From NCBI RefSeq assembly GCF_018449775.1, contig NZ_JAAVVB010000003.1:620001-684000 (forward strand): DNA of 64,000 nucleotides, read 5' to 3'. Both the position numbers and the translations under genes were made by a program. The notes beneath the pieces were generated by a model. That model was not told the DNA's origin. It saw only the letters and a program-made list of their open reading frames with translations, and made no database searches. Below are positions 1-64,000 of the stretch, piece after piece. This stretch comes from Mucilaginibacter sp. dw_454 (GTDB lineage: Bacteria > Bacteroidota > Bacteroidia > Sphingobacteriales > Sphingobacteriaceae). Every line of letters begins with the position of its first letter. Within the stretch, counting starts at the first letter, position 1.

Positions 1-378
1 TCATTAACCAGCGCCGCTTTATGGAAAGAAGTTAAAGACTCATTGCATAAAAAAGGTACTTTCTTATCTGGCGGCCAGCAGCAGCGTTTGTGTATTGCAC
101 GCGCAATTGCTATGCAACCCGAGTTGATTTTGTTTGATGAGCCAACCTCCGCGCTCGATCCGATATCGACTTCAAGTGTTGAGGCGTTGTTTCACGAGTT
201 GAAAGAAAATTATACTTTGATTATTGTTACGCATAACATGCAGCAAGCTGCGCGTGTGAGCGACAGAACAGCGTTCTTTTATATGGGAGAACTGGTGGAG
301 TTTGACGATACCAAACAAATGTTTACCAACCCGGCAGATCAGCGCACGCAAAACTATATAACCGGCAGATTTAGCTAA
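1..378 (+). CDS. pstB: Phosphate ABC transporter ATP-binding protein PstB (C-terminal part)
   Basis: This is the 3' end of the ATPase that powers high-affinity phosphate import by the PstSCAB transporter. Reading frame 1 is open from the first base, so the true start lies before the window. The visible part has the ABC signature [14 protein letters not shown], the Walker B stretch [12 protein letters not shown] followed by ST, and the switch histidine in [15 protein letters not shown]. The sequence DPIST after Walker B and the ending NYITGRFS are typical of PstB. phoU follows 31 bp downstream, the usual end of a pst operon. Expression is presumably phosphate-controlled, but the promoter is outside the window. 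Confidence 0.95.
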
Positions 379-409
379 ACCAGAGGACTTAGACTTTAAC
401 AAGAAAAAT

Positions 410-1084
410 ATGACACCATTAGAAAATGAAATAACCGCGCTAAAAAAAGAGCTGGTTAGCATGTGGATATTAGTTCAATCACAGCTGAATAAATCAAGAG
501 AGGCTATGATTCAATTTGATAAGGACCTTGCCCGCGAAGTCTTGATCAAAGAAAAAAGAGTAAACTCTTACGAACTTAAAATAGACCGCGATTGCGAAAA
601 TATATTTGCATTGCATTGCCCGGTAGCGGTTGATCTGCGTTTTTTGCTGGCTACCCTAAAGATCAATACTAATTTGGAGCGTATCGGTGATATTGCTGCA
701 GGTATTGCGCTATACGTGGTTGAGTCGACAGTGAATTTTGACACTGACGCTATGGAAAGAACTTCATTGATCCGTATGTATGACGAGGCTATCAATATAT
801 TGATGGATACCCGCACTGCGTTTGAAAAAGAAGATACCATACTTGCCCGCAGTATATTTAAGCGCGATGATGTACTTGACGATATCAATATGGCAGCGCC
901 TGCTACTGTCGGCGAATTGATTAAAGCCGACATAAAATCGTTGCCAGAGGCATTATACATCCTGTCGGTGATCCGTAAATTGGAAAGAGTAGGCGACCAG
1001 GCTAAGAACATAGCCGAAGAGATCATCTTTTACGTAGAGGCTAAAATACTAAAGCACTTCGAGAGCAGCCAGGCCGAAGATTAA
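410..1084 (+). CDS. phoU: Phosphate signalling protein PhoU
   Basis: PhoU is a cytoplasmic all-helical regulator that links PstB activity to phosphate signalling and restrains phosphate uptake. The 224-residue length fits the family. Two PhoU repeats can be seen, each with a metal-ligand motif: N-x-ERIGDIA near residues 87-95 and KLERVGDQAKNIAEEI near residues 190-205. It lies 31 bp after pstB on the same strand and is followed by a hairpin with a T-run, so it closes the pst operon. The call is firm; the partner histidine kinase is not in the window. Confidence 0.95.
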   Translation: MTPLENEITALKKELVSMWILVQSQLNKSREAMIQFDKDLAREVLIKEKRVNSYELKIDRDCENIFALHCPVAVDLRFLLATLKINTNLERIGDIAAGIALYVVESTVNFDTDAMERTSLIRMYDEAINILMDTRTAFEKEDTILARSIFKRDDVLDDINMAAPATVGELIKADIKSLPEALYILSVIRKLERVGDQAKNIAEEIIFYVEAKILKHFESSQAED

Positions 1085-1115
1085 TGATTGATAAATAGTA
1101 ATTGTGATTTGAACG

Positions 1116-1144
1116 AGGTGGATAGCGATATCCGCCTTTTTTTA
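1116..1144 (+). terminator. Intrinsic terminator of pstB-phoU
   Basis: Arms AGGTGGATA and TATCCGCCT pair over nine positions (one G-T), with loop GCGA, and are followed by a run of eight T. The hairpin begins 32 bp after the phoU stop. Confidence 0.85.
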
Positions 1145-1247
1145 TGATAATAGGTGGAGAAAATGAATTATCTGTTATTCCTGCTGACATAGGGCTGTCA
1201 CTAGCCGGTGGTTTCTTTGTATCAACAAACACTAAAACCACAACATT

Positions 1248-1760
1248 ATGTCAATCATCAAAAAGTTGTTAAAGGAAATTGAGCAGGAAGCTCAAACCAC
1301 CCGCAAGTTCTTAAACATTATACCGGCCGATAAATTCGACTGGCAGCCGCATCCCAAAAGCATGACTATAGGGCAGCTAACTAATCATATTGCCGAACTA
1401 CCGGCATGGGTAAGCCTGGCTATCACTACCGATGGACTGGACTTTCAAGCTAACCCATACGAGTCAACCCATGCAGCTAATGTTGCCGATTTGCTGGAGA
1501 TCTTCGAGAATGCCTATGCCGACGGTCGCGCTCATTTAGAAGGCGTTAAAGAAGAGGACCTGGATAAACCCTGGATACTCCGCAGCGGCGACATGATTTT
1601 GGGCAATATGAATAAATACGAGACTGTGCGTATCTCTATCGCTCAAACCATTCACCATCGTGCGCAGTTGGGCGTGTACCTGCGTCTGTTGAATGTACCT
1701 ATCCCAGGCAGCTATGGCCCGAGTGCCGACGAATTGGAAGCCATGCAAGCTTATGCCTAA
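1248..1760 (+). CDS. DinB family protein
   Basis: This is a four-helix-bundle protein of the DinB/YfiT superfamily, whose members are putative metal-dependent thiol transferases or hydrolases, often of unknown substrate. The 170-residue length is typical. Likely metal-binding histidines are His47 in LTNHIAELP and His136/His137 in TIHHRAQLGVYLR. The W-x-P motif near the start (FDWQPHPKSMTIGQL) is a common DinB signature. It stands alone between the pst-phoU terminator and a repeat-rich convergent spacer, so context gives no clue to the substrate. The family call is firm and the function unknown. Confidence 0.85.
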   Translation: MSIIKKLLKEIEQEAQTTRKFLNIIPADKFDWQPHPKSMTIGQLTNHIAELPAWVSLAITTDGLDFQANPYESTHAANVADLLEIFENAYADGRAHLEGVKEEDLDKPWILRSGDMILGNMNKYETVRISIAQTIHHRAQLGVYLRLLNVPIPGSYGPSADELEAMQAYA

Positions 1761-1766
1761 CCTGTT

Positions 1767-1904
1767 TTGTTTCACGCGGATGTATAACACATGAAACAAG
1801 TGAAACAATATTTTAAGTCAAAATATTGATAATGAATTAATTGTAAAATATGAGTGAAACAAAATGAAACAACAAAAAAGACCTATAAGTATTTTTTTGT
1901 TTCA
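1767..1904. repeat. Heptamer-array intergenic element, copy A (word TGAAACA)
   Basis: Heptamers lie at 1768-1774 (TGTTTCA, inverted), 1792, 1801, 1855 and 1865 (all TGAAACA) and 1898-1904 (TGTTTCA, inverted). The gaps are 17, 2, 47, 3 and 26 nt. From the end of the 1801 word to the 1865 word is exactly 57 nt, the same gap as in copies B and C, where the word is TGGATCA. A further TGAAACA lies at 1948. The element sits in the convergent spacer between the DinB and OsmC genes. No ORF was seen in it. Confidence 0.7.
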
Positions 1905-1955
1905 TCGCCTAGGCCATCTCCACCAAAACAGGGATAGCAAATACCACTGAAACAA

Positions 1956-1985
1956 GAAAGGCTCAAACAAACGTTTGAGCCTTTC
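1956..1985 (-). terminator. Terminator downstream of the OsmC-family gene
   Basis: Thirteen-base perfect arms (GAAAGGCTCAAAC and its complement) flank a four-base loop, 21 bp after the OsmC stop on the minus strand. It could serve both convergent genes. The T-run after it is weak on either strand. Confidence 0.75.
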
Positions 1986-2006
1986 TATACAATATAAAGC
2001 AACTAA

Positions 2007-2426
2007 TTACTGATAACTTACAGTTAAAGTAATTGGTACGCTCAAAGCTTTCGATATAATGCAATTTGCTTTAGCACCTTCGGCTATTTCTTTGAATTGA
2101 TCTTCAGATACACCGTCAATAGCAGAACCTTTTAACTCCAGGTGGATACCTACGATAACCAGCGCCTGCATATCCAGGTCAAGAATGGCATCGGTAGTTA
2201 AATCGCCTGGCGTAAAGCCTGCTTGCGTTAAAGCCGCGCCAACTGCCATGGTAAAACAACCTGCATGAGCAGCTGCGATTAGCTCCTCCGGGTTAGTGCC
2301 AACACCATCCGCAAAGCGGGTTTTGAATGAATATTGGGTGTTATTTAATGTGGTGCTTTGGGTTGAAATTTCGCCTTTACCTTCTTGTAAGGTGCCATTC
2401 CAGTGAGCATGTGCGGTACGTTTCAT
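2007..2426 (-). CDS. OsmC/Ohr family peroxiredoxin
   Basis: OsmC-type proteins reduce organic hydroperoxides in the cytoplasm, using a Cys pair across a dimer. The 139-residue length fits OsmC. Both catalytic cysteines are present, Cys57 in AAHAGCFTMAVG and Cys122 in GAKANCIISKAL, close to their positions in E. coli OsmC. The N-terminal Arg-containing strand (KRTAHAHWNGTLQEGKG) also matches OsmC more than Ohr. It lies downstream of the old yellow enzyme on the same strand but is separated by 160 bp with a tandem repeat, so it is probably a separate unit. Confidence 0.9.
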   Translation of the reverse strand: MKRTAHAHWNGTLQEGKGEISTQSTTLNNTQYSFKTRFADGVGTNPEELIAAAHAGCFTMAVGAALTQAGFTPGDLTTDAILDLDMQALVIVGIHLELKGSAIDGVSEDQFKEIAEGAKANCIISKALSVPITLTVSYQ

Positions 2427-2535
2427 AGTTTAATTTTTTTATTGTTGTGTATATAAATATATAAGTTTTTAATTTCAAACAGATCAAGCAAAGATTAACA
2501 AATCCTTAAAACATAAATCTTAAAAGCTGTTTCCC

Positions 2536-2586
2536 ACTAATGACTAATGACTAATGACTAATGACTAATGACTAATGACTAATGAC
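2536..2586. repeat. Perfect tandem repeat, seven copies of ACTAATG
   Basis: A seven-base unit is repeated seven times without error, plus two further matching bases. It abuts the stop codon of the old yellow enzyme gene (stop at 2587-2589, minus strand). There is no CRISPR spacer structure. Confidence 0.95.
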
Positions 2587-3657
2587 CTACTTAGTCCACT
2601 TAGCCCGTTCATATTGTACCGGCCATTTAACACTATCGTCTCCCAATTCATGTGCCGCGCGGAGCGGAAAATTCGGATCGCGCAAAAACTCACGGGCAAT
2701 GATCACCAGATCGGCTTCACCATTTTTGATAATGTCATCGGCTTGTTTTGCATCGGTAATTAAACCTACTGCGCCGGTTAATATTCCGGTTTTGCGCAAG
2801 GCATCGGCAAACTCAACCTGGTACCCCGGTTTCAATGGGATATGCGCCAAAACGTTACCGCCCGATGAACAATCAACCAGGTCAACACCTTTATCCTTCA
2901 ATATTTTTGCTAACGCGATGGAATCATCAGCAGTCCAGCCCCCCTCGGTCCAGTCGGTTGACGAAATGCGCACAAACAACGGTTTTGACGCCGGCCAGGC
3001 TTCCTGTATGCTTTCAATAATCTCTAATAATAAGCGGATACGATTCTCGAATGAGCCGCCATATTCATCGGTACGTTTATTACTCAATGGCGAGTAAAAC
3101 TCATGCACCAAATAACCATGTGCACCATGAATTTCTATCACATCAAAACCAGCCTCTAGGGTACGCTTTGCAGCAGCCTTAAAATCGGCTTTAATTTTTT
3201 CTATGCCTGCTCTGTCCAGCTCCAGGGGAGCCTCTTCTTTGTCGCTAAAAGCAATGGCACTTGGCCCTACAGCTTTCCAACCATTAGGCTGATCTGAAGG
3301 AATTTGAGCATTGCCTTTCCATGGCACTTCATGGCTGGCTTTGCGGCCGGCATGCGCCAATTGGGTGCCTGCAAATGCGCCTTGCTCATGTATAAAATCA
3401 GTGATTTCTTTTAGTTTGTCAATGTGCTCGTCTTTATAAACACCCAAATCGCCATAACTGATCCGGCCCTCGGGCGATACTGCAATTGCTTCGGTGATGA
3501 TCAATGCTGCTCCGCCTACGGCGCGACTACCCAAATGTACCAGGTGCCAGTTATTGGCAAAACCATCCTCGCTGCTATATTCGCACATAGGCGATACCAC
3601 AATGCGGTTTTTTAATTCGATGTCCTTTATTTTTAAAGGAGAAAAAAGGTGTGACAT
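2587..3657 (-). CDS. NADPH-dependent flavin oxidoreductase, old yellow enzyme of YqjM type
   Basis: This FMN-dependent ene-reductase family reduces activated C=C bonds with NAD(P)H. The 356-residue product has the TIM-barrel features of the YqjM (thermophilic-like) subgroup: Cys25 and Tyr27 in SPMCEYS, which tune the flavin and bind substrate, the His pair and loop in HGAHGYLVHEFYSPLSN, and the FMN phosphate region DLVIIAREFLRDPNFPL near the C-terminus. The start is an ATG that gives the usual MSHLFSPLKI beginning. It is monocistronic by spacing. The physiological substrate cannot be told from sequence. Confidence 0.92.
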   Translation of the reverse strand: MSHLFSPLKIKDIELKNRIVVSPMCEYSSEDGFANNWHLVHLGSRAVGGAALIITEAIAVSPEGRISYGDLGVYKDEHIDKLKEITDFIHEQGAFAGTQLAHAGRKASHEVPWKGNAQIPSDQPNGWKAVGPSAIAFSDKEEAPLELDRAGIEKIKADFKAAAKRTLEAGFDVIEIHGAHGYLVHEFYSPLSNKRTDEYGGSFENRIRLLLEIIESIQEAWPASKPLFVRISSTDWTEGGWTADDSIALAKILKDKGVDLVDCSSGGNVLAHIPLKPGYQVEFADALRKTGILTGAVGLITDAKQADDIIKNGEADLVIIAREFLRDPNFPLRAAHELGDDSVKWPVQYERAKWTK

Positions 3658-3748
3658 AGATCAATGTTTTTGCCAAATATGGATGTTAACAACGGCACTC
3701 ATCTCATGGTTTTGTAAGAATGTGCCGATGTGTTATTTAAATGATAAA

Positions 3749-4114
3749 CTATTCCACTTTCTCCTCACGCTTCACCAGCAAAATGTCGTCGCCCTCTAAA
3801 GGCAGGTAGCCATACTCATAGCAAAAATGGTAGGTCTTGCCGTTCTGCGTATCGTATTTATTGGTAAGGTATTTAAAATCGAAACCCTTAGCCGTCATTT
3901 TTGCTTTGGTGGTTTTGGTTTTGCCTGTTGGATTTAACTCTTCCAAAATACGGCGGTTGCGCTTCAGAATATTATTGATGTTGCGCACCATATTATAGCT
4001 GTTGCTGTTGAGCTTGTTGTTATAATTGTTGCGGCACAGATCGTTACAAAACTTTTTGTCGGCGCGCCCATGTAGGGTAGTGCCGCAGTCCAGGCATACT
4101 TTTTCGGTTTCCAT
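3749..4114 (-). CDS. Small zinc-ribbon protein of unknown function
   Basis: I do not recognise this as a named family. With the ATG at 4114 the product is 121 residues. It begins with a four-cysteine knuckle, Cys7-x2-Cys10-x12-Cys23-x3-Cys27, followed by an Asn/Arg-rich helix and a basic middle, and ends with an acidic tail. The upstream in-frame start at 4159 would add 15 residues of no evident value, so I prefer METEKV. The gene is divergent from ssb across about 150 bp, which hints at nucleic-acid work, but this is only context. Confidence 0.7.
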   Translation of the reverse strand: METEKVCLDCGTTLHGRADKKFCNDLCRNNYNNKLNSNSYNMVRNINNILKRNRRILEELNPTGKTKTTKAKMTAKGFDFKYLTNKYDTQNGKTYHFCYEYGYLPLEGDDILLVKREEKVE

Positions 4115-4265
4115 AAAGCTAAGATAATGAATATAATATCCGTCTGCAAGCGTTTGCAAACGGATATTGTCGTTTATAAGTAATTAATATCCGACTAATG
4201 TTTTCGTTACCCTGCACCTTTGTATCATCAAACAGAAACGAAGTATAAACGATAAACTTAAAATC

Positions 4266-4604
4266 ATGAACTCATTAAAAAACAGCGTACGCTTAGTAGG
4301 TAACCTGGGTATGGACCCTGAAGTAAAAGTATTTGACACCAATAAAAAGCTGACCAAGCTGTCATTAGCTACCAGCGAAAGCTACAAGAACGAAAAAGGC
4401 GAGCGCATAACAGACACCCAATGGCATAATCTGGTGATTTGGGGCGCCCAGGCACAAATAGCCGGCGATTTGCTTAAAAAGGGCGATGAGATAGCAATCG
4501 AGGGCCGGCTAAATAATCGCAGCTATATTGATAAAGATGGCAATAAAAAATACACCTCAGAAATTGTCGTGAATGAATTTTTGAAAACCAGCAGCCGCAA
4601 TTAA
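4266..4604 (+). CDS. ssb: Single-stranded DNA-binding protein, short form without acidic tail
   Basis: SSB coats single-stranded DNA during replication, repair and recombination. The 112 residues form one OB fold: VRLVGNLGMDPEVK, then TQWHNLVIWG, then the strand KKGDEIAIEGRLNNRSYIDK. The protein stops right after the fold (FLKTSSRN). The Gly/Pro-rich linker and the acidic C-terminal tip that recruit partner proteins in canonical SSB are absent. It may be a second, specialised SSB, with a full-length one elsewhere in the genome. It is divergent from a zinc-ribbon gene. Confidence 0.9.
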   Translation: MNSLKNSVRLVGNLGMDPEVKVFDTNKKLTKLSLATSESYKNEKGERITDTQWHNLVIWGAQAQIAGDLLKKGDEIAIEGRLNNRSYIDKDGNKKYTSEIVVNEFLKTSSRN

Positions 4605-4650
4605 AAACCCAAGTGGCATTAATGAATGGGGATGAGCATATTTCGATAAC

Positions 4651-4741
4651 GTCATCGTGAGCGTAGCGTGACGATCTCTTGCCGACGTGTTAAAAGCGGC
4701 TTATCCGGAGATCGTTACGCTCGTACCTCGCTCACGATGAC
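4651..4741. repeat. REP-like palindrome, copy R1
   Basis: The ends GTCATCGTGAGCGTAGCGTG and its near complement form a long imperfect stem with a central loop. It is a variant of the ten-copy family in this window. It lies in the 323-bp spacer after ssb; the rest of that spacer is AT-rich and without other structure I can name. Confidence 0.9.
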
Positions 4742-4927
4742 GGATTTGGGAGATAATAGTTTTGAACTTGTCTGCTATTCGTCTATTCAAATGCCCGGCT
4801 TATCTCGCTGTTGCTCACTATGACAAAACATTTTTAATTATCAATCACTCAAAATATCCTATCCTAAACCTTTATTACCAATAACCTAACCTTATCACAT
4901 TTCCTAAACCTTATCACTATATTTGTT

Positions 4928-5257
4928 ATGTACTTAGAAGCAAAAGAAACCGCCCGGCTATATCAGTTGTTATCAGACAAATTGGGTAACGACACCACCG
5001 AGGCCATGTTCAAATACATCGATAACAAAACCGAACGAGCTGTGGAGTCAACTATTCAAACATTAGCTACAAAAGGAGATATAGCATCTTTGAAAACCGA
5101 TTTGCTTATTATTAAAAATGAGCTGGGTACTGCAAAACACGAACATGCCAAAGACATAAGTGAATCCAAAGCAGAAATGATTAAATGGATGTTTATTTTC
5201 TGGGTGGGTCAGGTAGGTGCCACTTTAGCGATAATAGCCCTGTTTATGAAAAAGTAG
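4928..5257 (+). CDS. Small coiled-coil protein with C-terminal membrane anchor
   Basis: The 109-residue product has a helical N-terminal region (residues 1-45), a predicted coiled coil around ATKGDIASLKTDLLIIKNEL and the following charged stretch, and one transmembrane segment near residues 82-105 (MIKWMFIFWVGQVGATLAII) ending in MKK. The layout resembles the DUF1640/CCDC90-like group of membrane-anchored coiled coils, so it is likely tail-anchored, with the bulk in the cytoplasm. A degraded second copy of its 3' half follows one base after the stop. The function is unknown. Confidence 0.65.
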   Translation: MYLEAKETARLYQLLSDKLGNDTTEAMFKYIDNKTERAVESTIQTLATKGDIASLKTDLLIIKNELGTAKHEHAKDISESKAEMIKWMFIFWVGQVGATLAIIALFMKK

Positions 5258-5258
5258 T

Positions 5259-5419
5259 ATGATTAACGGATTAGATAAAATTGCTACTAAAGATTGCTTG
5301 ATTGATCTGAAAAAAGATATCAATAACGCAAAAGTAGCTATGATTAGATGGATGCTTTTTTCGCAATTAGCCAGATTGTAGCTACCTGGTTAATCTTCTT
5401 TATTCTGTTTAACAAATAG
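5259..5419 (+). pseudogene. Frameshifted partial duplicate of the coiled-coil/membrane protein
   Basis: From the ATG at 5259 the frame reads a 40-residue peptide containing KKDINNAKVAMIRWMLF, then stops. In the +1 frame the sequence continues as AISQIVATWLIFFILFNK and ends at 5419. Together these match the C-terminal half of the preceding gene (MIKWMFIFWVGQVGATLAII...FMKK). The break falls at a run of six T (5356-5361); a seventh T would restore the frame. This is a tandem duplicate broken by a homopolymer deletion, or a site of slippage or sequencing error. Confidence 0.75.
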
Positions 5420-5431
5420 AAATTAAAACCT

Positions 5432-5470
5432 AAAAGAAAACCCGTTTACATTGTAAACGGGTTTTCTTTT
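5432..5470. terminator. Strong bidirectional intrinsic terminator
   Basis: Nineteen-base perfect arms (AAAAGAAAACCCGTTTACA and complement) are separated by a single T, giving a three-base effective loop. A/T tracts on both sides suit termination of the plus-strand coiled-coil genes and the minus-strand HAD gene, which ends at 5482. Confidence 0.9.
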
Positions 5471-5481
5471 TATAGGTGGAG

Positions 5482-6135
5482 TTATATCTGATCTTTTATC
5501 CAGTTCGAAAAATCAGCAATTGATGTAAACAAATACTCCGGTTCAAGCTTTTTTAATTCGCTTTCATCAGCCGTACTTGCCCAGGCTGCTGCTGCTATGG
5601 GTACGCCTATTTCTTTGCAATATTTAACATCGCTTGGTGCATCGCCAACATACAAACTTTCAGCTTTAGAGGTGCCTAATTTCTCGAGCACCGTGCGGAT
5701 GCCGTTAACTTTATTTGGTCCTTCGGGCGAGCCGGTTTCTAATGTTTCAAAGTATGATTCCAGGCCGAATTGCTTTAAAGAAATACGGGTGCTGTGTTTA
5801 CCTTTGCCGGTTACCATAGCCAGCAAAACGCCTTTGTTTTTTAAAAGGTCCAGTAACTCCCTCACGCCGGCAAATGCAGCTGGGCAGGTATGGTGCAATG
5901 CTTCATAGTATTTTAAATAAGCGGTCACGCCTGCGTCTTCATGACCTGGAATAAGTTTGCGGATAGTACCTTCTTCTGATGGCCCGAAGGTGGCGATGAT
6001 TTCTTCTTCGCTAATGCTTTTGCCCAGCAAAGGTTCAACACTTTGTTTAAAAGCGGCTATGCAAAGCGGCAGCGTATCGGCAATGGTGCCGTCCAGATCG
6101 AATATTACGGCTTTTATTTTTTGGGTAGATGTCAT
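5482..6135 (-). CDS. HAD-superfamily hydrolase, phosphoglycolate phosphatase-like
   Basis: This is a Mg-dependent phosphatase of the HAD superfamily, subclass IA by its helical cap after motif I. The four motifs are visible: motif I with nucleophile Asp13 and Asp15 in VIFDLDGT, motif II Thr in AMVTGKGK, motif III Lys in GPNKVNGIR, and motif IV YVGDAPSDVK. The length of 217 residues fits phosphoglycolate and related phosphatases, but substrate cannot be assigned from sequence. It lies 120 bp downstream of an SDR gene on the same strand, with a REP-like palindrome between them. Confidence 0.88.
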   Translation of the reverse strand: MTSTQKIKAVIFDLDGTIADTLPLCIAAFKQSVEPLLGKSISEEEIIATFGPSEEGTIRKLIPGHEDAGVTAYLKYYEALHHTCPAAFAGVRELLDLLKNKGVLLAMVTGKGKHSTRISLKQFGLESYFETLETGSPEGPNKVNGIRTVLEKLGTSKAESLYVGDAPSDVKYCKEIGVPIAAAAWASTADESELKKLEPEYLFTSIADFSNWIKDQI

Positions 6136-6165
6136 CTTATTTTAACTCAGGTGGTCTTACTAGTT

Positions 6166-6236
6166 GTCATTGCGAGCGAAGCGTGGCAATCGCGAATATT
6201 GCATCCTTGCGATTGCCACGCTACGCTCGCAATGAC
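6166..6236. repeat. REP-like palindrome, copy R2
   Basis: Ends GTCATTGCGAGCGAAGCGTG and near-perfect complement, with stem extended through GGCAATCGC/GCGATTGCC and a short loop. It lies between the SDR and HAD genes, transcribed in the same direction. Confidence 0.95.
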
Positions 6237-6251
6237 AACATTATAAGTTTT

Positions 6252-6956
6252 TTACGGCGTTACCGTAGCCACCGGCAAGATCTTGCCGTTAAAAAACTTA
6301 TGCCCGGTTAAAGCAAAGTCGGCTATGTATTTACCCATTTCGAAAGCCATCACCGGCGACTGATAGCCCGGGAATGCTTTCTCCAGCATCTCTGTTTGCG
6401 CCGAACCCAGGGCAAGGCAATTTACCCTGATATCTTTCTCCGCGAATTCTTGCGCCAGGCACTCTGTAAGCGTGTGTAAAGCGGCTTTGCTGGCCGAGTA
6501 AGCTGATAGCCCCGGAAACTTGACGCTGCCCTGGTAGCCACCCATGCTGCCGATATTAAGGATGTGCGAACCCGCGGGCATGAACTGGTGCAGGCTTTGT
6601 ATCATACGTACATGACCAATGAAATTGCTTTGCAGCATTTCTACAAAGTCGCTTTCGCCAAGCTCGGTAAATGGTTTGTTGATGAGTACACCGGCATTAT
6701 TGATCAGGATATCCACTTTGCTATCAAAATGGCTGTTGATAAATTGTTCCAGACCGTCATAATCGTCATGCACAATATCAAAAGCGATAGGGTATAGAAC
6801 ACCTTCAGGGTTAAGTCCGAGTGCGATCTCTGCCAACCGGGTTAATTTATCTTGCGAGCGCGCCAGGGCAATAACCTGATGTTTTCCGGCGGATATCAGT
6901 TCGATAACCGCTTCAAATCCTACGCCGCTGCTGGCACCCGTGATAACGATATTCAT
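6252..6956 (-). CDS. SDR family NAD(P)-dependent oxidoreductase
   Basis: This is a classical short-chain dehydrogenase/reductase of 234 residues. It has the N-terminal Rossmann dinucleotide motif ITGASSGVGFEA, the structural NNAG motif in ILINNAGVLIN, a catalytic Ser in NIGSMGG, and the Tyr-x3-Lys pair in SAYSASKAALHT. The substrate is not evident. It begins 6 bp after the YbhN-like membrane protein gene, so the two are almost certainly co-transcribed. Confidence 0.9.
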   Translation of the reverse strand: MNIVITGASSGVGFEAVIELISAGKHQVIALARSQDKLTRLAEIALGLNPEGVLYPIAFDIVHDDYDGLEQFINSHFDSKVDILINNAGVLINKPFTELGESDFVEMLQSNFIGHVRMIQSLHQFMPAGSHILNIGSMGGYQGSVKFPGLSAYSASKAALHTLTECLAQEFAEKDIRVNCLALGSAQTEMLEKAFPGYQSPVMAFEMGKYIADFALTGHKFFNGKILPVATVTP

Positions 6957-6962
6957 ACACTA

Positions 6963-7904
6963 TTAATCTTTCTGATCTTCGTTGATACCGTGCAGGCCTT
7001 CTTCTAAACGCTTAGGTCGCAATACGTAGTAAACGCCAAGCAGGGCTACAAGAATCGAGATCAGGTAAAATCCAAAACTAAGGTAAACGGCCATATCCTC
7101 AGGCAAAGAAAATCCTTGCGCTACTCTAAGTAATAACGCATCCCTGATACCGCCGCCGCCTAAACTAAACGGTATAACGGCAGCGAGCGATGAGAATAGG
7201 AAAGACAGCAGATACGGAGCAAATTTTCCGCTAAAATTCTGTGCCATTAACAGGCAAACAATACACAACAATTGCATAGTTTGTACGCAAATAGCTTTAG
7301 CATGGCCCTGGAAAAACTTATGGGTATATTCTTTGAAAAATTTACGGGCAACAATATAATAGATAACCGACCCGATAGAAACAATAGTTAAAGGGTAAGC
7401 CAAATGATAAGGAAAATTTGGGATCAGAATAATCAGCCCAACTACTATAGCGCCAATGGCCCAAAAACCGCTTAGCCTGTCAAATAATATCGCCCAAAAA
7501 ACCTTTTTAGTAGGCAGGTTATAGCGTTTGTGCAGCAGGTAAATTTTGTAGCCATCGCCACCAATACCTCCGGGTAACAATACATTGTAGCATAGGCCCA
7601 AAAAGTACAAACGCAGGTTAAAGCGCCAGTCTAACTTTAAACCTATCGACTTAAAGAAGCTCAGTAATCGCCATGAAGAGAATATCATAGAGCCTACATA
7701 GCATAAAATAGCGGCTGCCAGCCAGGCGCGGTTAGCGTGAGTTAGCCTGAATTTAATTTTAGCAAACGGTACCTTGCTAAATACATAATACAGCAGCCCG
7801 CCGGTTACTGCTATGATCAATATTATTTTAACAACGCTCCAGAGCTTGCCCTTCCAGGTTTTATGCTCGGTGCCTTCGTCTACAACTTCTTCAATTTCTG
7901 TCAT
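6963..7904 (-). CDS. YbhN/UPF0104-type integral membrane protein (lysylphosphatidylglycerol synthase TM domain)
   Basis: About eight hydrophobic helices make up this 313-residue protein. It contains the family motif LGLCYNVLLPGGIGGDGYKIYLL, followed by the helix-breaking FDRLSGFWAIG stretch and a late SLGGGGIRDALLL loop. Members are thought to act as lipid flippases or to move lipid-linked substrates, and this one lacks the lysyl-transferase domain. I choose the ATG at 7904; a TTG three codons upstream is less likely. A TAnnTTTG-like box (7911-7918) ends six bases before the ATG, so the transcript may be leaderless. It is followed closely by the SDR gene. Confidence 0.85.
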   Translation of the reverse strand: MTEIEEVVDEGTEHKTWKGKLWSVVKIILIIAVTGGLLYYVFSKVPFAKIKFRLTHANRAWLAAAILCYVGSMIFSSWRLLSFFKSIGLKLDWRFNLRLYFLGLCYNVLLPGGIGGDGYKIYLLHKRYNLPTKKVFWAILFDRLSGFWAIGAIVVGLIILIPNFPYHLAYPLTIVSIGSVIYYIVARKFFKEYTHKFFQGHAKAICVQTMQLLCIVCLLMAQNFSGKFAPYLLSFLFSSLAAVIPFSLGGGGIRDALLLRVAQGFSLPEDMAVYLSFGFYLISILVALLGVYYVLRPKRLEEGLHGINEDQKD

Positions 7905-7938
7905 TGCGTGCAAAGGTAGCTTTTTTAGAGATTAATGG

Positions 7939-8137
7939 TTAGTGATTGGTGATTAGAGGTTGGTTAATTAGTGATTAGGTAACAGTTGCTAAACTTAAAA
8001 CTAATATACACCCGCTATGATTGTAAAAGATTAAAAATAACTAATATCTAATCATCGATCACTAATCAATGGTTTCAATTATTAGATACCGGTGACTAAT
8101 AATTTTGAAATAAAAACCTCTAATCACCAATCACTAA
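7939..8137. repeat. Word-type inverted repeat, word TTAGTGATTGGTGATTAG
   Basis: A perfect 23-bp arm at 7939-7961 pairs with 8115-8137 across 153 bp. Degenerate half-words (ATCATCGATCACTAATC, 8052-8068; TTAGTGATTAGG, 7968-7979) lie inside. It fills the divergent spacer between the YbhN-like gene and aguB. Confidence 0.85.
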
Positions 8138-8148
8138 TCTCTAATTAC

Positions 8149-8156
8149 TATTTTTG
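8149..8156 (+). promoter_or_regulatory. Candidate -7 box of aguB
   Basis: TATTTTTG fits the Bacteroidota -7 consensus TAnnTTTG and lies 16 bp before the aguB ATG. No TTTG is found at the expected -33 distance, so this is a partial match. Confidence 0.4.
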
Positions 8157-8172
8157 CCCCAAAATTAACAGG

Positions 8173-9042
8173 ATGAGCAAAGTACAGGTAGGCATAGTGC
8201 AAATGAGCTGCACTGCCAACAAGCACGAGAATTTACAGAAAGCCATTGCAAGAGTAAAAGATGCTGCCGCCAAAGGCGCGCAGATAGTTTGCTTGCAGGA
8301 GCTTTTTACATCGCTTTATTTTTGCGATGTTGAAGATCATGATAATTTTTTACTGGCCGAGGCTATCCCTGGTCCATCAACTGATGAATTATCAAAGGTT
8401 GCTGCCGGGCTGGGTGTGGTGATCATTGCGTCGTTGTTTGAGAAACGCGCGCAGGGCCTTTACCACAATACTACCGCGGTTATTGATGCCGATGGTGCTT
8501 ACCTTGGCAAGTATCGCAAAATGCATATTCCGGATGATCCGGGTTTTTACGAGAAATTCTATTTTACCCCGGGCGACCTGGGTTATAAGGTATTCCAAAC
8601 CAAATTTGCTAAAATCGGCGTACTCATCTGCTGGGATCAATGGTATCCTGAAGCAGCACGTATCACCGCTTTAATGGGTGCAGAGATATTATTTTACCCA
8701 ACAGCTATTGGCTGGGCAACTACCCAAGACGAGGCTACCAACGTAGAGCAGTACAACGCCTGGCAAACCATTCAGCGCTCGCATGCTGTGGCTAATGGCG
8801 TGCATGTGGTAAGCGTTAATCGGGTAGGCGAGGAAGCCGGTGTTAAATTCTGGGGCGGCTCGTTCTTTGCTAATCCATTTGGGACTGTAATTCACCAAAC
8901 TACGCACGATCAGGAAGAAGTGATAGTACAAGAACTGGATCTGAATAAAACGGATTACTACCGTACCCACTGGCCGTTTTTGCGCGACAGGAGAATTGAT
9001 TCTTATCAACCGATTACGAAACGCCTTTTAGACGACGAATAG
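8173..9042 (+). CDS. aguB: N-carbamoylputrescine amidase
   Basis: AguB hydrolyses N-carbamoylputrescine to putrescine, CO2 and ammonia, the last step of the agmatine route. It is a nitrilase-fold enzyme with the Glu-Lys-Cys triad visible: Glu43 in LQELF, Lys116 in YRKMHIPDD, and Cys153 in LICWDQWYPEAAR. The motif QWYPEAAR and the ending RDRRIDSYQPI are characteristic of AguB. I choose ATG 8173 (MSKVQVGIVQMSC, 289 residues) over the longer frame from 8092, whose extra 27 residues come from repeat DNA. aguA follows after a REP-like palindrome. Confidence 0.95.
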   Translation: MSKVQVGIVQMSCTANKHENLQKAIARVKDAAAKGAQIVCLQELFTSLYFCDVEDHDNFLLAEAIPGPSTDELSKVAAGLGVVIIASLFEKRAQGLYHNTTAVIDADGAYLGKYRKMHIPDDPGFYEKFYFTPGDLGYKVFQTKFAKIGVLICWDQWYPEAARITALMGAEILFYPTAIGWATTQDEATNVEQYNAWQTIQRSHAVANGVHVVSVNRVGEEAGVKFWGGSFFANPFGTVIHQTTHDQEEVIVQELDLNKTDYYRTHWPFLRDRRIDSYQPITKRLLDDE

Positions 9043-9049
9043 AAATCTT

Positions 9050-9117
9050 GTCATTGCGAGCGGAGCGCGGCAATCGCGAACTTTGCAGCGTGCGATTGCT
9101 TCGTACCTCGCAATGAC
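9050..9117. repeat. REP-like palindrome, copy R3
   Basis: Ends GTCATTGCGAGCGGAGCGCG and a complement interrupted by the insertion TACCTC-like stretch. It lies between aguB and aguA, starting 8 bp after the aguB stop. Confidence 0.93.
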
Positions 9118-9135
9118 AAATGCAACATATCAACC

Positions 9136-10173
9136 ATGAATTATCCAAAACAAAAAGGCTTATACTTCCCGGCAGAATGGCATCCGCACAAAGCTACCTG
9201 GTTAAGCTGGCCGCATAAAGAAGAATCATGGCCGGGCAAGATCATGACCGTTTATCCGCAATATTGCGAGTTTATCAAAGCCTTAACCGCCGGCGAACTG
9301 GTGCGCATTATTGTGAAGGATGAACCGATGGCCGCTTTTGCTAAAGAGCAATTAATGTCGGTTGGTGCTGATCTGCACAAAATTGAATTCTTTGAGTTTG
9401 GTACCAATGACGCCTGGTGCCGAGATCATGGTCCGGCGTTTTTGATTAATGGGGCGACTAAAGAAAAAGCTATCGTAGATTGGGGCTACAACGCCTGGGG
9501 CGGCAAATATCCGCCGTTTGATCTGGATGATGTGATCCCGACTAAAATAGGCCAGCATTATGGATTGGATGTTTATCATCCGGGTATTGTGATGGAGGGC
9601 GGCTCGGTTGATTTTAACGGTAAAGGCACTATCTTAACTACGACGGCATGCTTGTTAAATCCAAATCGTAACCCGCAATTAAATCAGCAGCAAATAGAAG
9701 AATACTTGTACAATTACTACGGTGCCGAGCAAATTTTATGGTTGGGCGATGGCATAGTTGGCGATGATACCGATGGCCACATCGACGACATTACCCGTTT
9801 TGTGAATGAAGATACCGTGGTAACCGTAGTCGAAGAAAATAAAAACGACGACAACTATCACTTACTACAAGAAAACCTGCAAAGCCTGAAAACTATGCGT
9901 CTGTTAAACGGCAAACAACTTGACATCGTCGAACTGCCAATGCCCGATGCAGTGATTTATGACGATCAGCGCTTGCCGGCATCATACGCTAATTTTTACA
10001 TCGGCAATGCCGCGGTGGTGGTACCAACTTACCGTTGCGATAAAGACGATAAAGCGCTGCAAATATTGCAAGACTGTTTCCCTGATCGTAAGGTTATCGG
10101 TATAGATTCGACAGATATTATCTGGGGATTAGGTAGTTTCCATTGCCTGAGCCAGCAGGAGCCGGAAGTCTAG
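9136..10173 (+). CDS. aguA: Agmatine deiminase
   Basis: AguA converts agmatine to N-carbamoylputrescine and ammonia, supplying AguB just upstream. The 345-residue protein belongs to the guanidino-group-modifying superfamily (PF04371). The opening FPAEWHPHKATWLSWPH is diagnostic. The acid-rich substrate region WCRDHGPAF, the DDTDGHIDDITRF motif and the catalytic cysteine Cys337 in GSFHCLSQQEP are all present. Together with AguB this gives an ADC-free route from arginine (after SpeA, not seen here) to putrescine. The stop overlaps the convergent downstream gene by 4 bp. Confidence 0.96.
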   Translation: MNYPKQKGLYFPAEWHPHKATWLSWPHKEESWPGKIMTVYPQYCEFIKALTAGELVRIIVKDEPMAAFAKEQLMSVGADLHKIEFFEFGTNDAWCRDHGPAFLINGATKEKAIVDWGYNAWGGKYPPFDLDDVIPTKIGQHYGLDVYHPGIVMEGGSVDFNGKGTILTTTACLLNPNRNPQLNQQQIEEYLYNYYGAEQILWLGDGIVGDDTDGHIDDITRFVNEDTVVTVVEENKNDDNYHLLQENLQSLKTMRLLNGKQLDIVELPMPDAVIYDDQRLPASYANFYIGNAAVVVPTYRCDKDDKALQILQDCFPDRKVIGIDSTDIIWGLGSFHCLSQQEPEV

Positions 10174-11324
10174 CTCTTTTTAACTACAAACCAGGGGATA
10201 TGCAATAAGCCTGGTTTAAGATCTATTTTAACACTGTCGCCAATTTGGGTGCTGTAATACATTTTACTGCCCACATCGACTTGTTTATTTTCATGGCATG
10301 GCCCCCAAGTGCTTAGGTACAGGTAATAAGCAGTGCTTTTACCATGACTTATATGGTGGCCCAATACTGAAGCTTTATAGATTTGATCGGGCGAATTATC
10401 GAATCCGCAATTGATTTGCCCCACAGCGCCAAAAGCATAAAATAGCGACAAACACAACATCAAAATTCCCTGGCTTACTATACCGTTGCTTAGTGATTCA
10501 TTAACTCCAACTTTAAACAACAACCCGCCAACAACCACGCCTATACCAATAAAGGGCAACCAAAAGCTGTCATAATTATAAAAATGATAAGCAGCTAATG
10601 ATTTGGCAAATAATGCTACTGTGGGTGCTATAAATCCAAATATTACGTAAGGATATACGCTGTTTTTACCGTTGGATAAAAATTTGATCAATCCGTTGCT
10701 GGTAATGATGATCGGGATGGCCAACAAAGGGCAGATCAAAGCTAAAATGGTAAATATGGGCTGACGCAAAGCTATGGTAGCTATAGCCACGGCAATACCT
10801 GCAACGGTATAGGTTATTGCTATTTTTTTAGCGTTATCTAACTTTGACTGACGCTCCTCCGGCGTAAAACCCAGGTTAGGGTCTTGTAACAGATTTTTCT
10901 TTTCGTCTTCCAACTCATTGGCATCCAGGTCGGAGAAAGTTCCTGTCAGGTAGTTGGTTAATTCGTTATTGTTATTCAGGTCATTATAATTTCTGATAAC
11001 AATATTCGGTGTGCCGGGCGTATTCGATACAATCACTAATACCTTCCTGTCAATTTTTACTCCCTTCACATCGTCAACAGCAATATCCAGCGTTTTAAAA
11101 ACAGTAGTAAAGGTTATAGTGCCGTTTTCAATAGTTACTTTTCTACGGATGGCATTGATAATGACGAACAGTCCCATAGCTGCCATAAACAAGGGCACAA
11201 AGTAAATAACCGCTCCGCCGTTATTGGGCTTGTTAAATAGAAAGATGCCGAAGCTGATCATGGCTGCGCCCAATATAAAGTTTACTATTTTTAGAAAGGT
11301 TGATACTGTAAATTCGCGTTGCAT
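10170..11324 (-). CDS. Membrane protein of unknown function with PH-like N-terminal region
   Basis: I do not recognise this 384-residue protein. Two N-terminal membrane helices (residues 9-60) are followed by a beta-rich region (RKVTIENGTITFTTVFKTLDIA...) that resembles a bacterial PH-like fold, then an acidic helical linker. About six further hydrophobic helices follow (residues 165-315). A C-terminal soluble tail carries the motif CGFDNSPDQIYKASVLGHH and two cysteines, with a KIDLKPGLLHIPW ending. The tail reads like an extracytoplasmic beta domain. It is monocistronic and convergent with aguA. Confidence 0.6.
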   Translation of the reverse strand: MQREFTVSTFLKIVNFILGAAMISFGIFLFNKPNNGGAVIYFVPLFMAAMGLFVIINAIRRKVTIENGTITFTTVFKTLDIAVDDVKGVKIDRKVLVIVSNTPGTPNIVIRNYNDLNNNNELTNYLTGTFSDLDANELEDEKKNLLQDPNLGFTPEERQSKLDNAKKIAITYTVAGIAVAIATIALRQPIFTILALICPLLAIPIIITSNGLIKFLSNGKNSVYPYVIFGFIAPTVALFAKSLAAYHFYNYDSFWLPFIGIGVVVGGLLFKVGVNESLSNGIVSQGILMLCLSLFYAFGAVGQINCGFDNSPDQIYKASVLGHHISHGKSTAYYLYLSTWGPCHENKQVDVGSKMYYSTQIGDSVKIDLKPGLLHIPWFVVKKS

Positions 11325-11509
11325 GGTGGTTTAATTGTGATGATACAAGGTAAGTAATTAGGTGGTTTATTTTGCTATTTGACTATGTTGTCACTGCTTT
11401 GTTTCATTAAGATTAGAGATTTTTAATCACCGGCAAATCCAGGCCTGCTTTTCTACCGAGAAAATTACCGCATTCACCGAGTTCTTGTCCATCAGTCGCC
11501 AATTTTAGT

Positions 11510-11540
11510 TTTGGCTGCCTATATTAGTGCCTTACTTTTG
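11510..11540 (+). promoter_or_regulatory. Bacteroidota-type promoter of the LiaF-LytS-LytR operon
   Basis: TTTG at 11510-11513 and TACTTTTG at 11533-11540 are exactly 19 bp apart, matching the -33/-7 consensus TTTG-N19-TAnnTTTG. The predicted start lies about 20 bp before the ATG at 11565. This is the best promoter match in the window. Confidence 0.75.
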
Positions 11541-11564
11541 AGGTAATAATTTAAAACTAAGAAA

Positions 11565-12425
11565 ATGAACAACGATATAAATAATACAAACCCACCCGTG
11601 CGGAATAACGGAAAGGCGGTGGCCGGCATTGTTTTGCTGGTAGTGGGTGCATGCCTGCTTTTTAAACAATTTGATATATTTTCTCCGCCGCACTGGTTAA
11701 TAAGTTTCCCGATGGCGATGATAGTGGTTGGCTTATATATAGGCGCCAGAACTAACTTTAAGAATATAGCCTGGATCATTGTAACCATAGTGGGCTTCGC
11801 AAGTTTATTAGACGATATTTTTCCGCATGTTAATGTGAGCGATTTCTTCTGGCCTGCCGCTATGATAGGTTTTGGCGTATACCTCATATTACGTAAACGT
11901 AATAGCAACGATTGGGATAAAAAAGACTGGAAAGCAAAATGGGAGCGAAGTAAATATAACTTTGGTACTCATAACCCAACCGAACCCGTGGTTGATTATA
12001 CTGTAAAACCCGAAACCGATGACGCCCAGACGCCTCCTCCAAATACCGGCAGTGCTACCGGTTCAAGCAGCAACACATTTACCGGCGACGAGCACCTGGA
12101 CGCTGTATCAGTTTTTGGTAGTGTTAAAAAGACTATATTTTCTAAGAACTTTCAAGGCGGCGAAATCGTAAACGTGATGGGTGGCACCGAACTGGACTTT
12201 ACCCAGGCTAACATCAATGGCCGTGTTTATGTAGACATTACTCAGATATTTGGTGGTACCAAAATTATTGTACCATCGCACTGGATGGTGGTATCAGACA
12301 TGGCAGCCGTGTTTGCCGGGGTAGATGATAAACGGATTAAAACCAACGCCCCGCCGGATAGCAGTAAAGTACTGGTACTAAAAGGCGTGTCGATATTTGC
12401 CGGAGTAGACATCCGTAGTTATTAA
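11565..12425 (+). CDS. LiaF-like membrane protein
   Basis: The N-terminal half (residues 18-110) has four short hydrophobic segments, as in the LiaI/LiaF TM region. A charged linker with an Asp/Trp/Lys cluster and a Pro/Ser/Thr stretch leads to a C-terminal beta-helix-like domain (HLDAVSVFGSVKKTIFSKNFQGG...VFAGVDIRSY) typical of the cell-wall-active antibiotic response family. LiaF proteins act as membrane-bound inhibitors of a cognate histidine kinase in Firmicutes. Here it is encoded just before a LytS-type kinase and LytTR regulator, so a similar sensing role is a fair inference. A strong promoter precedes it. Confidence 0.8.
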   Translation: MNNDINNTNPPVRNNGKAVAGIVLLVVGACLLFKQFDIFSPPHWLISFPMAMIVVGLYIGARTNFKNIAWIIVTIVGFASLLDDIFPHVNVSDFFWPAAMIGFGVYLILRKRNSNDWDKKDWKAKWERSKYNFGTHNPTEPVVDYTVKPETDDAQTPPPNTGSATGSSSNTFTGDEHLDAVSVFGSVKKTIFSKNFQGGEIVNVMGGTELDFTQANINGRVYVDITQIFGGTKIIVPSHWMVVSDMAAVFAGVDDKRIKTNAPPDSSKVLVLKGVSIFAGVDIRSY

Positions 12426-12460
12426 TCGCATTCAACCTTAAAACTTATAATAAGCACGTT

Positions 12461-13495
12461 TTGGCTGTAGTACAATCACTTATTTTTCAGAAACTGCGTT
12501 TAGCATTTGTGGCTTGCGGACTTGCCTGGGCAGGCCTGCAAGCCTACATTATTCACAGTTTCGGGTTTGAGTGGTATACCGCTTTAACAGATAGCCTGGT
12601 AAGCTCTGTATTGCTTACCGCAGCGTGTTGGCTCATTAATAATAACCTGCGCTATTATCAGCCGGGGAAGGGGAGCTATATCAATATTTTGATCTGGATA
12701 GTTACCCTGGCCGCCGCCGGTACTGCAGGTGCCCGTTATATTTTGCCGTTTATTAACCACGGCCCTATATATGCCAACTTTATGTCGCAATCTACGGTAA
12801 TACGTTTTTTTACCAATTTTTTGGCGATAGGGTGGATGGCCATGATCAGCATGATCTGGTATTCGCAAATTGATCAGAAAGAGAATGAGCGCCGCAAAGC
12901 CGAAGCTGAGCAACTGGCCCGCGACGCGGAACTATACAACTTGCGCCAGCAATTACAACCGCATTTTTTATTCAATAGCTTAAACTCTATTAACGCACTC
13001 ATTGGCTTTAAACCTGATGAGGCCCGTAAAATGATCCACCAGCTATCAGACTTTTTGCGGGGCACCTTAAAAAAAGACGACCAGCTACAAGTAACTTTAA
13101 ACGAAGAGCTGCAACATCTCGCTTTATACCTTGAGATTGAAAAAGTACGCTTCGGTCATCGCCTTAAAACAGAAATAAGCTGCGATGCGCAATGCGGCGA
13201 GAGCATCATGCCAGCCATGCTGCTACAGCCTTTGGTTGAAAACGCTATAAAATTTGGATTGTATGATACTACCGAAGAAGTGGTGGTAAGCATTCGCGGC
13301 GAAGTAGAGGGTAGTTACCTGGAACTGACCGTGCAAAATCCATATGACCCAAAAACCTCACGTCCCCGCCAGGGAACCGGTTTTGGTTTGAGTGGTGTGC
13401 AACGCCGTCTATATTTGCTGTATGCGCGTAATGATTTGATGGAAACTCACGCAAATGATAATATATTTACAACCATAATAAAAATACCACAGTAA
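12461..13495 (+). CDS. LytS-type sensor histidine kinase
   Basis: This 344-residue kinase has four N-terminal membrane helices (residues 10-135), a short coiled linker rich in Glu/Arg (KENERRKAEAEQLARDAEL), and a His_kinase (PF06580) domain with the phospho-acceptor in LQPHFLFNSLNSINAL. The ATP-binding part has N-box LLQPLVENAIKFGL and G-box GTGFGLSGVQRRL. The start is a TTG at 12461; no ATG or GTG is available before residue 108. It follows the LiaF-like gene by 35 bp and its stop touches the start codon of the response regulator, so translation is probably coupled. Confidence 0.92.
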   Translation: MAVVQSLIFQKLRLAFVACGLAWAGLQAYIIHSFGFEWYTALTDSLVSSVLLTAACWLINNNLRYYQPGKGSYINILIWIVTLAAAGTAGARYILPFINHGPIYANFMSQSTVIRFFTNFLAIGWMAMISMIWYSQIDQKENERRKAEAEQLARDAELYNLRQQLQPHFLFNSLNSINALIGFKPDEARKMIHQLSDFLRGTLKKDDQLQVTLNEELQHLALYLEIEKVRFGHRLKTEISCDAQCGESIMPAMLLQPLVENAIKFGLYDTTEEVVVSIRGEVEGSYLELTVQNPYDPKTSRPRQGTGFGLSGVQRRLYLLYARNDLMETHANDNIFTTIIKIPQ

Positions 13496-14242
13496 ATGAT
13501 ACGTGCTATATTGATTGACGACGAGCCTTTGGCCCGCATGGTTGTGAGAGAATATTTGTTAGCCTACCCGCAGATAGAGGTTTTGCAGGAATGCGGCGAT
13601 GGTTTTGAAGGCCTTAAAGCTATACAACAACATCAGCCCGATTTGATATTTTTGGACGTGCAAATGCCTAAAATAAATGGCTTTGAAATGCTGGAATTGG
13701 TTGACGAGCAGCCTGCCGTAATATTTACCACCGCGTTTGACGAATACGCCATAAAAGCCTTCGAAGCTCACGCGACAGATTACCTGCTAAAACCATTCAG
13801 CATGGAACGTTTTGCCAAGGCTGTAGATAAGTTTTTAGCACAAGCTCCAAGTACTGGTAACACCGTTGCTAAAAAAGAAGAATTACTGGAGACGGCCTCA
13901 CACTCGCCGGCGCAACATGAGCGTATTGTTGTAAAAACCGGTACTAAGGTTAAGATCATCCCCGTGGCTGATGTGCAATACCTGCAAGCCGATGATGACT
14001 ATGTAAGCATCATTACACCTGAAGGTTCATTCCTGAAAAATAAAACCATGAGTTTTTTCGAGCAAACGCTGGATGCCCGCCAATTTGTGCGTGTACACCG
14101 TAGCTATATAGTAAGTGTGCAGGAGATAACGCGTATTGACCCTTATGAGAAAGACAGCCATCTGGCTATTCTAAAATCGGGCGCTAAAATACCGGTGAGT
14201 AAAACCGGTTACGTGAAGTTAAAGCAGGTACTGGGAATATAA
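13496..14242 (+). CDS. LytTR-family response regulator
   Basis: This 248-residue DNA-binding regulator has an N-terminal receiver domain with Asp8/Asp9 and phospho-acceptor Asp54 (LIFLDVQMPKINGF), the switch Thr in VIFTTAFDEYA and Lys in YLLKPFSMERF. The C-terminal LytTR domain begins near residue 145 with RIVVKTGTKVKIIPV and includes the helix-strand signature FVRVHRSYIVS. It is the partner of the LytS-like kinase encoded directly before it. Targets are unknown; the operon's own promoter is one candidate. Confidence 0.95.
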   Translation: MIRAILIDDEPLARMVVREYLLAYPQIEVLQECGDGFEGLKAIQQHQPDLIFLDVQMPKINGFEMLELVDEQPAVIFTTAFDEYAIKAFEAHATDYLLKPFSMERFAKAVDKFLAQAPSTGNTVAKKEELLETASHSPAQHERIVVKTGTKVKIIPVADVQYLQADDDYVSIITPEGSFLKNKTMSFFEQTLDARQFVRVHRSYIVSVQEITRIDPYEKDSHLAILKSGAKIPVSKTGYVKLKQVLGI

Positions 14243-14274
14243 TATCGTTGATCATTTTACAACCTAACCGACAC

Positions 14275-14399
14275 GTCATCGCGAGCGTAGCGTGGCGATC
14301 TCTATCAAAGCAATATTATTTGTGATGTCTAAAGAGTGGTTGCATTACGTATTATTAAGCGTTTAGAGATCGTTACGCTCGTACCTCGCTCACGATGAC
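14275..14399. repeat. REP-like palindrome, copy R4 (long loop)
   Basis: Ends GTCATCGCGAGCGTAGCGTG and AGATCGTTACGCTCG...CTCACGATGAC. It is the longest copy (125 bp) and lies between the convergent response regulator and TPR-kinase genes. Confidence 0.9.
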
Positions 14400-14452
14400 G
14401 CAGCGGGATATTAATATTAAACCAGGCTCATTTCTTCTAATTACAATTTCAG

Positions 14453-16651
14453 CTAATCAGCTTTGTTGCCCAGAGGAAGCATAAAACATAATTCAGTACC
14501 TGTACCCAACACGCTCCTGGCCCATATTTTACCGCCCTGGTTTTGAATCAGATCTTTACAAAATAACAAACCCATGCCGGTGCCTACTTCATTTTCTGTG
14601 CCTGCAGAACTGTTTACCTGACTTTTAAATAAGGTATTCAGATATTCGGCACTCATGCCTACACCATGATCTTTCAGGCAGAAAGCTATCCCCTCGTTTT
14701 CTATCCAGGATGATATTTCAATTGTGCCATCGCGGTTTGAGAATTTAATGGCATTGGTTAAAAAGTTATGAATAACAATACGCACCGAGTTAGGGTCGGC
14801 CAGTGCAATAGCATCCTGCGGAATATCTTGCTGTATAGTGAGATTTTTTTGCTGGATTTTATCTTCCAGGTGTTGTATTTCGCGACTGGTCAAGTCGGCC
14901 AATGAAAAGTTGACAGCTTTATTGTTGGTCCCATCAACCTGGCTGTTTATCCAGAACAACAGCGTATCCAAAAAGTCAGACGTGTTTTCCAACCTGTTGA
15001 ACACTTTAGGCGTCATCTCTATAAATTCTTCGCCGCTGATGCTCGCATCGGTCATCAGCGTAAATAAACCGCGCAATGTGCTAATAGGAGCCCGCAGATC
15101 ATGCGCCAACACGCCAATCAACCTGTCTTTTAATATATTAAGCTCATTTAGCTTTGCGGCCTGCGAATTTAGGTCTTCCTGCTGCTGGGTAATTTCTTGG
15201 TTCTTGCCTGCAAGCAATTTATTAATGCGTTGTTGCTTGATCTTGGCGTTATAGTAAATCAGAACAATAATAATCAGCACCAAAATGATTATCGCTGATA
15301 TAAGGTTCTCATTGCTTTGGTTGGCAATACGCGCTTTGTAAACTTCCTCTTTTTTATGCTGTCGATCCATCAACTCGTTTTGCTTTTTGGCAAATTCAAG
15401 CTCCAGGTTGTAAAATATGGCTTTATGAATGCTTTCGCTGTGTTTCAGATCGCTTCGCAAACCAGAAAACGCAACATGCTCTTTATAGGCTTCTTCAAAG
15501 CGCTTTAAACCGGCCAGCGCCATGCTGAGTTGCTGTGAGGCGTCAGTTTTTAAGATGAGGTTATTTAATTTAATGCCGGTATCTTCCGCCTTCACCGCAT
15601 AATTATAAGCTAACTGATATTTTTTATCCCAGTTATACACAACCGCAAGGCCTTGATAGGCATATGCCCTTACATAACTTGAGTTGCTTTGCTTCCCTAA
15701 TTTCAAAGATTCCTGCAAATAGTATATAGCGCTATCAGGACGTTTGATATAGTACTTATAAAGGCCCATATCGTAATAGACTAATGCAAGGCCTTCTTTA
15801 TCCTTCATATGGCGGAATATGCCGTGCGCCCGGTCGAGATAAGGCTTAGCACGCTTGTAATCTTTTTGCGTGATGTACAGATCACCAATATCCTGGCAAG
15901 CGGTACTAATACCCTGCTGATCTTCTTTTTTCTCCCAGATAACCAGTGCGCGGTTATAGTAGCTAAGTGCTTTCTGGTACATTTCCAGCTCCTGCATGAT
16001 CACGCCAATATTGCTGTATTTGTTGGCAGCGGCATCCTGATCGTTATGTTTAATGTTGATGAGCAGGGCCTTGAAATAATAGTCAAGCGCTTTGGAGAAA
16101 TCGCCTTTATTGTCGTAAGTGATACCCAATAGGTTGTATACTTCGCCTTCGTCAGCTTCGTCGGGTGTAATTACACACCAGGCCAGTGCTTTTTGGTAAT
16201 AGGCAATAGCAATATCATAATTACCCATAAAATCTTCTACACGGCCCAAACCGTTATAGCTATCGCTAATGCCTTTTTTGTTGTTTTGTTGCTGGTAGAT
16301 CTTTAATGCAGCATTATAATTTTTAATAGACTCCGGGTAGTTGCCGTTAAAAGTATTAACCGAGGCTATTTGCAAAGTGCCGTTAGCTATACCATTGGGA
16401 TAGTTGATTTTTTTAGAAAGATTGATTTCCAGTTTGCCGTAATATAAGGTGCTGTCCGGGTGCGATCCATAATAGCTGGCGGCAAGCTTGTTTATCTGTT
16501 TGATAGTGAACGTATCAGGCTTGCTGCCGGTTTTTTGGAGCGATGACATGACCAATTTCTTCAAACTGTCAGTGCCATGATCTTGTGGTTTGGCTGATAG
16601 ATTTAGGCCGTATAAATTAAAAAAAATAAATAGAAAGAAATAAGGGCGCAA
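14453..16651 (-). CDS. TPR-repeat sensor histidine kinase
   Basis: The 732-residue product begins with a signal-type hydrophobic stretch (FFLFIFFNLYGLNLSA). It then has about seven tetratricopeptide repeats (residues 60-410, for example SKALDYYFKALLINIKHND), a membrane helix near residues 458-476, and a coiled coil. A HisKA domain follows with His in VLAHDLRAPIST and a HATPase_c domain with N-box VIHNFLTNAIKFSN and G-box GTGMGLLFCKDL. The TPR region is presumably periplasmic. No receiver domain is attached and no partner regulator is adjacent, so the kinase is an orphan in this window. Cognate signal unknown. Confidence 0.9.
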   Translation of the reverse strand: MRPYFFLFIFFNLYGLNLSAKPQDHGTDSLKKLVMSSLQKTGSKPDTFTIKQINKLAASYYGSHPDSTLYYGKLEINLSKKINYPNGIANGTLQIASVNTFNGNYPESIKNYNAALKIYQQQNNKKGISDSYNGLGRVEDFMGNYDIAIAYYQKALAWCVITPDEADEGEVYNLLGITYDNKGDFSKALDYYFKALLINIKHNDQDAAANKYSNIGVIMQELEMYQKALSYYNRALVIWEKKEDQQGISTACQDIGDLYITQKDYKRAKPYLDRAHGIFRHMKDKEGLALVYYDMGLYKYYIKRPDSAIYYLQESLKLGKQSNSSYVRAYAYQGLAVVYNWDKKYQLAYNYAVKAEDTGIKLNNLILKTDASQQLSMALAGLKRFEEAYKEHVAFSGLRSDLKHSESIHKAIFYNLELEFAKKQNELMDRQHKKEEVYKARIANQSNENLISAIIILVLIIIVLIYYNAKIKQQRINKLLAGKNQEITQQQEDLNSQAAKLNELNILKDRLIGVLAHDLRAPISTLRGLFTLMTDASISGEEFIEMTPKVFNRLENTSDFLDTLLFWINSQVDGTNNKAVNFSLADLTSREIQHLEDKIQQKNLTIQQDIPQDAIALADPNSVRIVIHNFLTNAIKFSNRDGTIEISSWIENEGIAFCLKDHGVGMSAEYLNTLFKSQVNSSAGTENEVGTGMGLLFCKDLIQNQGGKIWARSVLGTGTELCFMLPLGNKAD

Positions 16652-16822
16652 GCTTATATTATTAATAGTTAATAACAGACATAAATGTATAACTTATTAT
16701 TTACTTCTATAAGCTATAAGAAAAGAAAAGCCCGATTAATTGCTTAACCAGGCTTTGTACGTATTAGTTAAAAAGGTGTTACTCTTTTTTAATAAATTTT
16801 ACTTGATGTGCTTTTTAAATTG

Positions 16823-17113
16823 CTAAACGTGCTCCAATTCACGAGCAAGTGTTAAATCGTATGTAGTTTGCAAACCTATCCAGTACTCAGCACTTATATC
16901 TAATATTTTCTCTAACCTCACCGCCAGGCGGGCGTTTATGTGGCGCTTGCCTCTAAATAATTCACTTAAATTACCGGGTAATAAACCAAGACCTTTTGCC
17001 AGTTCTGTTTTTTTTAATCCCCGCTCTTCAACTTCTTCCAATAAAAATTCACCCGGGTGAAAAGCTACTGGTGTTCTTAATGATACTCCGTTTTTATCAA
17101 CTATGTTCCCCAT
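16823..17113 (-). CDS. HigA-family antitoxin / XRE regulator
   Basis: This 96-residue protein has the HigA signature HPGEFLLEEVEERGLKKTELAKGLG followed by the recognition helix LLPGNLSELFRGKRHI and a conserved tail DISAEYWIGLQTTYDL. HigA proteins bind their promoter and neutralise a RelE-fold toxin. Here it is the third gene of a cassette, 14 bp after a YoeB-type toxin whose usual antitoxin-like partner lies upstream. It may be the regulator of a tripartite system or a second antitoxin. Confidence 0.88.
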   Translation of the reverse strand: MGNIVDKNGVSLRTPVAFHPGEFLLEEVEERGLKKTELAKGLGLLPGNLSELFRGKRHINARLAVRLEKILDISAEYWIGLQTTYDLTLARELEHV

Positions 17114-17127
17114 AACCTTGATGTAAG

Positions 17128-17409
17128 CTATTTATCTCCATAATGCCCTATTGCAGAAACTACGGTAACTGTTATGGTATTATTTTCTATTAGATAAACT
17201 AACCTATCTTTTTTATTGATGCGTCTTGACCAATAGCCGGCTAATTCAAATTTTAATCTTTCGGGTTTACCTGTGCCGGTTTCGGGATGTGTGTATAATT
17301 CGTCAATAATCTGCTCTACTTTTTTAATAGAAGCTTTATCGCCTGATTTCTGTATTGCTGATAAATCTTTCTGAGCATTTGGAGCGATAACTACTTTATA
17401 TTCTCCCAT
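17128..17409 (-). CDS. YoeB/Txe-type RelE-fold mRNA interferase toxin
   Basis: YoeB-type toxins cut mRNA at the ribosomal A site. The 93-residue product has the family layout: the basic start YKVVIAPNAQKDLSAIQKS, then GTGKPERLKFELAGYWSRRI and KKDRLVYLI, ending in IGHYGDK. Candidate catalytic residues are Glu50, Arg62/Arg63, Arg69, His89 and Tyr90, by analogy with YoeB Glu46, Arg65, His83 and Tyr84. Its start overlaps the upstream antitoxin gene by 19 bp and a HigA gene follows after 14 bp. Whether it is active must be tested. Confidence 0.88.
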   Translation of the reverse strand: MGEYKVVIAPNAQKDLSAIQKSGDKASIKKVEQIIDELYTHPETGTGKPERLKFELAGYWSRRINKKDRLVYLIENNTITVTVVSAIGHYGDK

Positions 17410-17600
17410 ATAGATTTGGAAGGATCAAGGGTAATAAAATTGCCATCGTCGACCTGCTTTTTACTGGCTTTTATCTTTTTTACAAAATCAGGGTTGTAAG
17501 GACTTTTAGTAGTTTCAAACTCAACCTTCAATGCTTTTGCAAAAGCCTTCAATGCCGAAAGTTGTTCATTGTTTTTAGGATGCATTATCACGGTTTCCAT
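17391..17600 (-). CDS. Small antitoxin-like protein (DUF2683-like)
   Basis: The 69-residue product begins METVIMHPKNNEQLSALKAFAKALKVEFE and ends in a flexible segment (FITLDPSKSIWENIK), a layout seen in small proteins encoded before YoeB/RelE toxins in Bacteroidota. The N-terminal part suits a dimer, and the C-terminal tail suits toxin wrapping. It is the first gene of the cassette and overlaps the toxin gene by 19 bp. A TAnnTTTG-like box (17605-17612) ends four bases before the ATG, so its mRNA may be leaderless. The antitoxin role is inferred from context. Confidence 0.7.
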   Translation of the reverse strand: METVIMHPKNNEQLSALKAFAKALKVEFETTKSPYNPDFVKKIKASKKQVDDGNFITLDPSKSIWENIK

Positions 17601-17616
17601 ATAACAAATTTAAACA

Positions 17617-17647
17617 AAAACTCCCGAACTTTTAGTTCAGGAGTTTT
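17617..17647 (-). terminator. Intrinsic terminator of glyS
   Basis: Fourteen-base arms with one mismatch (AAAACTCCCGAACT and AGTTCAGGAGTTTT), a three-base loop, and a T-run on the minus strand, 5 bp after the glyS stop. It overlaps the region just upstream of the toxin-antitoxin cassette. Confidence 0.85.
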
Positions 17648-17652
17648 ATCTG

Positions 17653-19134
17653 TTATTTCAACAAATTTTTCCAACTTACCAAATCGCCAATGATCTTGTC
17701 GAGATCGTCGGCAGCAACGCGTTCTTGTTTCATGCTATCGCGATGACGGATGGTAACGGTATTATCTTCCAGCGTCTGATGGTCTACAGTAATACAGAAC
17801 GGCGTACCAATAGCATCCTGACGACGATAGCGTTTACCTATAGCGTCTTTCTCTTCATATTGCAGGTTAAAATCAAGTTTCAACTTATCCATGATCTCGC
17901 GTGCTTTTTCGGGCAGACCGTCTTTTTTAATCAGCGGGAAAATAGCAGCCTTAACCGGAGCCAGGCAAGGGTGCAGGCGCAACACGGTACGGCTGTCTTG
18001 TTTCTCTTCGGTGCTCAAATCTTCTTCCTCGTAAGCGTTGATCATCGTCAGCAGAAACATACGGTCCAGACCGATTGATGTCTCTATAACATAAGGGATA
18101 TAGTTACCGTAAGGTTTCTCCGTCGCTGGGTCAACCTCCGGATCAAAATATTGCATTTTTTTACCCGAGAACTGCTGATGCTGGCTCAAGTCAAAATCGG
18201 TACGGCTATGGATACCTTCAACCTCCTTAAAGCCAAACGGAAATTCAAACTCAATATCATAAGCAGCGTCGGCATAATGGGCCAGCTTGGTATGTTCATG
18301 GTAACGATATTTAGCGGCATCGGTACCTAAAGCCAGGTGCCATTTTAAGCGCGCTGCTTTCCATTTTTCAAACCATTCTTTTTGCGTGCCGGGGCGTACA
18401 AAATATTGCATTTCCATTTGCTCAAACTCGCGCATACGGATAATGAATTGGCGGGCAATAACCTCATTGCGGAAAGCCTTACCAATTTGCGCAATACCAA
18501 ACGGAATTTTCATCCTGCCTGATTTTTGCACGTTCAGGTAGTTTACAAAAATACCCTGCGCGGTTTCGGGGCGAAGGTATACTACATCAGCATCGTCAGC
18601 TACAGCGCCCATTTGTGTGCTAAACATCAGGTTAAACTGGCGTACTTCGGTCCAGTTAGCGGTGCCGCTTAGCGGGCATTTAATATTATGTTCAATGATT
18701 AATTCGCGCAGGCGTGGCAGGTTCTCGGCTTTAAGAGCATTGTCCATTTCCACTTGCAACTCCTCTGCCTCATTGGTTTTACCTTCTTCGTCGTATTTGG
18801 CTATTTTATCTTCCAACAACTGATCTGCACGATAACGTTTTTTTGAATCTTTATTGTCAATCATCGGGTCGCTAAAGCCGTCAACGTGGCCGCTTGCTTT
18901 CCAGATCTTAGGGTGCATAAAAATAGCCGAATCAATACCAACAATGTTGTCATGCAATTGCACCATTGATTTCCACCAATAAGTTTTAAGGTTGTTTTTT
19001 AACTCGGCGCCAAATTGGCCGTAGTCGTAAACAGCGCTAAGGCCATCATAGATCTCGCTTGACGGGAACACAAAGCCATACTCTTTGGCGTGGGCTATAA
19101 CATTTTTAAACAATTCGTCGGTATTTTTGCTCAT
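17653..19134 (-). CDS. glyS: Glycine--tRNA ligase (single-chain type)
   Basis: This is a class II synthetase charging tRNA-Gly, of the eukaryote/archaea-like single-chain form (493 residues) and not the alpha/beta pair. Motif 1-like SGHVDGFSDPM, motif 2 with GKAFRNEVIARQFIIRMREFEQMEMQ (given here in part), the family insert MQYFVRPG, and motif 3 SIGLDRMFL are present, followed by an anticodon-binding domain (LAPVKAAIFPLIKKDGL...). A TATATTTG box (19143-19150, minus strand) lies 8 bp before the ATG. Confidence 0.96.
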   Translation of the reverse strand: MSKNTDELFKNVIAHAKEYGFVFPSSEIYDGLSAVYDYGQFGAELKNNLKTYWWKSMVQLHDNIVGIDSAIFMHPKIWKASGHVDGFSDPMIDNKDSKKRYRADQLLEDKIAKYDEEGKTNEAEELQVEMDNALKAENLPRLRELIIEHNIKCPLSGTANWTEVRQFNLMFSTQMGAVADDADVVYLRPETAQGIFVNYLNVQKSGRMKIPFGIAQIGKAFRNEVIARQFIIRMREFEQMEMQYFVRPGTQKEWFEKWKAARLKWHLALGTDAAKYRYHEHTKLAHYADAAYDIEFEFPFGFKEVEGIHSRTDFDLSQHQQFSGKKMQYFDPEVDPATEKPYGNYIPYVIETSIGLDRMFLLTMINAYEEEDLSTEEKQDSRTVLRLHPCLAPVKAAIFPLIKKDGLPEKAREIMDKLKLDFNLQYEEKDAIGKRYRRQDAIGTPFCITVDHQTLEDNTVTIRHRDSMKQERVAADDLDKIIGDLVSWKNLLK

Positions 19135-19194
19135 AATAGCGGCAAATATATAATTTTTGATTTTGGATAGGGAATAATTGTAGCAGTGTGGTTT

Positions 19195-19845
19195 TTACTT
19201 TCTTAACTCTCTTAAAGCATCGCCTGCAATCCACTTTGCCGCTTTATTATTTTGCAACAAAATCCGTTCAGCGCATTGTATAGCCAAAGGCTTGAGCGCG
19301 TCATTTCTTTTACCGATTTGGCGCAATGCCCAGTTCACCGCTTTCTTTACAAAGTTTCGGTCATCCCAGGCTTCGCGCTCTATAATAGGGAAGAAGCTAA
19401 TAAAAACATCGTCTGCTGCTTTCTTGCCATGCACCGCATATTCGGCCATTAAAACAAAGCCGGCGCGTTTGATAAATTCTTCTTTATGCGCACTAAACTC
19501 TATCGCCTTGTCAACCACATAAGATGTACGATCAAACAAGTTACCGCAAACCTGGTCGCATACATCCCAGGTGGCAAAATCTTTGGTCCAGCTATCAATT
19601 TGCTGAGGCGTAACCAGTGCCGGATCATCAATCATCGAAGCCAGGATGCGCGCCTCATGGATATCGGTATCCCATAAAGCCTGCGCCAGCTCGTGGTCCT
19701 TTTTGATCAATTTGGCGATCTTTCTTACCTCCGGAATTTTCACACCCAGCGCCTTTTCATTACTTACACCAAAACGCAACATACCGGCGTGATGTTTGGC
19801 ATCGGCTTTATCTTTGAGCAGGGTTATAACTTCTTGTACCTTCAT
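19195..19845 (-). CDS. DNA alkylation repair protein, AlkD-like
   Basis: AlkD is a HEAT-repeat DNA glycosylase that removes bulky alkylated bases. The 216-residue product has the family landmarks FGVSNEKALGVKIPEVRKIAK, EARILASMI, DSWTKDFATWDVCDQVCGNLF and the late FVKKAVNWALRQIGKRN. The WDVCDQ motif carries the Asp used by AlkD catalysis (the D of TWDxxD). Many Bacteroidota homologues are annotated only as DNA alkylation repair. It stands alone between glyS and an exported-protein gene. Confidence 0.9.
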   Translation of the reverse strand: MKVQEVITLLKDKADAKHHAGMLRFGVSNEKALGVKIPEVRKIAKLIKKDHELAQALWDTDIHEARILASMIDDPALVTPQQIDSWTKDFATWDVCDQVCGNLFDRTSYVVDKAIEFSAHKEEFIKRAGFVLMAEYAVHGKKAADDVFISFFPIIEREAWDDRNFVKKAVNWALRQIGKRNDALKPLAIQCAERILLQNNKAAKWIAGDALRELRK

Positions 19846-19933
19846 GTTGATATGTAGTGTGATAGAAAATTACCAAAATAAATGAACTTTACGTTAATAA
19901 TCATGTTTACTGAAAAGAATCACACCATTTATT

Positions 19934-20434
19934 ATGATCAAAACTTTATTTACTTTTTTGCCGATACTCGTGGCAACAACAACCTATGCACAGTCTGCAG
20001 CCGATACGGGTAAACATTCTCCGGTACGTACCTTAACTTATCAGCAATACGAGGGTTTGCTAAAAGGCGAGGCCGACGAAGATATGGCCCGCGTTGCCGA
20101 AATGAATCATTACCCGCTGCCCGAAAAGGTGCTGAAATACAAATATGAAATTGATTTGAGCCCCATCCAGGTTAAGAAGCTAACCGAAGCTAAAGATTAT
20201 CTGCATCGTCGCAGGTTACAGATTGGTGGCTCAATTATTGACACAGAACATCAGTTGGATAGCATGTTCAGGTATAACCATGTGCAAGACGGTAACTTGA
20301 TTTTTTACGCCAACCGTTACGGTTTATACCAGGGAGAGTTAAAAAATGCTTTTCTACAAGCTTGTTTATCAACCCGGAAGCTACTGTCAGACCAGCAAAT
20401 GGCCAAGTTTGAGAGCCTGCAAAAACGTAATTGA
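19934..20434 (+). CDS. Exported Spy/CpxP-like protein
   Basis: A clear signal peptide (MIKTLFTFLPILVATTTYAQ) is followed by a helical 145-residue mature region. The segments LSPIQVKKLTEAKDYLHRRR and LLSDQQMAKFESLQK resemble the LTxxQ repeats of Spy/CpxP periplasmic chaperones, here as two weak copies. Similarity is by pattern, not strong identity. The gene lies 48 bp before accA on the same strand and may be read with it, with no obvious functional link. Confidence 0.6.
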   Translation: MIKTLFTFLPILVATTTYAQSAADTGKHSPVRTLTYQQYEGLLKGEADEDMARVAEMNHYPLPEKVLKYKYEIDLSPIQVKKLTEAKDYLHRRRLQIGGSIIDTEHQLDSMFRYNHVQDGNLIFYANRYGLYQGELKNAFLQACLSTRKLLSDQQMAKFESLQKRN

Positions 20435-20482
20435 TGGATATGCCGTTTGATTTATTTAATTTAGCGGCCTCAATATTAAGAT

Positions 20483-21442
20483 ATGAAGATTACTTTCGAT
20501 TTTGAAAAACCCCTTGCCGACCTGATGAGCCAGATAGAAAAGGTGAAGCAGGTTGAGGACAAAAATAAGTTAGACATGTCTGCAACGGTGGCCGAGTTGG
20601 AAAGCAAATTGGAAAGCACCAAAAAAGAGATATACGGTAACCTTACCGGCTGGCAAAAAGTTCAAATTTCACGTCACCCGGAAAGACCATATACTTTACA
20701 ATATTTAGAGTTGATGTGCGACGATTTTATCGAGCTGCACGGCGACCGTACTGTTGGTGACGATAAAGCTATTATTGGCGGGTTTGGAACCTTAAATGGC
20801 GAAACCGTAATGTTTATTGGTCATCAAAAAGGCCGTAACACTAAAGATCGTCAGTACCGTAACTTCGGTATGGCTAATCCAGAGGGTTACCGTAAAGCTT
20901 TAAGACTGATGAGGCTGGCCGAAAAATTTGGCAAACCTGTGGTTACTTTAATTGACACCCCGGGAGCTTTCCCAGGTTTAGAAGCCGAAGAGCGTGGGCA
21001 AGGCGAAGCTATCGCCCGCAATCTTTTAGAAATGGCTGTTTTAAAAGTACCTATAATTTGTGTGGTGATAGGCGAGGGCGCGTCGGGCGGTGCTTTGGGC
21101 ATTGGTATTGGCGATAAAGTAATGATGCTGGATAACTCCTGGTATTCGGTTATATCGCCAGAGAATTGCTCGACCATCCTGTTTAAAACCTGGGAGCAAA
21201 AAGAGCGTGCGGCAGAGATGCTGAAGCTTACATCGACCGAGATGTATAAAAACAAGCTGATTGACGGCGTAATTAAAGAACCGCTTGGCGGCGCACATCA
21301 AGACCCGGTAGCTATGGCGTCTATCTTAAAAAAACAATTATTAAAAGATCTGAAAGTGCTAAAAGAGCGCGATGTTAACGAGTTGGTAACAGAGCGTATA
21401 GATAAATTCTGCTCAATGGGCGTAGTGCTTGAGAGCGAATAA
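20483..21442 (+). CDS. accA: Acetyl-CoA carboxylase carboxyltransferase subunit alpha
   Basis: AccA with AccD transfers the carboxyl group from biotin to acetyl-CoA, giving malonyl-CoA for fatty-acid synthesis. The 319-residue protein has the N-terminal helical region ([11 protein letters not shown]), the crotonase core motifs [25 protein letters not shown] (quoted in part by family) and [17 protein letters not shown] forming the oxyanion holes, and the usual C-terminal helices. A 26-bp perfect palindrome terminates it. accD is not in the window. Confidence 0.96.
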
Positions 21443-21475
21443 TCGACCTTGATTTTTAGGATTTAAGGATAACCC

Positions 21476-21532
21476 TGATACCAAATAAAAAAGGCTGCTA
21501 TTTTTTATAGCAGCCTTTTTTATTTGGTATCA
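21476..21532. terminator. Perfect 26-bp palindromic bidirectional terminator
   Basis: Arms at 21476-21501 and 21507-21532 are perfect complements with a five-T loop. The core is AAAAAAGGCTGCTAT and its complement, so both strands carry a T-run. It serves the convergent accA and GT117 genes. Confidence 0.92.
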
Positions 21533-21540
21533 CCACCAGC

Positions 21541-24500
21541 CTATTGCCGCATGGTTACGCCAAACTCTTTAACGTAATTGTCCAGTTTCGCTTTGTATTG
21601 ACTGCTTAGTGCTGTGCGGCCATTAGCTTTGGTTAAGCCTACCAGGCCATTGGTTAACGATATGCCAAATTGCACCTCGTTTTGCGCCATTGGTTGATTA
21701 TCTTTAAGCAAGCTGTAGTTATAATCAAGCGAGTTTGATAGGTAATCTTCAATTTGAACTACCATTTTATCAGCAAGTACGGTTTGCCCTAAACTGTAAG
21801 CCAACTGGGCCATGTAATATTTACGCACCGCAGTTTCCTGTACAGGGATAATATCCGGCATTACATCATTGTATTTATTCAAAATGTTTTTAGCCAGATC
21901 AGGGTGGCCTTCTTTTTGCAGGTTGCCTGCCAAATCCAAACAAATGCGGCCAATCATCGGGAAGAACTGGGTTAACGATTCATGATCTAAATAACTTGCG
22001 GTTTTAAAATTACCCCATTTAAACTTGTTCATGATGTTGTTGTACATTAACAAGCTGTTGGTTGCTTGAGATGAGCCGCTTTGCTCGCTTTCTGCTGCTA
22101 TAGCAGTGTCGGGTTTTAATGGCAACAAGCGGTAGGCAAAGCCTTCGTTATACATATACTTGGTCATACCCAACATATTGCTAGGCGGCGATGTTATAGT
22201 AAAGTAGATAGGACGCTTCCAGTTATTGTGCGCAATAACATCCATCATGGCCAGGTTATCCTTGGTGATCATATCATTCGGATAAGTAAATTCCATATCC
22301 GTAGTAATCTGACTTTTTTGAGCTGCAGGCAGCGTGCCGGTGCTAATCACAACGTCAGGGTTTACCGTCAATTTAAAGTTTTTTGTTGGCAGATAATTGA
22401 TTGAACTACCGTCTTGCATTGTAGCCAGCGCATCTTTATTGTCCGAAGTGATAAATTCAAATACATCTTTCAACTCTAATGGTCCCGGTATTTTGGCATC
22501 ATTATAAGGGATCATGTCGCGCGTGCCCAGCTTGTATTTACTGTCGTCCATGGTGAGTGGTAATGGTGCCGACTCATTCATTTTTTGCTTCATTTGTTTG
22601 ATGTACCAGTCTGTACCCAACAAGCTAAGATTCACAATACGCACATCCGGACGCACATTTTCTACCTCTTGTATGTACCAGAGCGGGTAAGTGTCATTGT
22701 CGCCATAAGTAAATAAAATGGCGTCTTTGGCGCATGAGTTTAAATAGTTATAGGCCATATCATGCGGTGTCATTTTAGTCGAGCGATCATGATCATCCCA
22801 TTCCTGGTTAGCCATTAAGATTGGCCCAACACTTAAACAAACTACGGTTGACAGGATGGCCGCATTAACCGCTTTCTCTTTTTTAGAAAGCAGATCAGCA
22901 ACGCAAAGCACCGCCAAGCCTATCCAAATGGCAAAGGCATAGAAGGAGCCAGCGTAGGCATAATCACGTTCGCGCGGTTGCAGTGGGTCCTGATTAAGGT
23001 AGAGCAGGATAGCGATACCGGTGAAGAAAAATAACACGGCAACCACACCGGCATCTTTCTGGTTCTTTTTAAAATGGAAGTAAAAGCCCAGCAAGCCTAA
23101 TATCAGCGGTAAAAAATACAGGCGGTTATAGGTTTTGCTTTTAGTTACCGAGTAGGGTAGTGTTTTCTTAAAGTTCCAGCCGCTTATCCAGTCGCCGTCA
23201 ACACCTTTAAGCTGGCCGTCCATTTCGTTGGCGCGGCCCACAAAGTTCCACAAAAAATAACGGGTATACATCTGATTAACCTGCCACGACAAAAAGAACG
23301 AAATATCATCGCCAAACGTAGGGCTGTCGTTTGGTCCTAAATGTTGCCAGTCGCGATAAAACTGTGCATGCCCCGGTTTGTCGCTAAACATACGCGGGAA
23401 AATGGTATTGCGGTCGTAAATAACGGTTTGCTTTTTACCAGTGATCTCATATTTAGTATCGCCTTTGCGGTACATGTTGGCGCCGTCGGTTTGGTCAATC
23501 GGTTTTGAATCAAAGAATTGCCCGTACAACAATGGCGTATCGCCATACTGGTCGCGGTTAAGATAACCGTTTAACGAAAACGCGTCCTGCGGATTGCTAT
23601 TATTTAAATTAGTGCCGGCTTTAGCGCGGATGACAATCATCACGAAAGAGCTGTAGCCAAATAAAATAAAGGCGGTACAGACCAAAAAGCTGTTTAGCGC
23701 AAAGCGCTTTTCGCGGATCTTGACAACGTATTCTAATAAAGCGACGATAGCTGCACCGGCTATAAATCCCGCTATGCCGCCGCTGATAGTCAGTGTCAAT
23801 ACAAAGCAAATTGCCGCCGCTATGATGATGCTTTTTGCAGGTTTAATAGTATAAATAATACCCAATACGATGGTGCCGAACAGCAACAGGAAGAAGGCGA
23901 TAGCGCCACTACCAAAACCCAAACCGAAGGTATTTACAAATAATAAGTCTGAAAATGCAGCGCCTTTTACAGTGTATTGAATAATACCCCATAACACAGC
24001 TGCCAATACCACTACACCTGTTAAAAATGCTTTAATGGTACCCCAGGCGCTAACTTTGTTTGATTTACGGAAGTATATAACCAATGCAATAGCCGGAATA
24101 ACCAGCAAGTTTAGCAGGTGGATACCTATAGAAAGCCCCATTACATAGGCAATGAAAATTATCCAGCGGTCGGCATGGGGTTCGTCGGCATGGGCATCCC
24201 ATTTTAATATCGCCCAAAAAACAATGGCGGTACACAAAGATGATTGCGCGTAAACTTCCGACTCGACAGCCGAGAACCAAAACGTATCAGACCAGGCATA
24301 CGCTAACGCCCCCACTAAACCCGAGCCAATGATAAGGATGATGTTGGTTAGATGCAGATCTTCTTCTTTTTTAACTAAAATCTTTTTGGCTAGGGCGGTG
24401 ATGGTCCAGAACAGCAGCATGATGGTGGCGCCGCTGGCCAATGCCGATGCAACGTTGGTCCAGTAAGCTACTTTGGTAACGTTACCAAATGATAGGAGCG

Positions 24501-24690
24501 AGAACACTTTACCTATCATGGTAAATAATGGGGCACCTGGTTGGTGGGCCACCTGCAGGCGGTAGATACAAGCAATGAATTCGCCGCAATCCCAGAAACT
24601 TGCAGATTGCTCGAGCGTTAAAATGTAGGTTAGCGACGCGATAATAAATGCCAGCCAGCCAAATAAATTATTGATTTTATTGTATTTCAT
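21541..24690 (-). CDS. DUF2723 (GT117) membrane glycosyltransferase, TMEM260-like
   Basis: The 1049-residue protein has about a dozen membrane helices in its N-terminal 700 residues and a large soluble C-terminal domain with helical repeats. The N-terminal DUF2723 landmark is ILTLEQSASFWDCGEFIA followed by HQPGAPLFTMIGKVF. The acidic pair in the first loop (Asp and Glu of WDCGEF) is the expected active-site position of a GT-C fold. Family knowledge: DUF2723 is GT117, related to the O-mannosyltransferase TMEM260, and is nearly universal in Bacteroidota. The donor and protein targets here are inferred only. A later motif, YTFGDNDTYPLWYIQEVE-like, also fits the family. Confidence 0.85.
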   Translation of the reverse strand: MKYNKINNLFGWLAFIIASLTYILTLEQSASFWDCGEFIACIYRLQVAHQPGAPLFTMIGKVFSLLSFGNVTKVAYWTNVASALASGATIMLLFWTITALAKKILVKKEEDLHLTNIILIIGSGLVGALAYAWSDTFWFSAVESEVYAQSSLCTAIVFWAILKWDAHADEPHADRWIIFIAYVMGLSIGIHLLNLLVIPAIALVIYFRKSNKVSAWGTIKAFLTGVVVLAAVLWGIIQYTVKGAAFSDLLFVNTFGLGFGSGAIAFFLLLFGTIVLGIIYTIKPAKSIIIAAAICFVLTLTISGGIAGFIAGAAIVALLEYVVKIREKRFALNSFLVCTAFILFGYSSFVMIVIRAKAGTNLNNSNPQDAFSLNGYLNRDQYGDTPLLYGQFFDSKPIDQTDGANMYRKGDTKYEITGKKQTVIYDRNTIFPRMFSDKPGHAQFYRDWQHLGPNDSPTFGDDISFFLSWQVNQMYTRYFLWNFVGRANEMDGQLKGVDGDWISGWNFKKTLPYSVTKSKTYNRLYFLPLILGLLGFYFHFKKNQKDAGVVAVLFFFTGIAILLYLNQDPLQPRERDYAYAGSFYAFAIWIGLAVLCVADLLSKKEKAVNAAILSTVVCLSVGPILMANQEWDDHDRSTKMTPHDMAYNYLNSCAKDAILFTYGDNDTYPLWYIQEVENVRPDVRIVNLSLLGTDWYIKQMKQKMNESAPLPLTMDDSKYKLGTRDMIPYNDAKIPGPLELKDVFEFITSDNKDALATMQDGSSINYLPTKNFKLTVNPDVVISTGTLPAAQKSQITTDMEFTYPNDMITKDNLAMMDVIAHNNWKRPIYFTITSPPSNMLGMTKYMYNEGFAYRLLPLKPDTAIAAESEQSGSSQATNSLLMYNNIMNKFKWGNFKTASYLDHESLTQFFPMIGRICLDLAGNLQKEGHPDLAKNILNKYNDVMPDIIPVQETAVRKYYMAQLAYSLGQTVLADKMVVQIEDYLSNSLDYNYSLLKDNQPMAQNEVQFGISLTNGLVGLTKANGRTALSSQYKAKLDNYVKEFGVTMRQ

Positions 24691-24787
24691 ATCAGAAGAT
24701 ATAAACGGTTTGGTTTAAAACAAGGTCCGAAAATAGCAAAACTAAGCGCAATGTTGTATTGCAGGCGCCATGATTTAGCATATTTTA

Positions 24788-24910
24788 ACATTCCACCCCC
24801 TCTGTATCTCCCCCAAAGGGGGAGACTTTTTGCCAGTTTGTTATTAAAAAAGTGAAATTTTCTGCCTGATTTTCAAGTCCTCCCCCTCGGGGAGGGTTTG
24901 GTGGGGTATT
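24788..24910. repeat. G/C-block inverted repeat upstream of tRNA-Gln
   Basis: CTCCCCCAAAGGGGGAGACTT (left, about 24808-24828, quoted in part) mirrors AAGTCCTCCCCCTCGGGGAG (right, from about 24875), with outer blocks CCACCCCC and GGTGGGG. Part of the 303-bp spacer between the GT117 gene and tRNA-Gln. A candidate -7 box for GT117 (24737-24744, minus) lies outside it. Confidence 0.75.
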
Positions 24911-24926
24911 TTTTTGAAATTTTGGT

Positions 24927-24956
24927 TTTGAAGTTGGAATTTTCGTCTTATATTTG
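24927..24956 (+). promoter_or_regulatory. Promoter of tRNA-Gln
   Basis: TTTG at 24927-24930 and TATATTTG at 24949-24956, spaced 18 bp, fit the Bacteroidota consensus. The mature tRNA begins 38 bp downstream. Confidence 0.65.
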
Positions 24957-24993
24957 CATTCCTTTTCGGGACGTATGTTTCGAAGGAGCGGAT

Positions 24994-25064
24994 TGCCTGA
25001 TAGTATAATGGTAGTACGACGGTTTTTGGTACCGTTTGTCTAGGTTCGAATCCTGGTCGGGCAA
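24994..25064 (+). tRNA. tRNA-Gln (anticodon TTG)
   Basis: The acceptor stem TGCCTGA pairs with TCGGGCA (one G-T). The D-arm AGTATAATGGTAGTAC, the anticodon stem ACGGT/ACCGT with loop TTTTGGT giving anticodon TTG, and the T-arm with GGTTCGAATCC are all present. The CCA end is not encoded (GCAACAT follows). It is 71 nt long. prs lies downstream beyond a word-type repeat. Confidence 0.95.
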
Positions 25065-25070
25065 CATAAA

Positions 25071-25202
25071 AATTTCGGATTTGGGATTTTCGATTTCGGA
25101 TTTATTCCGGAGGAAATTCAAATCCGAATTTTTTTATAAACATACTGATCTGGATTTTGAGGCCGGCGTTAATTCCGAAACCGAAAATCCGAAATCCGAT
25201 AT
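25071..25202. repeat. Word-type inverted repeat, word ATTTCGGATTT
   Basis: The left arm 25071-25100 pairs with 25173-25202 at about 26 of 30 positions, with a smaller ATTCAAATCCGAA block between. It fills the space between tRNA-Gln and the prs start codon. Confidence 0.85.
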
Positions 25203-25208
25203 CAAACG

Positions 25209-26153
25209 ATGCCATTACAGTTTAACACGGTTAAGTTATTTGCAGGGTCCGGTTCACCAGAACTGGCGCAAAAAATTGCTGATGCTTATGGTCAGCCGTT
25301 AGGCGAGTCTGGTTTATCGCGTTTTAGTGACGGTGAGTTTCAACCGCATTTCAACGAGTCTGTACGTGGTTGCGATGTTTTCCTGATCCAGTCTACCCAT
25401 CAGCCTACCGATAATTTAATGGAGTTATTAATGCTGACAGATGCCGCCCGCCGTGCTTCTGCTCACCACGTTAACGCTGTTATACCATATTTTGGGTTGG
25501 CCAGGCAGGATAGAAAAGACCGTCCTCGTGTTGCTATTGGCGCTAAGCTGGTTGCTAATTTATTGGTTGCGGCTGGTATTGACCGCATCATGACCATGGA
25601 TTTGCATGCAGCGCAGATACAAGGATTTTTTGATATCCCGGTAGATCACCTGGATGGGTCGATCATCTTTGTACCTTATATTAAAAGCCTGGGTTTAAAA
25701 AGCCTGACCATTGCTTCGCCAGATATGGGCGGATCATACAGGGCCCGTGGTTTTGCCAAGTTCTTTAATGCCGAGGTGGTTATTTGCGATAAACGCCGTA
25801 AACGTGCTAATGAGATTGAATCAATGACGCTGATAGGTGACGTAACCGGTCAGGACATTGTATTGATAGATGATATTTGCGACACTGCCCGTACACTGGC
25901 TAAAGCAGCCGAGTTAATTATGGAGCGTGGCGCACGTAGTGTAAGAGCGGTTTGTACGCACCCGGTATTGTCTGGCGATGCTTACGAAACGATTGAAAAC
26001 TCTGCCCTGGCCGAGTTGATTGTTACCGATACTATACCGTTGAAACGCCAGAGCCCTAAAATAACCGTATTGTCAACAGGCGAGTTGTTTGCAAAGGCTA
26101 TCATCAACGTAAACGAGCATGGCTCAATAAGCCAGCTGTTTAAGGTGGAGTAG
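25209..26153 (+). CDS. prs: Ribose-phosphate pyrophosphokinase
   Basis: Prs makes PRPP from ribose-5-phosphate and ATP for nucleotide, His and Trp synthesis. The 314-residue product has the class I features: FSDGEFQPHFNESVRG, the flexible catalytic loop area YFGLARQDRKDRPR, the MTMDLHAAQIQGFF motif, and the PRPP-binding loop IVLIDDICDTARTL. I choose ATG 25209; a longer overlapping frame reads through the tRNA and repeat. Downstream rplY and pth lie on the same strand, as commonly seen. Confidence 0.96.
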   Translation: MPLQFNTVKLFAGSGSPELAQKIADAYGQPLGESGLSRFSDGEFQPHFNESVRGCDVFLIQSTHQPTDNLMELLMLTDAARRASAHHVNAVIPYFGLARQDRKDRPRVAIGAKLVANLLVAAGIDRIMTMDLHAAQIQGFFDIPVDHLDGSIIFVPYIKSLGLKSLTIASPDMGGSYRARGFAKFFNAEVVICDKRRKRANEIESMTLIGDVTGQDIVLIDDICDTARTLAKAAELIMERGARSVRAVCTHPVLSGDAYETIENSALAELIVTDTIPLKRQSPKITVLSTGELFAKAIINVNEHGSISQLFKVE

Positions 26154-26173
26154 GGCTGAGAATTCCATAGACG

Positions 26174-26310
26174 ATGGTCGATAGTCCATGGTCTGATTTA
26201 AGTTGGTCCATAGGCGATAGTCCATGGTCCATAGTTTTTTGAAATAATTGAATTACATCCGTGGTCATAAACCATAGATATATAAAATAAATCCATGGAC
26301 TATCGACCAT
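26174..26310. repeat. Word-type inverted repeat, word CCATGGTCGATAG
   Basis: ATGGTCGATAGTCCATGG at 26174-26191 is a perfect complement of 26293-26310. A second, degenerate left copy lies at 26215-26244. The same word recurs between leuC and leuD at 37.5 kb. It fills the prs-rplY spacer. Confidence 0.88.
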
Positions 26311-26347
26311 GGACTAATTAACAATAAAAACAAATAAATAATTAAAA

Positions 26348-26926
26348 ATGAAATCAATTGCTATTAGCGGTTCTCTAAGAGAGAACGTAGGGAAAAGAGA
26401 CGCGAAAGAGCTGCGTTACCAGGCTTTGGTACCGGCAGTGCTTTACGGTGGTGCTACACAGACCCACTTTTCAGTGTCCGCAGCTGATTTGAAACCCGTA
26501 GTTTATACTCCGGTTGTTCATTTCATCGACCTTGACATTGCTGGTGTTAAATCACAAGCTATTATTAAAGATCTACAGTTCCATCCATTAACTGAGCAGA
26601 TCATTCACGTAGATTTCTTGTTGTTAGACGAGAAAAAACCTATCACTATCCAGATCCCTGTACGTTTAACAGGTACTTCTCCGGGTGTTAAAGTAGGTGG
26701 TAAACTGGTACAAAAGTTACGTAAACTGAGCATCAAAGCTTTACCTAAAGATCATTTAGATTTTATCGACGTAAGCATCGAAGCTTTAGAAGTAGGTAAA
26801 TCTGTAAAGGTTAACGAAATAAGCGTTCCTAAATTGACTATCCTGAACAGCAAAGAAGATACTATTGTATCTGTAACCACGTCACGTGCGTTACGTCAGG
26901 CTGAACAAGAAGCCGGTAAAAAATAA
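26348..26926 (+). CDS. rplY: 50S ribosomal protein L25/general stress protein Ctc
   Basis: L25 binds 5S rRNA in the large ribosomal subunit. The 192-residue form is the long Ctc type, with the N-terminal beta domain (GSLRENVGKRDAKELRYQALVPAVLYGG and later HVDFLLLDEKKP) and a C-terminal Ctc domain (RLTGTSPGVKVGGKLVQKLRKL) ending in a Lys-rich tail. It lies between prs and pth, a common order. A terminator hairpin follows 38 bp after the stop. Confidence 0.96.
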   Translation: MKSIAISGSLRENVGKRDAKELRYQALVPAVLYGGATQTHFSVSAADLKPVVYTPVVHFIDLDIAGVKSQAIIKDLQFHPLTEQIIHVDFLLLDEKKPITIQIPVRLTGTSPGVKVGGKLVQKLRKLSIKALPKDHLDFIDVSIEALEVGKSVKVNEISVPKLTILNSKEDTIVSVTTSRALRQAEQEAGKK

Positions 26927-26928
26927 GA

Positions 26929-27047
26929 CCCTTACCCCCTAAAAGGGGAATAAGAGGAGAAATTAAAAGCGATAGGTTTATACCTGTCGCTTTTTTGTTT
27001 TTTAATATATTCGCAACTTAACATTCCCCCTTTAGGGGGTTAAGGGG
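26929..27047. repeat. G/C-block inverted repeat around the rplY terminator
   Basis: CTTACCCCCTAAAAGGGGAA on the left mirrors TTCCCCCTTTAGGGGGTTAA on the right (about 22 of 24 positions), with the rplY terminator hairpin in the loop. Of the same type as the repeat before tRNA-Gln. Confidence 0.82.
26965..26997 (+). terminator. Intrinsic terminator of rplY
   Basis: AAAAGCGATAGGT pairs with ACCTGTCGCTTTT (one G-T type pair), four-base loop, followed by TTTTTT. Confidence 0.85.
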
Positions 27048-27049
27048 CT

Positions 27050-27694
27050 ATGCCATATTTTAGTAAGTATTTTAAAAAAGCGGCACCAGCCAAAAAGCCG
27101 GCAGTGGCTCCGGTTAATACAGTTGATAACAATATGAAGTATCTGATAGTAGGTTTAGGTAACATTGGCCCGGAATATGCCGACACGCGGCATAACATTG
27201 GTTTTATGATTTTGGATGAGCTGGCCAAGCAAGAAGGGGCGAAGTTTAATAACATGCGCCTGGCTTACTACACCGAAGTATCACACAAAAGCCGTACGCT
27301 GCACCTGATCAAACCTACCACTTACATGAACCTGAGTGGTAAAGCGCTGAACCATTGGATGAAAGAGCTGAAAATCCCTGTAGAAAATGTTTTGGTATTG
27401 GTAGATGACATAGCCCTGCCTTTAGGTACGCTGCGTTTAAAACCCAAAGGCAGCGCGGCCGGCCATAATGGGCTAAAACATATCGAAGCTACCTTAGGTA
27501 ATAATGAATACGCCCGTTTGCGTTTTGGTGTTGGCGATAACTACCCAAAAGGCCGCCAGGTAGATTATGTATTAAGCGGTTTTGATGCCGACGAACAACC
27601 CGAATTGCCTGCCCTGATAGACAGATCAATAGAAATGATAAAAAGCTTTGCGACGATAGGGACGGAATTAACGATGACGAAGTTTAATAAATAA
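27050..27694 (+). CDS. pth: Peptidyl-tRNA hydrolase
   Basis: Pth recycles tRNA by cleaving peptidyl-tRNA dropped from ribosomes. The core starts at MKYLIVGLGNIGPEYADTRHNIGFM (ATG 27134), where Asn10 and catalytic His20 sit as in E. coli Pth, with Asp in LVDDIALPLG and Asn in AAGHNGLKHIE. The frame is open 28 codons further upstream, giving a Lys/Ala/Pro-rich extension MPYFSKYFKKAAPAKKPAVA from ATG 27050. I give the longer form, but either start is possible. The next gene follows after 4 bp, so the two are co-transcribed. Confidence 0.93.
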   Translation: MPYFSKYFKKAAPAKKPAVAPVNTVDNNMKYLIVGLGNIGPEYADTRHNIGFMILDELAKQEGAKFNNMRLAYYTEVSHKSRTLHLIKPTTYMNLSGKALNHWMKELKIPVENVLVLVDDIALPLGTLRLKPKGSAAGHNGLKHIEATLGNNEYARLRFGVGDNYPKGRQVDYVLSGFDADEQPELPALIDRSIEMIKSFATIGTELTMTKFNK

Positions 27695-27698
27695 CCAC

Positions 27699-28046
27699 AT
27701 GAAAGTTTACGGCATTACCAATTGCAATACAGTTAAAAAAGCGCTCGACTGGTTTAAAGAAAACCAGGTGGCCTACGAGTTTCAGGATTTTAAAAAATTA
27801 GGTGTAAGTACTGAAAAATTACAGGAGTGGGATAGCAAAGCCGGCTACGAAAAGTTCATGAACAAGCAGGGCCTTACCTGGAAACAATTAGATCCGGCTG
27901 TTAAGGATGCTGTGAAAACTAAAGAAGATGCGCTGCAACTATTACAGCAAAAAACCAGCATGATCAAGCGCCCGGTTATTGAAGACGGCGGTTTTCTGTT
28001 CTTTGGGTTTGATGAGAACGCTTACAAAGAACATTTTAAGAAATAA
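27699..28046 (+). CDS. ArsC/Spx family protein (YffB-like)
   Basis: This is a small thioredoxin-fold protein of the ArsC/Spx/YffB family, 115 residues. The motif YGITNCNTVKKALDWF places a single cysteine at residue 9, without the CxxC of Spx, and the conserved RPVIEDGG loop lies near the C-terminus (MIKRPVIEDGGFLFFGF). Family members include glutathione-dependent arsenate reductases and uncharacterised reductases; no arsenic genes are nearby, so the arsenate role is not supported. It is 4 bp after pth. Confidence 0.88.
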   Translation: MKVYGITNCNTVKKALDWFKENQVAYEFQDFKKLGVSTEKLQEWDSKAGYEKFMNKQGLTWKQLDPAVKDAVKTKEDALQLLQQKTSMIKRPVIEDGGFLFFGFDENAYKEHFKK

Positions 28047-28136
28047 ATGATCACTGTAGAGGCGCAATATTTTGCGTCTCTTTTAATTAACAGGAGACAT
28101 ACGTATTTTAGCTCCACGTCCTTGCCAATTGAAATT

Positions 28137-29243
28137 CTAAACGAGTTTCTTCCGCAACCATTTCCTAACCGGCTCATCATACCATTTCAATGCAGCGTAG
28201 GCCAAAACTACCGCGCCTGTTAAAATCAGTAACGCATATGGCCACGCCTGTACAATTGTAATGCCCTTATGGTTGCTGACCCAGGCAACGTAAAAATAAA
28301 CCAGTGGATAATGCACCATGTAAAGTGGATAGGAGATAGCACCCAGGAATTTGCATATCCTGTTTTCTGTCTGCGTTTTTATCACACCGCTGGCACCTAC
28401 GTATACAATAAGCGGGAAAACGATGATGATGCATACAGATTCATAGATTCCGTTCATCCAAAGATGCCCGGCGCCGCCAATGCGTGGCATATATAGTATG
28501 ATAATTATTAAAAGGCTGCACCATAAAAAGGCATTTTTAATTTGACCAGGTTTTACTACGCGTGACAGTAACAAACCGGCAAAGAAGGGATATATGGTGC
28601 GGGTTAGCCCAATGCGCACCTGTTCTACATTCAGTGTCCAGCCGCCACTAACATCGCCGTTTGTAATAGCCAGTTGTGCAAGCGCGATGGCAGCAATGCT
28701 TACCAGGATTATTAACGCCGTTTTAGAAAATTTCCTGATCCATACAGCATAAAGAATGTTGGCAATGTATTCAAAAAATAATGACCACCCCACGCTATTG
28801 AGCGGGTGCATCTCTTCCCAGCCCCGTATATCAAGCGATAAGGGTACAGGCAGGATAGTATAACCAATCAGCATCACCAGCAGCATCTTCCAGGCGGGGA
28901 CGGTATGAATAAGCGGCCATAGCGTAGAATCCGTAAAATAGAATCCAAGAGCGCCCAGCGTCATCCCCAAAACCACCATAGGCTGTAGACGTTCGATCCG
29001 GCGCTTGAAGAAACTGCCCACCGTCATTTTATTCCATCTGTCGTCATAAGCATAGCCGACCACGAAACCTGATAATAAAAAGAAAAAGTCGACAGCCAGG
29101 TAGCCGTGGTTAACCAATTTATCTAAATTTCCGGTGGCTAATGGCTCGCACAAGTGGAAGGTTACAACAATGATGGCAGCCACACCACGAAGGCCATCTA
29201 ATATGGGGTAGTGTGGCTTGGTGGCCAACTGATTATTATTCAT
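28137..29243 (-). CDS. Acyltransferase family 3 membrane protein (OafA/YrhL-like)
   Basis: About ten membrane helices and the N-terminal motif YPILDGLRGVAAIIVVTFHLCEP with the conserved catalytic-type His identify an acyltransferase-3 protein (368 residues). These enzymes O-acylate surface sugars or other exported molecules using cytoplasmic acyl donors. The second loop FFKRRIERLQP and the late SYPLYMVHYP helix also fit. No sugar genes are adjacent, so the substrate is open. The divergent 337-bp spacer upstream holds copy B of the heptamer element. Confidence 0.9.
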   Translation of the reverse strand: MNNNQLATKPHYPILDGLRGVAAIIVVTFHLCEPLATGNLDKLVNHGYLAVDFFFLLSGFVVGYAYDDRWNKMTVGSFFKRRIERLQPMVVLGMTLGALGFYFTDSTLWPLIHTVPAWKMLLVMLIGYTILPVPLSLDIRGWEEMHPLNSVGWSLFFEYIANILYAVWIRKFSKTALIILVSIAAIALAQLAITNGDVSGGWTLNVEQVRIGLTRTIYPFFAGLLLSRVVKPGQIKNAFLWCSLLIIIILYMPRIGGAGHLWMNGIYESVCIIIVFPLIVYVGASGVIKTQTENRICKFLGAISYPLYMVHYPLVYFYVAWVSNHKGITIVQAWPYALLILTGAVVLAYAALKWYDEPVRKWLRKKLV

Positions 29244-29354
29244 TAATAAAATGGGATATACAAACTATGCATTGAAACTGTCGCAAATTATAAAAAAAAT
29301 GGTTCGTGCCGGGACATGACATTGATGATATAGCCCTTTTTTATTTAAAATTGC

Positions 29355-29493
29355 TGATCCAAAACAAACCTAAAAGTCAGGAAAAGTGATCCAACTATTA
29401 AAGTAGTTTAATTATAACGAATTAATTTTCAATGTATTAAATTTTCATGGCGATCCAACTGATCCAAACTGATCCACTTTCTCAGGTGGATCA
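29355..29493. repeat. Heptamer-array intergenic element, copy B (word TGATCCA)
   Basis: Words at 29355, 29387, 29451 (CGATCCA), 29460 and 29470 (all same direction) and the inverted word TGGATCA at 29487-29493. The gaps are 25, 57, 2, 3 and 10 nt. Read in reverse these equal copy C exactly. The last two words form a hairpin. It occupies the divergent spacer between the acyltransferase and M1 peptidase genes. The remaining spacer (29494-29580) shows no clear promoter. Confidence 0.88.
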
Positions 29494-29580
29494 CCTGCGA
29501 CGCTAATTGCTGTAATGATTTTCTTACATAATTTGCCCGGCTATTTTTATATTTTTACCATTCAAACTAAATATTAGCTG

Positions 29581-31659
29581 ATGAAATTAAACATTACTGC
29601 CGGTTTAGCGCTGGCTTTCTGCGCCGCTTTGAGCACCGCTAATGCTCAAACTACACCCGCTACGGGCAAGGGCCAACAAATAAGCGTTGGTCGCGCGGTG
29701 GAGGTTACAGATCCAAACGCTCCGCCAACCAAGTACGATTATCACGACACTTTCAAGCCTTTCTTTTACACCAAAAACGGTAGCGAGTTTCGTGCGGCAG
29801 ATGGACAGCCGGGCCCGAAATACTGGCAAAACCGCGCCGACTACCAATTGAACGCAACTTTGCATGAAGATGCCAACGAAATTGTTGGTACCGAGGTATT
29901 AACCTACACCAATAACAGCCCGCAAAAATTAGGCTTTATCTGGATGCAGCTTGATCAGAACTTGTTCAAGCAAGACTCGCGCGGTATTGCGCAGGTGCCG
30001 CTTGATGCAAATGGCAATCCAAAAAGCCGTAACTGGGGCCAGGGCCAGGTATTTGATGCCGGCTTCAAGATCAAATCAATCAAAGTTATAAGCGCCATTA
30101 AAGGCGCTAAAGGAACCAACGAGATAGACGTTAAATACCTCATTAATGATACCCGTATGCAGGTATTCTTGCCTAAGCAGCTTGCTGCAGACGGTGGCCA
30201 ACTGAAATTGAAAATAGAATACTCATTTGTATCGCCCGATTATGGGTCTGACCGTATGGGTATCATCAATACAGATCAATCTAAAAACGGTAAGATCTTC
30301 CAGGTGGCGCAATGGTACCCACGTATGTGTGTGTACGATGAGGTGCAAGGCTGGAATACTTTGCCTTATACCGGCGAAAGTGAGTTCTACTTAGAATACG
30401 GCGATTTTGATATCAACATTACCGCACCGGCTAAAGACATTGTGGTATGCTCTGGCGAACTATTAAACCCTGCCGAAGTATATACGCCTCAACAACAAAA
30501 ACGTTGGGCAGAGGCGGCGCAAAGCGATAAGCCGGTCATGATTCGTACCGCCGATGAGGTAACCAGTACCTCGTCACGCCCTGCGGGAAAACAAGAGCTA
30601 ACCTGGCACTTTAAGATCAATAGCGCGCGCGACGCTTCATGGGGAGCGTCATCAGCATTTATAGTTGATGCGGCTAAAATTAACTTGCCAAGCGGTAAAA
30701 AATGTCTGGCTATATCTGCTTATCCGGTAGAAAGCAGCGCCGCATACGGCAAGGGCCAGTGGAGCCGTGGCACCGAGTTTATCAAAGCTTCTATCGAGTA
30801 CAATTCAAAGAAATGGTTTGAGTTCCCTTATCCTAATGCAACCGGTGTTGCCGGTAAAGCCGGTGGTATGGAGTACCCGGGCCTGGTATTTTGTAGCTTA
30901 AACGGTGGCTGGGGTGTAACCGACCACGAGTTTGGCCATACCTGGTTCCCGATGATTGTTGGCTCGAACGAGCGCTTATATGGTTGGATGGACGAAGGTT
31001 TTAATACTTTTATCAATACCTTATCTACCCAAAACTCATTAGGTGGCGAGTTCTACAAACCGGCTACTGCCGAAGGACTGCTACGTAACTGGAAATCATG
31101 GACCCGTCCGGGATTGGAGCCAATCCTGAGCAATCCGGATAACCTGAAGGAGATAAACAATGGTACACTATTGTACAGCAAACCAAGCGCAGGCCTGGTG
31201 ATGCTGCGCGAGCAGATTTTGGGCCCCGAGCGTTTTGACTTCGCGTTTAAAACTTACATTAACCGCTGGGCATTTAAACACCCTACACCCGATGACTTTT
31301 TCCGCACCATGGAAAATGCTGCCGGCGAGAGCCTGCAATGGTTTTGGAGAGGCTGGTTCGAAAACAACTGGCGCCTGGATGTTGCCGTACGCGATGTGAA
31401 ATACATTAACAGCGACGCTAAACAAGGCGCTATTATCACTATAGATAATCTAGAGAAAATGGCTATGCCAGTTGTATTAGAGATCAAAACTGTTAGCGGC
31501 AAGACCGAGCGTGTAAACTTTACAGGCGAGATCTGGGAACGTAACGTAAGCTGGTCATTCAGATATCCGTCAAACGAAGAAATTGAATCTGTGACTTACA
31601 ACCCCGACTCAACTCTACCAGACTATAATCCATCCAACAACGTTTGGAAGAAACAATAA
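29581..31659 (+). CDS. Exported M1 family metallopeptidase
   Basis: This is a zinc aminopeptidase-type protein of 692 residues with a signal peptide ([22 protein letters not shown]). The zinc site HEFGH is followed 18 residues later by the third ligand Glu ([10 protein letters not shown]), the M1 pattern HExxH-x18-E. The exopeptidase motif [10 protein letters not shown], matching GxMEN with Tyr for Asn, lies about 25 residues before. An N-terminal beta domain and a long C-terminal helical part complete the fold. Likely periplasmic peptide degradation. A strong terminator follows. Confidence 0.92.
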
Positions 31660-31664
31660 ACACC

Positions 31665-31692
31665 AACCCGGCCCACAAGGCCGGGTTTTTTG
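31665..31692 (+). terminator. Intrinsic terminator of the M1 peptidase gene
   Basis: AACCCGGCC pairs with GGCCGGGTT around a CACAA loop, followed by a T-run. Confidence 0.9.
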
Positions 31693-31776
31693 TTTGCTAC
31701 TAATTTGTCAAATAAGTAATAAAGTCAACTATTGGTATTATAATTGATTTACTTTATGCTGATAACACATAAACCT

Positions 31777-32463
31777 ATGAAACGCTATTTGATATTTGCC
31801 GGTCTGTTGCTTGCTGCGTGTGCCGCCAACGCGCAAGACTATTTAAAAGGTACTGTTAACGAAGTCGGTACTAATCAAAGATTGAGCAATGTCTTTATCA
31901 AAGATGTCAACAATAAAAAAATAACACTGGTTGACAAAGACGGTAAGTTTGAGATCCAGTCGACTTTAGGGCACACATTAATTTTTGATTCGCCCGGTTA
32001 TGTGTCTGACACGCTATTTATTGTAGATAACAGGCCGTTAAAAGTAGAAATGCGCCCATTGGGTATAATTTTGAAAGATGTAACCATCACTTCAACAAGG
32101 TCGCCAACTTTTAATCCACGCGAGGAATATCCCGAGGTTTACACTAAGAGTAAGGTCGCAATATTTTCGCCAAGTACCTGGTTCTCCAGAGAGGGAAAGA
32201 ATGCCCGCCGACTTAAGAAATTCTTCACCACCGAGGAGCGGGAGCGGTATATAGATCAGGTTTATACCAGAACCTATGTGTCTAGCCTGGTGCCATTAAA
32301 AGGCGCCGATCTGCAAGTTTTTATGGCGATGTACCGGCCAAGCTATGAATACGTGAGAAGTAATACCGGCCCATCATTAGCAGTTTATATTAATGACTCT
32401 TATCAGAAATATAAAGCATTGCCGCCAGATCAAAGAAAAATGCCGAGTTTGACGAGTAATTAA
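31777..32463 (+). CDS. Exported protein with CarboxypepD_reg-like domain
   Basis: A signal peptide (MKRYLIFAGLLLAACAANAQ) leads into one beta-sandwich of the carboxypeptidase-regulatory-like type (YLKGTVNEVGTNQRLSNVFI...GKFEIQSTLGHTLIFDSPGY...VEMRPLGIILKDVTIT), the domain common at the N-terminus of TonB-dependent receptors. Here it is followed only by about 120 basic, helical residues and no barrel, so it is a free-standing exported protein. I choose ATG 31777 (228 residues) over a start 11 codons upstream. Function unknown. Confidence 0.78.
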   Translation: MKRYLIFAGLLLAACAANAQDYLKGTVNEVGTNQRLSNVFIKDVNNKKITLVDKDGKFEIQSTLGHTLIFDSPGYVSDTLFIVDNRPLKVEMRPLGIILKDVTITSTRSPTFNPREEYPEVYTKSKVAIFSPSTWFSREGKNARRLKKFFTTEERERYIDQVYTRTYVSSLVPLKGADLQVFMAMYRPSYEYVRSNTGPSLAVYINDSYQKYKALPPDQRKMPSLTSN

Positions 32464-32471
32464 AGGTAGTT

Positions 32472-32549
32472 GTCATTGCGAGCGTAGCGCGGCAATCGCA
32501 AGGAGAAAAGCCCTAGTGCGTGCGATTGCCACGCTACGCTCGCAATGAC
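32472..32549. repeat. REP-like palindrome, copy R5
   Basis: Ends GTCATTGCGAGCGTAGCGCG and CGCTACGCTCGCAATGAC. It lies between the convergent CarboxypepD-like gene and ilvA. Confidence 0.95.
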
Positions 32550-32560
32550 AAAAAGATTTA

Positions 32561-33799
32561 TTAAACCAAATACTCAAACAAAGTCTGTTCCTTATTCAAT
32601 TCAATAACCTCGAAACGAAGTTCTGCTAATCGCGACAGCAAGCCCTTATAATCTTCTTTATTAGTTAATTCAATGCCTACCAAAGCCGGACCTTGTTCTT
32701 TTTCGGTCTTCTTAATAAACTCGAAGCGGGTAATATCGTCATGCGGCCCCAAAACATTATTCACGAATAACTTCAAAGCCCCCGGGCGTTGCGGGAAACG
32801 GATAATGAAATAGTGTTTTAATCCTTCATATAATAAAGATTTCTCTTTGATTTCCTGCATACGGGCAATGTCGTTATTGCCACCGCTAATTACACACACC
32901 ACTTTTTTGCCTTTGATCTCCTCCCGGCATTCGTCCAAAACCGCTACAGACAAAGCACCCGCAGGCTCTACAACTATCGCTTCTTCATTGTAAAGTTTTA
33001 AGATCGTGGTACATACTTTACCCTCAGCTACCAACTTTACATTATCAAGTGTGTTAACACAAAGGTTGTAAGTTAAACTGCCTACGCGTTTTACAGATGC
33101 ACCGTCAACAAAACGGTCGATCTCTTGCAAAGTAACTGGTCCGCCATGTTTGAAGGCTTCCAGCATGGATGGTGCACCAAGCGGCTCAACGCCAATTAAT
33201 TTTATCTGCGGATTCTTCTGTTTGAGATAAGTGCCGGCACCCGCTGATAAGCCGCCACCACCAATCGGCATGATCACGATATCGGTATCAGGCAAATCCT
33301 GCAAGATCTCGACACCTACCGTACCTTGTCCTTCAATAATACTGTAATTATCAAAAGGGGGGATAAAAGTCATGTGGTGTTTTTCGGTATAAGCCAGGGC
33401 CTCTTTCAAGCAATCGTCAAAAGTATCGCCCACTAAAATCAATTCGACGCTGCCATTACCAAACATCTCTGTTTGTTGCACTTTTTGTTTTGGCGTGATT
33501 TCAGGCATAAAGATTACGCCTTTGGTTCCCAATTTATCGCAGGAATAAGCGACACCCTGCGCATGATTACCCGCACTGGCGCAAACCACACCGCGACTCA
33601 ATTCATCTGCAGACAGTTGGCTGATCATGTTATAAGCGCCCCGCAATTTGTACGAGCGCACAACTTGCAGGTCCTCGCGCTTTAAATAGATCTCGCAATC
33701 ATATTTTTCAGACAACCGCGGGTTATAAATCAGTGGCGTATGTTTTACAACATTGGCTAATCGAGCGGCGGCGGCTTCAAAATCTAATTCAGTATTCAT
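32561..33799 (-). CDS. ilvA: Threonine ammonia-lyase (threonine dehydratase)
   Basis: IlvA deaminates threonine to 2-oxobutanoate, the entry to isoleucine. The 412-residue PLP enzyme has the cofactor Lys in VVRSYKLRGAYNM, the loop CASAGNHAQGVA, the glycine-rich phosphate cup PIGGGGLSAG, and a C-terminal ACT-like domain of the short type (YFIIRFPQRPGALKLFVNNVL), which may bind isoleucine or valine. It is last in the ilv-leu order but has its own -7 box and a leader hairpin, so it may be expressed separately. Confidence 0.95.
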   Translation of the reverse strand: MNTELDFEAAAARLANVVKHTPLIYNPRLSEKYDCEIYLKREDLQVVRSYKLRGAYNMISQLSADELSRGVVCASAGNHAQGVAYSCDKLGTKGVIFMPEITPKQKVQQTEMFGNGSVELILVGDTFDDCLKEALAYTEKHHMTFIPPFDNYSIIEGQGTVGVEILQDLPDTDIVIMPIGGGGLSAGAGTYLKQKNPQIKLIGVEPLGAPSMLEAFKHGGPVTLQEIDRFVDGASVKRVGSLTYNLCVNTLDNVKLVAEGKVCTTILKLYNEEAIVVEPAGALSVAVLDECREEIKGKKVVCVISGGNNDIARMQEIKEKSLLYEGLKHYFIIRFPQRPGALKLFVNNVLGPHDDITRFEFIKKTEKEQGPALVGIELTNKEDYKGLLSRLAELRFEVIELNKEQTLFEYLV

Positions 33800-33817
33800 G
33801 GGCGTGGGTATTAAAAA

Positions 33818-33852
33818 GTAAAACCGTTATTTATTGTAAATAACGGTTTTAC
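33818..33852 (-). promoter_or_regulatory. Terminator-like hairpin in the ilvA leader
   Basis: A 16-bp perfect stem (GTAAAACCGTTATTTA and complement) with a three-base loop, directly followed on the minus strand by CTTTTTAA. It lies 18 bp before the ilvA ATG and just after a -7 box, so it would form at the 5' end of the ilvA mRNA. It may attenuate transcription, end read-through from leuB, or protect the mRNA. Confidence 0.7.
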
Positions 33853-33860
33853 GTTGGGTG

Positions 33861-33868
33861 CAAAGTTA
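33861..33868 (-). promoter_or_regulatory. Candidate -7 box of ilvA
   Basis: TAACTTTG on the minus strand fits TAnnTTTG. The same octamer occurs upstream of atpD. No good -33 TTTG is present at 19 bp. Confidence 0.45.
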
Positions 33869-33909
33869 AAACAAATATGATGCAGTTAGAGCGCAATCTA
33901 ACCCATTTT

Positions 33910-33988
33910 GTCATTGCGAGGAGGGACGACGAAGCAATCGCGAACTTTGCTTTTCTCCTTGCGATTGCCACGCTTCGCTCGCAATGAC
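33910..33988. repeat. REP-like palindrome, copy R6
   Basis: Ends GTCATTGCGAGGAGGGACGA and CGCTTCGCTCGCAATGAC, with GCAATCGC/GCGATTGC extending the stem. Between leuB and ilvA. Confidence 0.93.
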
Positions 33989-34005
33989 AGTAGTGTTAGG
34001 ATAAT

Positions 34006-35064
34006 TTAAATATTCGCCGCCAACCAATCGCCAATTTCGCTGGTTTTGTAGGCTTTGTTTTTACCGGCTAAATCCTCAGATACAATACCTTCGGCCAATG
34101 ATTTATTAACCACGGTACGAATAGCTTCGGCTTCTTCTTTCAAACCAAAAGCATCCTCAAACATCATAGCTGCCGATAAAACAGTTGCTAACGGATTAGC
34201 AATATCTTTACCTGCTGCCTGCGGGTAAGAACCGTGTATAGGCTCAAATAAAGACGTATGAACGCCGATTGACGAAGAAGGCATTAATCCCATCGAACCG
34301 GAAATAACTGATGCCTCATCGGTTAATATGTCGCCAAATAAGTTTTCGGTAATCAATACGTCATAGCTGCTTGGCCATTGTACCAGACGCATAGCAACCG
34401 CGTCAACAAACTCATAGCTTACCGTAACTTCAGGATAGTCTTTTTCCATGCCTTGCACGGTTTGTCTCCAAAGGCGTGAGGTTTCCAATACATTGGCTTT
34501 GTCTACGCAGCATAATTTTTTGCTGCGTTGCATAGCCATTTCGAAACCCAGTTTAGCTAAACGCACCACTTCGTCTTTAGTATAAGTACAGGTATCAAAA
34601 GCGGTATTCCCATCTTCTGAACGGCCGCGTTCGCCAAAATAGATACCACCGGTCAATTCGCGCAAAATGATCAGATCTGTACCTTCAATTCGCTCTCTTT
34701 TTAAAGGCGAATTGTCAATTAATGATGGGAAAGTAAACGTAGGGCGTACGTTAGCATACAAGCCTAGTGCCTTACGCATTTTTAGTAAACCTTGTTCAGG
34801 ACGTACTTTAGCAGTTGGGTCATTATCAAAACGGGGGTGACCGATAGCGCCAAAAAGCACCGCGTCAGCAGCCATACAAACTTCGTGGGTCGAGTCGGGA
34901 TAAGGCTCGCCAACAGCGTCAATAGCTGCAGCGCCGGTTAATGCCGCAGTCCAGGCAATTTCATGGTTAAATTTCTTTGCAATAGCATTTGATACTTTAA
35001 CGGCCTGGTCAATTACTTCCGGACCGATTCCGTCTCCTGCCAAAAGGGCGATATTTAGTTTCAT
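34006..35064 (-). CDS. leuB: 3-isopropylmalate dehydrogenase
   Basis: LeuB oxidises and decarboxylates 3-isopropylmalate to 2-oxoisocaproate using NAD+, in leucine synthesis. The family landmarks are LLAGDGIGPEVIDQAVKV at the start, GAIGHPRF, RPEQGLLKMRKALGLYANVRP (given in part) with substrate-binding Arg residues, and FGDILTDEASVISGSMGLMPS with metal-binding Asp. I choose ATG 35064 (352 residues), because the upstream in-frame stretch MDTIYNHTIKHK is not conserved in the family. It lies between leuA2 and ilvA, separated from both by REP-like palindromes. Confidence 0.96.
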   Translation of the reverse strand: MKLNIALLAGDGIGPEVIDQAVKVSNAIAKKFNHEIAWTAALTGAAAIDAVGEPYPDSTHEVCMAADAVLFGAIGHPRFDNDPTAKVRPEQGLLKMRKALGLYANVRPTFTFPSLIDNSPLKRERIEGTDLIILRELTGGIYFGERGRSEDGNTAFDTCTYTKDEVVRLAKLGFEMAMQRSKKLCCVDKANVLETSRLWRQTVQGMEKDYPEVTVSYEFVDAVAMRLVQWPSSYDVLITENLFGDILTDEASVISGSMGLMPSSSIGVHTSLFEPIHGSYPQAAGKDIANPLATVLSAAMMFEDAFGLKEEAEAIRTVVNKSLAEGIVSEDLAGKNKAYKTSEIGDWLAANI

Positions 35065-35111
35065 TTTATGTTTTATTGTGTGATTATAAATTGTATCCAT
35101 TTTACCACCTC

Positions 35112-35204
35112 GTCATCGTGAGCGTAGCGTGACGATCTCTGAACTTTTCAGGTTGGAATGTCCTGTGTAGAGATTGCCACGCTCGTTCCTCGCTCGCAAT
35201 GATG
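35112..35204. repeat. REP-like palindrome, copy R7
   Basis: Ends GTCATCGTGAGCGTAGCGTG and CTCGTTCCTCGCTCGCAATGA. Between leuA2 and leuB. Confidence 0.9.
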
Positions 35205-35218
35205 CGTTTGGGGGCGAT

Positions 35219-36736
35219 TTAAATAATATTCAGCATCTTCTGCGTAGCCTTAATTGCGCAAACCGTTTGGTCTGAATCCAAACCGCGGGTTAAAAATTTC
35301 TTTTCGGGCGTTTCCCAGGTGATGATGGTTTCGCAAAGCGCATCAGAGCTGCTGCCCGGCGCAATGCGCACAGCGTAGTCGATCAGTTTTGGTAAGGTCC
35401 GTTTTTTCTTGTTGTAGACTTTGGTCAGCGCGTTCATAAAAGCATCAAACTGGCCATCGCCTTGTGCATTCTCTTCGAACTTTTCGCCGTCGATACTCAT
35501 AGAAATAGTAGCCGATGGGCGCAGGCCCATGGCATTCATCAACACGTACGAGTCGACAATTACCTTTTGGTCGTACGAGTTACTGTCCAGTACGTCAGAT
35601 ATGATATAAGGAAGATCCTCTTTAGTTACCGTTTCTTTCTTGTCGCCTAACTCAATAACGCGTTGGGTAACTCTTTTCAGATCGGCATCATTGAGTTTAA
35701 GGCCCAGTTCCTGCAGGTTCTTTTCGATATTGGCTTTGCCCGACGTTTTACCCAGCGCATATTCGCGCTTGCGGCCAAAACGCTCAGGCAGCAGGTCATT
35801 AAAATAAAGGTTATTCTTATTGTCGCCGTCGGCATGGATACCGGCAGTTTGGGTAAACACATTATCACCAACAATAGGTTTGTTGCTCGGTATGCGTACG
35901 CCAGAAAAGGTCTCGACCAACTTACTTACTTTGTAAATCGATGATTCTTTTAGTCTGATTTGAACTTCGGGCGCAAAGTCGTTAATGACAGCAACCGCAC
36001 TGGCTAAGGCGGCATTTCCTGCCCGCTCGCCCATTCCATTGATGGTTAAATGCAAGCCACTTACGCCTGCTTTTACTGCTTCCAGTACGTTGGCAGTGCC
36101 CAGGTCATAATCATTATGCGCGTGGAAATCAAAGTGCGTATTTGGATATTTTGCCAGCAATTCTGTTAAAAATGTAGCGGTTTCCGTCGGAGTTAATACG
36201 CCTAATGTATCAGGCAATAAAATCCTTTTTACCGGTTGTTGGGTGATGAAATCAAGATACTGATAAACATACTCCGGCGAGTTACGCATGCCATTGCTCC
36301 AATCCTCTAAATAAACATTGGTAGCGATACCATTTTCGGCAGCCAGTTTGATAACGTGCTTAATCTCATCGAAGTGTTGTTCGGGTGTTTTTTTAAGCTG
36401 ATGGGTGAGGTGATTCAACGAGCCTTTGGTAAGCAGGTTCTGCACTTTCACACCGGCATTAACCATCCAATCGATAGAAACGCCATTATCCACGAAAGAC
36501 AGTACTTCAATACGCTCGGTATATTGATGCTCATCAGCCCATTTCATAATGGATTTTACCGCCTGAAATTCACCCTCAGAAACACGTGCCGAAGCGATCT
36601 CCACACGATCTACCTGAAGCTCTTCAAGCAGTAACTGCGTAATGGTCAATTTTTCAGATATGGAAAACGACACTCCCGACGTTTGTTCGCCATCGCGAAG
36701 GGTGGTATCCATGATCTCTATTTTCCTGCGTTCCAT
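35219..36736 (-). CDS. 2-isopropylmalate/citramalate synthase family protein with regulatory domain (second LeuA)
   Basis: This is a DRE-TIM-type aldol condensing enzyme, 505 residues. The catalytic part has [18 protein letters not shown], the metal-site HAHNDYDLG and the NGMGERAGNAALAS motif. Unlike the other LeuA in the operon it keeps a C-terminal LeuA-dimer regulatory domain (from about residue 370: VIVDSYVLMNAMGLRPSATIS). It could be a citramalate synthase feeding isoleucine from pyruvate, or a second isopropylmalate synthase; I cannot decide from sequence. Gene order leuA-leuC-leuD-leuA2-leuB is common in Bacteroidota. Confidence 0.88.
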   Translation of the reverse strand: MERRKIEIMDTTLRDGEQTSGVSFSISEKLTITQLLLEELQVDRVEIASARVSEGEFQAVKSIMKWADEHQYTERIEVLSFVDNGVSIDWMVNAGVKVQNLLTKGSLNHLTHQLKKTPEQHFDEIKHVIKLAAENGIATNVYLEDWSNGMRNSPEYVYQYLDFITQQPVKRILLPDTLGVLTPTETATFLTELLAKYPNTHFDFHAHNDYDLGTANVLEAVKAGVSGLHLTINGMGERAGNAALASAVAVINDFAPEVQIRLKESSIYKVSKLVETFSGVRIPSNKPIVGDNVFTQTAGIHADGDNKNNLYFNDLLPERFGRKREYALGKTSGKANIEKNLQELGLKLNDADLKRVTQRVIELGDKKETVTKEDLPYIISDVLDSNSYDQKVIVDSYVLMNAMGLRPSATISMSIDGEKFEENAQGDGQFDAFMNALTKVYNKKKRTLPKLIDYAVRIAPGSSSDALCETIITWETPEKKFLTRGLDSDQTVCAIKATQKMLNII

Positions 36737-36795
36737 TTGGTTGGGTTCGGCTAGTAATAATACTGGCGATAAAAATCGTCAGCCATAAAAAAGCC

Positions 36796-36890
36796 GTCAT
36801 TGCGAGGAACGAAGCAATCTCTGCGCGCCCGGCGGATAACTTGTATTGCCGCCCAGCATGTGTAGAGATTGCTTCGTTCCTCGCAATGAC
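36796..36890. repeat. REP-like palindrome, copy R8
   Basis: Ends GTCATTGCGAGGAACGAAGC and GCTTCGTTCCTCGCAATGAC, perfect over 20 bp, with AATCTCT/AGAGATT extending the stem. Between leuD and leuA2. Confidence 0.95.
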
Positions 36891-36898
36891 GAAGTGGG

Positions 36899-37495
36899 TT
36901 AAAACGGAAGCTGCTCTGCAAATTCCTTGATCTCGCCTTTTATACTTTGCAGATAATCAATATCGTCAAAGCCGTTAAGCATATTATTCTTTTTGTAGGA
37001 GTTGATTTCGAATTTCTCGCTTTCGCCTGTTGACAGCAAAGTGATAGTCTGCTGAGGCAGGTTCACTTCAATTTCTGTCTTAGGGTCTGCAAAAATTGCG
37101 GCGAAGATCTTCTCTGAAAACTCAGGGCTAACCTGTACCGGCAATACACCAATATTTAAACAGTTACCTCTAAAAATATCAGCAAAGAAACTAGACACCA
37201 CGCAACGAAAACCATAATCGTATACAGACCAGGCAGCGTGCTCGCGCGATGAGCCTGAACCAAAGTTTTTACCGCCAACCAGTATTTTACCGGTATAAGT
37301 AGGGTCGTTCAATACAAAGTCTTTCTTTGGGGTATTATCCGGATTGTAACGCCAATCGCGGAATAAGTTGTCACCAAAACCAACACGTTCTGTCGCTTTT
37401 AAAAAGCGGGCAGGTATTAATTGGTCGGTATCCACATTCTCAATAGGTAGTGGCACCGCGGTGCTTGTTAGTATGTTAAATTTATCGTAAGCCAT
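36899..37495 (-). CDS. leuD: 3-isopropylmalate dehydratase small subunit
   Basis: LeuD is the swivel-domain subunit that with LeuC isomerises 2- to 3-isopropylmalate. The 198-residue length is typical. The motifs are PIENVDTDQLIPARFLK near the start and GKNFGSGSSREHAAWSVYDYG, whose Gly-Ser-Gly-Ser-Ser-Arg loop binds substrate. It follows leuC by 81 bp that hold a word-type inverted repeat. Confidence 0.96.
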   Translation of the reverse strand: MAYDKFNILTSTAVPLPIENVDTDQLIPARFLKATERVGFGDNLFRDWRYNPDNTPKKDFVLNDPTYTGKILVGGKNFGSGSSREHAAWSVYDYGFRCVVSSFFADIFRGNCLNIGVLPVQVSPEFSEKIFAAIFADPKTEIEVNLPQQTITLLSTGESEKFEINSYKKNNMLNGFDDIDYLQSIKGEIKEFAEQLPF

Positions 37496-37506
37496 AATGT
37501 TTTAAG

Positions 37507-37572
37507 TCGATGGTCAATGGCCCATAGTCGATAGATAGTTTTTGCTATGGACTATCGACTATGGTCTATGGA
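37507..37572. repeat. Word-type inverted repeat between leuC and leuD
   Basis: CCATAGTCGATAG at 37522-37534 pairs perfectly with 37552-37564 across 17 bp, with degenerate outer copies (GATGGTCAATGG and GGTCTATGGAC). The word matches that of the prs-rplY repeat 11 kb away. Confidence 0.88.
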
Positions 37573-37576
37573 CTGA

Positions 37577-38983
37577 TTATACTAATTCTTCAATTAAAGT
37601 TCTCGGATCTGTTACTACACCGGTAACTGCTGCTGCTGCTGCAACCAGCGGACTAGCCAGCATGGTGCGTGAGCCTGGTCCCTGACGGCCTTCAAAGTTT
37701 CTGTTTGAGGTACTTACCGCGTATTTGCCGGTAGGTACTTTATCATCGTTCATTGCTAAACAAGCCGAGCAACCCGGTTGGCGCAATTCAAAGCCGGCTT
37801 CGTGCAGAATATCCAGCAAGCCTTCTTCTTTAATTTGTGCTTCCACAATGTGCGATCCGGGTACTAACCAGGCCGTAACATTATCAGCCTTGTGTTTGCC
37901 TTTAATTAGTGAGGTAAAAGCTCTGAAATCTTCTATCCGGCCATTGGTACAGCTGCCTACAAATACAAAGTCGACAGGTTTGCCTATCATACTTTGGCCT
38001 TCGCTAAAGCCCATGTAGCCTAATGATTTCTCGTAAGTTGCCGCACCGCCTTCAACCTGGTCAGCGTCGGGGATGTTGTGCGATATACCCATACCCATAC
38101 CCGGGTTGGTTCCGTAAGTGATCATCGGCTCGATCGACGCGCCATCGAAACTTAATTCTTTATCAAAGGTTGCGCCTTCGTCAGTTTTTAAAGTTTTATA
38201 ATAAGCTAAGGCTTTGTCCCAGGCCTCGCCTTTTGGTGTAAACTCGCGGCCTTTCACGTAGTTAATGGTAGTCTCGTCAGGAGCGATCATGCCGCCACGT
38301 GCACCCATTTCAATGCTCAGGTTACAAACGGTCATCCGGCCTTCCATGGTCATCTTCTCAAAAACATCGCCGGCATACTCTACAAAATAACCTGTAGCGC
38401 CAGAGGTAGTTAACTGAGAGATGATGAATAAAGCCACATCTTTTGGCGTAACACCTTTACCTAATTTGCCATTAACGTTAATGCGCATTTTTTTAGGCTT
38501 TGGCTGCATAATACATTGGGTAGCCAGTACCATCTCAACTTCAGACGTACCTATACCAAAAGCAATAGCGCCAAATGCACCGTGTGTTGAGGTGTGCGAA
38601 TCGCCGCAAACAATGGTAGCGCCCGGTTGGGTAATGCCATACTCAGGGCCTACAACGTGTACGATACCATTTTTCTGGTGACCTAAGCCCCAGTGGCTAA
38701 TGCCGTATTCGGCCGAGTTGGCCTCCAACATTTGTAATTGGTTGGCCGAAAGCGGATCTGCAACCGGCTGATCCTGATGAATGGTTGGTGTATTATGATC
38801 GGCAGTAGCAAATGTACGGTTAGGGTACAAAACAGTTGTGCCGCGGCTCTTTAAGCCTAAAAAGGCTACAGGGCTGGTAACTTCGTGAATAAGATGACGA
38901 TCGATAAAAAGCACATCGGGTCCGCCTTCAATCTTACGTACTACGTGTGCATCCCACACCTTATCAAATAATGTATTGCTCAT
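37577..38983 (-). CDS. leuC: 3-isopropylmalate dehydratase large subunit
   Basis: LeuC carries the [4Fe-4S] cluster and active site of isopropylmalate isomerase. The 468-residue protein has [15 protein letters not shown], the first cluster Cys in [14 protein letters not shown] and the paired cluster Cys in [12 protein letters not shown], followed by [12 protein letters not shown]. Family length and motif order are normal. It follows leuA by 42 bp, the only gap in the operon without an evident hairpin element. Confidence 0.97.
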
Positions 38984-39025
38984 TTTTATGGTAATTTATT
39001 ACAGATCGGTTTACAAAAGTATAGT

Positions 39026-40189
39026 TTAAGCGGTCTTTTTATCGCCTACTAATGTTAACAGATCCTCATCATTTATATCTAATTTACTATCAGCCAAAGT
39101 CAGGAAGCGGTGGTAAGCATCTGCCAGCTCATCTTTGTTCAGGTTAATACCTAAGCGCTCCAGGTGGAACTTCAGCGCATGGCGACCGCTGCGTGCAGTC
39201 AACACAATACTTGCGCTTGGGAAACCAACGTCTTCTGGTCTGATAATTTCGTAGTTTTCTCTGTTTTTCAGGAAACCATCCTGGTGGATGCCTGAGCTGT
39301 GTGCAAAAGCGTTGCTGCCAACAATTGCCTTGTTGGGCTGTACCGGCATACGCATCTGCGAGCTTACCATACGGCTTAGCTCATAAAAATTCTTAGCATT
39401 AATTTCGGTATGCAAACCCAAAACCTGGTGTGTTTTCAATACCATCACAACTTCTTCAATAGAAGTATTGCCGGCACGTTCACCAATACCATTAATAGTA
39501 CCCTCAATTTGGCGGGCACCGTTTTGCAAGCCTGCGATAGCGTTAGCCGTAGCTAAACCTAAATCGTTGTGGCAATGCACAGATATAATGGCCTTATCTA
39601 TATTCTTAACGTTTTCTTTTAAGAACTTAATTTTCGATCCGTATTGGTCGGGCAGGCAGTAGCCATTAGTATCGGGGATGTTTACCACAGTAGCGCCGGC
39701 TGCAATTACAGCTTCGATCATCTGGGCCAGGTACACCACGTCGGCGCGGCCTGCATCCTCTGCATAAAATTCAATATCCTCAACAAATTTCTTGGCATAT
39801 TTTACAGCATCAACAGCACGCACCAAAATCTCTTCGCGGGTACTGTTAAATTTGTTCTTAATATGCATATCAGACGAGCCAATACCAGTGTGTATACGTG
39901 GGTGTTTGGCATATTTGAGCGATTCGACAGCAGCATCTATATCGCCTTTGTTGGCACGGGTTAGTGCGCAAACGGTAGGATTTTTTACAGCCTTTGATAT
40001 TTCTACCACACTCTGGAAATCGCCGGGGCTTGAAATAGGGAAGCCCGCTTCGATTATGTCAACACCTAATGCCTCCAGTTCGCGGGCAATCTCAATTTTT
40101 TCGGGGGTAGTTAACTGGCAGCCCGGTACCTGTTCGCCATCGCGAAGCGTGGTATCGAAAACGTAGACTCGGTTGGGATCGTGTAACAT
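39026..40189 (-). CDS. leuA: 2-isopropylmalate synthase, short form lacking the regulatory domain
   Basis: LeuA condenses acetyl-CoA with 2-oxoisovalerate, the first leucine-specific step. The catalytic barrel is complete: [17 protein letters not shown], the metal site [14 protein letters not shown], and [17 protein letters not shown]. At 387 residues the protein ends after the linker subdomains ([12 protein letters not shown]). The C-terminal leucine-binding LeuA-dimer domain of about 110 residues is missing. Feedback control may therefore be lost or supplied by the second paralogue at 35.2-36.7 kb. Confidence 0.95.
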
Positions 40190-40224
40190 GTTTTGATTTT
40201 TTAATTATTCAAATATTAAAATAT

Positions 40225-40298
40225 GTCATTGCGAGCGGCAGCGCGGCAATCGCAAGGATGTTACTCGCGATTGCTTCGTCGTACCTCCTCGCAATGAC
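40225..40298. repeat. REP-like palindrome, copy R9
   Basis: Ends GTCATTGCGAGCGGCAGCGC and GTCGTACCTCCTCGCAATGAC. Between ilvC and leuA. Confidence 0.92.
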
Positions 40299-40338
40299 AA
40301 TTAGCTTTTGGCTTTCGCCTTTCAGCTTTTATCTCTAA

Positions 40339-41397
40339 TTATGCTTCTACAGCCTGGTTTTCCGGACGTAAGCTACGTACGGTTTTACCTGCTTGCCATA
40401 ATTCGCTGTCGCGTAACTCTGCTAATTCAGCATCCAATTTTACGCGGTAATCTTCTTTACTGTTTGAATCGATAGAACGTTGTGACTCAACGCCGGTAGC
40501 AACGCTTTTGTATAGATCTTCAAATACCGGTTTAGTAGCATCACGGAATTTTTTCCACCAGTCTAATGCACCGCGTTGTGCAGTGGTTGAGCAGTTAGCA
40601 TACATCCAGTCCATACCATTTTCTGCAACTAAAGGCATTAATGATTGCGTTAGCTCTTCAACAGTTTCGTTGAACGACTCAGATGGAGAGTGACCGTTGC
40701 TGCGTAACACTTCGTATTGTGCAGCAAAAATACCCTGGATACAACCCATCAGCGTTCCACGCTCGCCGGTTAAATCGCTATAAACTTCTTTACGGAAATC
40801 TGTTTCGAACAGGTAACCGCTACCTACAGCAATACCTAAAGCGATAACGCGATCAAATGCTTTGCCTGTAGCGTCCTGGAAGATAGCGTAGCTTGAGTTT
40901 AAGCCGCGACCTTGCAAGAACATACGACGCAATGAAGTACCTGAACCTTTAGGAGCAACCAAAAATACGTCAACATCAGCAGGAGGAATGATGCCGGTTT
41001 GCTCGTTGAAAGTGATACCAAAACCGTGAGAGAAATATAATGCTTTGCCCGGAGTTAAGTGTTTTTTAACAGTTGGCCATAAAGCAATCTGTGCAGCATC
41101 GCTTAATAAATAACAAATTACAGTGCCTCTTTCTAAAGCTTCTTCGATCTCAAAAAGAGTTTCGCCCGGTACAAAACCATCGCTGATAGCTTTATCCCAG
41201 GTTTTTGAATTTTTACGCTGACCAACAATTACGTTGATACCGTTGTCTTTTTGATTAAGCGCCTGGCCCGGGCCTTGCACGCCATAACCGATAACAGCTA
41301 CTACTTCGTTTTTTAAAATGTCTTGTGCCTTTGATAAAGGGAACTCCTCGCGGGTTACTACATTTTCTTCAGTAGTGCCGAAAATTAATTTTGCCAT
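40339..41397 (-). CDS. ilvC: Ketol-acid reductoisomerase
   Basis: IlvC isomerises and reduces 2-acetolactate or 2-aceto-2-hydroxybutanoate in valine and isoleucine synthesis. The 352-residue form is the short class with one knotted domain. The nucleotide-binding loop reads GYGVQGPGQALNQKDNG, departing from the usual GYGSQGHAHALN, and is followed by VGQRKNSKTW. The metal-site region is ETDFRKEVYSDLTGERGTLMG (quoted in part). This variant loop seems typical of Bacteroidota, so cofactor preference should not be assumed. Confidence 0.95.
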   Translation of the reverse strand: MAKLIFGTTEENVVTREEFPLSKAQDILKNEVVAVIGYGVQGPGQALNQKDNGINVIVGQRKNSKTWDKAISDGFVPGETLFEIEEALERGTVICYLLSDAAQIALWPTVKKHLTPGKALYFSHGFGITFNEQTGIIPPADVDVFLVAPKGSGTSLRRMFLQGRGLNSSYAIFQDATGKAFDRVIALGIAVGSGYLFETDFRKEVYSDLTGERGTLMGCIQGIFAAQYEVLRSNGHSPSESFNETVEELTQSLMPLVAENGMDWMYANCSTTAQRGALDWWKKFRDATKPVFEDLYKSVATGVESQRSIDSNSKEDYRVKLDAELAELRDSELWQAGKTVRSLRPENQAVEA

Positions 41398-41487
41398 GAT
41401 TTTGTTTTTTTATTGATTTTGATTTCACCGATGCTTTTTGATTCACCGATTGTTTTATGTGGTTACTAATTTAATACTTTCTTTTTT

Positions 41488-41561
41488 GTCATTGCGAGGA
41501 GGAACGACGAAGCAATCGCGAAATTTTCTCCGTGCGATTGCCGCGCTTCGCTCGCAATGAC
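41488..41561. repeat. REP-like palindrome, copy R10
   Basis: Ends GTCATTGCGAGGAGGAACGA and GCGCTTCGCTCGCAATGAC. Between ilvN and ilvC. Confidence 0.93.
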
Positions 41562-41568
41562 AGATTTA

Positions 41569-42177
41569 CTACATGGTAAACACCTTGCTGCCTCTGTTTA
41601 AATATTCGTTTTCTACAACCTCTTCGCCCGGTTCCAGTCTTTCAAATTCGCGTAGTTTGGCGTTAAACCCTTCGCTGTCTTTGATGATTGCTATACGTGC
41701 GCTGCGAACAAATTCTATGAGTCCGTAAGGCTGTAAAATGCTGATCAGGTTGTCAGTTTCTTCGCGATGGCCTGTTGTTTCAAAGATGGTATAATCCTTA
41801 CGAATCACCACAGCACGTGCGCCATTTTCGCGCAGCAAACGTTCAACACTTACTTTCTCGGCAATAACGTCTGTCGATACTTTGTACAGCGCCAGCTCCT
41901 GCCAAACCACGTCCTCATTGGTATGGTAGTATACTTTCAAAACTTCCACCTGTTTTTCAATCTGACGGGTAAGTTTACGTACCACTTCTTCAGATTCTGT
42001 AATAACGATGTTGAAACGGTGAATACTCTCAATCTCGGAAGGAGAGGTGTTTAAACTATCTATATTTATTTTACGACGGGTGAATATGATCGCTATCCTG
42101 TTCAGTAAACCAACCTGGTTTTCGGTATAGATAGTGATGTTATATTCCTGTCTGTCGTTTATATCTTGATTGCTCAT
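41569..42177 (-). CDS. ilvN: Acetolactate synthase small (regulatory) subunit
   Basis: IlvN/IlvH stimulates the catalytic subunit and gives valine feedback. The 202-residue protein has the N-terminal ACT domain (YNITIYTENQVGLLNRIAIIFTRRKINIDSLN, quoted as family feature) and a C-terminal ALS_ss domain (KDYTIFETTGHREETDNLISIL). It lies 77 bp after ilvB. Confidence 0.94.
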   Translation of the reverse strand: MSNQDINDRQEYNITIYTENQVGLLNRIAIIFTRRKINIDSLNTSPSEIESIHRFNIVITESEEVVRKLTRQIEKQVEVLKVYYHTNEDVVWQELALYKVSTDVIAEKVSVERLLRENGARAVVIRKDYTIFETTGHREETDNLISILQPYGLIEFVRSARIAIIKDSEGFNAKLREFERLEPGEEVVENEYLNRGSKVFTM

Positions 42178-42191
42178 TGTCTTAATTAATT

Positions 42192-42230
42192 AGTCATTGG
42201 TCATTTCGCTTCGCTGTCATTAGGTCATTA
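42192..42230. repeat. Short word-type repeat in the ilvB-ilvN spacer
   Basis: AGTCATTGGTCATT and GTCATTAGGTCATTA flank a TCGCTTCGCT core that resembles the REP-like ends. It is a weak, partly direct repeat. Confidence 0.5.
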
Positions 42231-42254
42231 ACCTTTCAGCTTTGAGCTTTTACC

Positions 42255-43994
42255 TTATTTAAGTCTGATCTCACTAACGCTGCAGCCCTGAGGCACCATC
42301 GGGAACACGTTGTTCTCTTTGGTAACCATCACTTCTAACAGGAATGAACCCTTAGTATCTAACATTAATTTTAAAGCACCTTGCAAGTCTTCGCGGTCGC
42401 TGATCACTTTGCCGGGAATGCGATAAGCCGCAGCCAGCGCAACAAAGTCGGGACTTTGAATGTCTACAAATGAATATCTGCGATCATTAAACAGTTCCTG
42501 CCATTGGCGCACCATACCTAGGAAACGATTGTTCAGGATGATGATCTTTACATCAACACCGCTTTGCATAATAGTGCCTAACTCCTGGCAGGTCATCTGG
42601 AAACCGCCATCGCCTATAATGGCTACTACGGTGCGATCCTGAGCACCATATTTAGCGCCGATAGCTGCCGGCAGGGCAAAACCCATAGTGCCTAAACCAC
42701 CGCTGGTAACGTTACTGCGCGTGTTATTAAACTGCGCATAACGGCAAGCCACCATCTGGTGCTGCCCAACGTCAGTAACAATCACAGCTTCGCCTTTGGT
42801 TAGCTCGTTTAATTGTTTGATCACTTCACCCATGGTCATTTCGCCACTGGTTGGGTTTAGTTCTTTTTCTATAACGGCTTCAACCTCTTTGCGGGTATAA
42901 TCATTAAATAAATTCACCCACTCGGTATGTTGCTTTTCCTCAATCAGGGCAGTTAGCATTGGCAAAGTTTCCTTGCAATCGCCCCAAACAGGTACCGTAG
43001 TTTTAACGTTTTTGTCAATCTCGGCAGGGTCAATATCCAGATGGATAACTTTTGCTTGCTTAGCGTATTTGTCTAAGCGACCGGTCACCCGGTCATCAAA
43101 ACGCATACCTATGGCAATCAGTACGTCACATTCGTTAGTTAATACGTTTGGTCCGTAGTTGCCGTGCATGCCCAGCATACCCACGTTCAATGGGTGATCT
43201 GTAGGAATTGCGCCGACACCCAAAATGGTCCACGCTGCCGGAATACCGCTCTTTTCAACAAAAGCTTTAAACTCTTGCTCGGCGCTACCTAATAAAATGC
43301 CCTGGCCAAATAAGATAAAAGGTTTTTTAGCCTGATTGATCAATGCGGCCGCCTGCTCGATATATTGCGTACGAACAATTGGTTTTGGCCGATAGCTGCG
43401 GATATGCTCGCATTTGGTATAACCTTTATAATCGAATAACTGGATCTGTGCGTTTTTGGTAATATCAATTAAAACCGGACCTGGACGACCGCTTTTAGCA
43501 ATGTAGAATGCTTTAGCAATAACTTCAGGGATTTCGTTAGCATCAGTTACCTGGTAGTTCCATTTGGTAACCGGGGTAGTAATATTGATTACATCGGTTT
43601 CCTGGAAAGCATCGGTACCTAACAGGTGCGCAAACACCTGGCCGGTGATGCAAACCAAAGGTGTGCTGTCTATCTGCGCATCGGCCAAACCTGTTACCAG
43701 GTTAGTAGCACCGGGGCCGCTGGTAGCAAATACAACACCTACTTTACCTGAGGTGCGTGCATAACCCTGGCCGGCATGTGTGCCGCCTTGCTCATGCCTA
43801 ACCAACACATGGTTAAGCTTATCATTATAATCGTATAAAGCATCATAAATAGGCATAATGGCACCACCCGGATAACCAAAGATGGTATCAACGCCCTCTG
43901 CAATTAATGCTTCTAATAAAGCCACCGAGCCAGAAACGTTCTTGGTTTCTATCGGAGCAGCTTGTGCTAGTATTTCTTGTTGTGCAACTTCCAT
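42255..43994 (-). CDS. ilvB: Acetolactate synthase large subunit
   Basis: IlvB is the ThDP-dependent catalytic subunit that condenses pyruvate with pyruvate or 2-oxobutanoate. The 579-residue protein has the catalytic Glu in RHEQGGTHAGQGYAR, the FAD/central domain, and the ThDP motif IIGDGGFQMTCQELGTIMQSGVDVKIIILNN (family feature, GDG...NN). It is the second gene of the operon after ilvD. Confidence 0.97.
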   Translation of the reverse strand: MEVAQQEILAQAAPIETKNVSGSVALLEALIAEGVDTIFGYPGGAIMPIYDALYDYNDKLNHVLVRHEQGGTHAGQGYARTSGKVGVVFATSGPGATNLVTGLADAQIDSTPLVCITGQVFAHLLGTDAFQETDVINITTPVTKWNYQVTDANEIPEVIAKAFYIAKSGRPGPVLIDITKNAQIQLFDYKGYTKCEHIRSYRPKPIVRTQYIEQAAALINQAKKPFILFGQGILLGSAEQEFKAFVEKSGIPAAWTILGVGAIPTDHPLNVGMLGMHGNYGPNVLTNECDVLIAIGMRFDDRVTGRLDKYAKQAKVIHLDIDPAEIDKNVKTTVPVWGDCKETLPMLTALIEEKQHTEWVNLFNDYTRKEVEAVIEKELNPTSGEMTMGEVIKQLNELTKGEAVIVTDVGQHQMVACRYAQFNNTRSNVTSGGLGTMGFALPAAIGAKYGAQDRTVVAIIGDGGFQMTCQELGTIMQSGVDVKIIILNNRFLGMVRQWQELFNDRRYSFVDIQSPDFVALAAAYRIPGKVISDREDLQGALKLMLDTKGSFLLEVMVTKENNVFPMVPQGCSVSEIRLK

Positions 43995-44007
43995 ACCTTA
44001 TATTTTG

Positions 44008-44132
44008 TTATACGTGGTACGTTATACGTAATACGTTTTTGTTGTGTTGGACGTAGTACGTTTTACGTTATACGTTTTGTTTTTATTATTATTAATTGGC
44101 CTACGTACAACGTTTAACGTCCCACGTACAAC
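44008..44132. repeat. Word-type repeat, word ACGTnnTACGT, between ilvD and ilvB
   Basis: At least ten variants of the near-palindromic words TACGTGGTACGT, TTATACGTAATACGT and CGTACAACGTTTAACGT fill the spacer. Because each word is itself palindromic, many pairings are possible. Confidence 0.85.
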
Positions 44133-44135
44133 CTT

Positions 44136-45842
44136 TTACATCTCGTCTGTTACGCAACCTTCGGCAGCGTTTGATACAGTTTTTGCATATTTATATAATA
44201 AGCCTTTGGTTACTTTTAACGCGGGTTGTTGCCATGCGGCTTTACGCGCGGCCAGTTCTTCGGCAGATATTTTTAGGTTGATGCTGTTTGTAGTGGCATC
44301 AATTTCAATAATATCTTCATCCTTAACCAAGCCTATTGCGCCCCCGTCAAAAGCTTCAGGGGTGATATGGCCCACCACAAAACCATGGGTACCGCCACTA
44401 AAACGCCCGTCGGTTATCAGTGCGACCGATGCGCCTAAACCTGCGCCAAAAATAGCTGATGTTGGCTTAAGCATTTCGGGCATACCCGGCGCGCCTTTAG
44501 GACCCACGTTACGGATAACTACCACATCACCGGCTCTGACTCGGCCGCTTTGAATGCCCTCAATTAACTCAAATTCACCATCAAACGTACGGGCAGGGCC
44601 TGTAAAACGCTCGCCTTCTTTACCGCTAATTTTAGCTACACTGCCACCTTCGGCAATGTTTCCGTAAAGTATCTGTAGGTGACCGGTGGCCTTAACTGGT
44701 TTTTCAACCGGCCAGATGACGCTCTGTTTTTCGAAATCCAGTTCAGGAACATCCGCCAGATTCTCGGCCAGTGTCTTACCGGTAACGGTCATACAGTCGC
44801 CATGCAGCCAGCCTTGCTGATACAGGTATTTCATTACCGCAGGTATACCACCAACATTGTGCAAGTCGGTCATCATGTATTTACCACTTGGCTTCATATC
44901 TGCCAATACCGGTATCCTATCACTGATTGTTTGGAAATCGTCTTGGGTTAGTTTAACATCAACGCTTTTTGCCATAGCTATCATGTGCAATACTGCGTTG
45001 GTACTACCACCTAATACCATAATTACCACCATTGCATTTTCAAATGCTTTGCGGGTCATGATATCACTTGGTTTAATATCTTTCTCTAATAATATCTTGA
45101 TGGCTTTACCTGCAGCTAAACACTCAGCACGTTTTTCGTCGCTCAATGCCGGGTTTGACGATGAGTAAGGTAGGCTCATGCCCAATGCCTCAATAGCTGC
45201 AGCCATGGTATTGGCTGTATAAACACCACCGCAGGCACCTGCGCTGGGGCACGCATTTTTTATAACACCTAGAAAATCTTCGGGGCTTATCGTGCCGGCA
45301 ATCTTTTTACCTAGAGCCTCAAATGCCGATACGATGTTCAGGTCTTCACCTTTCCAATGACCCGGATGAATGGTACCACCGTACACCATAATAGAAGGGC
45401 GATTTAAGCGTCCCATGGCCATGATAGATCCCGGCATGTTTTTATCGCAGCCTGGCAGGGTAATTAAACCATCATAATATTGTGCGGCGGTAACTGCCTC
45501 AATTGAATCTGCAATAACATCGCGACTGATCAATGAGTAACGCATACCCGGGGTACCGTTGCCCATACCATCACTAACACCAATAGTGTGAAAAATAAGT
45601 CCGACCAGATCCTCGTTCCAAATACCTTCTTTAACCAATTTAGCCAGGTCATTTAGGTGCATGTTGCAAGTGTTGCCGTCATAGCCCATGCTTGCTACAC
45701 CAACCTGTGCTTTTTTCATGTCGTCGTCTGTCAAACCAATGCCGTAAAGCATGGCCTGTGCGGCGGGTTGGGTAGGGTCCTGCGTAAAAGTTTTGCTGTA
45801 CTTGTTTAACTCTACGCCGGTGGTGCTGTTAGATGAACTCAT
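44136..45842 (-). CDS. ilvD: Dihydroxy-acid dehydratase
   Basis: IlvD dehydrates 2,3-dihydroxy acids to 2-oxo acids, using an Fe-S cluster, for valine and isoleucine. The 568-residue protein has cluster cysteines in DGNTCNMH (Cys59), [11 protein letters not shown] and [29 protein letters not shown] near the C-terminus is also typical. It is first in the ilv-leu order; all downstream genes are on the same strand with gaps of 42-141 bp, so the operon promoter should lie just upstream. Confidence 0.97.
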
Positions 45843-45940
45843 TTTTTAGTCTGTTTTTATATTGTAGGACCTTAGGTTTCCTATCTGGTGTTTTTTGTTA
45901 CCCTTAAGATAAGTAAGACCTTAAGAACTGGCAATAGTGT

Positions 45941-45964
45941 ATACTTAATTTTTCAATTAAGTAT
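45941..45964. promoter_or_regulatory. Operator-like inverted repeat in the ilvD upstream region
   Basis: ATACTTAATT and AATTAAGTAT are perfect 10-bp arms around TTTC, about 100 bp before the ilvD ATG. A second dyad, CTTAAG-N11-CTTAAG, lies nearer the gene (45904-45926 region). The 349-bp spacer is very AT-rich. I saw no convincing -33/-7 pair, T-box or leader peptide in it. Confidence 0.5.
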
Positions 45965-46159
45965 TATATTCTTAAATATACAACTAATTAGTGTATTATA
46001 TTTTGTTTTAATTATAAATATTAATATTTAATTTGTATCATACTATACCAAAGTTCAAAACGGTATTCGGTATGGTTTTTATGCATGCATAGTAAATGGC
46101 CATTTTTCTGCCTGAAATGCCTGCCGGGAATAAAAAAGTGATGAAATAATGTCCATAAA

Positions 46160-46184
46160 AAAAGGACGATCGCGTCGTCCTTTT
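46160..46184 (-). terminator. Terminator of the DUF1080 gene
   Basis: AAAAGGACGA pairs with TCGTCCTTTT around TCGCG, followed by seven T on the minus strand, 8 bp after the stop. Confidence 0.92.
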
Positions 46185-46191
46185 CATGTTA

Positions 46192-46887
46192 TTACAAATT
46201 CAATTCGCGGACATAAAAATCCTTGATGTCGACGGTAGTATGCTTTGGTCCGCGGGCCAGTTGAAAGCCTATGTTGCCATCCAGGAATGCGCCTTCGTAA
46301 TCAGAGTCGATTGTTTTAACGCCGTTTAACCAGGCCTCAATGTGATGGCCGCGTGCTTTGATATAGTAATGGTTATATTCATTAGCCTTTACCAGCCTTG
46401 ATGCGGCACGGCCGGGGTAACGTTGCAGCATACCCGCACGGCCCTCTTCTGAAAGTGAACCCCAATAACCCTTGCCCATATCTATGCGGTATCCGGCAGC
46501 TTTATCAAAATTATCCGGATGCACGCGCAGGAAAACGCCTGAATTGGCATCATCATCGCCACTGATCTTTACCAGGATGTTGGCTTCGAAATCGCTATAG
46601 ATCCGCTTACTGTAGCTATAATGGTTTTGTGAGGGATCATTACAATCTCCATGCAACGTGCCGTTAGCTATTTTCCAATATTCAGGTTGCAGGTTCAGCT
46701 TTTGGGCGTCAAGCATGTTGGTCCAGCCCTGGCCAATGGGTTTGTCGTCAATTAGTTTGCCATCAGCAGGGAGGGTGACGTTTTGGGCAGTGGTGTCGCG
46801 TTGGGCAAACGCAGTGTTTGCCCTAAAGGTAATAGCTACGAAGGCGCAAGCCAAAACAATGGCCGACCGCTTGCAAATAAGGTGCAT
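46192..46887 (-). CDS. Exported DUF1080 (3-keto-disaccharide hydrolase-type) protein
   Basis: A signal peptide (LICKRSAIVLACAFVAITFR...AFAQ) precedes a concanavalin-like beta sandwich of the DUF1080 family: GWTNMLDAQKLNLQPEYWKIANGTLHGD, FEANILVKISGDDDANSGVFLRV, and YNHYYIKARGHHIEAWLNGVKTID (quoted as landmarks). Family members cleave or bind 3-keto-sugars or glycans in the periplasm. ATG 46887 gives 231 residues; a GTG at 46911 is possible. Genes for sugar oxidation are not nearby. Confidence 0.85.
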   Translation of the reverse strand: MHLICKRSAIVLACAFVAITFRANTAFAQRDTTAQNVTLPADGKLIDDKPIGQGWTNMLDAQKLNLQPEYWKIANGTLHGDCNDPSQNHYSYSKRIYSDFEANILVKISGDDDANSGVFLRVHPDNFDKAAGYRIDMGKGYWGSLSEEGRAGMLQRYPGRAASRLVKANEYNHYYIKARGHHIEAWLNGVKTIDSDYEGAFLDGNIGFQLARGPKHTTVDIKDFYVRELNL

Positions 46888-46990
46888 GAAATGGTAATAA
46901 TTGGTTACCACTAATTTAGAAAAATATCGGCATTGACAAAAAAATGTTTAAAGGTTAGTAAGCTGATTAGCGCTGTTATTAAGGTAATGG

Positions 46991-47129
46991 TGATCCACGC
47001 GGGAATGTGGATCAGTTTGGATCAATTGGATCACCATAAAATTGCAACTATCTGTAAATTAATAAATTAAATGAAAACTGGTTTAATAGTTGGATCACTT
47101 TTTATGACTTTTAAGTCTTTTTTGGATCA
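46991..47129. repeat. Heptamer-array intergenic element, copy C (word TGGATCA)
   Basis: Inverted word TGATCCA at 46991, then TGGATCA at 47008, 47018, 47027, 47091 and 47123. The gaps are 10, 3, 2, 57 and 25 nt, the exact mirror of copy B. Both copies are 139 bp and align without gaps. The first two words form a hairpin with a CGCGGGAATG loop. It lies in the 306-bp divergent spacer between the DUF1080 gene and the small DUF4359-like gene. Confidence 0.88.
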
Positions 47130-47217
47130 CCTAAATTAATGTTAGAAAATGATTAGATATTTTTTTCATTCTAAAATCAGGAAAGTAAGAGTCATTAAAT
47201 AACGATATCTTTAACTA

Positions 47218-47475
47218 ATGAAAAAGTATCTCTACTGGTTTGCGGGTTTAATGGTTAGCGTAATATTATTACTTGCTATTACTAACCCGTCAATGCGGGA
47301 TTTTAAAAGATTTGTAAAATCCAAGGGTTTTTTGCACACAGTTAAAATTGAAAGAAAAGGATATGTATTTTTTTCTATTTATGAGGCTTACACCGGCGAT
47401 GGTTTTGATGAATGGGGTAGTAAATACGTAGGTGTTTTTGACATGTTCATAGAATATTCAACCTGGACTGCATAA
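47218..47475 (+). CDS. Small membrane-anchored protein, DUF4359-like
   Basis: The 85-residue product has one N-terminal membrane helix (YLYWFAGLMVSVILLLAI) followed by TNPSMRDFKRFVKSKG and a short beta-rich region with YVGVFDMFIEYSTW. The TNPS-x-F sequence just after the helix and the late GVF motif resemble DUF4359 proteins, but the similarity is weak and from memory. It is monocistronic, upstream of and convergent with atpC. Function unknown. Confidence 0.6.
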   Translation: MKKYLYWFAGLMVSVILLLAITNPSMRDFKRFVKSKGFLHTVKIERKGYVFFSIYEAYTGDGFDEWGSKYVGVFDMFIEYSTWTA

Positions 47476-47480
47476 ACAAA

Positions 47481-47506
47481 AAAGGCCCGGATTTATCCGG
47501 GCCTTT
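47481..47506 (-). terminator. Terminator of atpD-atpC
   Basis: AAAGGCCCGGA pairs with TCCGGGCCTTT, with a TTTA loop. The T-run is on the minus strand, so it ends the atp transcript 20 bp after atpC. Confidence 0.9.
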
Positions 47507-47526
47507 AAAAGATATCTTAAAAGAGA

Positions 47527-47775
47527 TTAGTGTTGCTCAATGCCTTCAGCAAGAACGGTAACTACGTTATTCAGCGCCTCAACAACACCACCTTTAATGT
47601 AGAAAACTTCTTCTTTACCGCCGCCGCGTACGGTTAACTTACCGTCTTGCAGGGTTGAGATAATAGGAGCGTGGTGGTTCAAGATCTCGAAAGAACCCAA
47701 TGTGCCCGGAAGACTCACTGAAGTAGCTTCGCCTTCGTATATTTTTTTATCGGGAGTAAGGATTTCTAATGTCAT
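47527..47775 (-). CDS. atpC: F1F0 ATP synthase epsilon subunit, beta-domain-only form
   Basis: The epsilon subunit sits in the central stalk of F1. From ATG 47775 (MTLEILTPDKKIYEGEATSV) the product is 82 residues and covers only the N-terminal beta barrel (ending VVTVLAEGIEQH). The C-terminal helical hairpin that inhibits ATP hydrolysis in other bacteria (total about 135 residues) is absent. The upstream GTG/ATG at 47799 gives eight non-conserved residues. It follows atpD by 81 bp that hold a word-type inverted repeat. Confidence 0.93.
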   Translation of the reverse strand: MTLEILTPDKKIYEGEATSVSLPGTLGSFEILNHHAPIISTLQDGKLTVRGGGKEEVFYIKGGVVEALNNVVTVLAEGIEQH

Positions 47776-47790
47776 GTTTTTGTGAGAGTT

Positions 47791-47841
47791 AAGAGTCAAG
47801 AACCAAGATACAAGATTTTACTGTCTTGATTCTTGACTCTT
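47791..47841. repeat. Word-type inverted repeat between atpD and atpC
   Basis: AAGAGTCAAGAACCAAGA at 47791-47808 pairs with 47824-47841 (17 of 18), short loop, with further CAAGA/TCTTG words outside. Confidence 0.88.
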
Positions 47842-47856
47842 GTCTCTTGATTCTAA

Positions 47857-49380
<1,524 letters not shown>

Positions 49381-49433
49381 TTAAATATACGTTGTTAAAA
49401 TAGTTTGAAACCTTTTCGCGCTATTTCAGGGCG

Positions 49434-49441
49434 CAAAGTTA
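49434..49441 (-). promoter_or_regulatory. Candidate -7 box of atpD-atpC
   Basis: TAACTTTG on the minus strand fits TAnnTTTG, about 70 bp before the atpD ATG. The -33 position reads TTTT and not TTTG, so the match is partial. Confidence 0.45.
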
Positions 49442-49596
49442 AGATTTATAATAGAATATTAAAATACTTAAAGCAAGATTTTTTTGCCCTTATCATTATT
49501 AAAACCGGCGTATACTATGAGTTATCCAGGATTATTTTTGAAAAAGCCGACGATTGTTTATAAGTAATTAATATATAGCTGTTTAAGAATATAACG

Positions 49597-50583
49597 TTAC
49601 GCATCAAAACGCAACACTATTTTGCCGGTATGCTCACTGCTTTCCATCAGTGCATGGGCGTCGGTAGCCTGGTGTGCTGCGAACACCGCGTTAACCACCG
49701 GTTTGATATTCCCGGAAGCTATTAATGGCCAGATATTTTTTTCGAGCGATGCGGCAACAGCGGCCTTAAACTCCACGCTTCTTGATCTGAGCATGGAGCC
49801 GGTTATGTTGATCCGTTTGCGCATCACAATGGATAGATCAATCTGTACATCTTTGCCTTGCATGGTATTGATCAAAACCAACCTGCCTTCTTCGGCCAAA
49901 ACTTTCAGATTGCGCGGCGTATAGTCTCCACCAACCATATCTAATATTACATCGACGCCTTTTTTGTCGGTGATACGATTCAGTTCAGTAACAAAGTCCT
50001 GAGTTCGATAATTGATCGCTTCATCGGCCCCTAGTGATTTACAAAACGCACATTTCTCATCGCTGCCTGCTGTCACATAAACTTTGCTGTCTAGCGCCTT
50101 TGCCATTTGGATAGCGGTAGCGCCGATACCACTTGAACCGCCATGAATAAGTAAGCTTTCGCCCGGCTGTAACTTACCACGATCAAACACATTACTCCAA
50201 ACGGTGAAAAAGGTTTCGGGTAAAGATGCCGCTTCAATCAAACTCAAGTCATCAGGTATCGGCAGACACTGACCTTCGGGCACATTGCAATATTCTGCAT
50301 AGCCACCCCCAATAACCAGCGCACAAACTTTATCGCCAACTTTCCATCGCTTAACATTGTCACCGACCTCAGTAACGGTTCCGGCTATTTCCAAACCGGG
50401 GATGTCCTGCGGCGCATTGGGCGGTGGCGGATAGTTGCCTTTACGCTGGGCCACATCGGGCCGGTTCACGCCTGCGGCTGCTACTTTTACCAATACCTCA
50501 TCAGGGCTATAAGCAGGGATGGGTCTTTCGATAATCTGCAAAACTTCGGGTGCACCGGGTTTGGTGATGACGATGGCTTTCAT
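49597..50583 (-). CDS. NAD(P)H:quinone oxidoreductase, zinc-independent MDR family (PIG3-like)
   Basis: A 328-residue medium-chain reductase of the quinone oxidoreductase branch. MKAIVITKPGAPEVLQI and VNRPDVAQRKGNYPPPP match the TP53I3/PIG3 subgroup. The nucleotide-binding motif is GGSSGIGATAIQMAK, with the typical ITDKKGVDVILDMVGG. Zinc-ligand Cys/His of alcohol dehydrogenases are absent. Expected reaction: NADPH-dependent one-electron quinone reduction. It lies 38 bp after the TlpA-like gene. Confidence 0.92.
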   Translation of the reverse strand: MKAIVITKPGAPEVLQIIERPIPAYSPDEVLVKVAAAGVNRPDVAQRKGNYPPPPNAPQDIPGLEIAGTVTEVGDNVKRWKVGDKVCALVIGGGYAEYCNVPEGQCLPIPDDLSLIEAASLPETFFTVWSNVFDRGKLQPGESLLIHGGSSGIGATAIQMAKALDSKVYVTAGSDEKCAFCKSLGADEAINYRTQDFVTELNRITDKKGVDVILDMVGGDYTPRNLKVLAEEGRLVLINTMQGKDVQIDLSIVMRKRINITGSMLRSRSVEFKAAVAASLEKNIWPLIASGNIKPVVNAVFAAHQATDAHALMESSEHTGKIVLRFDA

Positions 50584-50621
50584 GCTGTTATAACTAGCCG
50601 GTATTTAGATTGTTTGATTGT

Positions 50622-52232
50622 TTATTGTATAGCTAACGCTTCTTCCAGTTGTTTAATCAATACCTCGCGATTCATCGGATAACCGGCTTTTGAAAGCTCG
50701 TAAGTGCCGTCTTTTTTTATAATGAAATAAGTTGGATAACTATTGCTTTTAACTTTAGCCATAATGTCGTCGGTTAACTTTTCTGCAGCTAAAATATGCG
50801 TGCCCTCCATATGAAAGTAGGCTATCAGTTTTTTCCAGTTTTCTTCGTTGCCTAAGTCGTCGTTTGCCACATAAAAATAGTTGAGTCCCTTGTCCTTAAA
50901 GTGCTCCTTAATAGCCGCCGAGTTTTTCTCGATCTCTTGACGGCAGGGGCCGCACCAGGTACCCCACATATCAACTAAAACAGTTTTGCCTTTAGCTAGC
51001 GCCAATATTTCATCCAGATTCTGAATTTTTGTTCCATTGTTGGGCGTAAAAATCATTTTGTCGGTTAACGGTAATGAATCCTTTTTAATAATGTTGGCAA
51101 CAAATGGCTCATATTGACTAATGAATTTGCTCTGTGGATATTGCTCTTTAAATCGATGAAATATTGCCGGTATATTTTTAGGGTCGCTTTCGTCTTTAGC
51201 TTGATTAAGTAAAACGGCATACAAAAATTCGGCTGTTTGACCAGTAAAATAAGCTTTAATTATTTTTTCTTTAAGCAAATTTTGCCTGTCATCTTCAAAT
51301 AATTTCTTGCCATTTTTGGCATCTGTATCATACCATTTCCTGTAAAATTTGTCGGGGTTGTTTTCAAATTTATCCCATAAGCTTTCTTTAATTCTTAATA
51401 AAGCAATACGCATAAGTAACTGGTAATTGCCGGCTATCAGTACATCGTCATTGTTCAAGCTTTTAATTGCAAATTCTTCCCGCTCATCAGGGTCGTTAGT
51501 TTTAATAGCAGGCTTGCTAATTTTGCCTGTTAACTTATTTGCCTGGATACCGGCAGTAATAAATAAACTGTCTTGCAGCGCCTGCCACAAGGGTTTTGTA
51601 TGCTTGTAGGCTTTCTGTATACTGTATTTGTTATTCTCCTTAAAGCTATAGTAGTTTAAAGCTGCAAAGTATATCGCCTCGTATTGCTGCTTTTTAATAA
51701 AATCGGCCGATGGCTTGTATTTGGCAATGTAGGCTTGAAGTTGTTTTTTATTAACAGCAGCCGTTTGGTTTACCAACTCTATGATACGATTAGGCACCGT
51801 ATCTCCATAAATTTTTTCGTCATCAATATCGCCAATGCTTTCCAGAAACTGATTATTTGCACTGCCTTTGCCCGTTACTGTAACAATGTCCCTGGGTTTT
51901 TGTAAGTCGGCTTTTAAGGTGACATTATCGCCGGGCGAAATATACAGGTTATAGCTTTTATATTTCGATCTGTCATTGTCCGTATTATAGTAGAGTGTAA
52001 ATGCAAGCGGTTGCTTTAATGTAAATTCGATAGTTGCATTTCTTACCTGGGTTTTCTCATCTATCAAATAGTTTTTATCAAAATATTGCGGAACGGGTAA
52101 GGTCTGGGTAACATAAATGTAGTTTTTACTGGTACCATTGTACGTAACAATATTAACTTTTGCATTTTGTCCGCTGCTACTGCTAATGGCGGCCAACAGC
52201 AAAGCAAAAGCGGGAATGAGTTTCTTTATCAT
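50622..52232 (-). CDS. Exported TlpA-like thioredoxin-fold protein
   Basis: A signal peptide (KKLIPAFALLLAAISSSSG) precedes a long N-terminal domain of about 370 residues with beta-rich start and helical middle, then a C-terminal thioredoxin domain with the active-site motif MWGTWCGPCRQEI. The ending FIIKKDGTYELSKAGYP holds the cis-Pro region typical of TlpA/ResA-like proteins. It should act as a periplasmic thiol-disulphide reductase. Such long forms are common in Bacteroidota and usually lack a defined partner. The downstream quinone oxidoreductase may be co-transcribed. Confidence 0.88.
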   Translation of the reverse strand: MIKKLIPAFALLLAAISSSSGQNAKVNIVTYNGTSKNYIYVTQTLPVPQYFDKNYLIDEKTQVRNATIEFTLKQPLAFTLYYNTDNDRSKYKSYNLYISPGDNVTLKADLQKPRDIVTVTGKGSANNQFLESIGDIDDEKIYGDTVPNRIIELVNQTAAVNKKQLQAYIAKYKPSADFIKKQQYEAIYFAALNYYSFKENNKYSIQKAYKHTKPLWQALQDSLFITAGIQANKLTGKISKPAIKTNDPDEREEFAIKSLNNDDVLIAGNYQLLMRIALLRIKESLWDKFENNPDKFYRKWYDTDAKNGKKLFEDDRQNLLKEKIIKAYFTGQTAEFLYAVLLNQAKDESDPKNIPAIFHRFKEQYPQSKFISQYEPFVANIIKKDSLPLTDKMIFTPNNGTKIQNLDEILALAKGKTVLVDMWGTWCGPCRQEIEKNSAAIKEHFKDKGLNYFYVANDDLGNEENWKKLIAYFHMEGTHILAAEKLTDDIMAKVKSNSYPTYFIIKKDGTYELSKAGYPMNREVLIKQLEEALAIQ

Positions 52233-52345
52233 TAGATTAAGGTTTAAATCGAATTAAATATAGCGAAAATGTTAATTATTACAGGCCGGTTGCAGTTGAT
52301 GTGCTTAAATATTATTTCTTTGTACTAATTAAAAAACATTCCACC

Positions 52346-52807
52346 ATGTCATTAACAATAGGCCAACCGGCACCACAGTTTACTCTATATTCATCAGCAT
52401 TAAAAGAAGTTTCATTGGCCGATTTCAAAGGTCGAAAAGTAGTTATCCATTTCTTCCCCATGGCTTTTACCGGTACCTGTACCACGCAATTGTGTACCAT
52501 GCGCGATAGTTTTGGTTATTATGAAGGCTTGAACGCTACTATACTGGGTATTTCTGTCGACTCGCCTTTTACGCTGGCTAAGTTTAAAGAAGAGAATAAT
52601 TACCAGTTTGATCTGCTTTCTGATTTTAACAAAGAGGTATCCACAGCTTATGGTGCTATTTACGCCGAATTTGTATTCGGATTAAAGGGGGTATCTAAAC
52701 GCGCGGCCTTTGTTATCGACGAAAACCAGCAAATTATTTATGCCGAGGTATTGGAATCTGCAGGCGATTTGCCTGATTTTGCGGCCATTGCGGAGATAGT
52801 AAAGTAA
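52346..52807 (+). CDS. Peroxiredoxin, AhpC/BCP-type
   Basis: A 153-residue peroxiredoxin that reduces peroxides. The peroxidatic Cys45 lies in FPMAFTGTCTTQLC, and Cys50 five residues later is the probable resolving cysteine, as in BCP-type enzymes. The start MSLTIGQPAPQFTLYS is typical. I choose ATG 52346; the frame extends 15 codons upstream without conservation. It is divergent from the TlpA-like gene. Confidence 0.9.
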   Translation: MSLTIGQPAPQFTLYSSALKEVSLADFKGRKVVIHFFPMAFTGTCTTQLCTMRDSFGYYEGLNATILGISVDSPFTLAKFKEENNYQFDLLSDFNKEVSTAYGAIYAEFVFGLKGVSKRAAFVIDENQQIIYAEVLESAGDLPDFAAIAEIVK

Positions 52808-52844
52808 ATTTGAAAATATTTTAAGGACTTTTAAAAAGAAATCC

Positions 52845-52852
52845 TATTTTTG
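52845..52852 (+). promoter_or_regulatory. Candidate -7 box of tRNA-Arg
   Basis: TATTTTTG fits TAnnTTTG, 16 bp before the tRNA. No TTTG was found at the expected -33 position. Confidence 0.45.
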
Positions 52853-52868
52853 CAGTCCATTAAAAAAC

Positions 52869-52945
52869 GCATTTGTAGCTCAATTGGATAGAGCATCTCA
52901 CTACGGATGAGAAGGTTTGGGGTTCGAATCCCTACAAGTGCACCA
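52869..52945 (+). tRNA. tRNA-Arg (anticodon ACG)
   Basis: The acceptor stem GCATTTG pairs with CAAGTGC. Anticodon stem TCTCA/TGAGA encloses CTACGGA, giving anticodon ACG (read as ICG after A34 deamination). The T-arm has GGTTCGAATCC. CCA is encoded at 52943-52945, unlike tRNA-Gln in this window. adk follows 54 bp downstream. Confidence 0.95.
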
Positions 52946-52999
52946 GTAAGTTAAGCCTTTCAGTATACAAACCGGAAGGCTTTTAATTTTAAAACGCAC

Positions 53000-53572
53000 A
53001 TGCTTAACTTAGTGTTATTTGGCCCGCCCGGAGCTGGGAAAGGTACTCAATCACAAAAACTTATCGAACATTACGGCTTGATCCACTTGTCGACCGGTGA
53101 TTTGCTTCGCGGCGAAATTAGCCAGGGGACAGAACTTGGTCTTGAAGCAAAAAAACTGATGGATGAGGGATTATTGGTGCCCGATGCCGTTGTTATAGGT
53201 ATGATCAGCAATAAACTGGATGCCAATAAAAATGCTAAAGGCTTTATTTTCGATGGCTTTCCGCGTACGGTAGCACAAGCTTCTGCGCTGGATGATTTAC
53301 TGAAGAGCAAAAAATCTGCTATATCAGGCATGATAGCTTTAGAGGTAAATGATGACGAGTTAGAGCACCGGTTATTATTGAGAGGTAAAGATTCTGGCCG
53401 CTCTGATGACGCTAACCCGGAAGTTATCCGTAAAAGAATTAAAGAATACAATGAAAAAACTGCACCGGTTGCAGGTTTCTATAAAGATCAAAACAAGTTT
53501 AAAAGCATTAACGGCATAGGTACTATCGATGAGATCTCGGCCGGCATTGACGCTGTTGTAACTTCATATTAA
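53000..53572 (+). CDS. adk: Adenylate kinase
   Basis: Adk interconverts AMP, ADP and ATP. The 190-residue product is the short-lid form: P-loop [38 protein letters not shown], and [22 protein letters not shown] without the zinc-type lid. It is followed by obgE across a word-type repeat. Confidence 0.97.
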
Positions 53573-53660
53573 TAGTCCGCAAGTCGGAAAGTCAGAAAGT
53601 CCGTACGTTTGTTATCGTTCAAGATATATTACTTACGGACTTTCCGACTTTCGGACTAAA
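53573..53660. repeat. Word-type inverted repeat, word AAGTCGGAAAGTC, between adk and obgE
   Basis: TAGTCCGCAAGTCGGAAAGTC on the left (quoted in part) pairs with GACTTTCCGACTTTCGGACTA on the right, with one mismatch and an 8-bp extra AGAAAGTC word on the left. The repeat begins at the adk stop codon. Confidence 0.88.
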
Positions 53661-53673
53661 AACCCAAAGAAAA

Positions 53674-54675
53674 ATGTCAGGTTCAAATTTTGTTGATTAT
53701 GTGAAGATATGCTGCCGCTCTGGTAAGGGAGGGGCTGGTTCGGCACATTTGCACCGCGATAAACATACCTCGATGGGTGGGCCAGATGGTGGCGATGGCG
53801 GTCGTGGCGGCCATGTCATTGTTCAGGGTAATGCCCAATTGTGGACCTTACTTCACTTAAAATTCCGTAAACACGTTATAGCCGGCGATGGCGATTCTGG
53901 CGGTAGTTCATTAAGCTCGGGCAAAACCGGCCGTGATGAAATACTGGAAGTTCCGCTGGGTACAATAGCCCGCGATGCAGAAACAGGCGAGATTCTGTTC
54001 GAGATTAATACTGATGGCGAAACCCGCATTTTAACCAACGGCGGCCGCGGTGGCTTAGGTAACGCTAACTTTAAAAGCGCAACCCGCCAAACGCCGCGCT
54101 TTGCCCAACCAGGCGAGGAAGGCGAAGAGGTTTGGAATATATTAGAGTTAAAGATCCTGGCCGATGTTGGTTTGGTAGGTTTCCCTAACGCGGGTAAATC
54201 AACCTTGCTTTCGGTGGTATCTGCAGCTAAGCCTGAGATTGCTGACTATGCCTTTACTACCTTGGTGCCTAACCTGGGTATAGTGGCCTACAGAAATAAT
54301 AAATCTTTTGTGATGGCTGATATCCCGGGAATTATCGAAGGAGCATCAAAAGGGAAGGGACTGGGTATCCGTTTTCTGAAACATATAGAGCGTAACGCAG
54401 TATTGTTATTTATGGTGCCTGCCGATACGGCCCGCACTATTCAGCAGGAGTATGATATCCTTTTAAAAGAGCTCAACGAATACAATCCTGAACTAATGCA
54501 CAAGCCGCGTGTTTTGGCTGTGACCAAGTCTGATATGCTGGATGATGAGTTAATTGCCGAAATGAAAGCACAAGTACCTAAGGATATCCCCTCGGTATTC
54601 ATTTCATCAGTGGCTCAGAAAAATATTGATGTGTTGAAGGATTTGCTTTGGCACGAGATCATAGCCAATAACTAA
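53674..54675 (+). CDS. obgE: GTPase Obg/CgtA
   Basis: ObgE is a ribosome-associated GTPase for late 50S assembly and stress control. The 333-residue protein has the glycine-rich Obg fold ([17 protein letters not shown]...GGLGNANFK) and the G domain with G1 [13 protein letters not shown]3 [10 protein letters not shown] and G4 VTKSDM. No C-terminal extension is present. Its stop overlaps the convergent acetyltransferase by 4 bp. Confidence 0.97.
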
Positions 54676-55223
54676 CCAATTACGCGGTCGCGTATCTTCA
54701 CGGCGGGATTGCCTTGATAAATGCTATGTGGTTCCAGGTTTTTTGTGGCGATGGAGCCGGTGGTCAATACCGTGTGCGATCCTACAGTAATCCCTTGGTT
54801 TACTACTGCCTTGGCACCTATCCACACCCCATCCTCAAAGATAACCGATCCGGTTATCAGGTTAAACGAAGTCTTTTTATAATTGTGGCTGCCGGTTAAT
54901 ATAGTCGCCCCTTGCGACAGGCAAACATTAGCGCCAATAGTTACCATCACCAGGTTGTCTATCCAAACCTGCTCGCCAATCCAAACTTCATCGCCAATAG
55001 TGAGTAACCATGGATATTTAATGTTGACGTTAGGTTTGATCTGGACATTGGCACCCACCTTTGCTCCAAACAAACGTAACAGGGCCGCCTTAATACCGTA
55101 TACCGGGAATAAGCTGGTTTTAAATACAAAGCCATTTACATAATGCCATAGCAATCTTTTAATCATACCACCACCGGGATGATAGGGGTGATTGTTATAA
55201 AATTTGAGATCAGTTTTTGACAT
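54672..55223 (-). CDS. WcaF-like colanic acid-type O-acetyltransferase
   Basis: A 183-residue left-handed beta-helix (hexapeptide) acetyltransferase. The start [23 protein letters not shown] and the repeats [26 protein letters not shown] (family features) resemble WcaF of colanic acid synthesis. The CoA-binding [11 protein letters not shown] and [17 protein letters not shown] stretches follow. I choose ATG 55223, 14 bp inside the exosortase gene end. It is the last gene of the polysaccharide cluster and probably decorates the sugar repeat. Confidence 0.88.
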
Positions 55224-55764
55224 GATTTGTTTTGTGGCCAGCATCGGCCGTTACCCAAAAATACAAGCTTATGCCAATGATTATGTAAATCAATACATTA
55301 AAAATAGTATGGTGATCAACTATATGGTTACTTTTCTTATCCCAAAATATGGCTAGTACTACAAACCTCAGAATATTCAAAAACTGAATACCCAAAATCC
55401 CTGCCACTAAAAAAATGAGTCTGGCCCCGATTGGTTTAGGGTAAGCAATAACAAATGCACCAAAAAAACTCAATACACCCAAGCCCAGGCAAGTATAAAC
55501 CAAGGTAATTTCACCGTGACCAGCCAGTAGTAAGCTGTTGTCATTAGTTATCACCGCGAAACCAAAACATTTTAAAATTGCTGCACTGCACCAAAGTAAA
55601 AAACTGCGTAAAACTGCTATATAGTTCAAATGGTTTGCAAGAAAAGGGCTGTAAACTTTACCCGGGCTGGTAATACCAAAAAAGCCAATGTTAAAATAAT
55701 AAAACGCCAAAAACAGGCCTATAAAAAGAATTGCGAAACGTAAAGGGCTATTGTGGCTGGCCAT
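55210..55764 (-). CDS. Exosortase/archaeosortase family protein
   Basis: This 184-residue integral membrane protein has about six helices and the exosortase triad: Cys92 in LVYTCLGLG, Arg133 in LNILRFVVLAIF, and His151/His152 in VDHHTIFNVLIY. Exosortases cut C-terminal sorting tags and link the protein to a polysaccharide-based anchor. It overlaps the glycosyltransferase upstream by 17 bp and the acetyltransferase downstream by 14 bp, so it belongs to this locus. It may be one of the Bacteroidota types (XrtX/XrtY); I cannot fix the subtype. No target protein with a sorting tag is seen nearby. Confidence 0.82.
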   Translation of the reverse strand: MASHNSPLRFAILFIGLFLAFYYFNIGFFGITSPGKVYSPFLANHLNYIAVLRSFLLWCSAAILKCFGFAVITNDNSLLLAGHGEITLVYTCLGLGVLSFFGAFVIAYPKPIGARLIFLVAGILGIQFLNILRFVVLAIFWDKKSNHIVDHHTIFNVLIYIIIGISLYFWVTADAGHKTNHVKN

Positions 55765-56620
55765 TATTTTTTTGTTGTTTTAATAATTCGTCAATTTTTA
55801 TGTCGACAATTAATCTGAACCAAAAACCTTGCAAAAAATGGAAAATTACGCCGGTACGACCATCTAAAATACCCAACTGCAAAGTCATACGTTGCGTAAA
55901 ATAAAGCGCTGGGCGCACATACCTGGGCAATTTGAACCATATTTTTTTAAACCAGGCCTTACGTTCATTTGGCGAACCCCAAAATGCAGGTCGCTCTGTT
56001 TGCGTCAAACCTGATTGCATACGCTCTACTTCTTGTTGTGCCACTAAATCGCTGTAACGGTTGTGCTTTTCAATCCAAAAGCTGATTTGGTTTTCCTTTA
56101 AATTCTCTTCCAATATATGCCCGTTTTTCCATACCTCGGTCTTGCCGGTTACTACAAAGCGGTGGTCCATTTTTTCGGTAATGTCAGAGTAGCCAACACC
56201 AAACCTGAACATCTTTAATAAATAGAACGGATAATAGCCGCCATGCTTTATCCAGCGGCCTTTAAAAAAGTTTTTACGGTTAAAGTAAATGCCGTTGATG
56301 CCCGCAAAATCATCGTCTTTGAAATTTAATAAGCGCTTCTTTAATTCGGATGTGACTATCTGATCTGCATCCAGGCAAATTACCCATGGAGTTTGTACAG
56401 GACAATTGTTCAAAGCAAAATCCCATTGCATGGGGTGATTTTGGAACGGGTTATAAAACACCTGTGCGCCATACGCTGCGGCAATACTTAAGGTAGCATC
56501 TGTACTGCCCGAGTCGATAACAAAAACCGGTGCTTCTAAACCGGCTATCGACTTTAAGAAACGCGGCAAATGCAGCTCTTCGTTATAAGTTAAAACTATA
56601 AATGAGTAAGGTGCGCTCAA
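55748..56620 (-). CDS. Glycosyltransferase family 2 (WaaE/KdtX-like)
   Basis: A 290-residue GT-A type transferase. The donor-binding start SFIVLTYNEELHLPRFLKSI, the first acidic site VIDSGSTDATLSIA, and the DxD-like WVICLDADQIV are clear. The layout GIYFNRKNFFKGRWIKHGGYYP and a C-terminal amphipathic helix fit the WaaE-like glycan transferases. It overlaps the exosortase start and follows another glycosyltransferase by 42 bp. Confidence 0.9.
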   Translation of the reverse strand: MSAPYSFIVLTYNEELHLPRFLKSIAGLEAPVFVIDSGSTDATLSIAAAYGAQVFYNPFQNHPMQWDFALNNCPVQTPWVICLDADQIVTSELKKRLLNFKDDDFAGINGIYFNRKNFFKGRWIKHGGYYPFYLLKMFRFGVGYSDITEKMDHRFVVTGKTEVWKNGHILEENLKENQISFWIEKHNRYSDLVAQQEVERMQSGLTQTERPAFWGSPNERKAWFKKIWFKLPRYVRPALYFTQRMTLQLGILDGRTGVIFHFLQGFWFRLIVDIKIDELLKQQKNNGQPQ

Positions 56621-56662
56621 ATTGACGTAATTGAATGTTTGTAAAGGTAATCAATTGAAAAA

Positions 56663-57811
56663 TCACCTTTGTTTTGATGTTTTATTGATAACTTGTTGAT
56701 ACATATTAATATAGCGCTGAGCTAATTTGTCATCATCAAAATCTGCGTGGATAATGGCAGGGGCATCGGTGCTTATTTGTTGTAGTTTTTGCCGGTCATC
56801 AGCAATTTGATTGATCGTACCGGCTATGGATTCGGGGTTTGTCTGGCAGATCCAGCCGAGTTGTTTGTTTAACACATAATCGGCCAGGCCCACCTCATTG
56901 CTTATCAATACCGGCGTGCCGGCGCTCAGGCTTTCTATTACTACATTACCAAAGTTTTCGTTGTGCGAAGGCAGAACCATTAAATCATGATCTGCCAGGA
57001 CGTTGAATTTTTTTTCGTGCTGGAAGCCAATCCAGTTAACTTTTTTTTCGGTGCCGTTATAATGCGTTATTTTTTTTAAAACGTCTATATAACTTTCATC
57101 GCCGTTGCCGGCAATGGTTAAATGGTAGGGTTTTGTGATATGCGGCAGCGCATGCAACAAAATATCCAGCCCTTTTTTCTCGTCTATCCTTGAAAAGAAC
57201 AGCAGTTTTAAAACTGTCCCATCATCAGCTTTTTGCTTTACCGATGGAGCCAGGCTCACAAAGTTGGGTATATCAAAAAAAGCTTTTGGTTTGGTGATCT
57301 TTGCCAGCGAATGCTGCTCGGCAGGAGAGGTGGCGTGAATATATGAGCTGTTTAACAATGGTTTGCCCAGTATGCTATGCAATAGCTTTTTAAGGCCGCT
57401 ATTCTTATAATCAAATGAGTAAGCACTTAAAGTGCCCCGCGGCGATATAATAACAGGCACCCTTTTAACAAATGCTATTAGCGCCGACAACACAGATACC
57501 AGGTTCCACCAGGCATGGATATGTATTACATCATATTGTTTAGCATTGCGCCATAATGCGCTTAATAACGCGGGGGATAGGTGCGTATGATCTTTAGTAA
57601 TGCGTTTAAAGTAAGTTACTTTAACGCCCTCAAGCATGGCAGATTGATTAAGTGCAAGCGGTAACTCTGTAGCGCCATTGGCTGTGGTAGTAAACACCTC
57701 CACATCGACACCTGCTTTAACCAGCTCTTCTGACAGCTTGCCAACCGACATAGTGGGGCCGCCATAAATGAAGGCGGGTTTATAAGAAGCGTTTATTTGT
57801 AGTATTTTCAA
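56663..57811 (-). CDS. Glycosyltransferase family 4 (possibly exosortase-Y-associated type)
   Basis: A 382-residue GT-B transferase. KILQINASYKPAFIYGGPTMSVGKLSEEL is the N-terminal nucleotide-proximal region (in part), and the C-terminal donor-binding motif is LPSHNENFGNVVIESLSAGTPV. The start YKPAFIYGGPT reminds me of the transferases found with XrtY in Sphingobacteriaceae; that is memory, not proof. It lies 34 bp after the ABC permease gene. Confidence 0.88.
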   Translation of the reverse strand: MKILQINASYKPAFIYGGPTMSVGKLSEELVKAGVDVEVFTTTANGATELPLALNQSAMLEGVKVTYFKRITKDHTHLSPALLSALWRNAKQYDVIHIHAWWNLVSVLSALIAFVKRVPVIISPRGTLSAYSFDYKNSGLKKLLHSILGKPLLNSSYIHATSPAEQHSLAKITKPKAFFDIPNFVSLAPSVKQKADDGTVLKLLFFSRIDEKKGLDILLHALPHITKPYHLTIAGNGDESYIDVLKKITHYNGTEKKVNWIGFQHEKKFNVLADHDLMVLPSHNENFGNVVIESLSAGTPVLISNEVGLADYVLNKQLGWICQTNPESIAGTINQIADDRQKLQQISTDAPAIIHADFDDDKLAQRYINMYQQVINKTSKQR

Positions 57812-57845
57812 GAAATTCTTTGAAATGGTACCTTGAAATGCAAAC

Positions 57846-58709
57846 CTATATCGTGTCGACGAAAGTTTTCTCGACGCGGTTAAAAATGAAGGTACCCAAT
57901 AAAAACAGCATAATAGTCATGCTGCAACTGTAGCCCAGCAGCTCCCAGCTAAAGCTGCCTTTGCCGAAAAAACCATATCTGAAGGTTTCTAATATACCGG
58001 TAATGGGGTTGTATTTGATGATGCCGGCATATTTAGGATATTTAGCTAAAGCAACTGAAAGCGGGTAGATAACCGGTGTTGCATACATTAATAAGGGTAC
58101 GCCAAAAGTTACCACAAAGGCCAGGTCGCGGTATTTGGTGGTTACCGCCGATACGATCATGCCCAAGCCCAGGCCCTGGATGGCAACCATTAATATTAAA
58201 AGCGGAAAAAGCAGTGCCGATAAGTTAGGGGTAATAGACAAGCCTTTAAAATCATAATAAATTAATACCAAAACAAACAAAATAAACTGCACGCCAAAAC
58301 GCACTAGGTTTGACAATACCACACTTAAAGGCATAATTAACCGTGGGAAATATACCTTGCCAAACATGGCCGAATTATCTTTAAATACGGTTGAAGTTTT
58401 GGTAATACAATCAGAAAAGTAATTCCATAAAGTTATACCCGCAAGGTAAAATAACGGCGCCGGCACGCCATCAGTAGGTATGCCTGCCAAATTGCTGAAA
58501 ACAAGTGTATACGTCACCGTAGTGATGATAGGCTGGATAAAAAACCAAAGCGGCCCCAAAATAGTTTGTTTATAAAAGGCCACAAAATCCCTGCGTACCA
58601 AAAGCAACAGCAAATCGCGGTATTGCCATACGTCCTTTAACTTCAGGCTGAAAATTTCGTTTTTAGCCGAAATTTCAATATCCCAATGATCTTCAGTAAA
58701 CTGGCTCAT
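57846..58709 (-). CDS. ABC-2 type polysaccharide export permease (Wzm-like)
   Basis: A 287-residue permease with about six helices: the N-terminal cytoplasmic arm KLKDVWQYRDLLLLLVRRDFVAFYKQTILGPLWFFIQP (landmark, quoted in part), then the membrane domain ending in a basic tail FNRVEKTFVDTI. Wzm exports polysaccharide or O-antigen in pair with the ATPase Wzt. No Wzt-type ATPase gene is within this cluster portion. Its start overlaps the preceding glycosyltransferase end by 17 bp. Confidence 0.9.
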   Translation of the reverse strand: MSQFTEDHWDIEISAKNEIFSLKLKDVWQYRDLLLLLVRRDFVAFYKQTILGPLWFFIQPIITTVTYTLVFSNLAGIPTDGVPAPLFYLAGITLWNYFSDCITKTSTVFKDNSAMFGKVYFPRLIMPLSVVLSNLVRFGVQFILFVLVLIYYDFKGLSITPNLSALLFPLLILMVAIQGLGLGMIVSAVTTKYRDLAFVVTFGVPLLMYATPVIYPLSVALAKYPKYAGIIKYNPITGILETFRYGFFGKGSFSWELLGYSCSMTIMLFLLGTFIFNRVEKTFVDTI

Positions 58710-59823
58710 CTATTAATAATTGATTCAGCTTATGGGTATATAGGTCCTGATTAAAATATTGCAAGCATTGTTCTTGCAGATCTTGCCTGGCAGCTGCAGT
58801 TAATGGTTTCTTTAAGTATTGTTCCAAAATATCTTCCAATTCATCCAAATCGTCCGGATTGATGGCTTTTCCTAATTCGCCATTACGGATGGCATCCATG
58901 CTACCATCAACTTTACCGCAAACAACCGGCAATCCGCATGACATTGCTTCGATAAACACAATGCCAAAGCCTTCTTTTTTACTTGGTAAAACAAATAAAT
59001 CGGCCAGCAAAAAATGGTCGGCCAGTTCTGTTTCATCTACAAACCCGGTTAAAATCACCATATCCTCAACGTGGTATTGCCTTAGCATTTGTTTAATGCG
59101 TGCCTCTTCTGTATCATCATACTGGCCAGACAATATATATTTTAAAGAAGGGATCTTAGCTTTTAAGTTGCCTAAAATCTTAATTACCTGCTCATAACCT
59201 TTATATTGTTCGCTGGCAGCCAATCGCGTTAGCGTAAATAATACAATATCGTCATCGTCAAGATGATATTTTTGTTGCAGCTGTTTAGGCTTATCAAAGC
59301 TGGTAGGCGGTATCATAAATGAGTCGACAGCGTTATTAAGTACTACGCATTTATCCGGGTCTATACCGTGCCACCTAATCATTTCTTGCTTGGTAAAATT
59401 ACTTACGCAGACGATCTTGTCGCATTTTTTTAAAAACATCTTTCGTGCTCTCGATAGTGGCCGCCACACTTCTATACCATGTGCAATTAACCAAAGCTCG
59501 CATTTAGGATTTATAAATTTGGTAATAAGGCCTATTACCGCCATGTTAACGTGGCTTATAATAACTACATCAGCATTGTTAACAACCTTAGTGGCCTTAA
59601 ATACAAACGCATTACGTTTTACATTAAAGCCCTTAAATCTTTTTGATGACAGGTATCGTGGCATTAAATCCTGATCCTTATCATATACAGACCATAGCTT
59701 GAAATCCCAATTGTGCAATGCCGCTACACTCTGTAGTGAGTTGGCCAAAGTGCGCGTCATTTTTTGAATACCACCGGTGGTACTAAAAGTCTGCAAGGTA
59801 AAAAGTACTATGCGTTTAGACAT
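58693..59823 (-). CDS. Glycosyltransferase family 4
   Basis: A GT-B transferase of 376 residues from ATG 59823 (MSKRIVLFTLQTFSTTGGIQ). Motifs: THRIAHGIEVW-like central part (LWLIAHGIEVWRPLSR), and the donor site LPSKKEGFGIVFIEAMSCGLPVVCG with its Glu-x7-Glu pair. The frame extends eight codons upstream into asnB, but the shorter start leaves only an 8-bp overlap. The sugar and acceptor are unknown. Confidence 0.9.
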   Translation of the reverse strand: MSKRIVLFTLQTFSTTGGIQKMTRTLANSLQSVAALHNWDFKLWSVYDKDQDLMPRYLSSKRFKGFNVKRNAFVFKATKVVNNADVVIISHVNMAVIGLITKFINPKCELWLIAHGIEVWRPLSRARKMFLKKCDKIVCVSNFTKQEMIRWHGIDPDKCVVLNNAVDSFMIPPTSFDKPKQLQQKYHLDDDDIVLFTLTRLAASEQYKGYEQVIKILGNLKAKIPSLKYILSGQYDDTEEARIKQMLRQYHVEDMVILTGFVDETELADHFLLADLFVLPSKKEGFGIVFIEAMSCGLPVVCGKVDGSMDAIRNGELGKAINPDDLDELEDILEQYLKKPLTAAARQDLQEQCLQYFNQDLYTHKLNQLLIDEPVY

Positions 59824-61603
59824 GACGTTGTATCTGGTAAAGCGCAAACGCTTTTGACCAGTGAATTTTGTTTTTATTAAATAGGGTTATAATACTTTTA
59901 CCTTTATTGCTGTTGTATAAGTTTAAATCGGTAATAGCCGGGTGATTTCTCATCCATTGTTGTAATGGAAAACTAAACCCCATTTTAGGCCGGTCCCACA
60001 CTGCTTTAGGCAAAATATTCCTAAAGGTAGTAATTAAAATCTTTTTGGGTTGATTTTTAGCAAATCTCAGTTGTGGCGCAATGCTGTTGACGGTTTGCTG
60101 AAAATCTTCGTCTAAAAACGGAACCCTCACTTCCAATCCGTGATTCATGCTCATAATATCTGTATCGCGCAGCAGTTGGTTTTGCATGTACAAATTGGTT
60201 TCAAACCATGAGGCCGTTTCTTGATTGTAGCACTCAATGTTTAATTTGTCCTCGTCGCTAAACAAAGCTTGATAAACCTGGCTTTCGTCGCAATTTAATA
60301 GGGCGGCTATATCCGGCGGTGTAAATAAACCTCTCAGAAAGAGATAATCGGCTATGGCATGTTTTTGAGTTAAAAACATTGCCCTTTTGTACCGGTCGGG
60401 AGCAACGTTAGTAAACGTTTTAATAAGCGTGTTAGGCAGGCTCCGTAAATACTTGATATAAGCTATCCGGTTAAACGAAGGGTAGCCACCAAAAAGCTCG
60501 TCGGCACCAATGCCAGACAATACAGCTTTTAAACCATCCTGATGGGCGTATTTACTGATAAACCAACTGTTAATACCATCTGTAGTTGGCATATCCATAG
60601 CGTCAAGCGCATCCGGAAAAAACTGATTAAAATCTTGCTGGCGCACCAGGTGCGTAAATTTTTCGCCGCCTATTTGTTCAAAAACTTTTTGCTGAAAGGC
60701 ACGTTCATCATAAGCATCTTCATCAAAGAAAATAGATACGGTTTTTAAATCCTGATGTTTTTGCTCTTCGGCCAGCAGTGTGATCAGACTCGAGTCGATA
60801 CCGCCACTTAAAAAAACACCAATTGGCGCATCGGCTATCAATTGGCGCTTTACGGCTGTTTTTAAGCTATGCTCAATGGCTGCATGTGCATCAGCCAGAT
60901 TGGTAATTGCCGTGCCTCGGGCCGTTGTGCCATATGCGCTAATAACGGCGCTACTGTTTTGATGGTTCCAGCATAGCATCTCGCCCTTAACCAGGCTGTA
61001 TACATTGTTTAGCGTTGTATAGGGTTCGGGTATATGCCCATAGGCCAAAAATTTAATGGCCCATTGTGGGTTTTCCTGCATTGTTATGCCTGCAGCTTTT
61101 ATAGCTTTAACTTCCGAGGCGAAACTAAGCTGACCGCCATCAATATGGTAATATAATGGTTTAATCCCGGTGGTATCGCGCACCAGGTAGGTTAGGGCTT
61201 TGCCCGCATCGTACAAAGCAAAAGCAAACATGCCCCGCAGCATTGAAAATGCTTTGGTACCCCAATATAAATAGGCCTGAACAATTACTTCGGTATCGGT
61301 ATCAGAATGAAATGTGGCGCCCTCTTTGATAAGTTGACTGCGCAGTTCGGGGTAATTATAAATTTCGCCATTGTAAGTTATCCAGGCTTTTCGGTTAACA
61401 TCTGTCATGGGCTGATGTCCGTTGGTCGTCAAATCAATAATAGATAACCGCCGGTGGCCAAATGTTAGATTAACGTCATCAGCCGAATATATACCTTCGT
61501 CGTCAGGGCCACCATGCTTAAGCGCATCGCACATTAACGATACCATATTGTGCCGTTGGTCATGGCTCAACTTATTAGAAATTATCCCCGCAATTCTACA
61601 CAT
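59816..61603 (-). CDS. asnB: Asparagine synthase (glutamine-hydrolysing)-type protein
   Basis: A 595-residue AsnB. The N-terminal class II glutaminase domain has nucleophile Cys2 (MCRIAGII), RHGGPDD-like LKHGGPDDEG, and FGHRRLSIIDL; the synthetase domain has GVFLSGGIDSSLITLLAEE with the ATP-pyrophosphatase loop. In polysaccharide clusters such proteins amidate sugars or uronic acids. A role in free asparagine synthesis cannot be excluded. 140 bp of spacer separates it from the antiterminator gene, with no clear hairpin. Confidence 0.92.
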   Translation of the reverse strand: MCRIAGIISNKLSHDQRHNMVSLMCDALKHGGPDDEGIYSADDVNLTFGHRRLSIIDLTTNGHQPMTDVNRKAWITYNGEIYNYPELRSQLIKEGATFHSDTDTEVIVQAYLYWGTKAFSMLRGMFAFALYDAGKALTYLVRDTTGIKPLYYHIDGGQLSFASEVKAIKAAGITMQENPQWAIKFLAYGHIPEPYTTLNNVYSLVKGEMLCWNHQNSSAVISAYGTTARGTAITNLADAHAAIEHSLKTAVKRQLIADAPIGVFLSGGIDSSLITLLAEEQKHQDLKTVSIFFDEDAYDERAFQQKVFEQIGGEKFTHLVRQQDFNQFFPDALDAMDMPTTDGINSWFISKYAHQDGLKAVLSGIGADELFGGYPSFNRIAYIKYLRSLPNTLIKTFTNVAPDRYKRAMFLTQKHAIADYLFLRGLFTPPDIAALLNCDESQVYQALFSDEDKLNIECYNQETASWFETNLYMQNQLLRDTDIMSMNHGLEVRVPFLDEDFQQTVNSIAPQLRFAKNQPKKILITTFRNILPKAVWDRPKMGFSFPLQQWMRNHPAITDLNLYNSNKGKSIITLFNKNKIHWSKAFALYQIQRHV

Positions 61604-61743
61604 ATTCTGGACTCTGGTTATAGCTTCGCCCCGTAAGTTACATGGGCGTTTAAACTTATTAGTTAAAGGTGTTTGTTAAAAACACCACGGCATAAAATGT
61701 CAGGCATGCACAGGCAGGCCTAACCTACAATGAGCTATAATAG

Positions 61744-62259
61744 CTAAAATCTGTCAATTAACTCTGCAGCTATGTTAACTATTACAGAATACCCCAGGTT
61801 TTCGAGTTTTAAAATCAATTGTTTTTGTGTACGATGAGAAATTATTTCGCCAATCATACCCTTAAGTGGTCCGGCTTTAATCAGGATCTTTTCGCCGGGC
61901 TGCAAATTTTCTTCGGTTACCGTTAGTTCATACGCACTCGCCATCAGCAGCTTCAAATCATTGATCTGTTTATCGGGCATTGATGCTATCCTGTCAGAAA
62001 AATAAAGAAACCGTGCAATACCTTTGGTCATTAAAACCTCTGTTCGCTGCAAATCTGTGATATAAACAAATATATAAGATTTGATCAACGGCTCCTCAAC
62101 CCACTTTTTCCGGTCGCTCCATTGCTTGAGTTGTTTTTGCAGGGGTAAGTAAGCTTCGATGCCTTTACTCAGTAAAGCCTGGTGTGCTTTTTTCTCGGCC
62201 CTTGCGTTAGTATAGACCGGATACCACCGGTAAGTGCCCGGATTTTTTATTTGATCCAT
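61744..62259 (-). CDS. NusG/RfaH-like transcription antiterminator (UpxY type)
   Basis: The 171-residue product has the NusG N-terminal fold (YRWYPVYTNARAEKKAHQALLSKGIEAYLPL) followed by EEPLIKSYIFVYI and a C-terminal KOW-like domain (LQPGEKILIKAGPLKGMIGEII). Such proteins in Bacteroidota capsule loci (UpxY) let RNA polymerase read through their own long operon. Lying near the head of the locus, after the Wzc gene, fits that job. Confidence 0.9.
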   Translation of the reverse strand: MDQIKNPGTYRWYPVYTNARAEKKAHQALLSKGIEAYLPLQKQLKQWSDRKKWVEEPLIKSYIFVYITDLQRTEVLMTKGIARFLYFSDRIASMPDKQINDLKLLMASAYELTVTEENLQPGEKILIKAGPLKGMIGEIISHRTQKQLILKLENLGYSVIVNIAAELIDRF

Positions 62260-62275
62260 AAGTTACCAGCGTACC

Positions 62276-64000
62276 TTACTTTTTAAACCTGCGCCAAAAT
62301 TGCCACCATTTACGCTCGTTTTCGTTATCTAAATAATAGCCTGAACTTTCATAACCGGTATAATCAGAATAATAGTAGTACTTACCATTAGTGTCGCCGG
62401 TTGCCTTGGTGGTATAATATCTTGAATGAAGCAAATCTTGTGCGAAGGCATTTAACACAATAACTGTGTTATTTAAATTGTATTCTTGCGCTATACGCTG
62501 GGGCACAGTTGCGGCATAAAATTTTGATTTACCAGAGCGGATCACAAAAAGATTGATATCGCTTATCCTGATTAATGGTACTGAATCTGATACTAATCCG
62601 ATAGGAGCGGTGTCTATCATAATCACATCATACTTTGCAGACAGGGTGGCAATTAATTCTTTCATCTTATCAGAATACAGTAATTCTGATGGATTTGGCG
62701 GTACGGGACCGGACGGAATAAAATCAAGGTTGCTTTGGTTGGAATGATTGATAATGTCGTCCAAAACACACTGGTTTGCAAGATAACTGCTCAGCCCCAA
62801 ATCGTTAGGTACATGAAACGTTTTATGGAGTTTTGATCGTCTTAAATCTGCACCAATTAAAATAACTTTTTTATCAATGAGTGCCAGTGTGCTTGAAAGG
62901 TTAACCGCTACAAATGATTTACCCTCGCCTGCTACCTCTGAGGTAATGCAAATTACTTTACTCTTTTTCTCGGATGCCAGGAAGTTTAAGTTAGTACGAA
63001 CTGATCTTACTGATTCGGCAAATATCGACTTAGGCTTGCTCAAAGCAAGGATTTGGGTGCTAAATTCGTCTATCTCGTCAGGGTATTTCCGTATAACACC
63101 GATAATTGGGATATTGGTGAGGCTTTCAACCGTTTCTTTATCATAAATGTAAGGGTTTAAGATCCTTATTAATACAATAGCGCCTAAGCCTATAGCCAAA
63201 CCGAGTATAAATGCTTTTTGATGGGTGCCGTGCTCATCCGGCGAGATAGGCGAAAAATTAGCCTGTGCCTCATCAACAATAGTAGCACCTGGTAAAATAC
63301 CTGCTCTGAATATTTCCTGATCGATCTTTTTCTCAGAGAGAAAGGAATAAACTTTATCGTTAACATCAAAATCGCGCTTTAAACCAACCAAATCACGTTC
63401 GGCAGCAGGTAGTTGCGCTATTTGTTTATTTACGGGGCTTAGCTGATCTTGTAAAAATTTAATTTTATTTTGGATAAGCCGCTGCGACAGGTTAATACTG
63501 TTAACTACATTGTTTTTTACATCTAATATTTGCTTATCAATATCCTGTATTACCTGCGATGTGGTGTTATACGTTTTTAAGTAGTTGGTTTTTGATAATA
63601 AAAGATTGTTTAAGCTGTTAACGTAGTTGCCTAACTGTGCATCAACGGTGCCACCGCCGATAACCAGGTTCAGGTTTACGTTATCCTTCCCTCTTATAAT
63701 ATCCTGCTTTAACTGATCAATTGACAATAGGTCAATCTTCAATAAATTTATTTGAGATTCAATATCTTTCGCTTTGCTGATAACCTGTTCTGACGCCGAA
63801 CTTACGTCCATCATCTTGTTACTCTGCTTATATTCTTTTATAGAATTCTCCGAGCCTTTTACATCATTTGATAGTATTTCTAGCTGGCTGTCAATAAATC
63901 TAATCATCTGCGATGCTGACTTTGATCGTTGATCGCGGTCAAAGCTCAGGTATTCATTGGTAACCGCATTAAGTGCATCGGCAGCAAACTGAGGGTTCAT
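62276..64000 (-). CDS. Wzc-like polysaccharide co-polymerase/tyrosine autokinase (5' end outside the window)
   Basis: The frame is open to the window edge; the Met at 64000 is probably internal, since such proteins run to about 750-800 residues. Visible parts: coiled-coil region of the GNVR domain with late periplasmic PATIVDEAQ-like text (GILPGATIVDEAQANFSPISPDEHG), a membrane helix (ALGIGLGAIVLIRIL-like), then a BY-kinase domain. This has Walker A TSEVAGEGKSFVAVNLSS, Walker A' VILIGADLRRSKLH (Gly for the usual first Asp), Walker B DVIMIDTAPIG and a Tyr-rich tail (YYYYSDYTGYESSGYYLD). It controls polymer length and export. Confidence 0.9.
   Translation of the reverse strand: MNPQFAADALNAVTNEYLSFDRDQRSKSASQMIRFIDSQLEILSNDVKGSENSIKEYKQSNKMMDVSSASEQVISKAKDIESQINLLKIDLLSIDQLKQDIIRGKDNVNLNLVIGGGTVDAQLGNYVNSLNNLLLSKTNYLKTYNTTSQVIQDIDKQILDVKNNVVNSINLSQRLIQNKIKFLQDQLSPVNKQIAQLPAAERDLVGLKRDFDVNDKVYSFLSEKKIDQEIFRAGILPGATIVDEAQANFSPISPDEHGTHQKAFILGLAIGLGAIVLIRILNPYIYDKETVESLTNIPIIGVIRKYPDEIDEFSTQILALSKPKSIFAESVRSVRTNLNFLASEKKSKVICITSEVAGEGKSFVAVNLSSTLALIDKKVILIGADLRRSKLHKTFHVPNDLGLSSYLANQCVLDDIINHSNQSNLDFIPSGPVPPNPSELLYSDKMKELIATLSAKYDVIMIDTAPIGLVSDSVPLIRISDINLFVIRSGKSKFYAATVPQRIAQEYNLNNTVIVLNAFAQDLLHSRYYTTKATGDTNGKYYYYSDYTGYESSGYYLDNENERKWWQFWRRFKK

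Follow-up and report, generated by a model that had tools for sequence, protein, structure and literature searches.

Small interspersed elements of Mucilaginibacter with a repeated heptamer that differs between subfamilies on a constant scaffold

The window analysed here is a stretch of 64,000 nt from a Mucilaginibacter genome of 4.70 Mb in 19 contigs (labelled G000). It carries three copies, A, B and C, of a small element built around one repeated seven-letter word, TGAAACA in copy A and TGGATCA in copies B and C, the latter two having a layout of copy A's kind. The features are as follows.

1763..1904, plus strand: copy A, a complete TGAAACA-type element that fits the rigid layout 0(inv)/24/33/87/97/130(inv), as do 36 complete copies of the genome
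1768..1774, minus strand: left-end inverted word TGTTTCA of copy A
1775..1782, no strand: 8-nt centre of copy A, CGCGGATG, separating the left inverted word from the first of the direct words
1783..1789, plus strand: decayed first direct word of copy A, TATAACA; TGYAACA in most copies of the genome, TGAAACA in relatives
1792..1807, plus strand: cluster 1 of copy A, two direct words with a gap of 2 nt
1808..1854, plus strand: AT-rich spacer 1 of copy A, 47 nt; the length is constant at 46-47 nt, the sequence diverged
1819..1831, minus strand: perfect sequence match of copy A, CAAAATATTGATA, to the IHF consensus YAANNNNTTGATW
1855..1871, plus strand: cluster 2 of copy A, two direct words with a gap of 3 nt
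1872..1897, no strand: palindromic A/T stretch of copy A, 26 nt, with a GACTTTTAAGTC motif common to the TGGATCA type
1898..1904, minus strand: terminal inverted word TGTTTCA of copy A
29355..29493, minus strand: copy B, a TGGATCA-type element with one word absent and one decayed (29451-29457, TGGATCG on the minus strand)
46991..47129, plus strand: copy C, a TGGATCA-type element whose cluster 2 is without its second word

The intact words of copy A are TGTTTCA at 1768-1774, TGAAACA at 1792-1798, 1801-1807, 1855-1861 and 1865-1871, and TGTTTCA at 1898-1904. These heptamers, the 2-nt gap in cluster 1, the 26-nt tail gap and the inverted last word were all present in the sequence as first described, and so were TGGATCA and the 25-nt tails of copies B and C. 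A distance of 57 nt had been reported for all three copies; the number is correct, but it pairs non-equivalent words, since in copy A one has to measure to the second word of cluster 2 to obtain it. In the register common to the 36 complete A-type and the 5 complete C-type copies, 47 nt separate the two clusters of A, and those of B and C are 57 nt apart; the second word of cluster 2 has been lost in both B and C. Copy A had been thought to miss a word, which cluster 1 in fact keeps in the decayed form at 1783-1789. The true start of the element also lies about 5 nt earlier than first proposed, as TGTTT at 1763-1767 is conserved among copies. Elsewhere in the window, at 2536-2585, the heptamer ACTAATG is repeated about seven times in tandem beside an FMN-oxidoreductase-like gene.

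Over the whole genome, we counted 109 matches to TGAAACA-N2..4-TGAAACA and 31 matches to TGGATCA-N2..4-TGGATCA, and the reversed control patterns gave 0 matches in both cases. Most of these pairs belong to one rigid layout per word type, with word starts at 0 (inverted), 24, 33, 87, 97 and 130 (inverted) for TGAAACA and at 0 (inverted), 17, 26, 90, 100 and 132 for TGGATCA. The genome contains about 50 TGAAACA elements and roughly 17-20 more with TGGATCA. Free variation of the TGAAACA-type spacings had been named in advance as the finding that would count against the system; the spacings are rigid instead. Single TGRAWCA words are mildly over-represented in the window (47 versus a shuffle mean of 34), which is all that a chance or simple-repeat artefact of an AT-rich genome has in its favour. 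Such an artefact is ruled out, its probability being negligible, by the pair matches against empty reversed controls, by the rigid spacing and by the recovery of the scaffold with the word-blind profile described below. The A-type and C-type spacers, 47 and 57 nt long, differ by exactly 10 bp. The difference equals one helical turn, as would suit proteins that bind along a single face of the double helix.

The sequence beyond the ends of the genome's A copies is random. A BLAST search with single copies from a relative, G110, against another, G100, returned about 25 dispersed copies whose alignments cover the same ~200 nt and end there, indicating that the unit has boundaries. Sister species have a longer element, in which an inverted word is followed by 8 nt, by two to four direct words with 2-nt gaps and by 46-47 nt; then come two words separated by 3 nt, a stretch of about 80 nt and one or two final words. 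The 8-nt centre after the inverted word was also found in G011, G061, G073, G100, G104 and G110. The first direct word, decayed to TGYAACA in the A type of G000, is TGAAACA in sister species. The full-length form in relatives has the word inverted at its left end and direct at its right end (TGTTTCA...TGAAACA); the C type of G000 likewise has the word inverted between the two ends, and the terminal word of the G000 A type has the other orientation. At the loci examined, no copy encloses a gene that could make it autonomous, and pairs of elements 2-3 kb apart flank ordinary host genes. Other repeats were seen nearby: a second conserved repeat (TTCGCAGNAGTTTCNCGTNG...) lies immediately left of several G100/G110 elements (L258, L242, L269), a second, unrelated dispersed repeat family (L334:952-1198) occurs in G100, G061 and G104, and GAGACGCAA inverted pairs with 69-nt spacing lie directly beside a TGAAACA element of G000 (L075:3891-4060; C13:476.9 kb).

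The spacers carry a further common feature. Spacer 1 of the A type contains a perfect IHF consensus in 56 of 95 cases, with 0.9 expected from Markov shuffles, and a consensus with at most one mismatch in 87 of 95, with 17 expected; it stands at one of two fixed offsets. C-type spacers hold a perfect consensus in 10 of 27 cases (0.25 expected). Spacer 2 of relatives was often seen to read AATCAAATAATTG, also a match to the consensus, an observation made without a count. From these consensus matches, we infer that IHF would bind between the word clusters; in Bacteroidota, the bending protein may be an HU/IHF homologue.

We then consider how the word varies across the genus. The TGAAACA layout is present in 10 and the TGGATCA layout in 5 of 150 genus genomes, several of which have both words. 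When 84,980 species genomes were scanned, the matches listed were all labelled Mucilaginibacter or came from a Bacteroidetes MAG matching a genus member; the elements may occur more widely. For a word-blind profile, 26 elements from nine genomes were used and all letters of the words replaced by N. Besides the known carriers, this profile found TGTAACA elements (L543 in G133; L255:14950 in G100), elements mixing TGAAACA and TGTAACA (L501 in G105; L260:3942 in G110), the further words TGAATCA (L537 in G133), TGGGACA (L513 in G042) and TGARACG (L505 in G006), and looser relatives with TGTAAACCA (G008) and TGTTAACCA. A heptamer repeated at least five times occurred in 12 of 30 word-blind matches versus 0 of 457 control windows, and one repeated at least four times in 16 of 30 versus 1.1% of control windows; some of the 30 lie in or close to the training set, and the strength of the result lies in the new words. 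Since the masked profile recovers elements with at least six words in relatives, the proposal that the word changes in concert while the scaffold is kept is supported. The idea of one private heptamer per element holds as regards the constant scaffold, but the word is private to a subfamily of tens of copies and not to the single copy. Moreover, TGRAWCA is too narrow as the general word, because TGTAACA and TGGGACA are also found, and TGNNNCA fits better. Gene conversion within an element, once suggested as a cause of the concerted change, is not needed: elements with different words replace each other at orthologous loci, and some subfamilies mix TGAAACA and TGTAACA.

Additional arrays were noted alongside. 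L520, L528, L535 and L200 (G008) contain a shorter element family with ends AAATCATGGTTTACA ... TGTAAACCATGATTT and an IHF-like AT-rich spacer between them, L200 also having the TGTAAACCA word six times in tandem. At L521, L527 and L539 (G080), arrays of GTGTAATA/GTGTGATA-like words in another layout lie about 150 nt from a spacer match.

We conclude that the elements, of which these soil bacteria carry dozens, are one superfamily of small, non-coding, non-autonomous interspersed elements of about 95-240 bp. Each is a defined unit with random flanks, in which one word of the form TGNNNCA stands in five to seven copies at fixed spacing, with one or two IHF-type sites in AT-rich spacers, and subfamilies of tens of copies have a word in common.

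The words are far better conserved than the DNA between them. In this genome, the second word pair is exact in 46 of 49 elements with an exact first pair, while spacer 1 has a mean pairwise identity of 0.58 (about 42% of positions differ; identity is 0.35 after shuffling). Unselected fossils would drift alike in words and spacers, so the intact words are unlike what unselected transposition leaves. Seven orthologous G100/G110 elements also keep their main words (aligned flanks about 93% identical), a set that does not prove selection by itself because the pairs were picked by exact words. Words do decay in places: L251:13058 has TGAAGCA and TGCAACA, and its G110 ortholog is intact. Spacer identity between G100 and G110 is 0.86 for orthologs and 0.85 for non-orthologs. 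We do not claim gene conversion for this equality, since it would follow equally well from a burst of the subfamily just before G100 and G110 split.

The elements are intergenic, and 16 of 56 have their start within 25 nt of an upstream same-strand stop codon; when placed at random in gaps of 150 nt or more, 6.5% do so (p=3e-7). Between species with 75-80% nucleotide identity, orthologous loci repeatedly hold an element, and the word is not always the same. L015 (G000, TGAAACA) and L179 (G088, TGGATCA) both follow the terminator of the same gene, and L161 (G061, TGGATCA) and L252/L271 (G100/G110, TGAAACA) both flank the same gene. The L262 locus has different subfamilies in G110 and G100 in the same intergenic region, and at the L334 locus the G061 intergenic region is present without an element. 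Thus, sites gain, lose and exchange elements. A clean recent empty site was not found in seven G100/G110 pairs, a set picked for exact words in which the element is present throughout, and no target-site duplication was seen in the flanks of 36 A copies, which are unrelated on the two sides as judged by eye.

Word conservation so far above spacer conservation may mean that host function dominates. The element could then be a host nucleoprotein or 3'-end element: each copy would serve as a functional array to which a word-reading protein of the chromosome and IHF/HU bind, in nucleoid architecture or in mRNA 3'-end or termination control, and would be inherited vertically after an ancient spread, without mobility today. 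The intact words, the starts just past stop codons and the orthologous positions kept at ~75-80% identity favour such an array. However, the element set differs strongly between relatives, the G100/G110 subfamilies have expanded (mean spacer identity 0.86), and some means of exchange would be needed to replace the word across a whole element at one locus. On balance we consider a purely host element rather unlikely, if still a serious candidate.

We therefore turn to genes that might move the element. A test had been proposed of whether the word classes correlate with a gene family such as a DNA-binding protein or tyrosine recombinase; no word-specific gene was found, and neither Y1/RAYT proteins nor PF17293 tyrosine recombinases were seen to track the element. 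Searches with PF01797 and the G000 Y1 protein and with PF17293, in genomes with and without elements, identified no mobilising gene. RAYT genes, which encode REP-associated tyrosine transposases of the Y1 (HUH) kind, adjoin an element at 487 nt in G000, at ~200 nt in G100 and at ~530 nt in G080, which speaks for a REP/REPIN-type element moved by such an enzyme; REPINs likewise have fixed ends, a diverse spacer and long persistence (PMC8049555). Yet these are two or three of about 30 RAYT genes, about chance level; the other RAYT loci examined carry other palindromes, word-blind matches near RAYT loci are only the known ones, and the element-rich G110 is without a relative of the G000 RAYT. The multi-word layout also lacks REP hallmarks: aligned copies show heptamer arrays and no GTAG- or CGTC-type REP tag with two inverted REP palindromes. 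We consider mobilisation by a RAYT improbable. The G000 RAYT itself lies at L007:2101-2628 (C1:544802-545326), with a diverged relative adjoining an element in G100 (L253) and G080 (C424), and L141 (G000 C13:309017-309356) holds a Y1 transposase in two overlapping frames, possibly frameshifted.

Relatives of lambda-type att sites were also considered, with the heptamers as arm-type sites and the inverted pair around 8-10 nt as the core site of a tyrosine recombinase. Direct words at a 9-10 bp period, an IHF-type site between the clusters and an inverted pair with a short centre fit this proposal. Nevertheless, all 24 genomes tested encode arm-type tyrosine recombinases (PF17293), whether or not they have elements, and carriers show no enrichment; moreover, the arms and the putative core use one and the same word, and the centre of the core differs from copy to copy. 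We give this origin little chance. A phage origin was rejected, as no TGAAACA element was found in IMG/VR, where the TGGATCA matches fit a looser three-word pattern with spans that are mostly multiples of three and were read as coding repeats. Structured RNA was rejected as well: seven element loci gave no Rfam 15 covariance-model match up to E=1, and the TGGATCA type has no tail hairpin, so it is not RNA folding that is conserved.

The anatomy of the elements, with heptamers one turn apart in two clusters and a bend site between, is that of a higher-order nucleoprotein complex of the transpososome or intasome kind. The reading we prefer, to which we give about an even chance, is a trans-mobilised, REPIN/MITE-like family in which a cognate DNA-binding recombinase or transposase would recognise the words as its sites, with the aid of IHF/HU bending. 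Such an enzyme, with one specificity per word, would occupy neighbouring heptamers, one in each helical turn; bending of the spacer by IHF/HU would bring the two word clusters together in a single nucleoprotein complex, which would disperse the element and replace resident elements. A shift in binder specificity would let a new subfamily with a new word spread. Many copies would persist with their words kept, as in REPIN populations, either through a benefit of bound copies or through the loss of decayed ones. The spread, the subfamilies and the exchange are signs of mobility in trans; the intact words and the nearness to stop codons are signs of maintenance. We count for the trans-mobilised reading the rigid layout in 36 complete A copies, the copy number that differs strongly between relatives, the presence in few genus genomes, the boundaries, the other words, the IHF offset, the 10-bp helical-turn difference, the orthologous loci with different words, L262, L334, and the inverted and direct ends. 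Against it, we count that no mobilising gene, target-site duplication or clean recent empty site was found, that words are conserved far above spacers, and that Y1/RAYT and arm-type tyrosine recombinases showed no correlation with the element.

The use of different words by different families points to an undescribed set of sequence-specific DNA-binding enzymes. More speculatively, and with clearly less confidence, these may be a diversifying recombinase or transposase family whose members differ in specificity at the three central letters of TGNNNCA alone, each member driving a co-evolving population of IHF-bent, multi-heptamer elements that take over the sites of others. If so, a naturally occurring series of re-programmed DNA-binding specificities would be recorded in the genome. 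In any case, a superfamily that keeps its scaffold, swaps its recognition word everywhere at once and has tens of copies per word is a ready data set for joint change of specificity and target, and perfect words at loci whose spacers have drifted by ~40% pose a sharp question.

Small interspersed elements with conserved ends are already known, and in the literature searched, mostly outside subscription journals, we found no published description of this one. It shares with REPIN/RAYT systems a small non-coding intergenic unit, a conserved recognition sequence with a diverse spacer, tens of copies, vertical persistence and a location near gene 3' ends. It differs from their two palindromic REPs in its five to seven heptamer copies, the IHF-type site at a fixed offset and several word classes per scaffold, and its RAYT linkage appears weak. 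As in lambda-type attP arms, where an IHF bend lies between direct arm-type sites at one-turn spacing, direct sites at one-turn spacing flank an IHF-type bend site, here a consensus match; unlike attP, the element has tens of chromosomal copies, the same word in arms and inverted pair, and no integrase attached. The RIP/RIB type BIMEs of E. coli are REP units with an IHF site, and like them the present element has palindromic or repeat units around an IHF-type site downstream of genes, but its units are heptamers with a variable word and not REP sequences. IHF-containing MITEs (Correia/NEMIS; reviewed in PMC2229807) are similarly intergenic and AT-rich, with an IHF site and, as in the full-length form that relatives have of our element, inverted ends; the present element differs in its multiple internal direct words and concerted word classes, and no target-site duplication or partner IS was found for it. 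The TAACTGA heptamer repeats of Beggiatoaceae, which occur sporadically in Bacteroidetes, are also intergenic and lie mostly just upstream of start codons (PMC4679880). They consist of a single heptamer in direct-repeat sets and lack a scaffold, an inverted word and an IHF site, whereas our elements have 2-3 nt gaps, fixed spacers and starts that cluster after stop codons; with layout and position both different, we rejected this identity. REPINs, IHF-bearing MITEs, RIP-type BIMEs and lambda att arms are thus the nearest kinds, each of which lacks some feature or failed a test, and the switching of word classes is the unusual part among small interspersed non-autonomous elements.

Follow-up and report, generated by a model that had tools for sequence, protein, structure and literature searches.

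Dispersed six-box DNA arrays in Mucilaginibacter, their linkage to an AAA_25-HTH ATPase gene and their turnover at shared intergenic sites

Iteron origins that work with an initiator-helicase are represented by phage P4 alpha, SaPI Rep and plasmid RepA. The arrays described here resemble such origins in that short direct repeats flank an AT-rich stretch and lie next to a gene whose protein combines a helicase fold with a DNA-binding domain. They differ in being chromosomal, in having many gene-less copies and in the absence of primase, plasmid or phage genes among what was seen around them. A second comparison is with the REP/RAYT systems, in which family-specific intergenic repeats are dispersed through the genome, one cognate chromosomal gene lies beside the same repeat, and most copies are gene-less (PMC2817692). 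The arrays are likewise short, intergenic and dispersed in the genome of their cognate gene, and most copies are gene-less. In contrast, the partner of the arrays is a RecA-fold ATPase with a helix-turn-helix (HTH) domain rather than a Y1 nuclease, a six-box array lies mostly upstream of the gene where REPs form two inverted palindromes flanking it, and a given site can hold arrays of different families from one species to the next. The arrays also share with MITEs their small size, dispersal, short inverted ends and lack of coding capacity. As regards the other features of MITEs, no transposase with the same ends turned up among the neighbours of 79 elements as far as these are annotated, and reading 13 flanks by eye showed no evident target-site duplication, with no clean array-only empty site as comparison. 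A few term-based searches of the open-access literature returned no published description of the array system, and this pairing of repeat and partner gene looks like one that has not been described so far.

The window, a stretch of 64,000 nucleotides, contains two of these elements, copy B (29355-29493, + strand) and copy C (46991-47129, - strand). The gapless 139-bp match between them that the initial annotation reported was reproduced, with 109 identities and zero gaps. Because the box offsets are the same in both copies (0, 32, 96, 105 and 115, with an inverted box at 132), the spacings of 25, 57, 2, 3 and 10 nt also stand. Of the six heptamers, all are exact in copy C and five in copy B, whose third box is CGATCCA (29451-29457). 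Both elements in fact extend 2 bp beyond these limits at either end. The window contains TGATCCA 18 times where 5.5 occurrences would be expected, a count reached by none of 100 shuffles. In both copies the left cluster consists of a single box and the right cluster of three, where most copies of their family have two in each; with one fewer on the left and one more on the right, they keep the usual total. Copy B lies between divergent genes as had been stated; copy C is bordered by a hydrolase gene and a short putative ORF, beyond which atpC lies on the hydrolase strand. The features are as follows.

29353..29495, + strand: family A array element, copy B, 143 bp, ends GC/TGATCCA...TGGATCA/CC (E 4.9e-25)
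29355..29361, + strand: copy B box 1, TGATCCA, left terminal box
29368..29379, + strand: copy B conserved spacer motif ACCTAAAAGTCA (consensus GACTTAAAAGTCA)
29387..29393, + strand: copy B box 2, TGATCCA, left cluster
29394..29450, + strand: copy B AT-rich middle, 57 bp
29451..29457, + strand: copy B box 3, degenerate, CGATCCA
29460..29466, + strand: copy B box 4, TGATCCA
29470..29476, + strand: copy B box 5, TGATCCA, arm of the terminal hairpin
29487..29493, - strand: copy B inverted terminal box 6 (TGGATCA on the + strand), other hairpin arm
46989..47131, - strand: family A array element, copy C, 143 bp (E 1.0e-27)
47123..47129, - strand: copy C box 1
47105..47117, - strand: copy C conserved spacer motif GACTTAAAAGTCA
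47091..47097, - strand: copy C box 2
47027..47033, - strand: copy C box 3
47018..47024, - strand: copy C box 4
47008..47014, - strand: copy C box 5
46991..46997, + strand: copy C inverted terminal box 6
28137..29243, - strand: neighbour of copy B, acyltransferase (PF01757)
29581..31659, + strand: neighbour of copy B, M1-type peptidase
46192..46911, - strand: neighbour of copy C, 3-keto-disaccharide hydrolase domain protein, not seen there in relatives

Both copies belong to a dispersed family, family A, for which a sequence-model search of the window's own Mucilaginibacter genome (G000) found at least 16 full copies at E < 1e-24 and two partial ones. A search for the conserved left half with up to three mismatches gave 13 places in the genome, and the reversed control pattern had no match genome-wide. 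The exact tandem pattern TGATCCAAMTGATCCAAACTGATCCA also had no match, because copy B has a degenerate box 3 and because both the spacers and the number of boxes differ between copies. The initial annotation had named chance duplication as the outcome if only these two copies existed and relatives had none. With 16 copies of family A against none for the control pattern, chance duplication was rejected, and relatives carry array families as well. A sequence model built from the 13 left-half places produced about 26 weaker matches besides family A, and those inspected proved to be a second family, family B, with the same plan and the word TGTTTCA/TGAAACA. Four further copies were found later, and family B has at least 26 copies in G000. 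Elements of family A are mostly 141-153 bp, one being longer, and have sharp ends (GGTGATCCA...TGGATCACC) that form terminal inverted repeats, with unrelated flanks. Mean identity is 0.745 within family A and 0.740 within family B, against 0.53 between the families. Exactly six exact boxes are present in 12 of 16 family A copies and 18 of 22 family B copies.

Further families occur in other Mucilaginibacter species, many of which are represented by draft or metagenome assemblies. Their words are mostly of the form TGNNNCA.

Family C, in G019: TGATCCA/TGATCCG
Family D, in G036: TGTTACA
Family E, in G016 (M. agri): TGGTGCA/TGGAACA
Family F, in G069, G105 and G140: TGTACCA/TGTATCA
Family G, in G158: TGGCACA

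The spacer GACTTAAAAGTCA is common to families A, B, E, F and G, and the word is the part that varies. Among 84,980 genomes, the shared spacer together with the TGNNNCA box pattern was found at 10 Mucilaginibacter loci and on one Sulfurimonas contig. Other words were noted at locus L385 of G140 (TGAATCA) and at L396 of G105 (TGGAACA), both at the site of a family B element of G000 and directly after a terminator-like hairpin.

The arrays are linked to a gene for an AAA_25 ATPase with a C-terminal HTH domain (AAA_25-HTH), a gene family that adjoined elements in G000 as well as in G019. Two such genes, 68% identical, are present in G000. An element of family A lies 82 bp upstream of the one at C1:2903-4000, and an element of family B lies upstream of its paralog at C13:560564-561640. 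The gene also stands beside an array of matching word in G019 (family C word), G158 (TGGCACA) and G140 (family F word, about 730 bp upstream), and in each of these the word at the gene is one dispersed in the same genome. For G016 (TGGTGCA), the match between gene and array was predicted first and then found. When 60 homologs were compared, a [TC]GNNNC[AG] word repeated at least four times within 600 bp was present upstream of 23 and downstream of two (Fisher 2e-6); the other 37 had no four identical boxes upstream in these counts, which rest on simple string matching and leave weaker or older arrays of some homologs uncounted. Of 149 Mucilaginibacter genomes, 97 have the gene, which is present in up to eight copies and is otherwise found in few members of the family. 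Arrays for which no matching partner gene was found in the same genome include those of G036 (TGTTACA) and G069 (TGTCCCA). In G036, the dispersed word at locus L046 differs from the TGGTACA upstream of that genome's only AAA_25-HTH gene. A separate motif, TGACA-N5-7-TGYCA, occurs upstream of 34 of the 60 homologs and downstream of none (for example at about 2836-2857 of L127), and it is also present within dispersed copies of family F. As a genome-wide operator, TGACA-N6-TGTCA was rejected, with 66 matches against 52 for the reversed control when two mismatches were allowed. No regulon was derived from this motif because it is about as frequent as its control.

The AAA_25-HTH protein matches the Pfam AAA_25 model and HTH models, and its confident structure model (AlphaFold2, AF2; mean pLDDT 84.8) indicates a RecA/RepA-fold ATPase with a C-terminal helix-turn-helix. 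The ATPase part matches RepA of RSF1010, T7 gp4, DnaB, RadA and KaiC at Z about 20, all of them RecA-fold proteins. No transposase, nuclease or integrase domain was found in the protein, and it had no match to PF01797 (Y1), the Y1 genes being separate. There was no confident NCBIfam or PADLOC match, and PHROGs returned mainly DnaB-like helicase and primase models. No conserved neighbour gene accompanies the partner, and no transposase recurs beside the 79 elements of G000 and G019 as far as the genome is annotated. The recognition helix and the box word showed no significant covariation beyond overall protein distance (partial Mantel, partial r 0.03, p 0.37), so that direct recognition by the HTH helix is at most putative; single positions reached uncorrected p values of 0.01-0.05 at best.

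Both window copies lie in lineage-specific stretches, as the arrays are missing at these places in the relatives compared. At the site of copy B, the outer genes are adjacent in six relatives, which have neither the acyltransferase gene nor the array, and in the closest relative homology resumes about 13 bp to the right of the element (about 29508). At the site of copy C, the four closest relatives compared had no match to the hydrolase gene or the array. Since a neighbouring gene is absent along with the array in each case, these empty sites do not isolate the insertion of the array itself. Several other array sites of G000 are occupied by arrays in G019 too, in the same orientation and at nearly the same offset, with distances to the gene in G000 and G019 of 7 and 5, 64 and 63, 11 and 14, and 229 and 242 bp. 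Three of these shared-site pairs differ in family (B versus C); the pair L129/L188, in opposite orientation, was left out. The upstream region of gyrA holds an array in the same orientation in five genomes, with these words:

G000: TGATCCA
G019: TGATCCA/G
G069: TGTCCCA
G105: TGTTTCA
G141: TGTTTCA/TGTTACA

G140 has no array upstream of gyrA. By eye, the gyrA array of G141 resembles, spacers included, the array of that genome's own AAA_25-HTH gene. The family differences at shared sites point either to whole-array replacement at fixed positions or, just as well, to very specific targeting. The elements are also oriented with respect to genes. Of the 79 elements of G000 and G019, 43 have their hairpin end, and seven their left end, no more than 100 bp from the 3' end of a gene, where genes were called simply as longest ORFs, so that single distances may be off, and where family C elements can reach left past the edge of the model match, which would lower the count of seven.

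On balance, we lean slightly toward the reading that copies B and C are non-autonomous copies of a dispersed array that is the cis-acting site of its cognate AAA_25-HTH ATPase and is copied in trans. About six 7-bp boxes around an AT-rich middle would form the site of a RepA/DnaB-like RecA-fold ATPase, and the gene for this ATPase has a copy of its own array upstream. The protein would probably act as a hexamer that grips the boxes with its HTH domains, a ring of six subunits being a plausible fit to six boxes. The ATPase might then open the AT-rich middle, much as an initiator-helicase does at an iteron origin, and new copies could be placed in trans at preferred positions between genes with the hairpin end toward the gene 3' end. 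An incoming array could displace one of a different family that was there before. Another enzyme, of the host or of a mobile element, may be needed, because no nuclease or strand-transfer enzyme was identified. Overall, the repeats are probably bound by the helicase-HTH protein and spread through it, in the manner of a REP/RAYT pair that lacks a transposase. The data establish the copy families, the linkage of gene and array, the missing arrays at both window sites in relatives, the orientation bias and the change of family at shared sites, and from there we infer binding, mobility, strand opening and helicase-driven copying. More tentatively, the arrays might be mobile DNA of a new class: a helicase-HTH protein of RecA/RepA fold, with no transposase, would spread its iteron-like arrays through the chromosome and overwrite rival families at fixed sites, leaving each species with the same sites in a different word. 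The initial annotation had offered a binding array, a transposase-less mobile element or a small structured RNA; the first two are favoured here in combination, and the third is without positive support because Rfam, with sub-threshold matches only, has none at the array elements and because the boxes and their spacing look like those of DNA-binding sites.

The main rival is a regulon or chromosome-organising role, in which AAA_25-HTH acts as a nucleoid factor or as a regulator that binds DNA, selection maintains the arrays at certain intergenic positions, and the words shift with the specificity of the protein. It appears the less probable account, and yet same-site occupancy in several species is also expected of a functional regulatory site. 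The orthologous sites with equal orientation and near-equal offsets, including gyrA in five genomes, are consistent with such a role, and the array upstream of the partner gene and the TGACA-N5-7-TGYCA motif shared by the homologs suggest autoregulation. The spacers outside the boxes and the hairpin loops, however, are specific to the family and common within a genome, a pattern more in keeping with the copying of whole arrays than with drift in place. The likeness in G141 between the gyrA array and that of the AAA_25-HTH gene tells in the same direction, and the genes beside the arrays had no common function that could be seen.

That the arrays are MITE-like or REP-like elements moved in trans by an IS200/RAYT-type Y1 or other transposase, with AAA_25-HTH as a passenger or accessory, is unlikely. 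The sharp, short inverted ends and the intergenic dispersal would fit, and RAYT-like genes are present in many of these genomes, two of them adjoining an AAA_25-HTH gene. In G000, however, which has the most copies, the Y1 matches amount to two overlapping short pieces, and the matching of words goes with the ATPase gene and not with a transposase. The RAYTs inspected have other palindromes of their own alongside. Among the Y1 loci scanned, G016 (L102) was the one case of a Y1 gene with an array nearby, and RAYT was rejected as the mover. A two-gene unit of AAA_25-HTH and RAYT was likewise rejected, being present at two of 30 loci.

Still less probable is a role of the hairpin end as a 3'-end RNA element, either a terminator or an mRNA stabiliser, with the rest of the array incidental. 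The hairpin end does abut gene 3' ends, and one array copy, folded as a single DNA strand, was more stable than shuffled sequences (z -2.8). No T-run follows the hairpin, however, a terminator-like hairpin already precedes some elements, the six-box register and the left half of the array would be left unexplained, and Rfam has no match at the elements. An operator of the GntR/MocR type, an early lead from box symmetry in that the boxes at the right end are arranged similarly to the most frequent MocR motif, with two direct boxes plus one inverted (PMC5320631), is very improbable and was dropped once the linked gene proved to be AAA_25-HTH and not a GntR-aminotransferase, none of which was identified among the recurrent, mostly unannotated array neighbours, and the elements are copied whole with their spacers.

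The arrays and their partner genes form a natural set of DNA words, each paired with a candidate cognate protein. With them it can be asked how repeats of one family spread when no transposase is recognisable and whether arrays have been recruited beside core genes such as gyrA, and the chromosomal sites at which families are swapped between species allow the question of how one family displaces another. Should a regulon be the correct account instead, the turnover of whole arrays at conserved positions would be unusual.

Other repeats were observed as well. A dispersed repeat of about 100 nt (GCGTTAGGGAT...GGATACCGGCC...GGTAACGCC) with no Rfam match adjoins the G000 arrays L003, L004, L006, L012 and L030, and a dispersed palindromic repeat of the CGTCATTGCGAGC...GGCAATCTC type lies near the family B elements L146, L156, L242, L353 and L354 of the same genome. 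The RAYT-like Y1 genes at L101 (G019) and L097 (G069) have palindromes of their own (GTAAGCGTGGACGCTTAC and GCACTCGTTGCAAACGAGCGC, respectively) that are unrelated to the arrays. In G140, one copy of the GCGCTCGTTTGCAACGAGTGC palindrome (L389) seems to lie within a coding sequence, the end of which is repeated on the other side.
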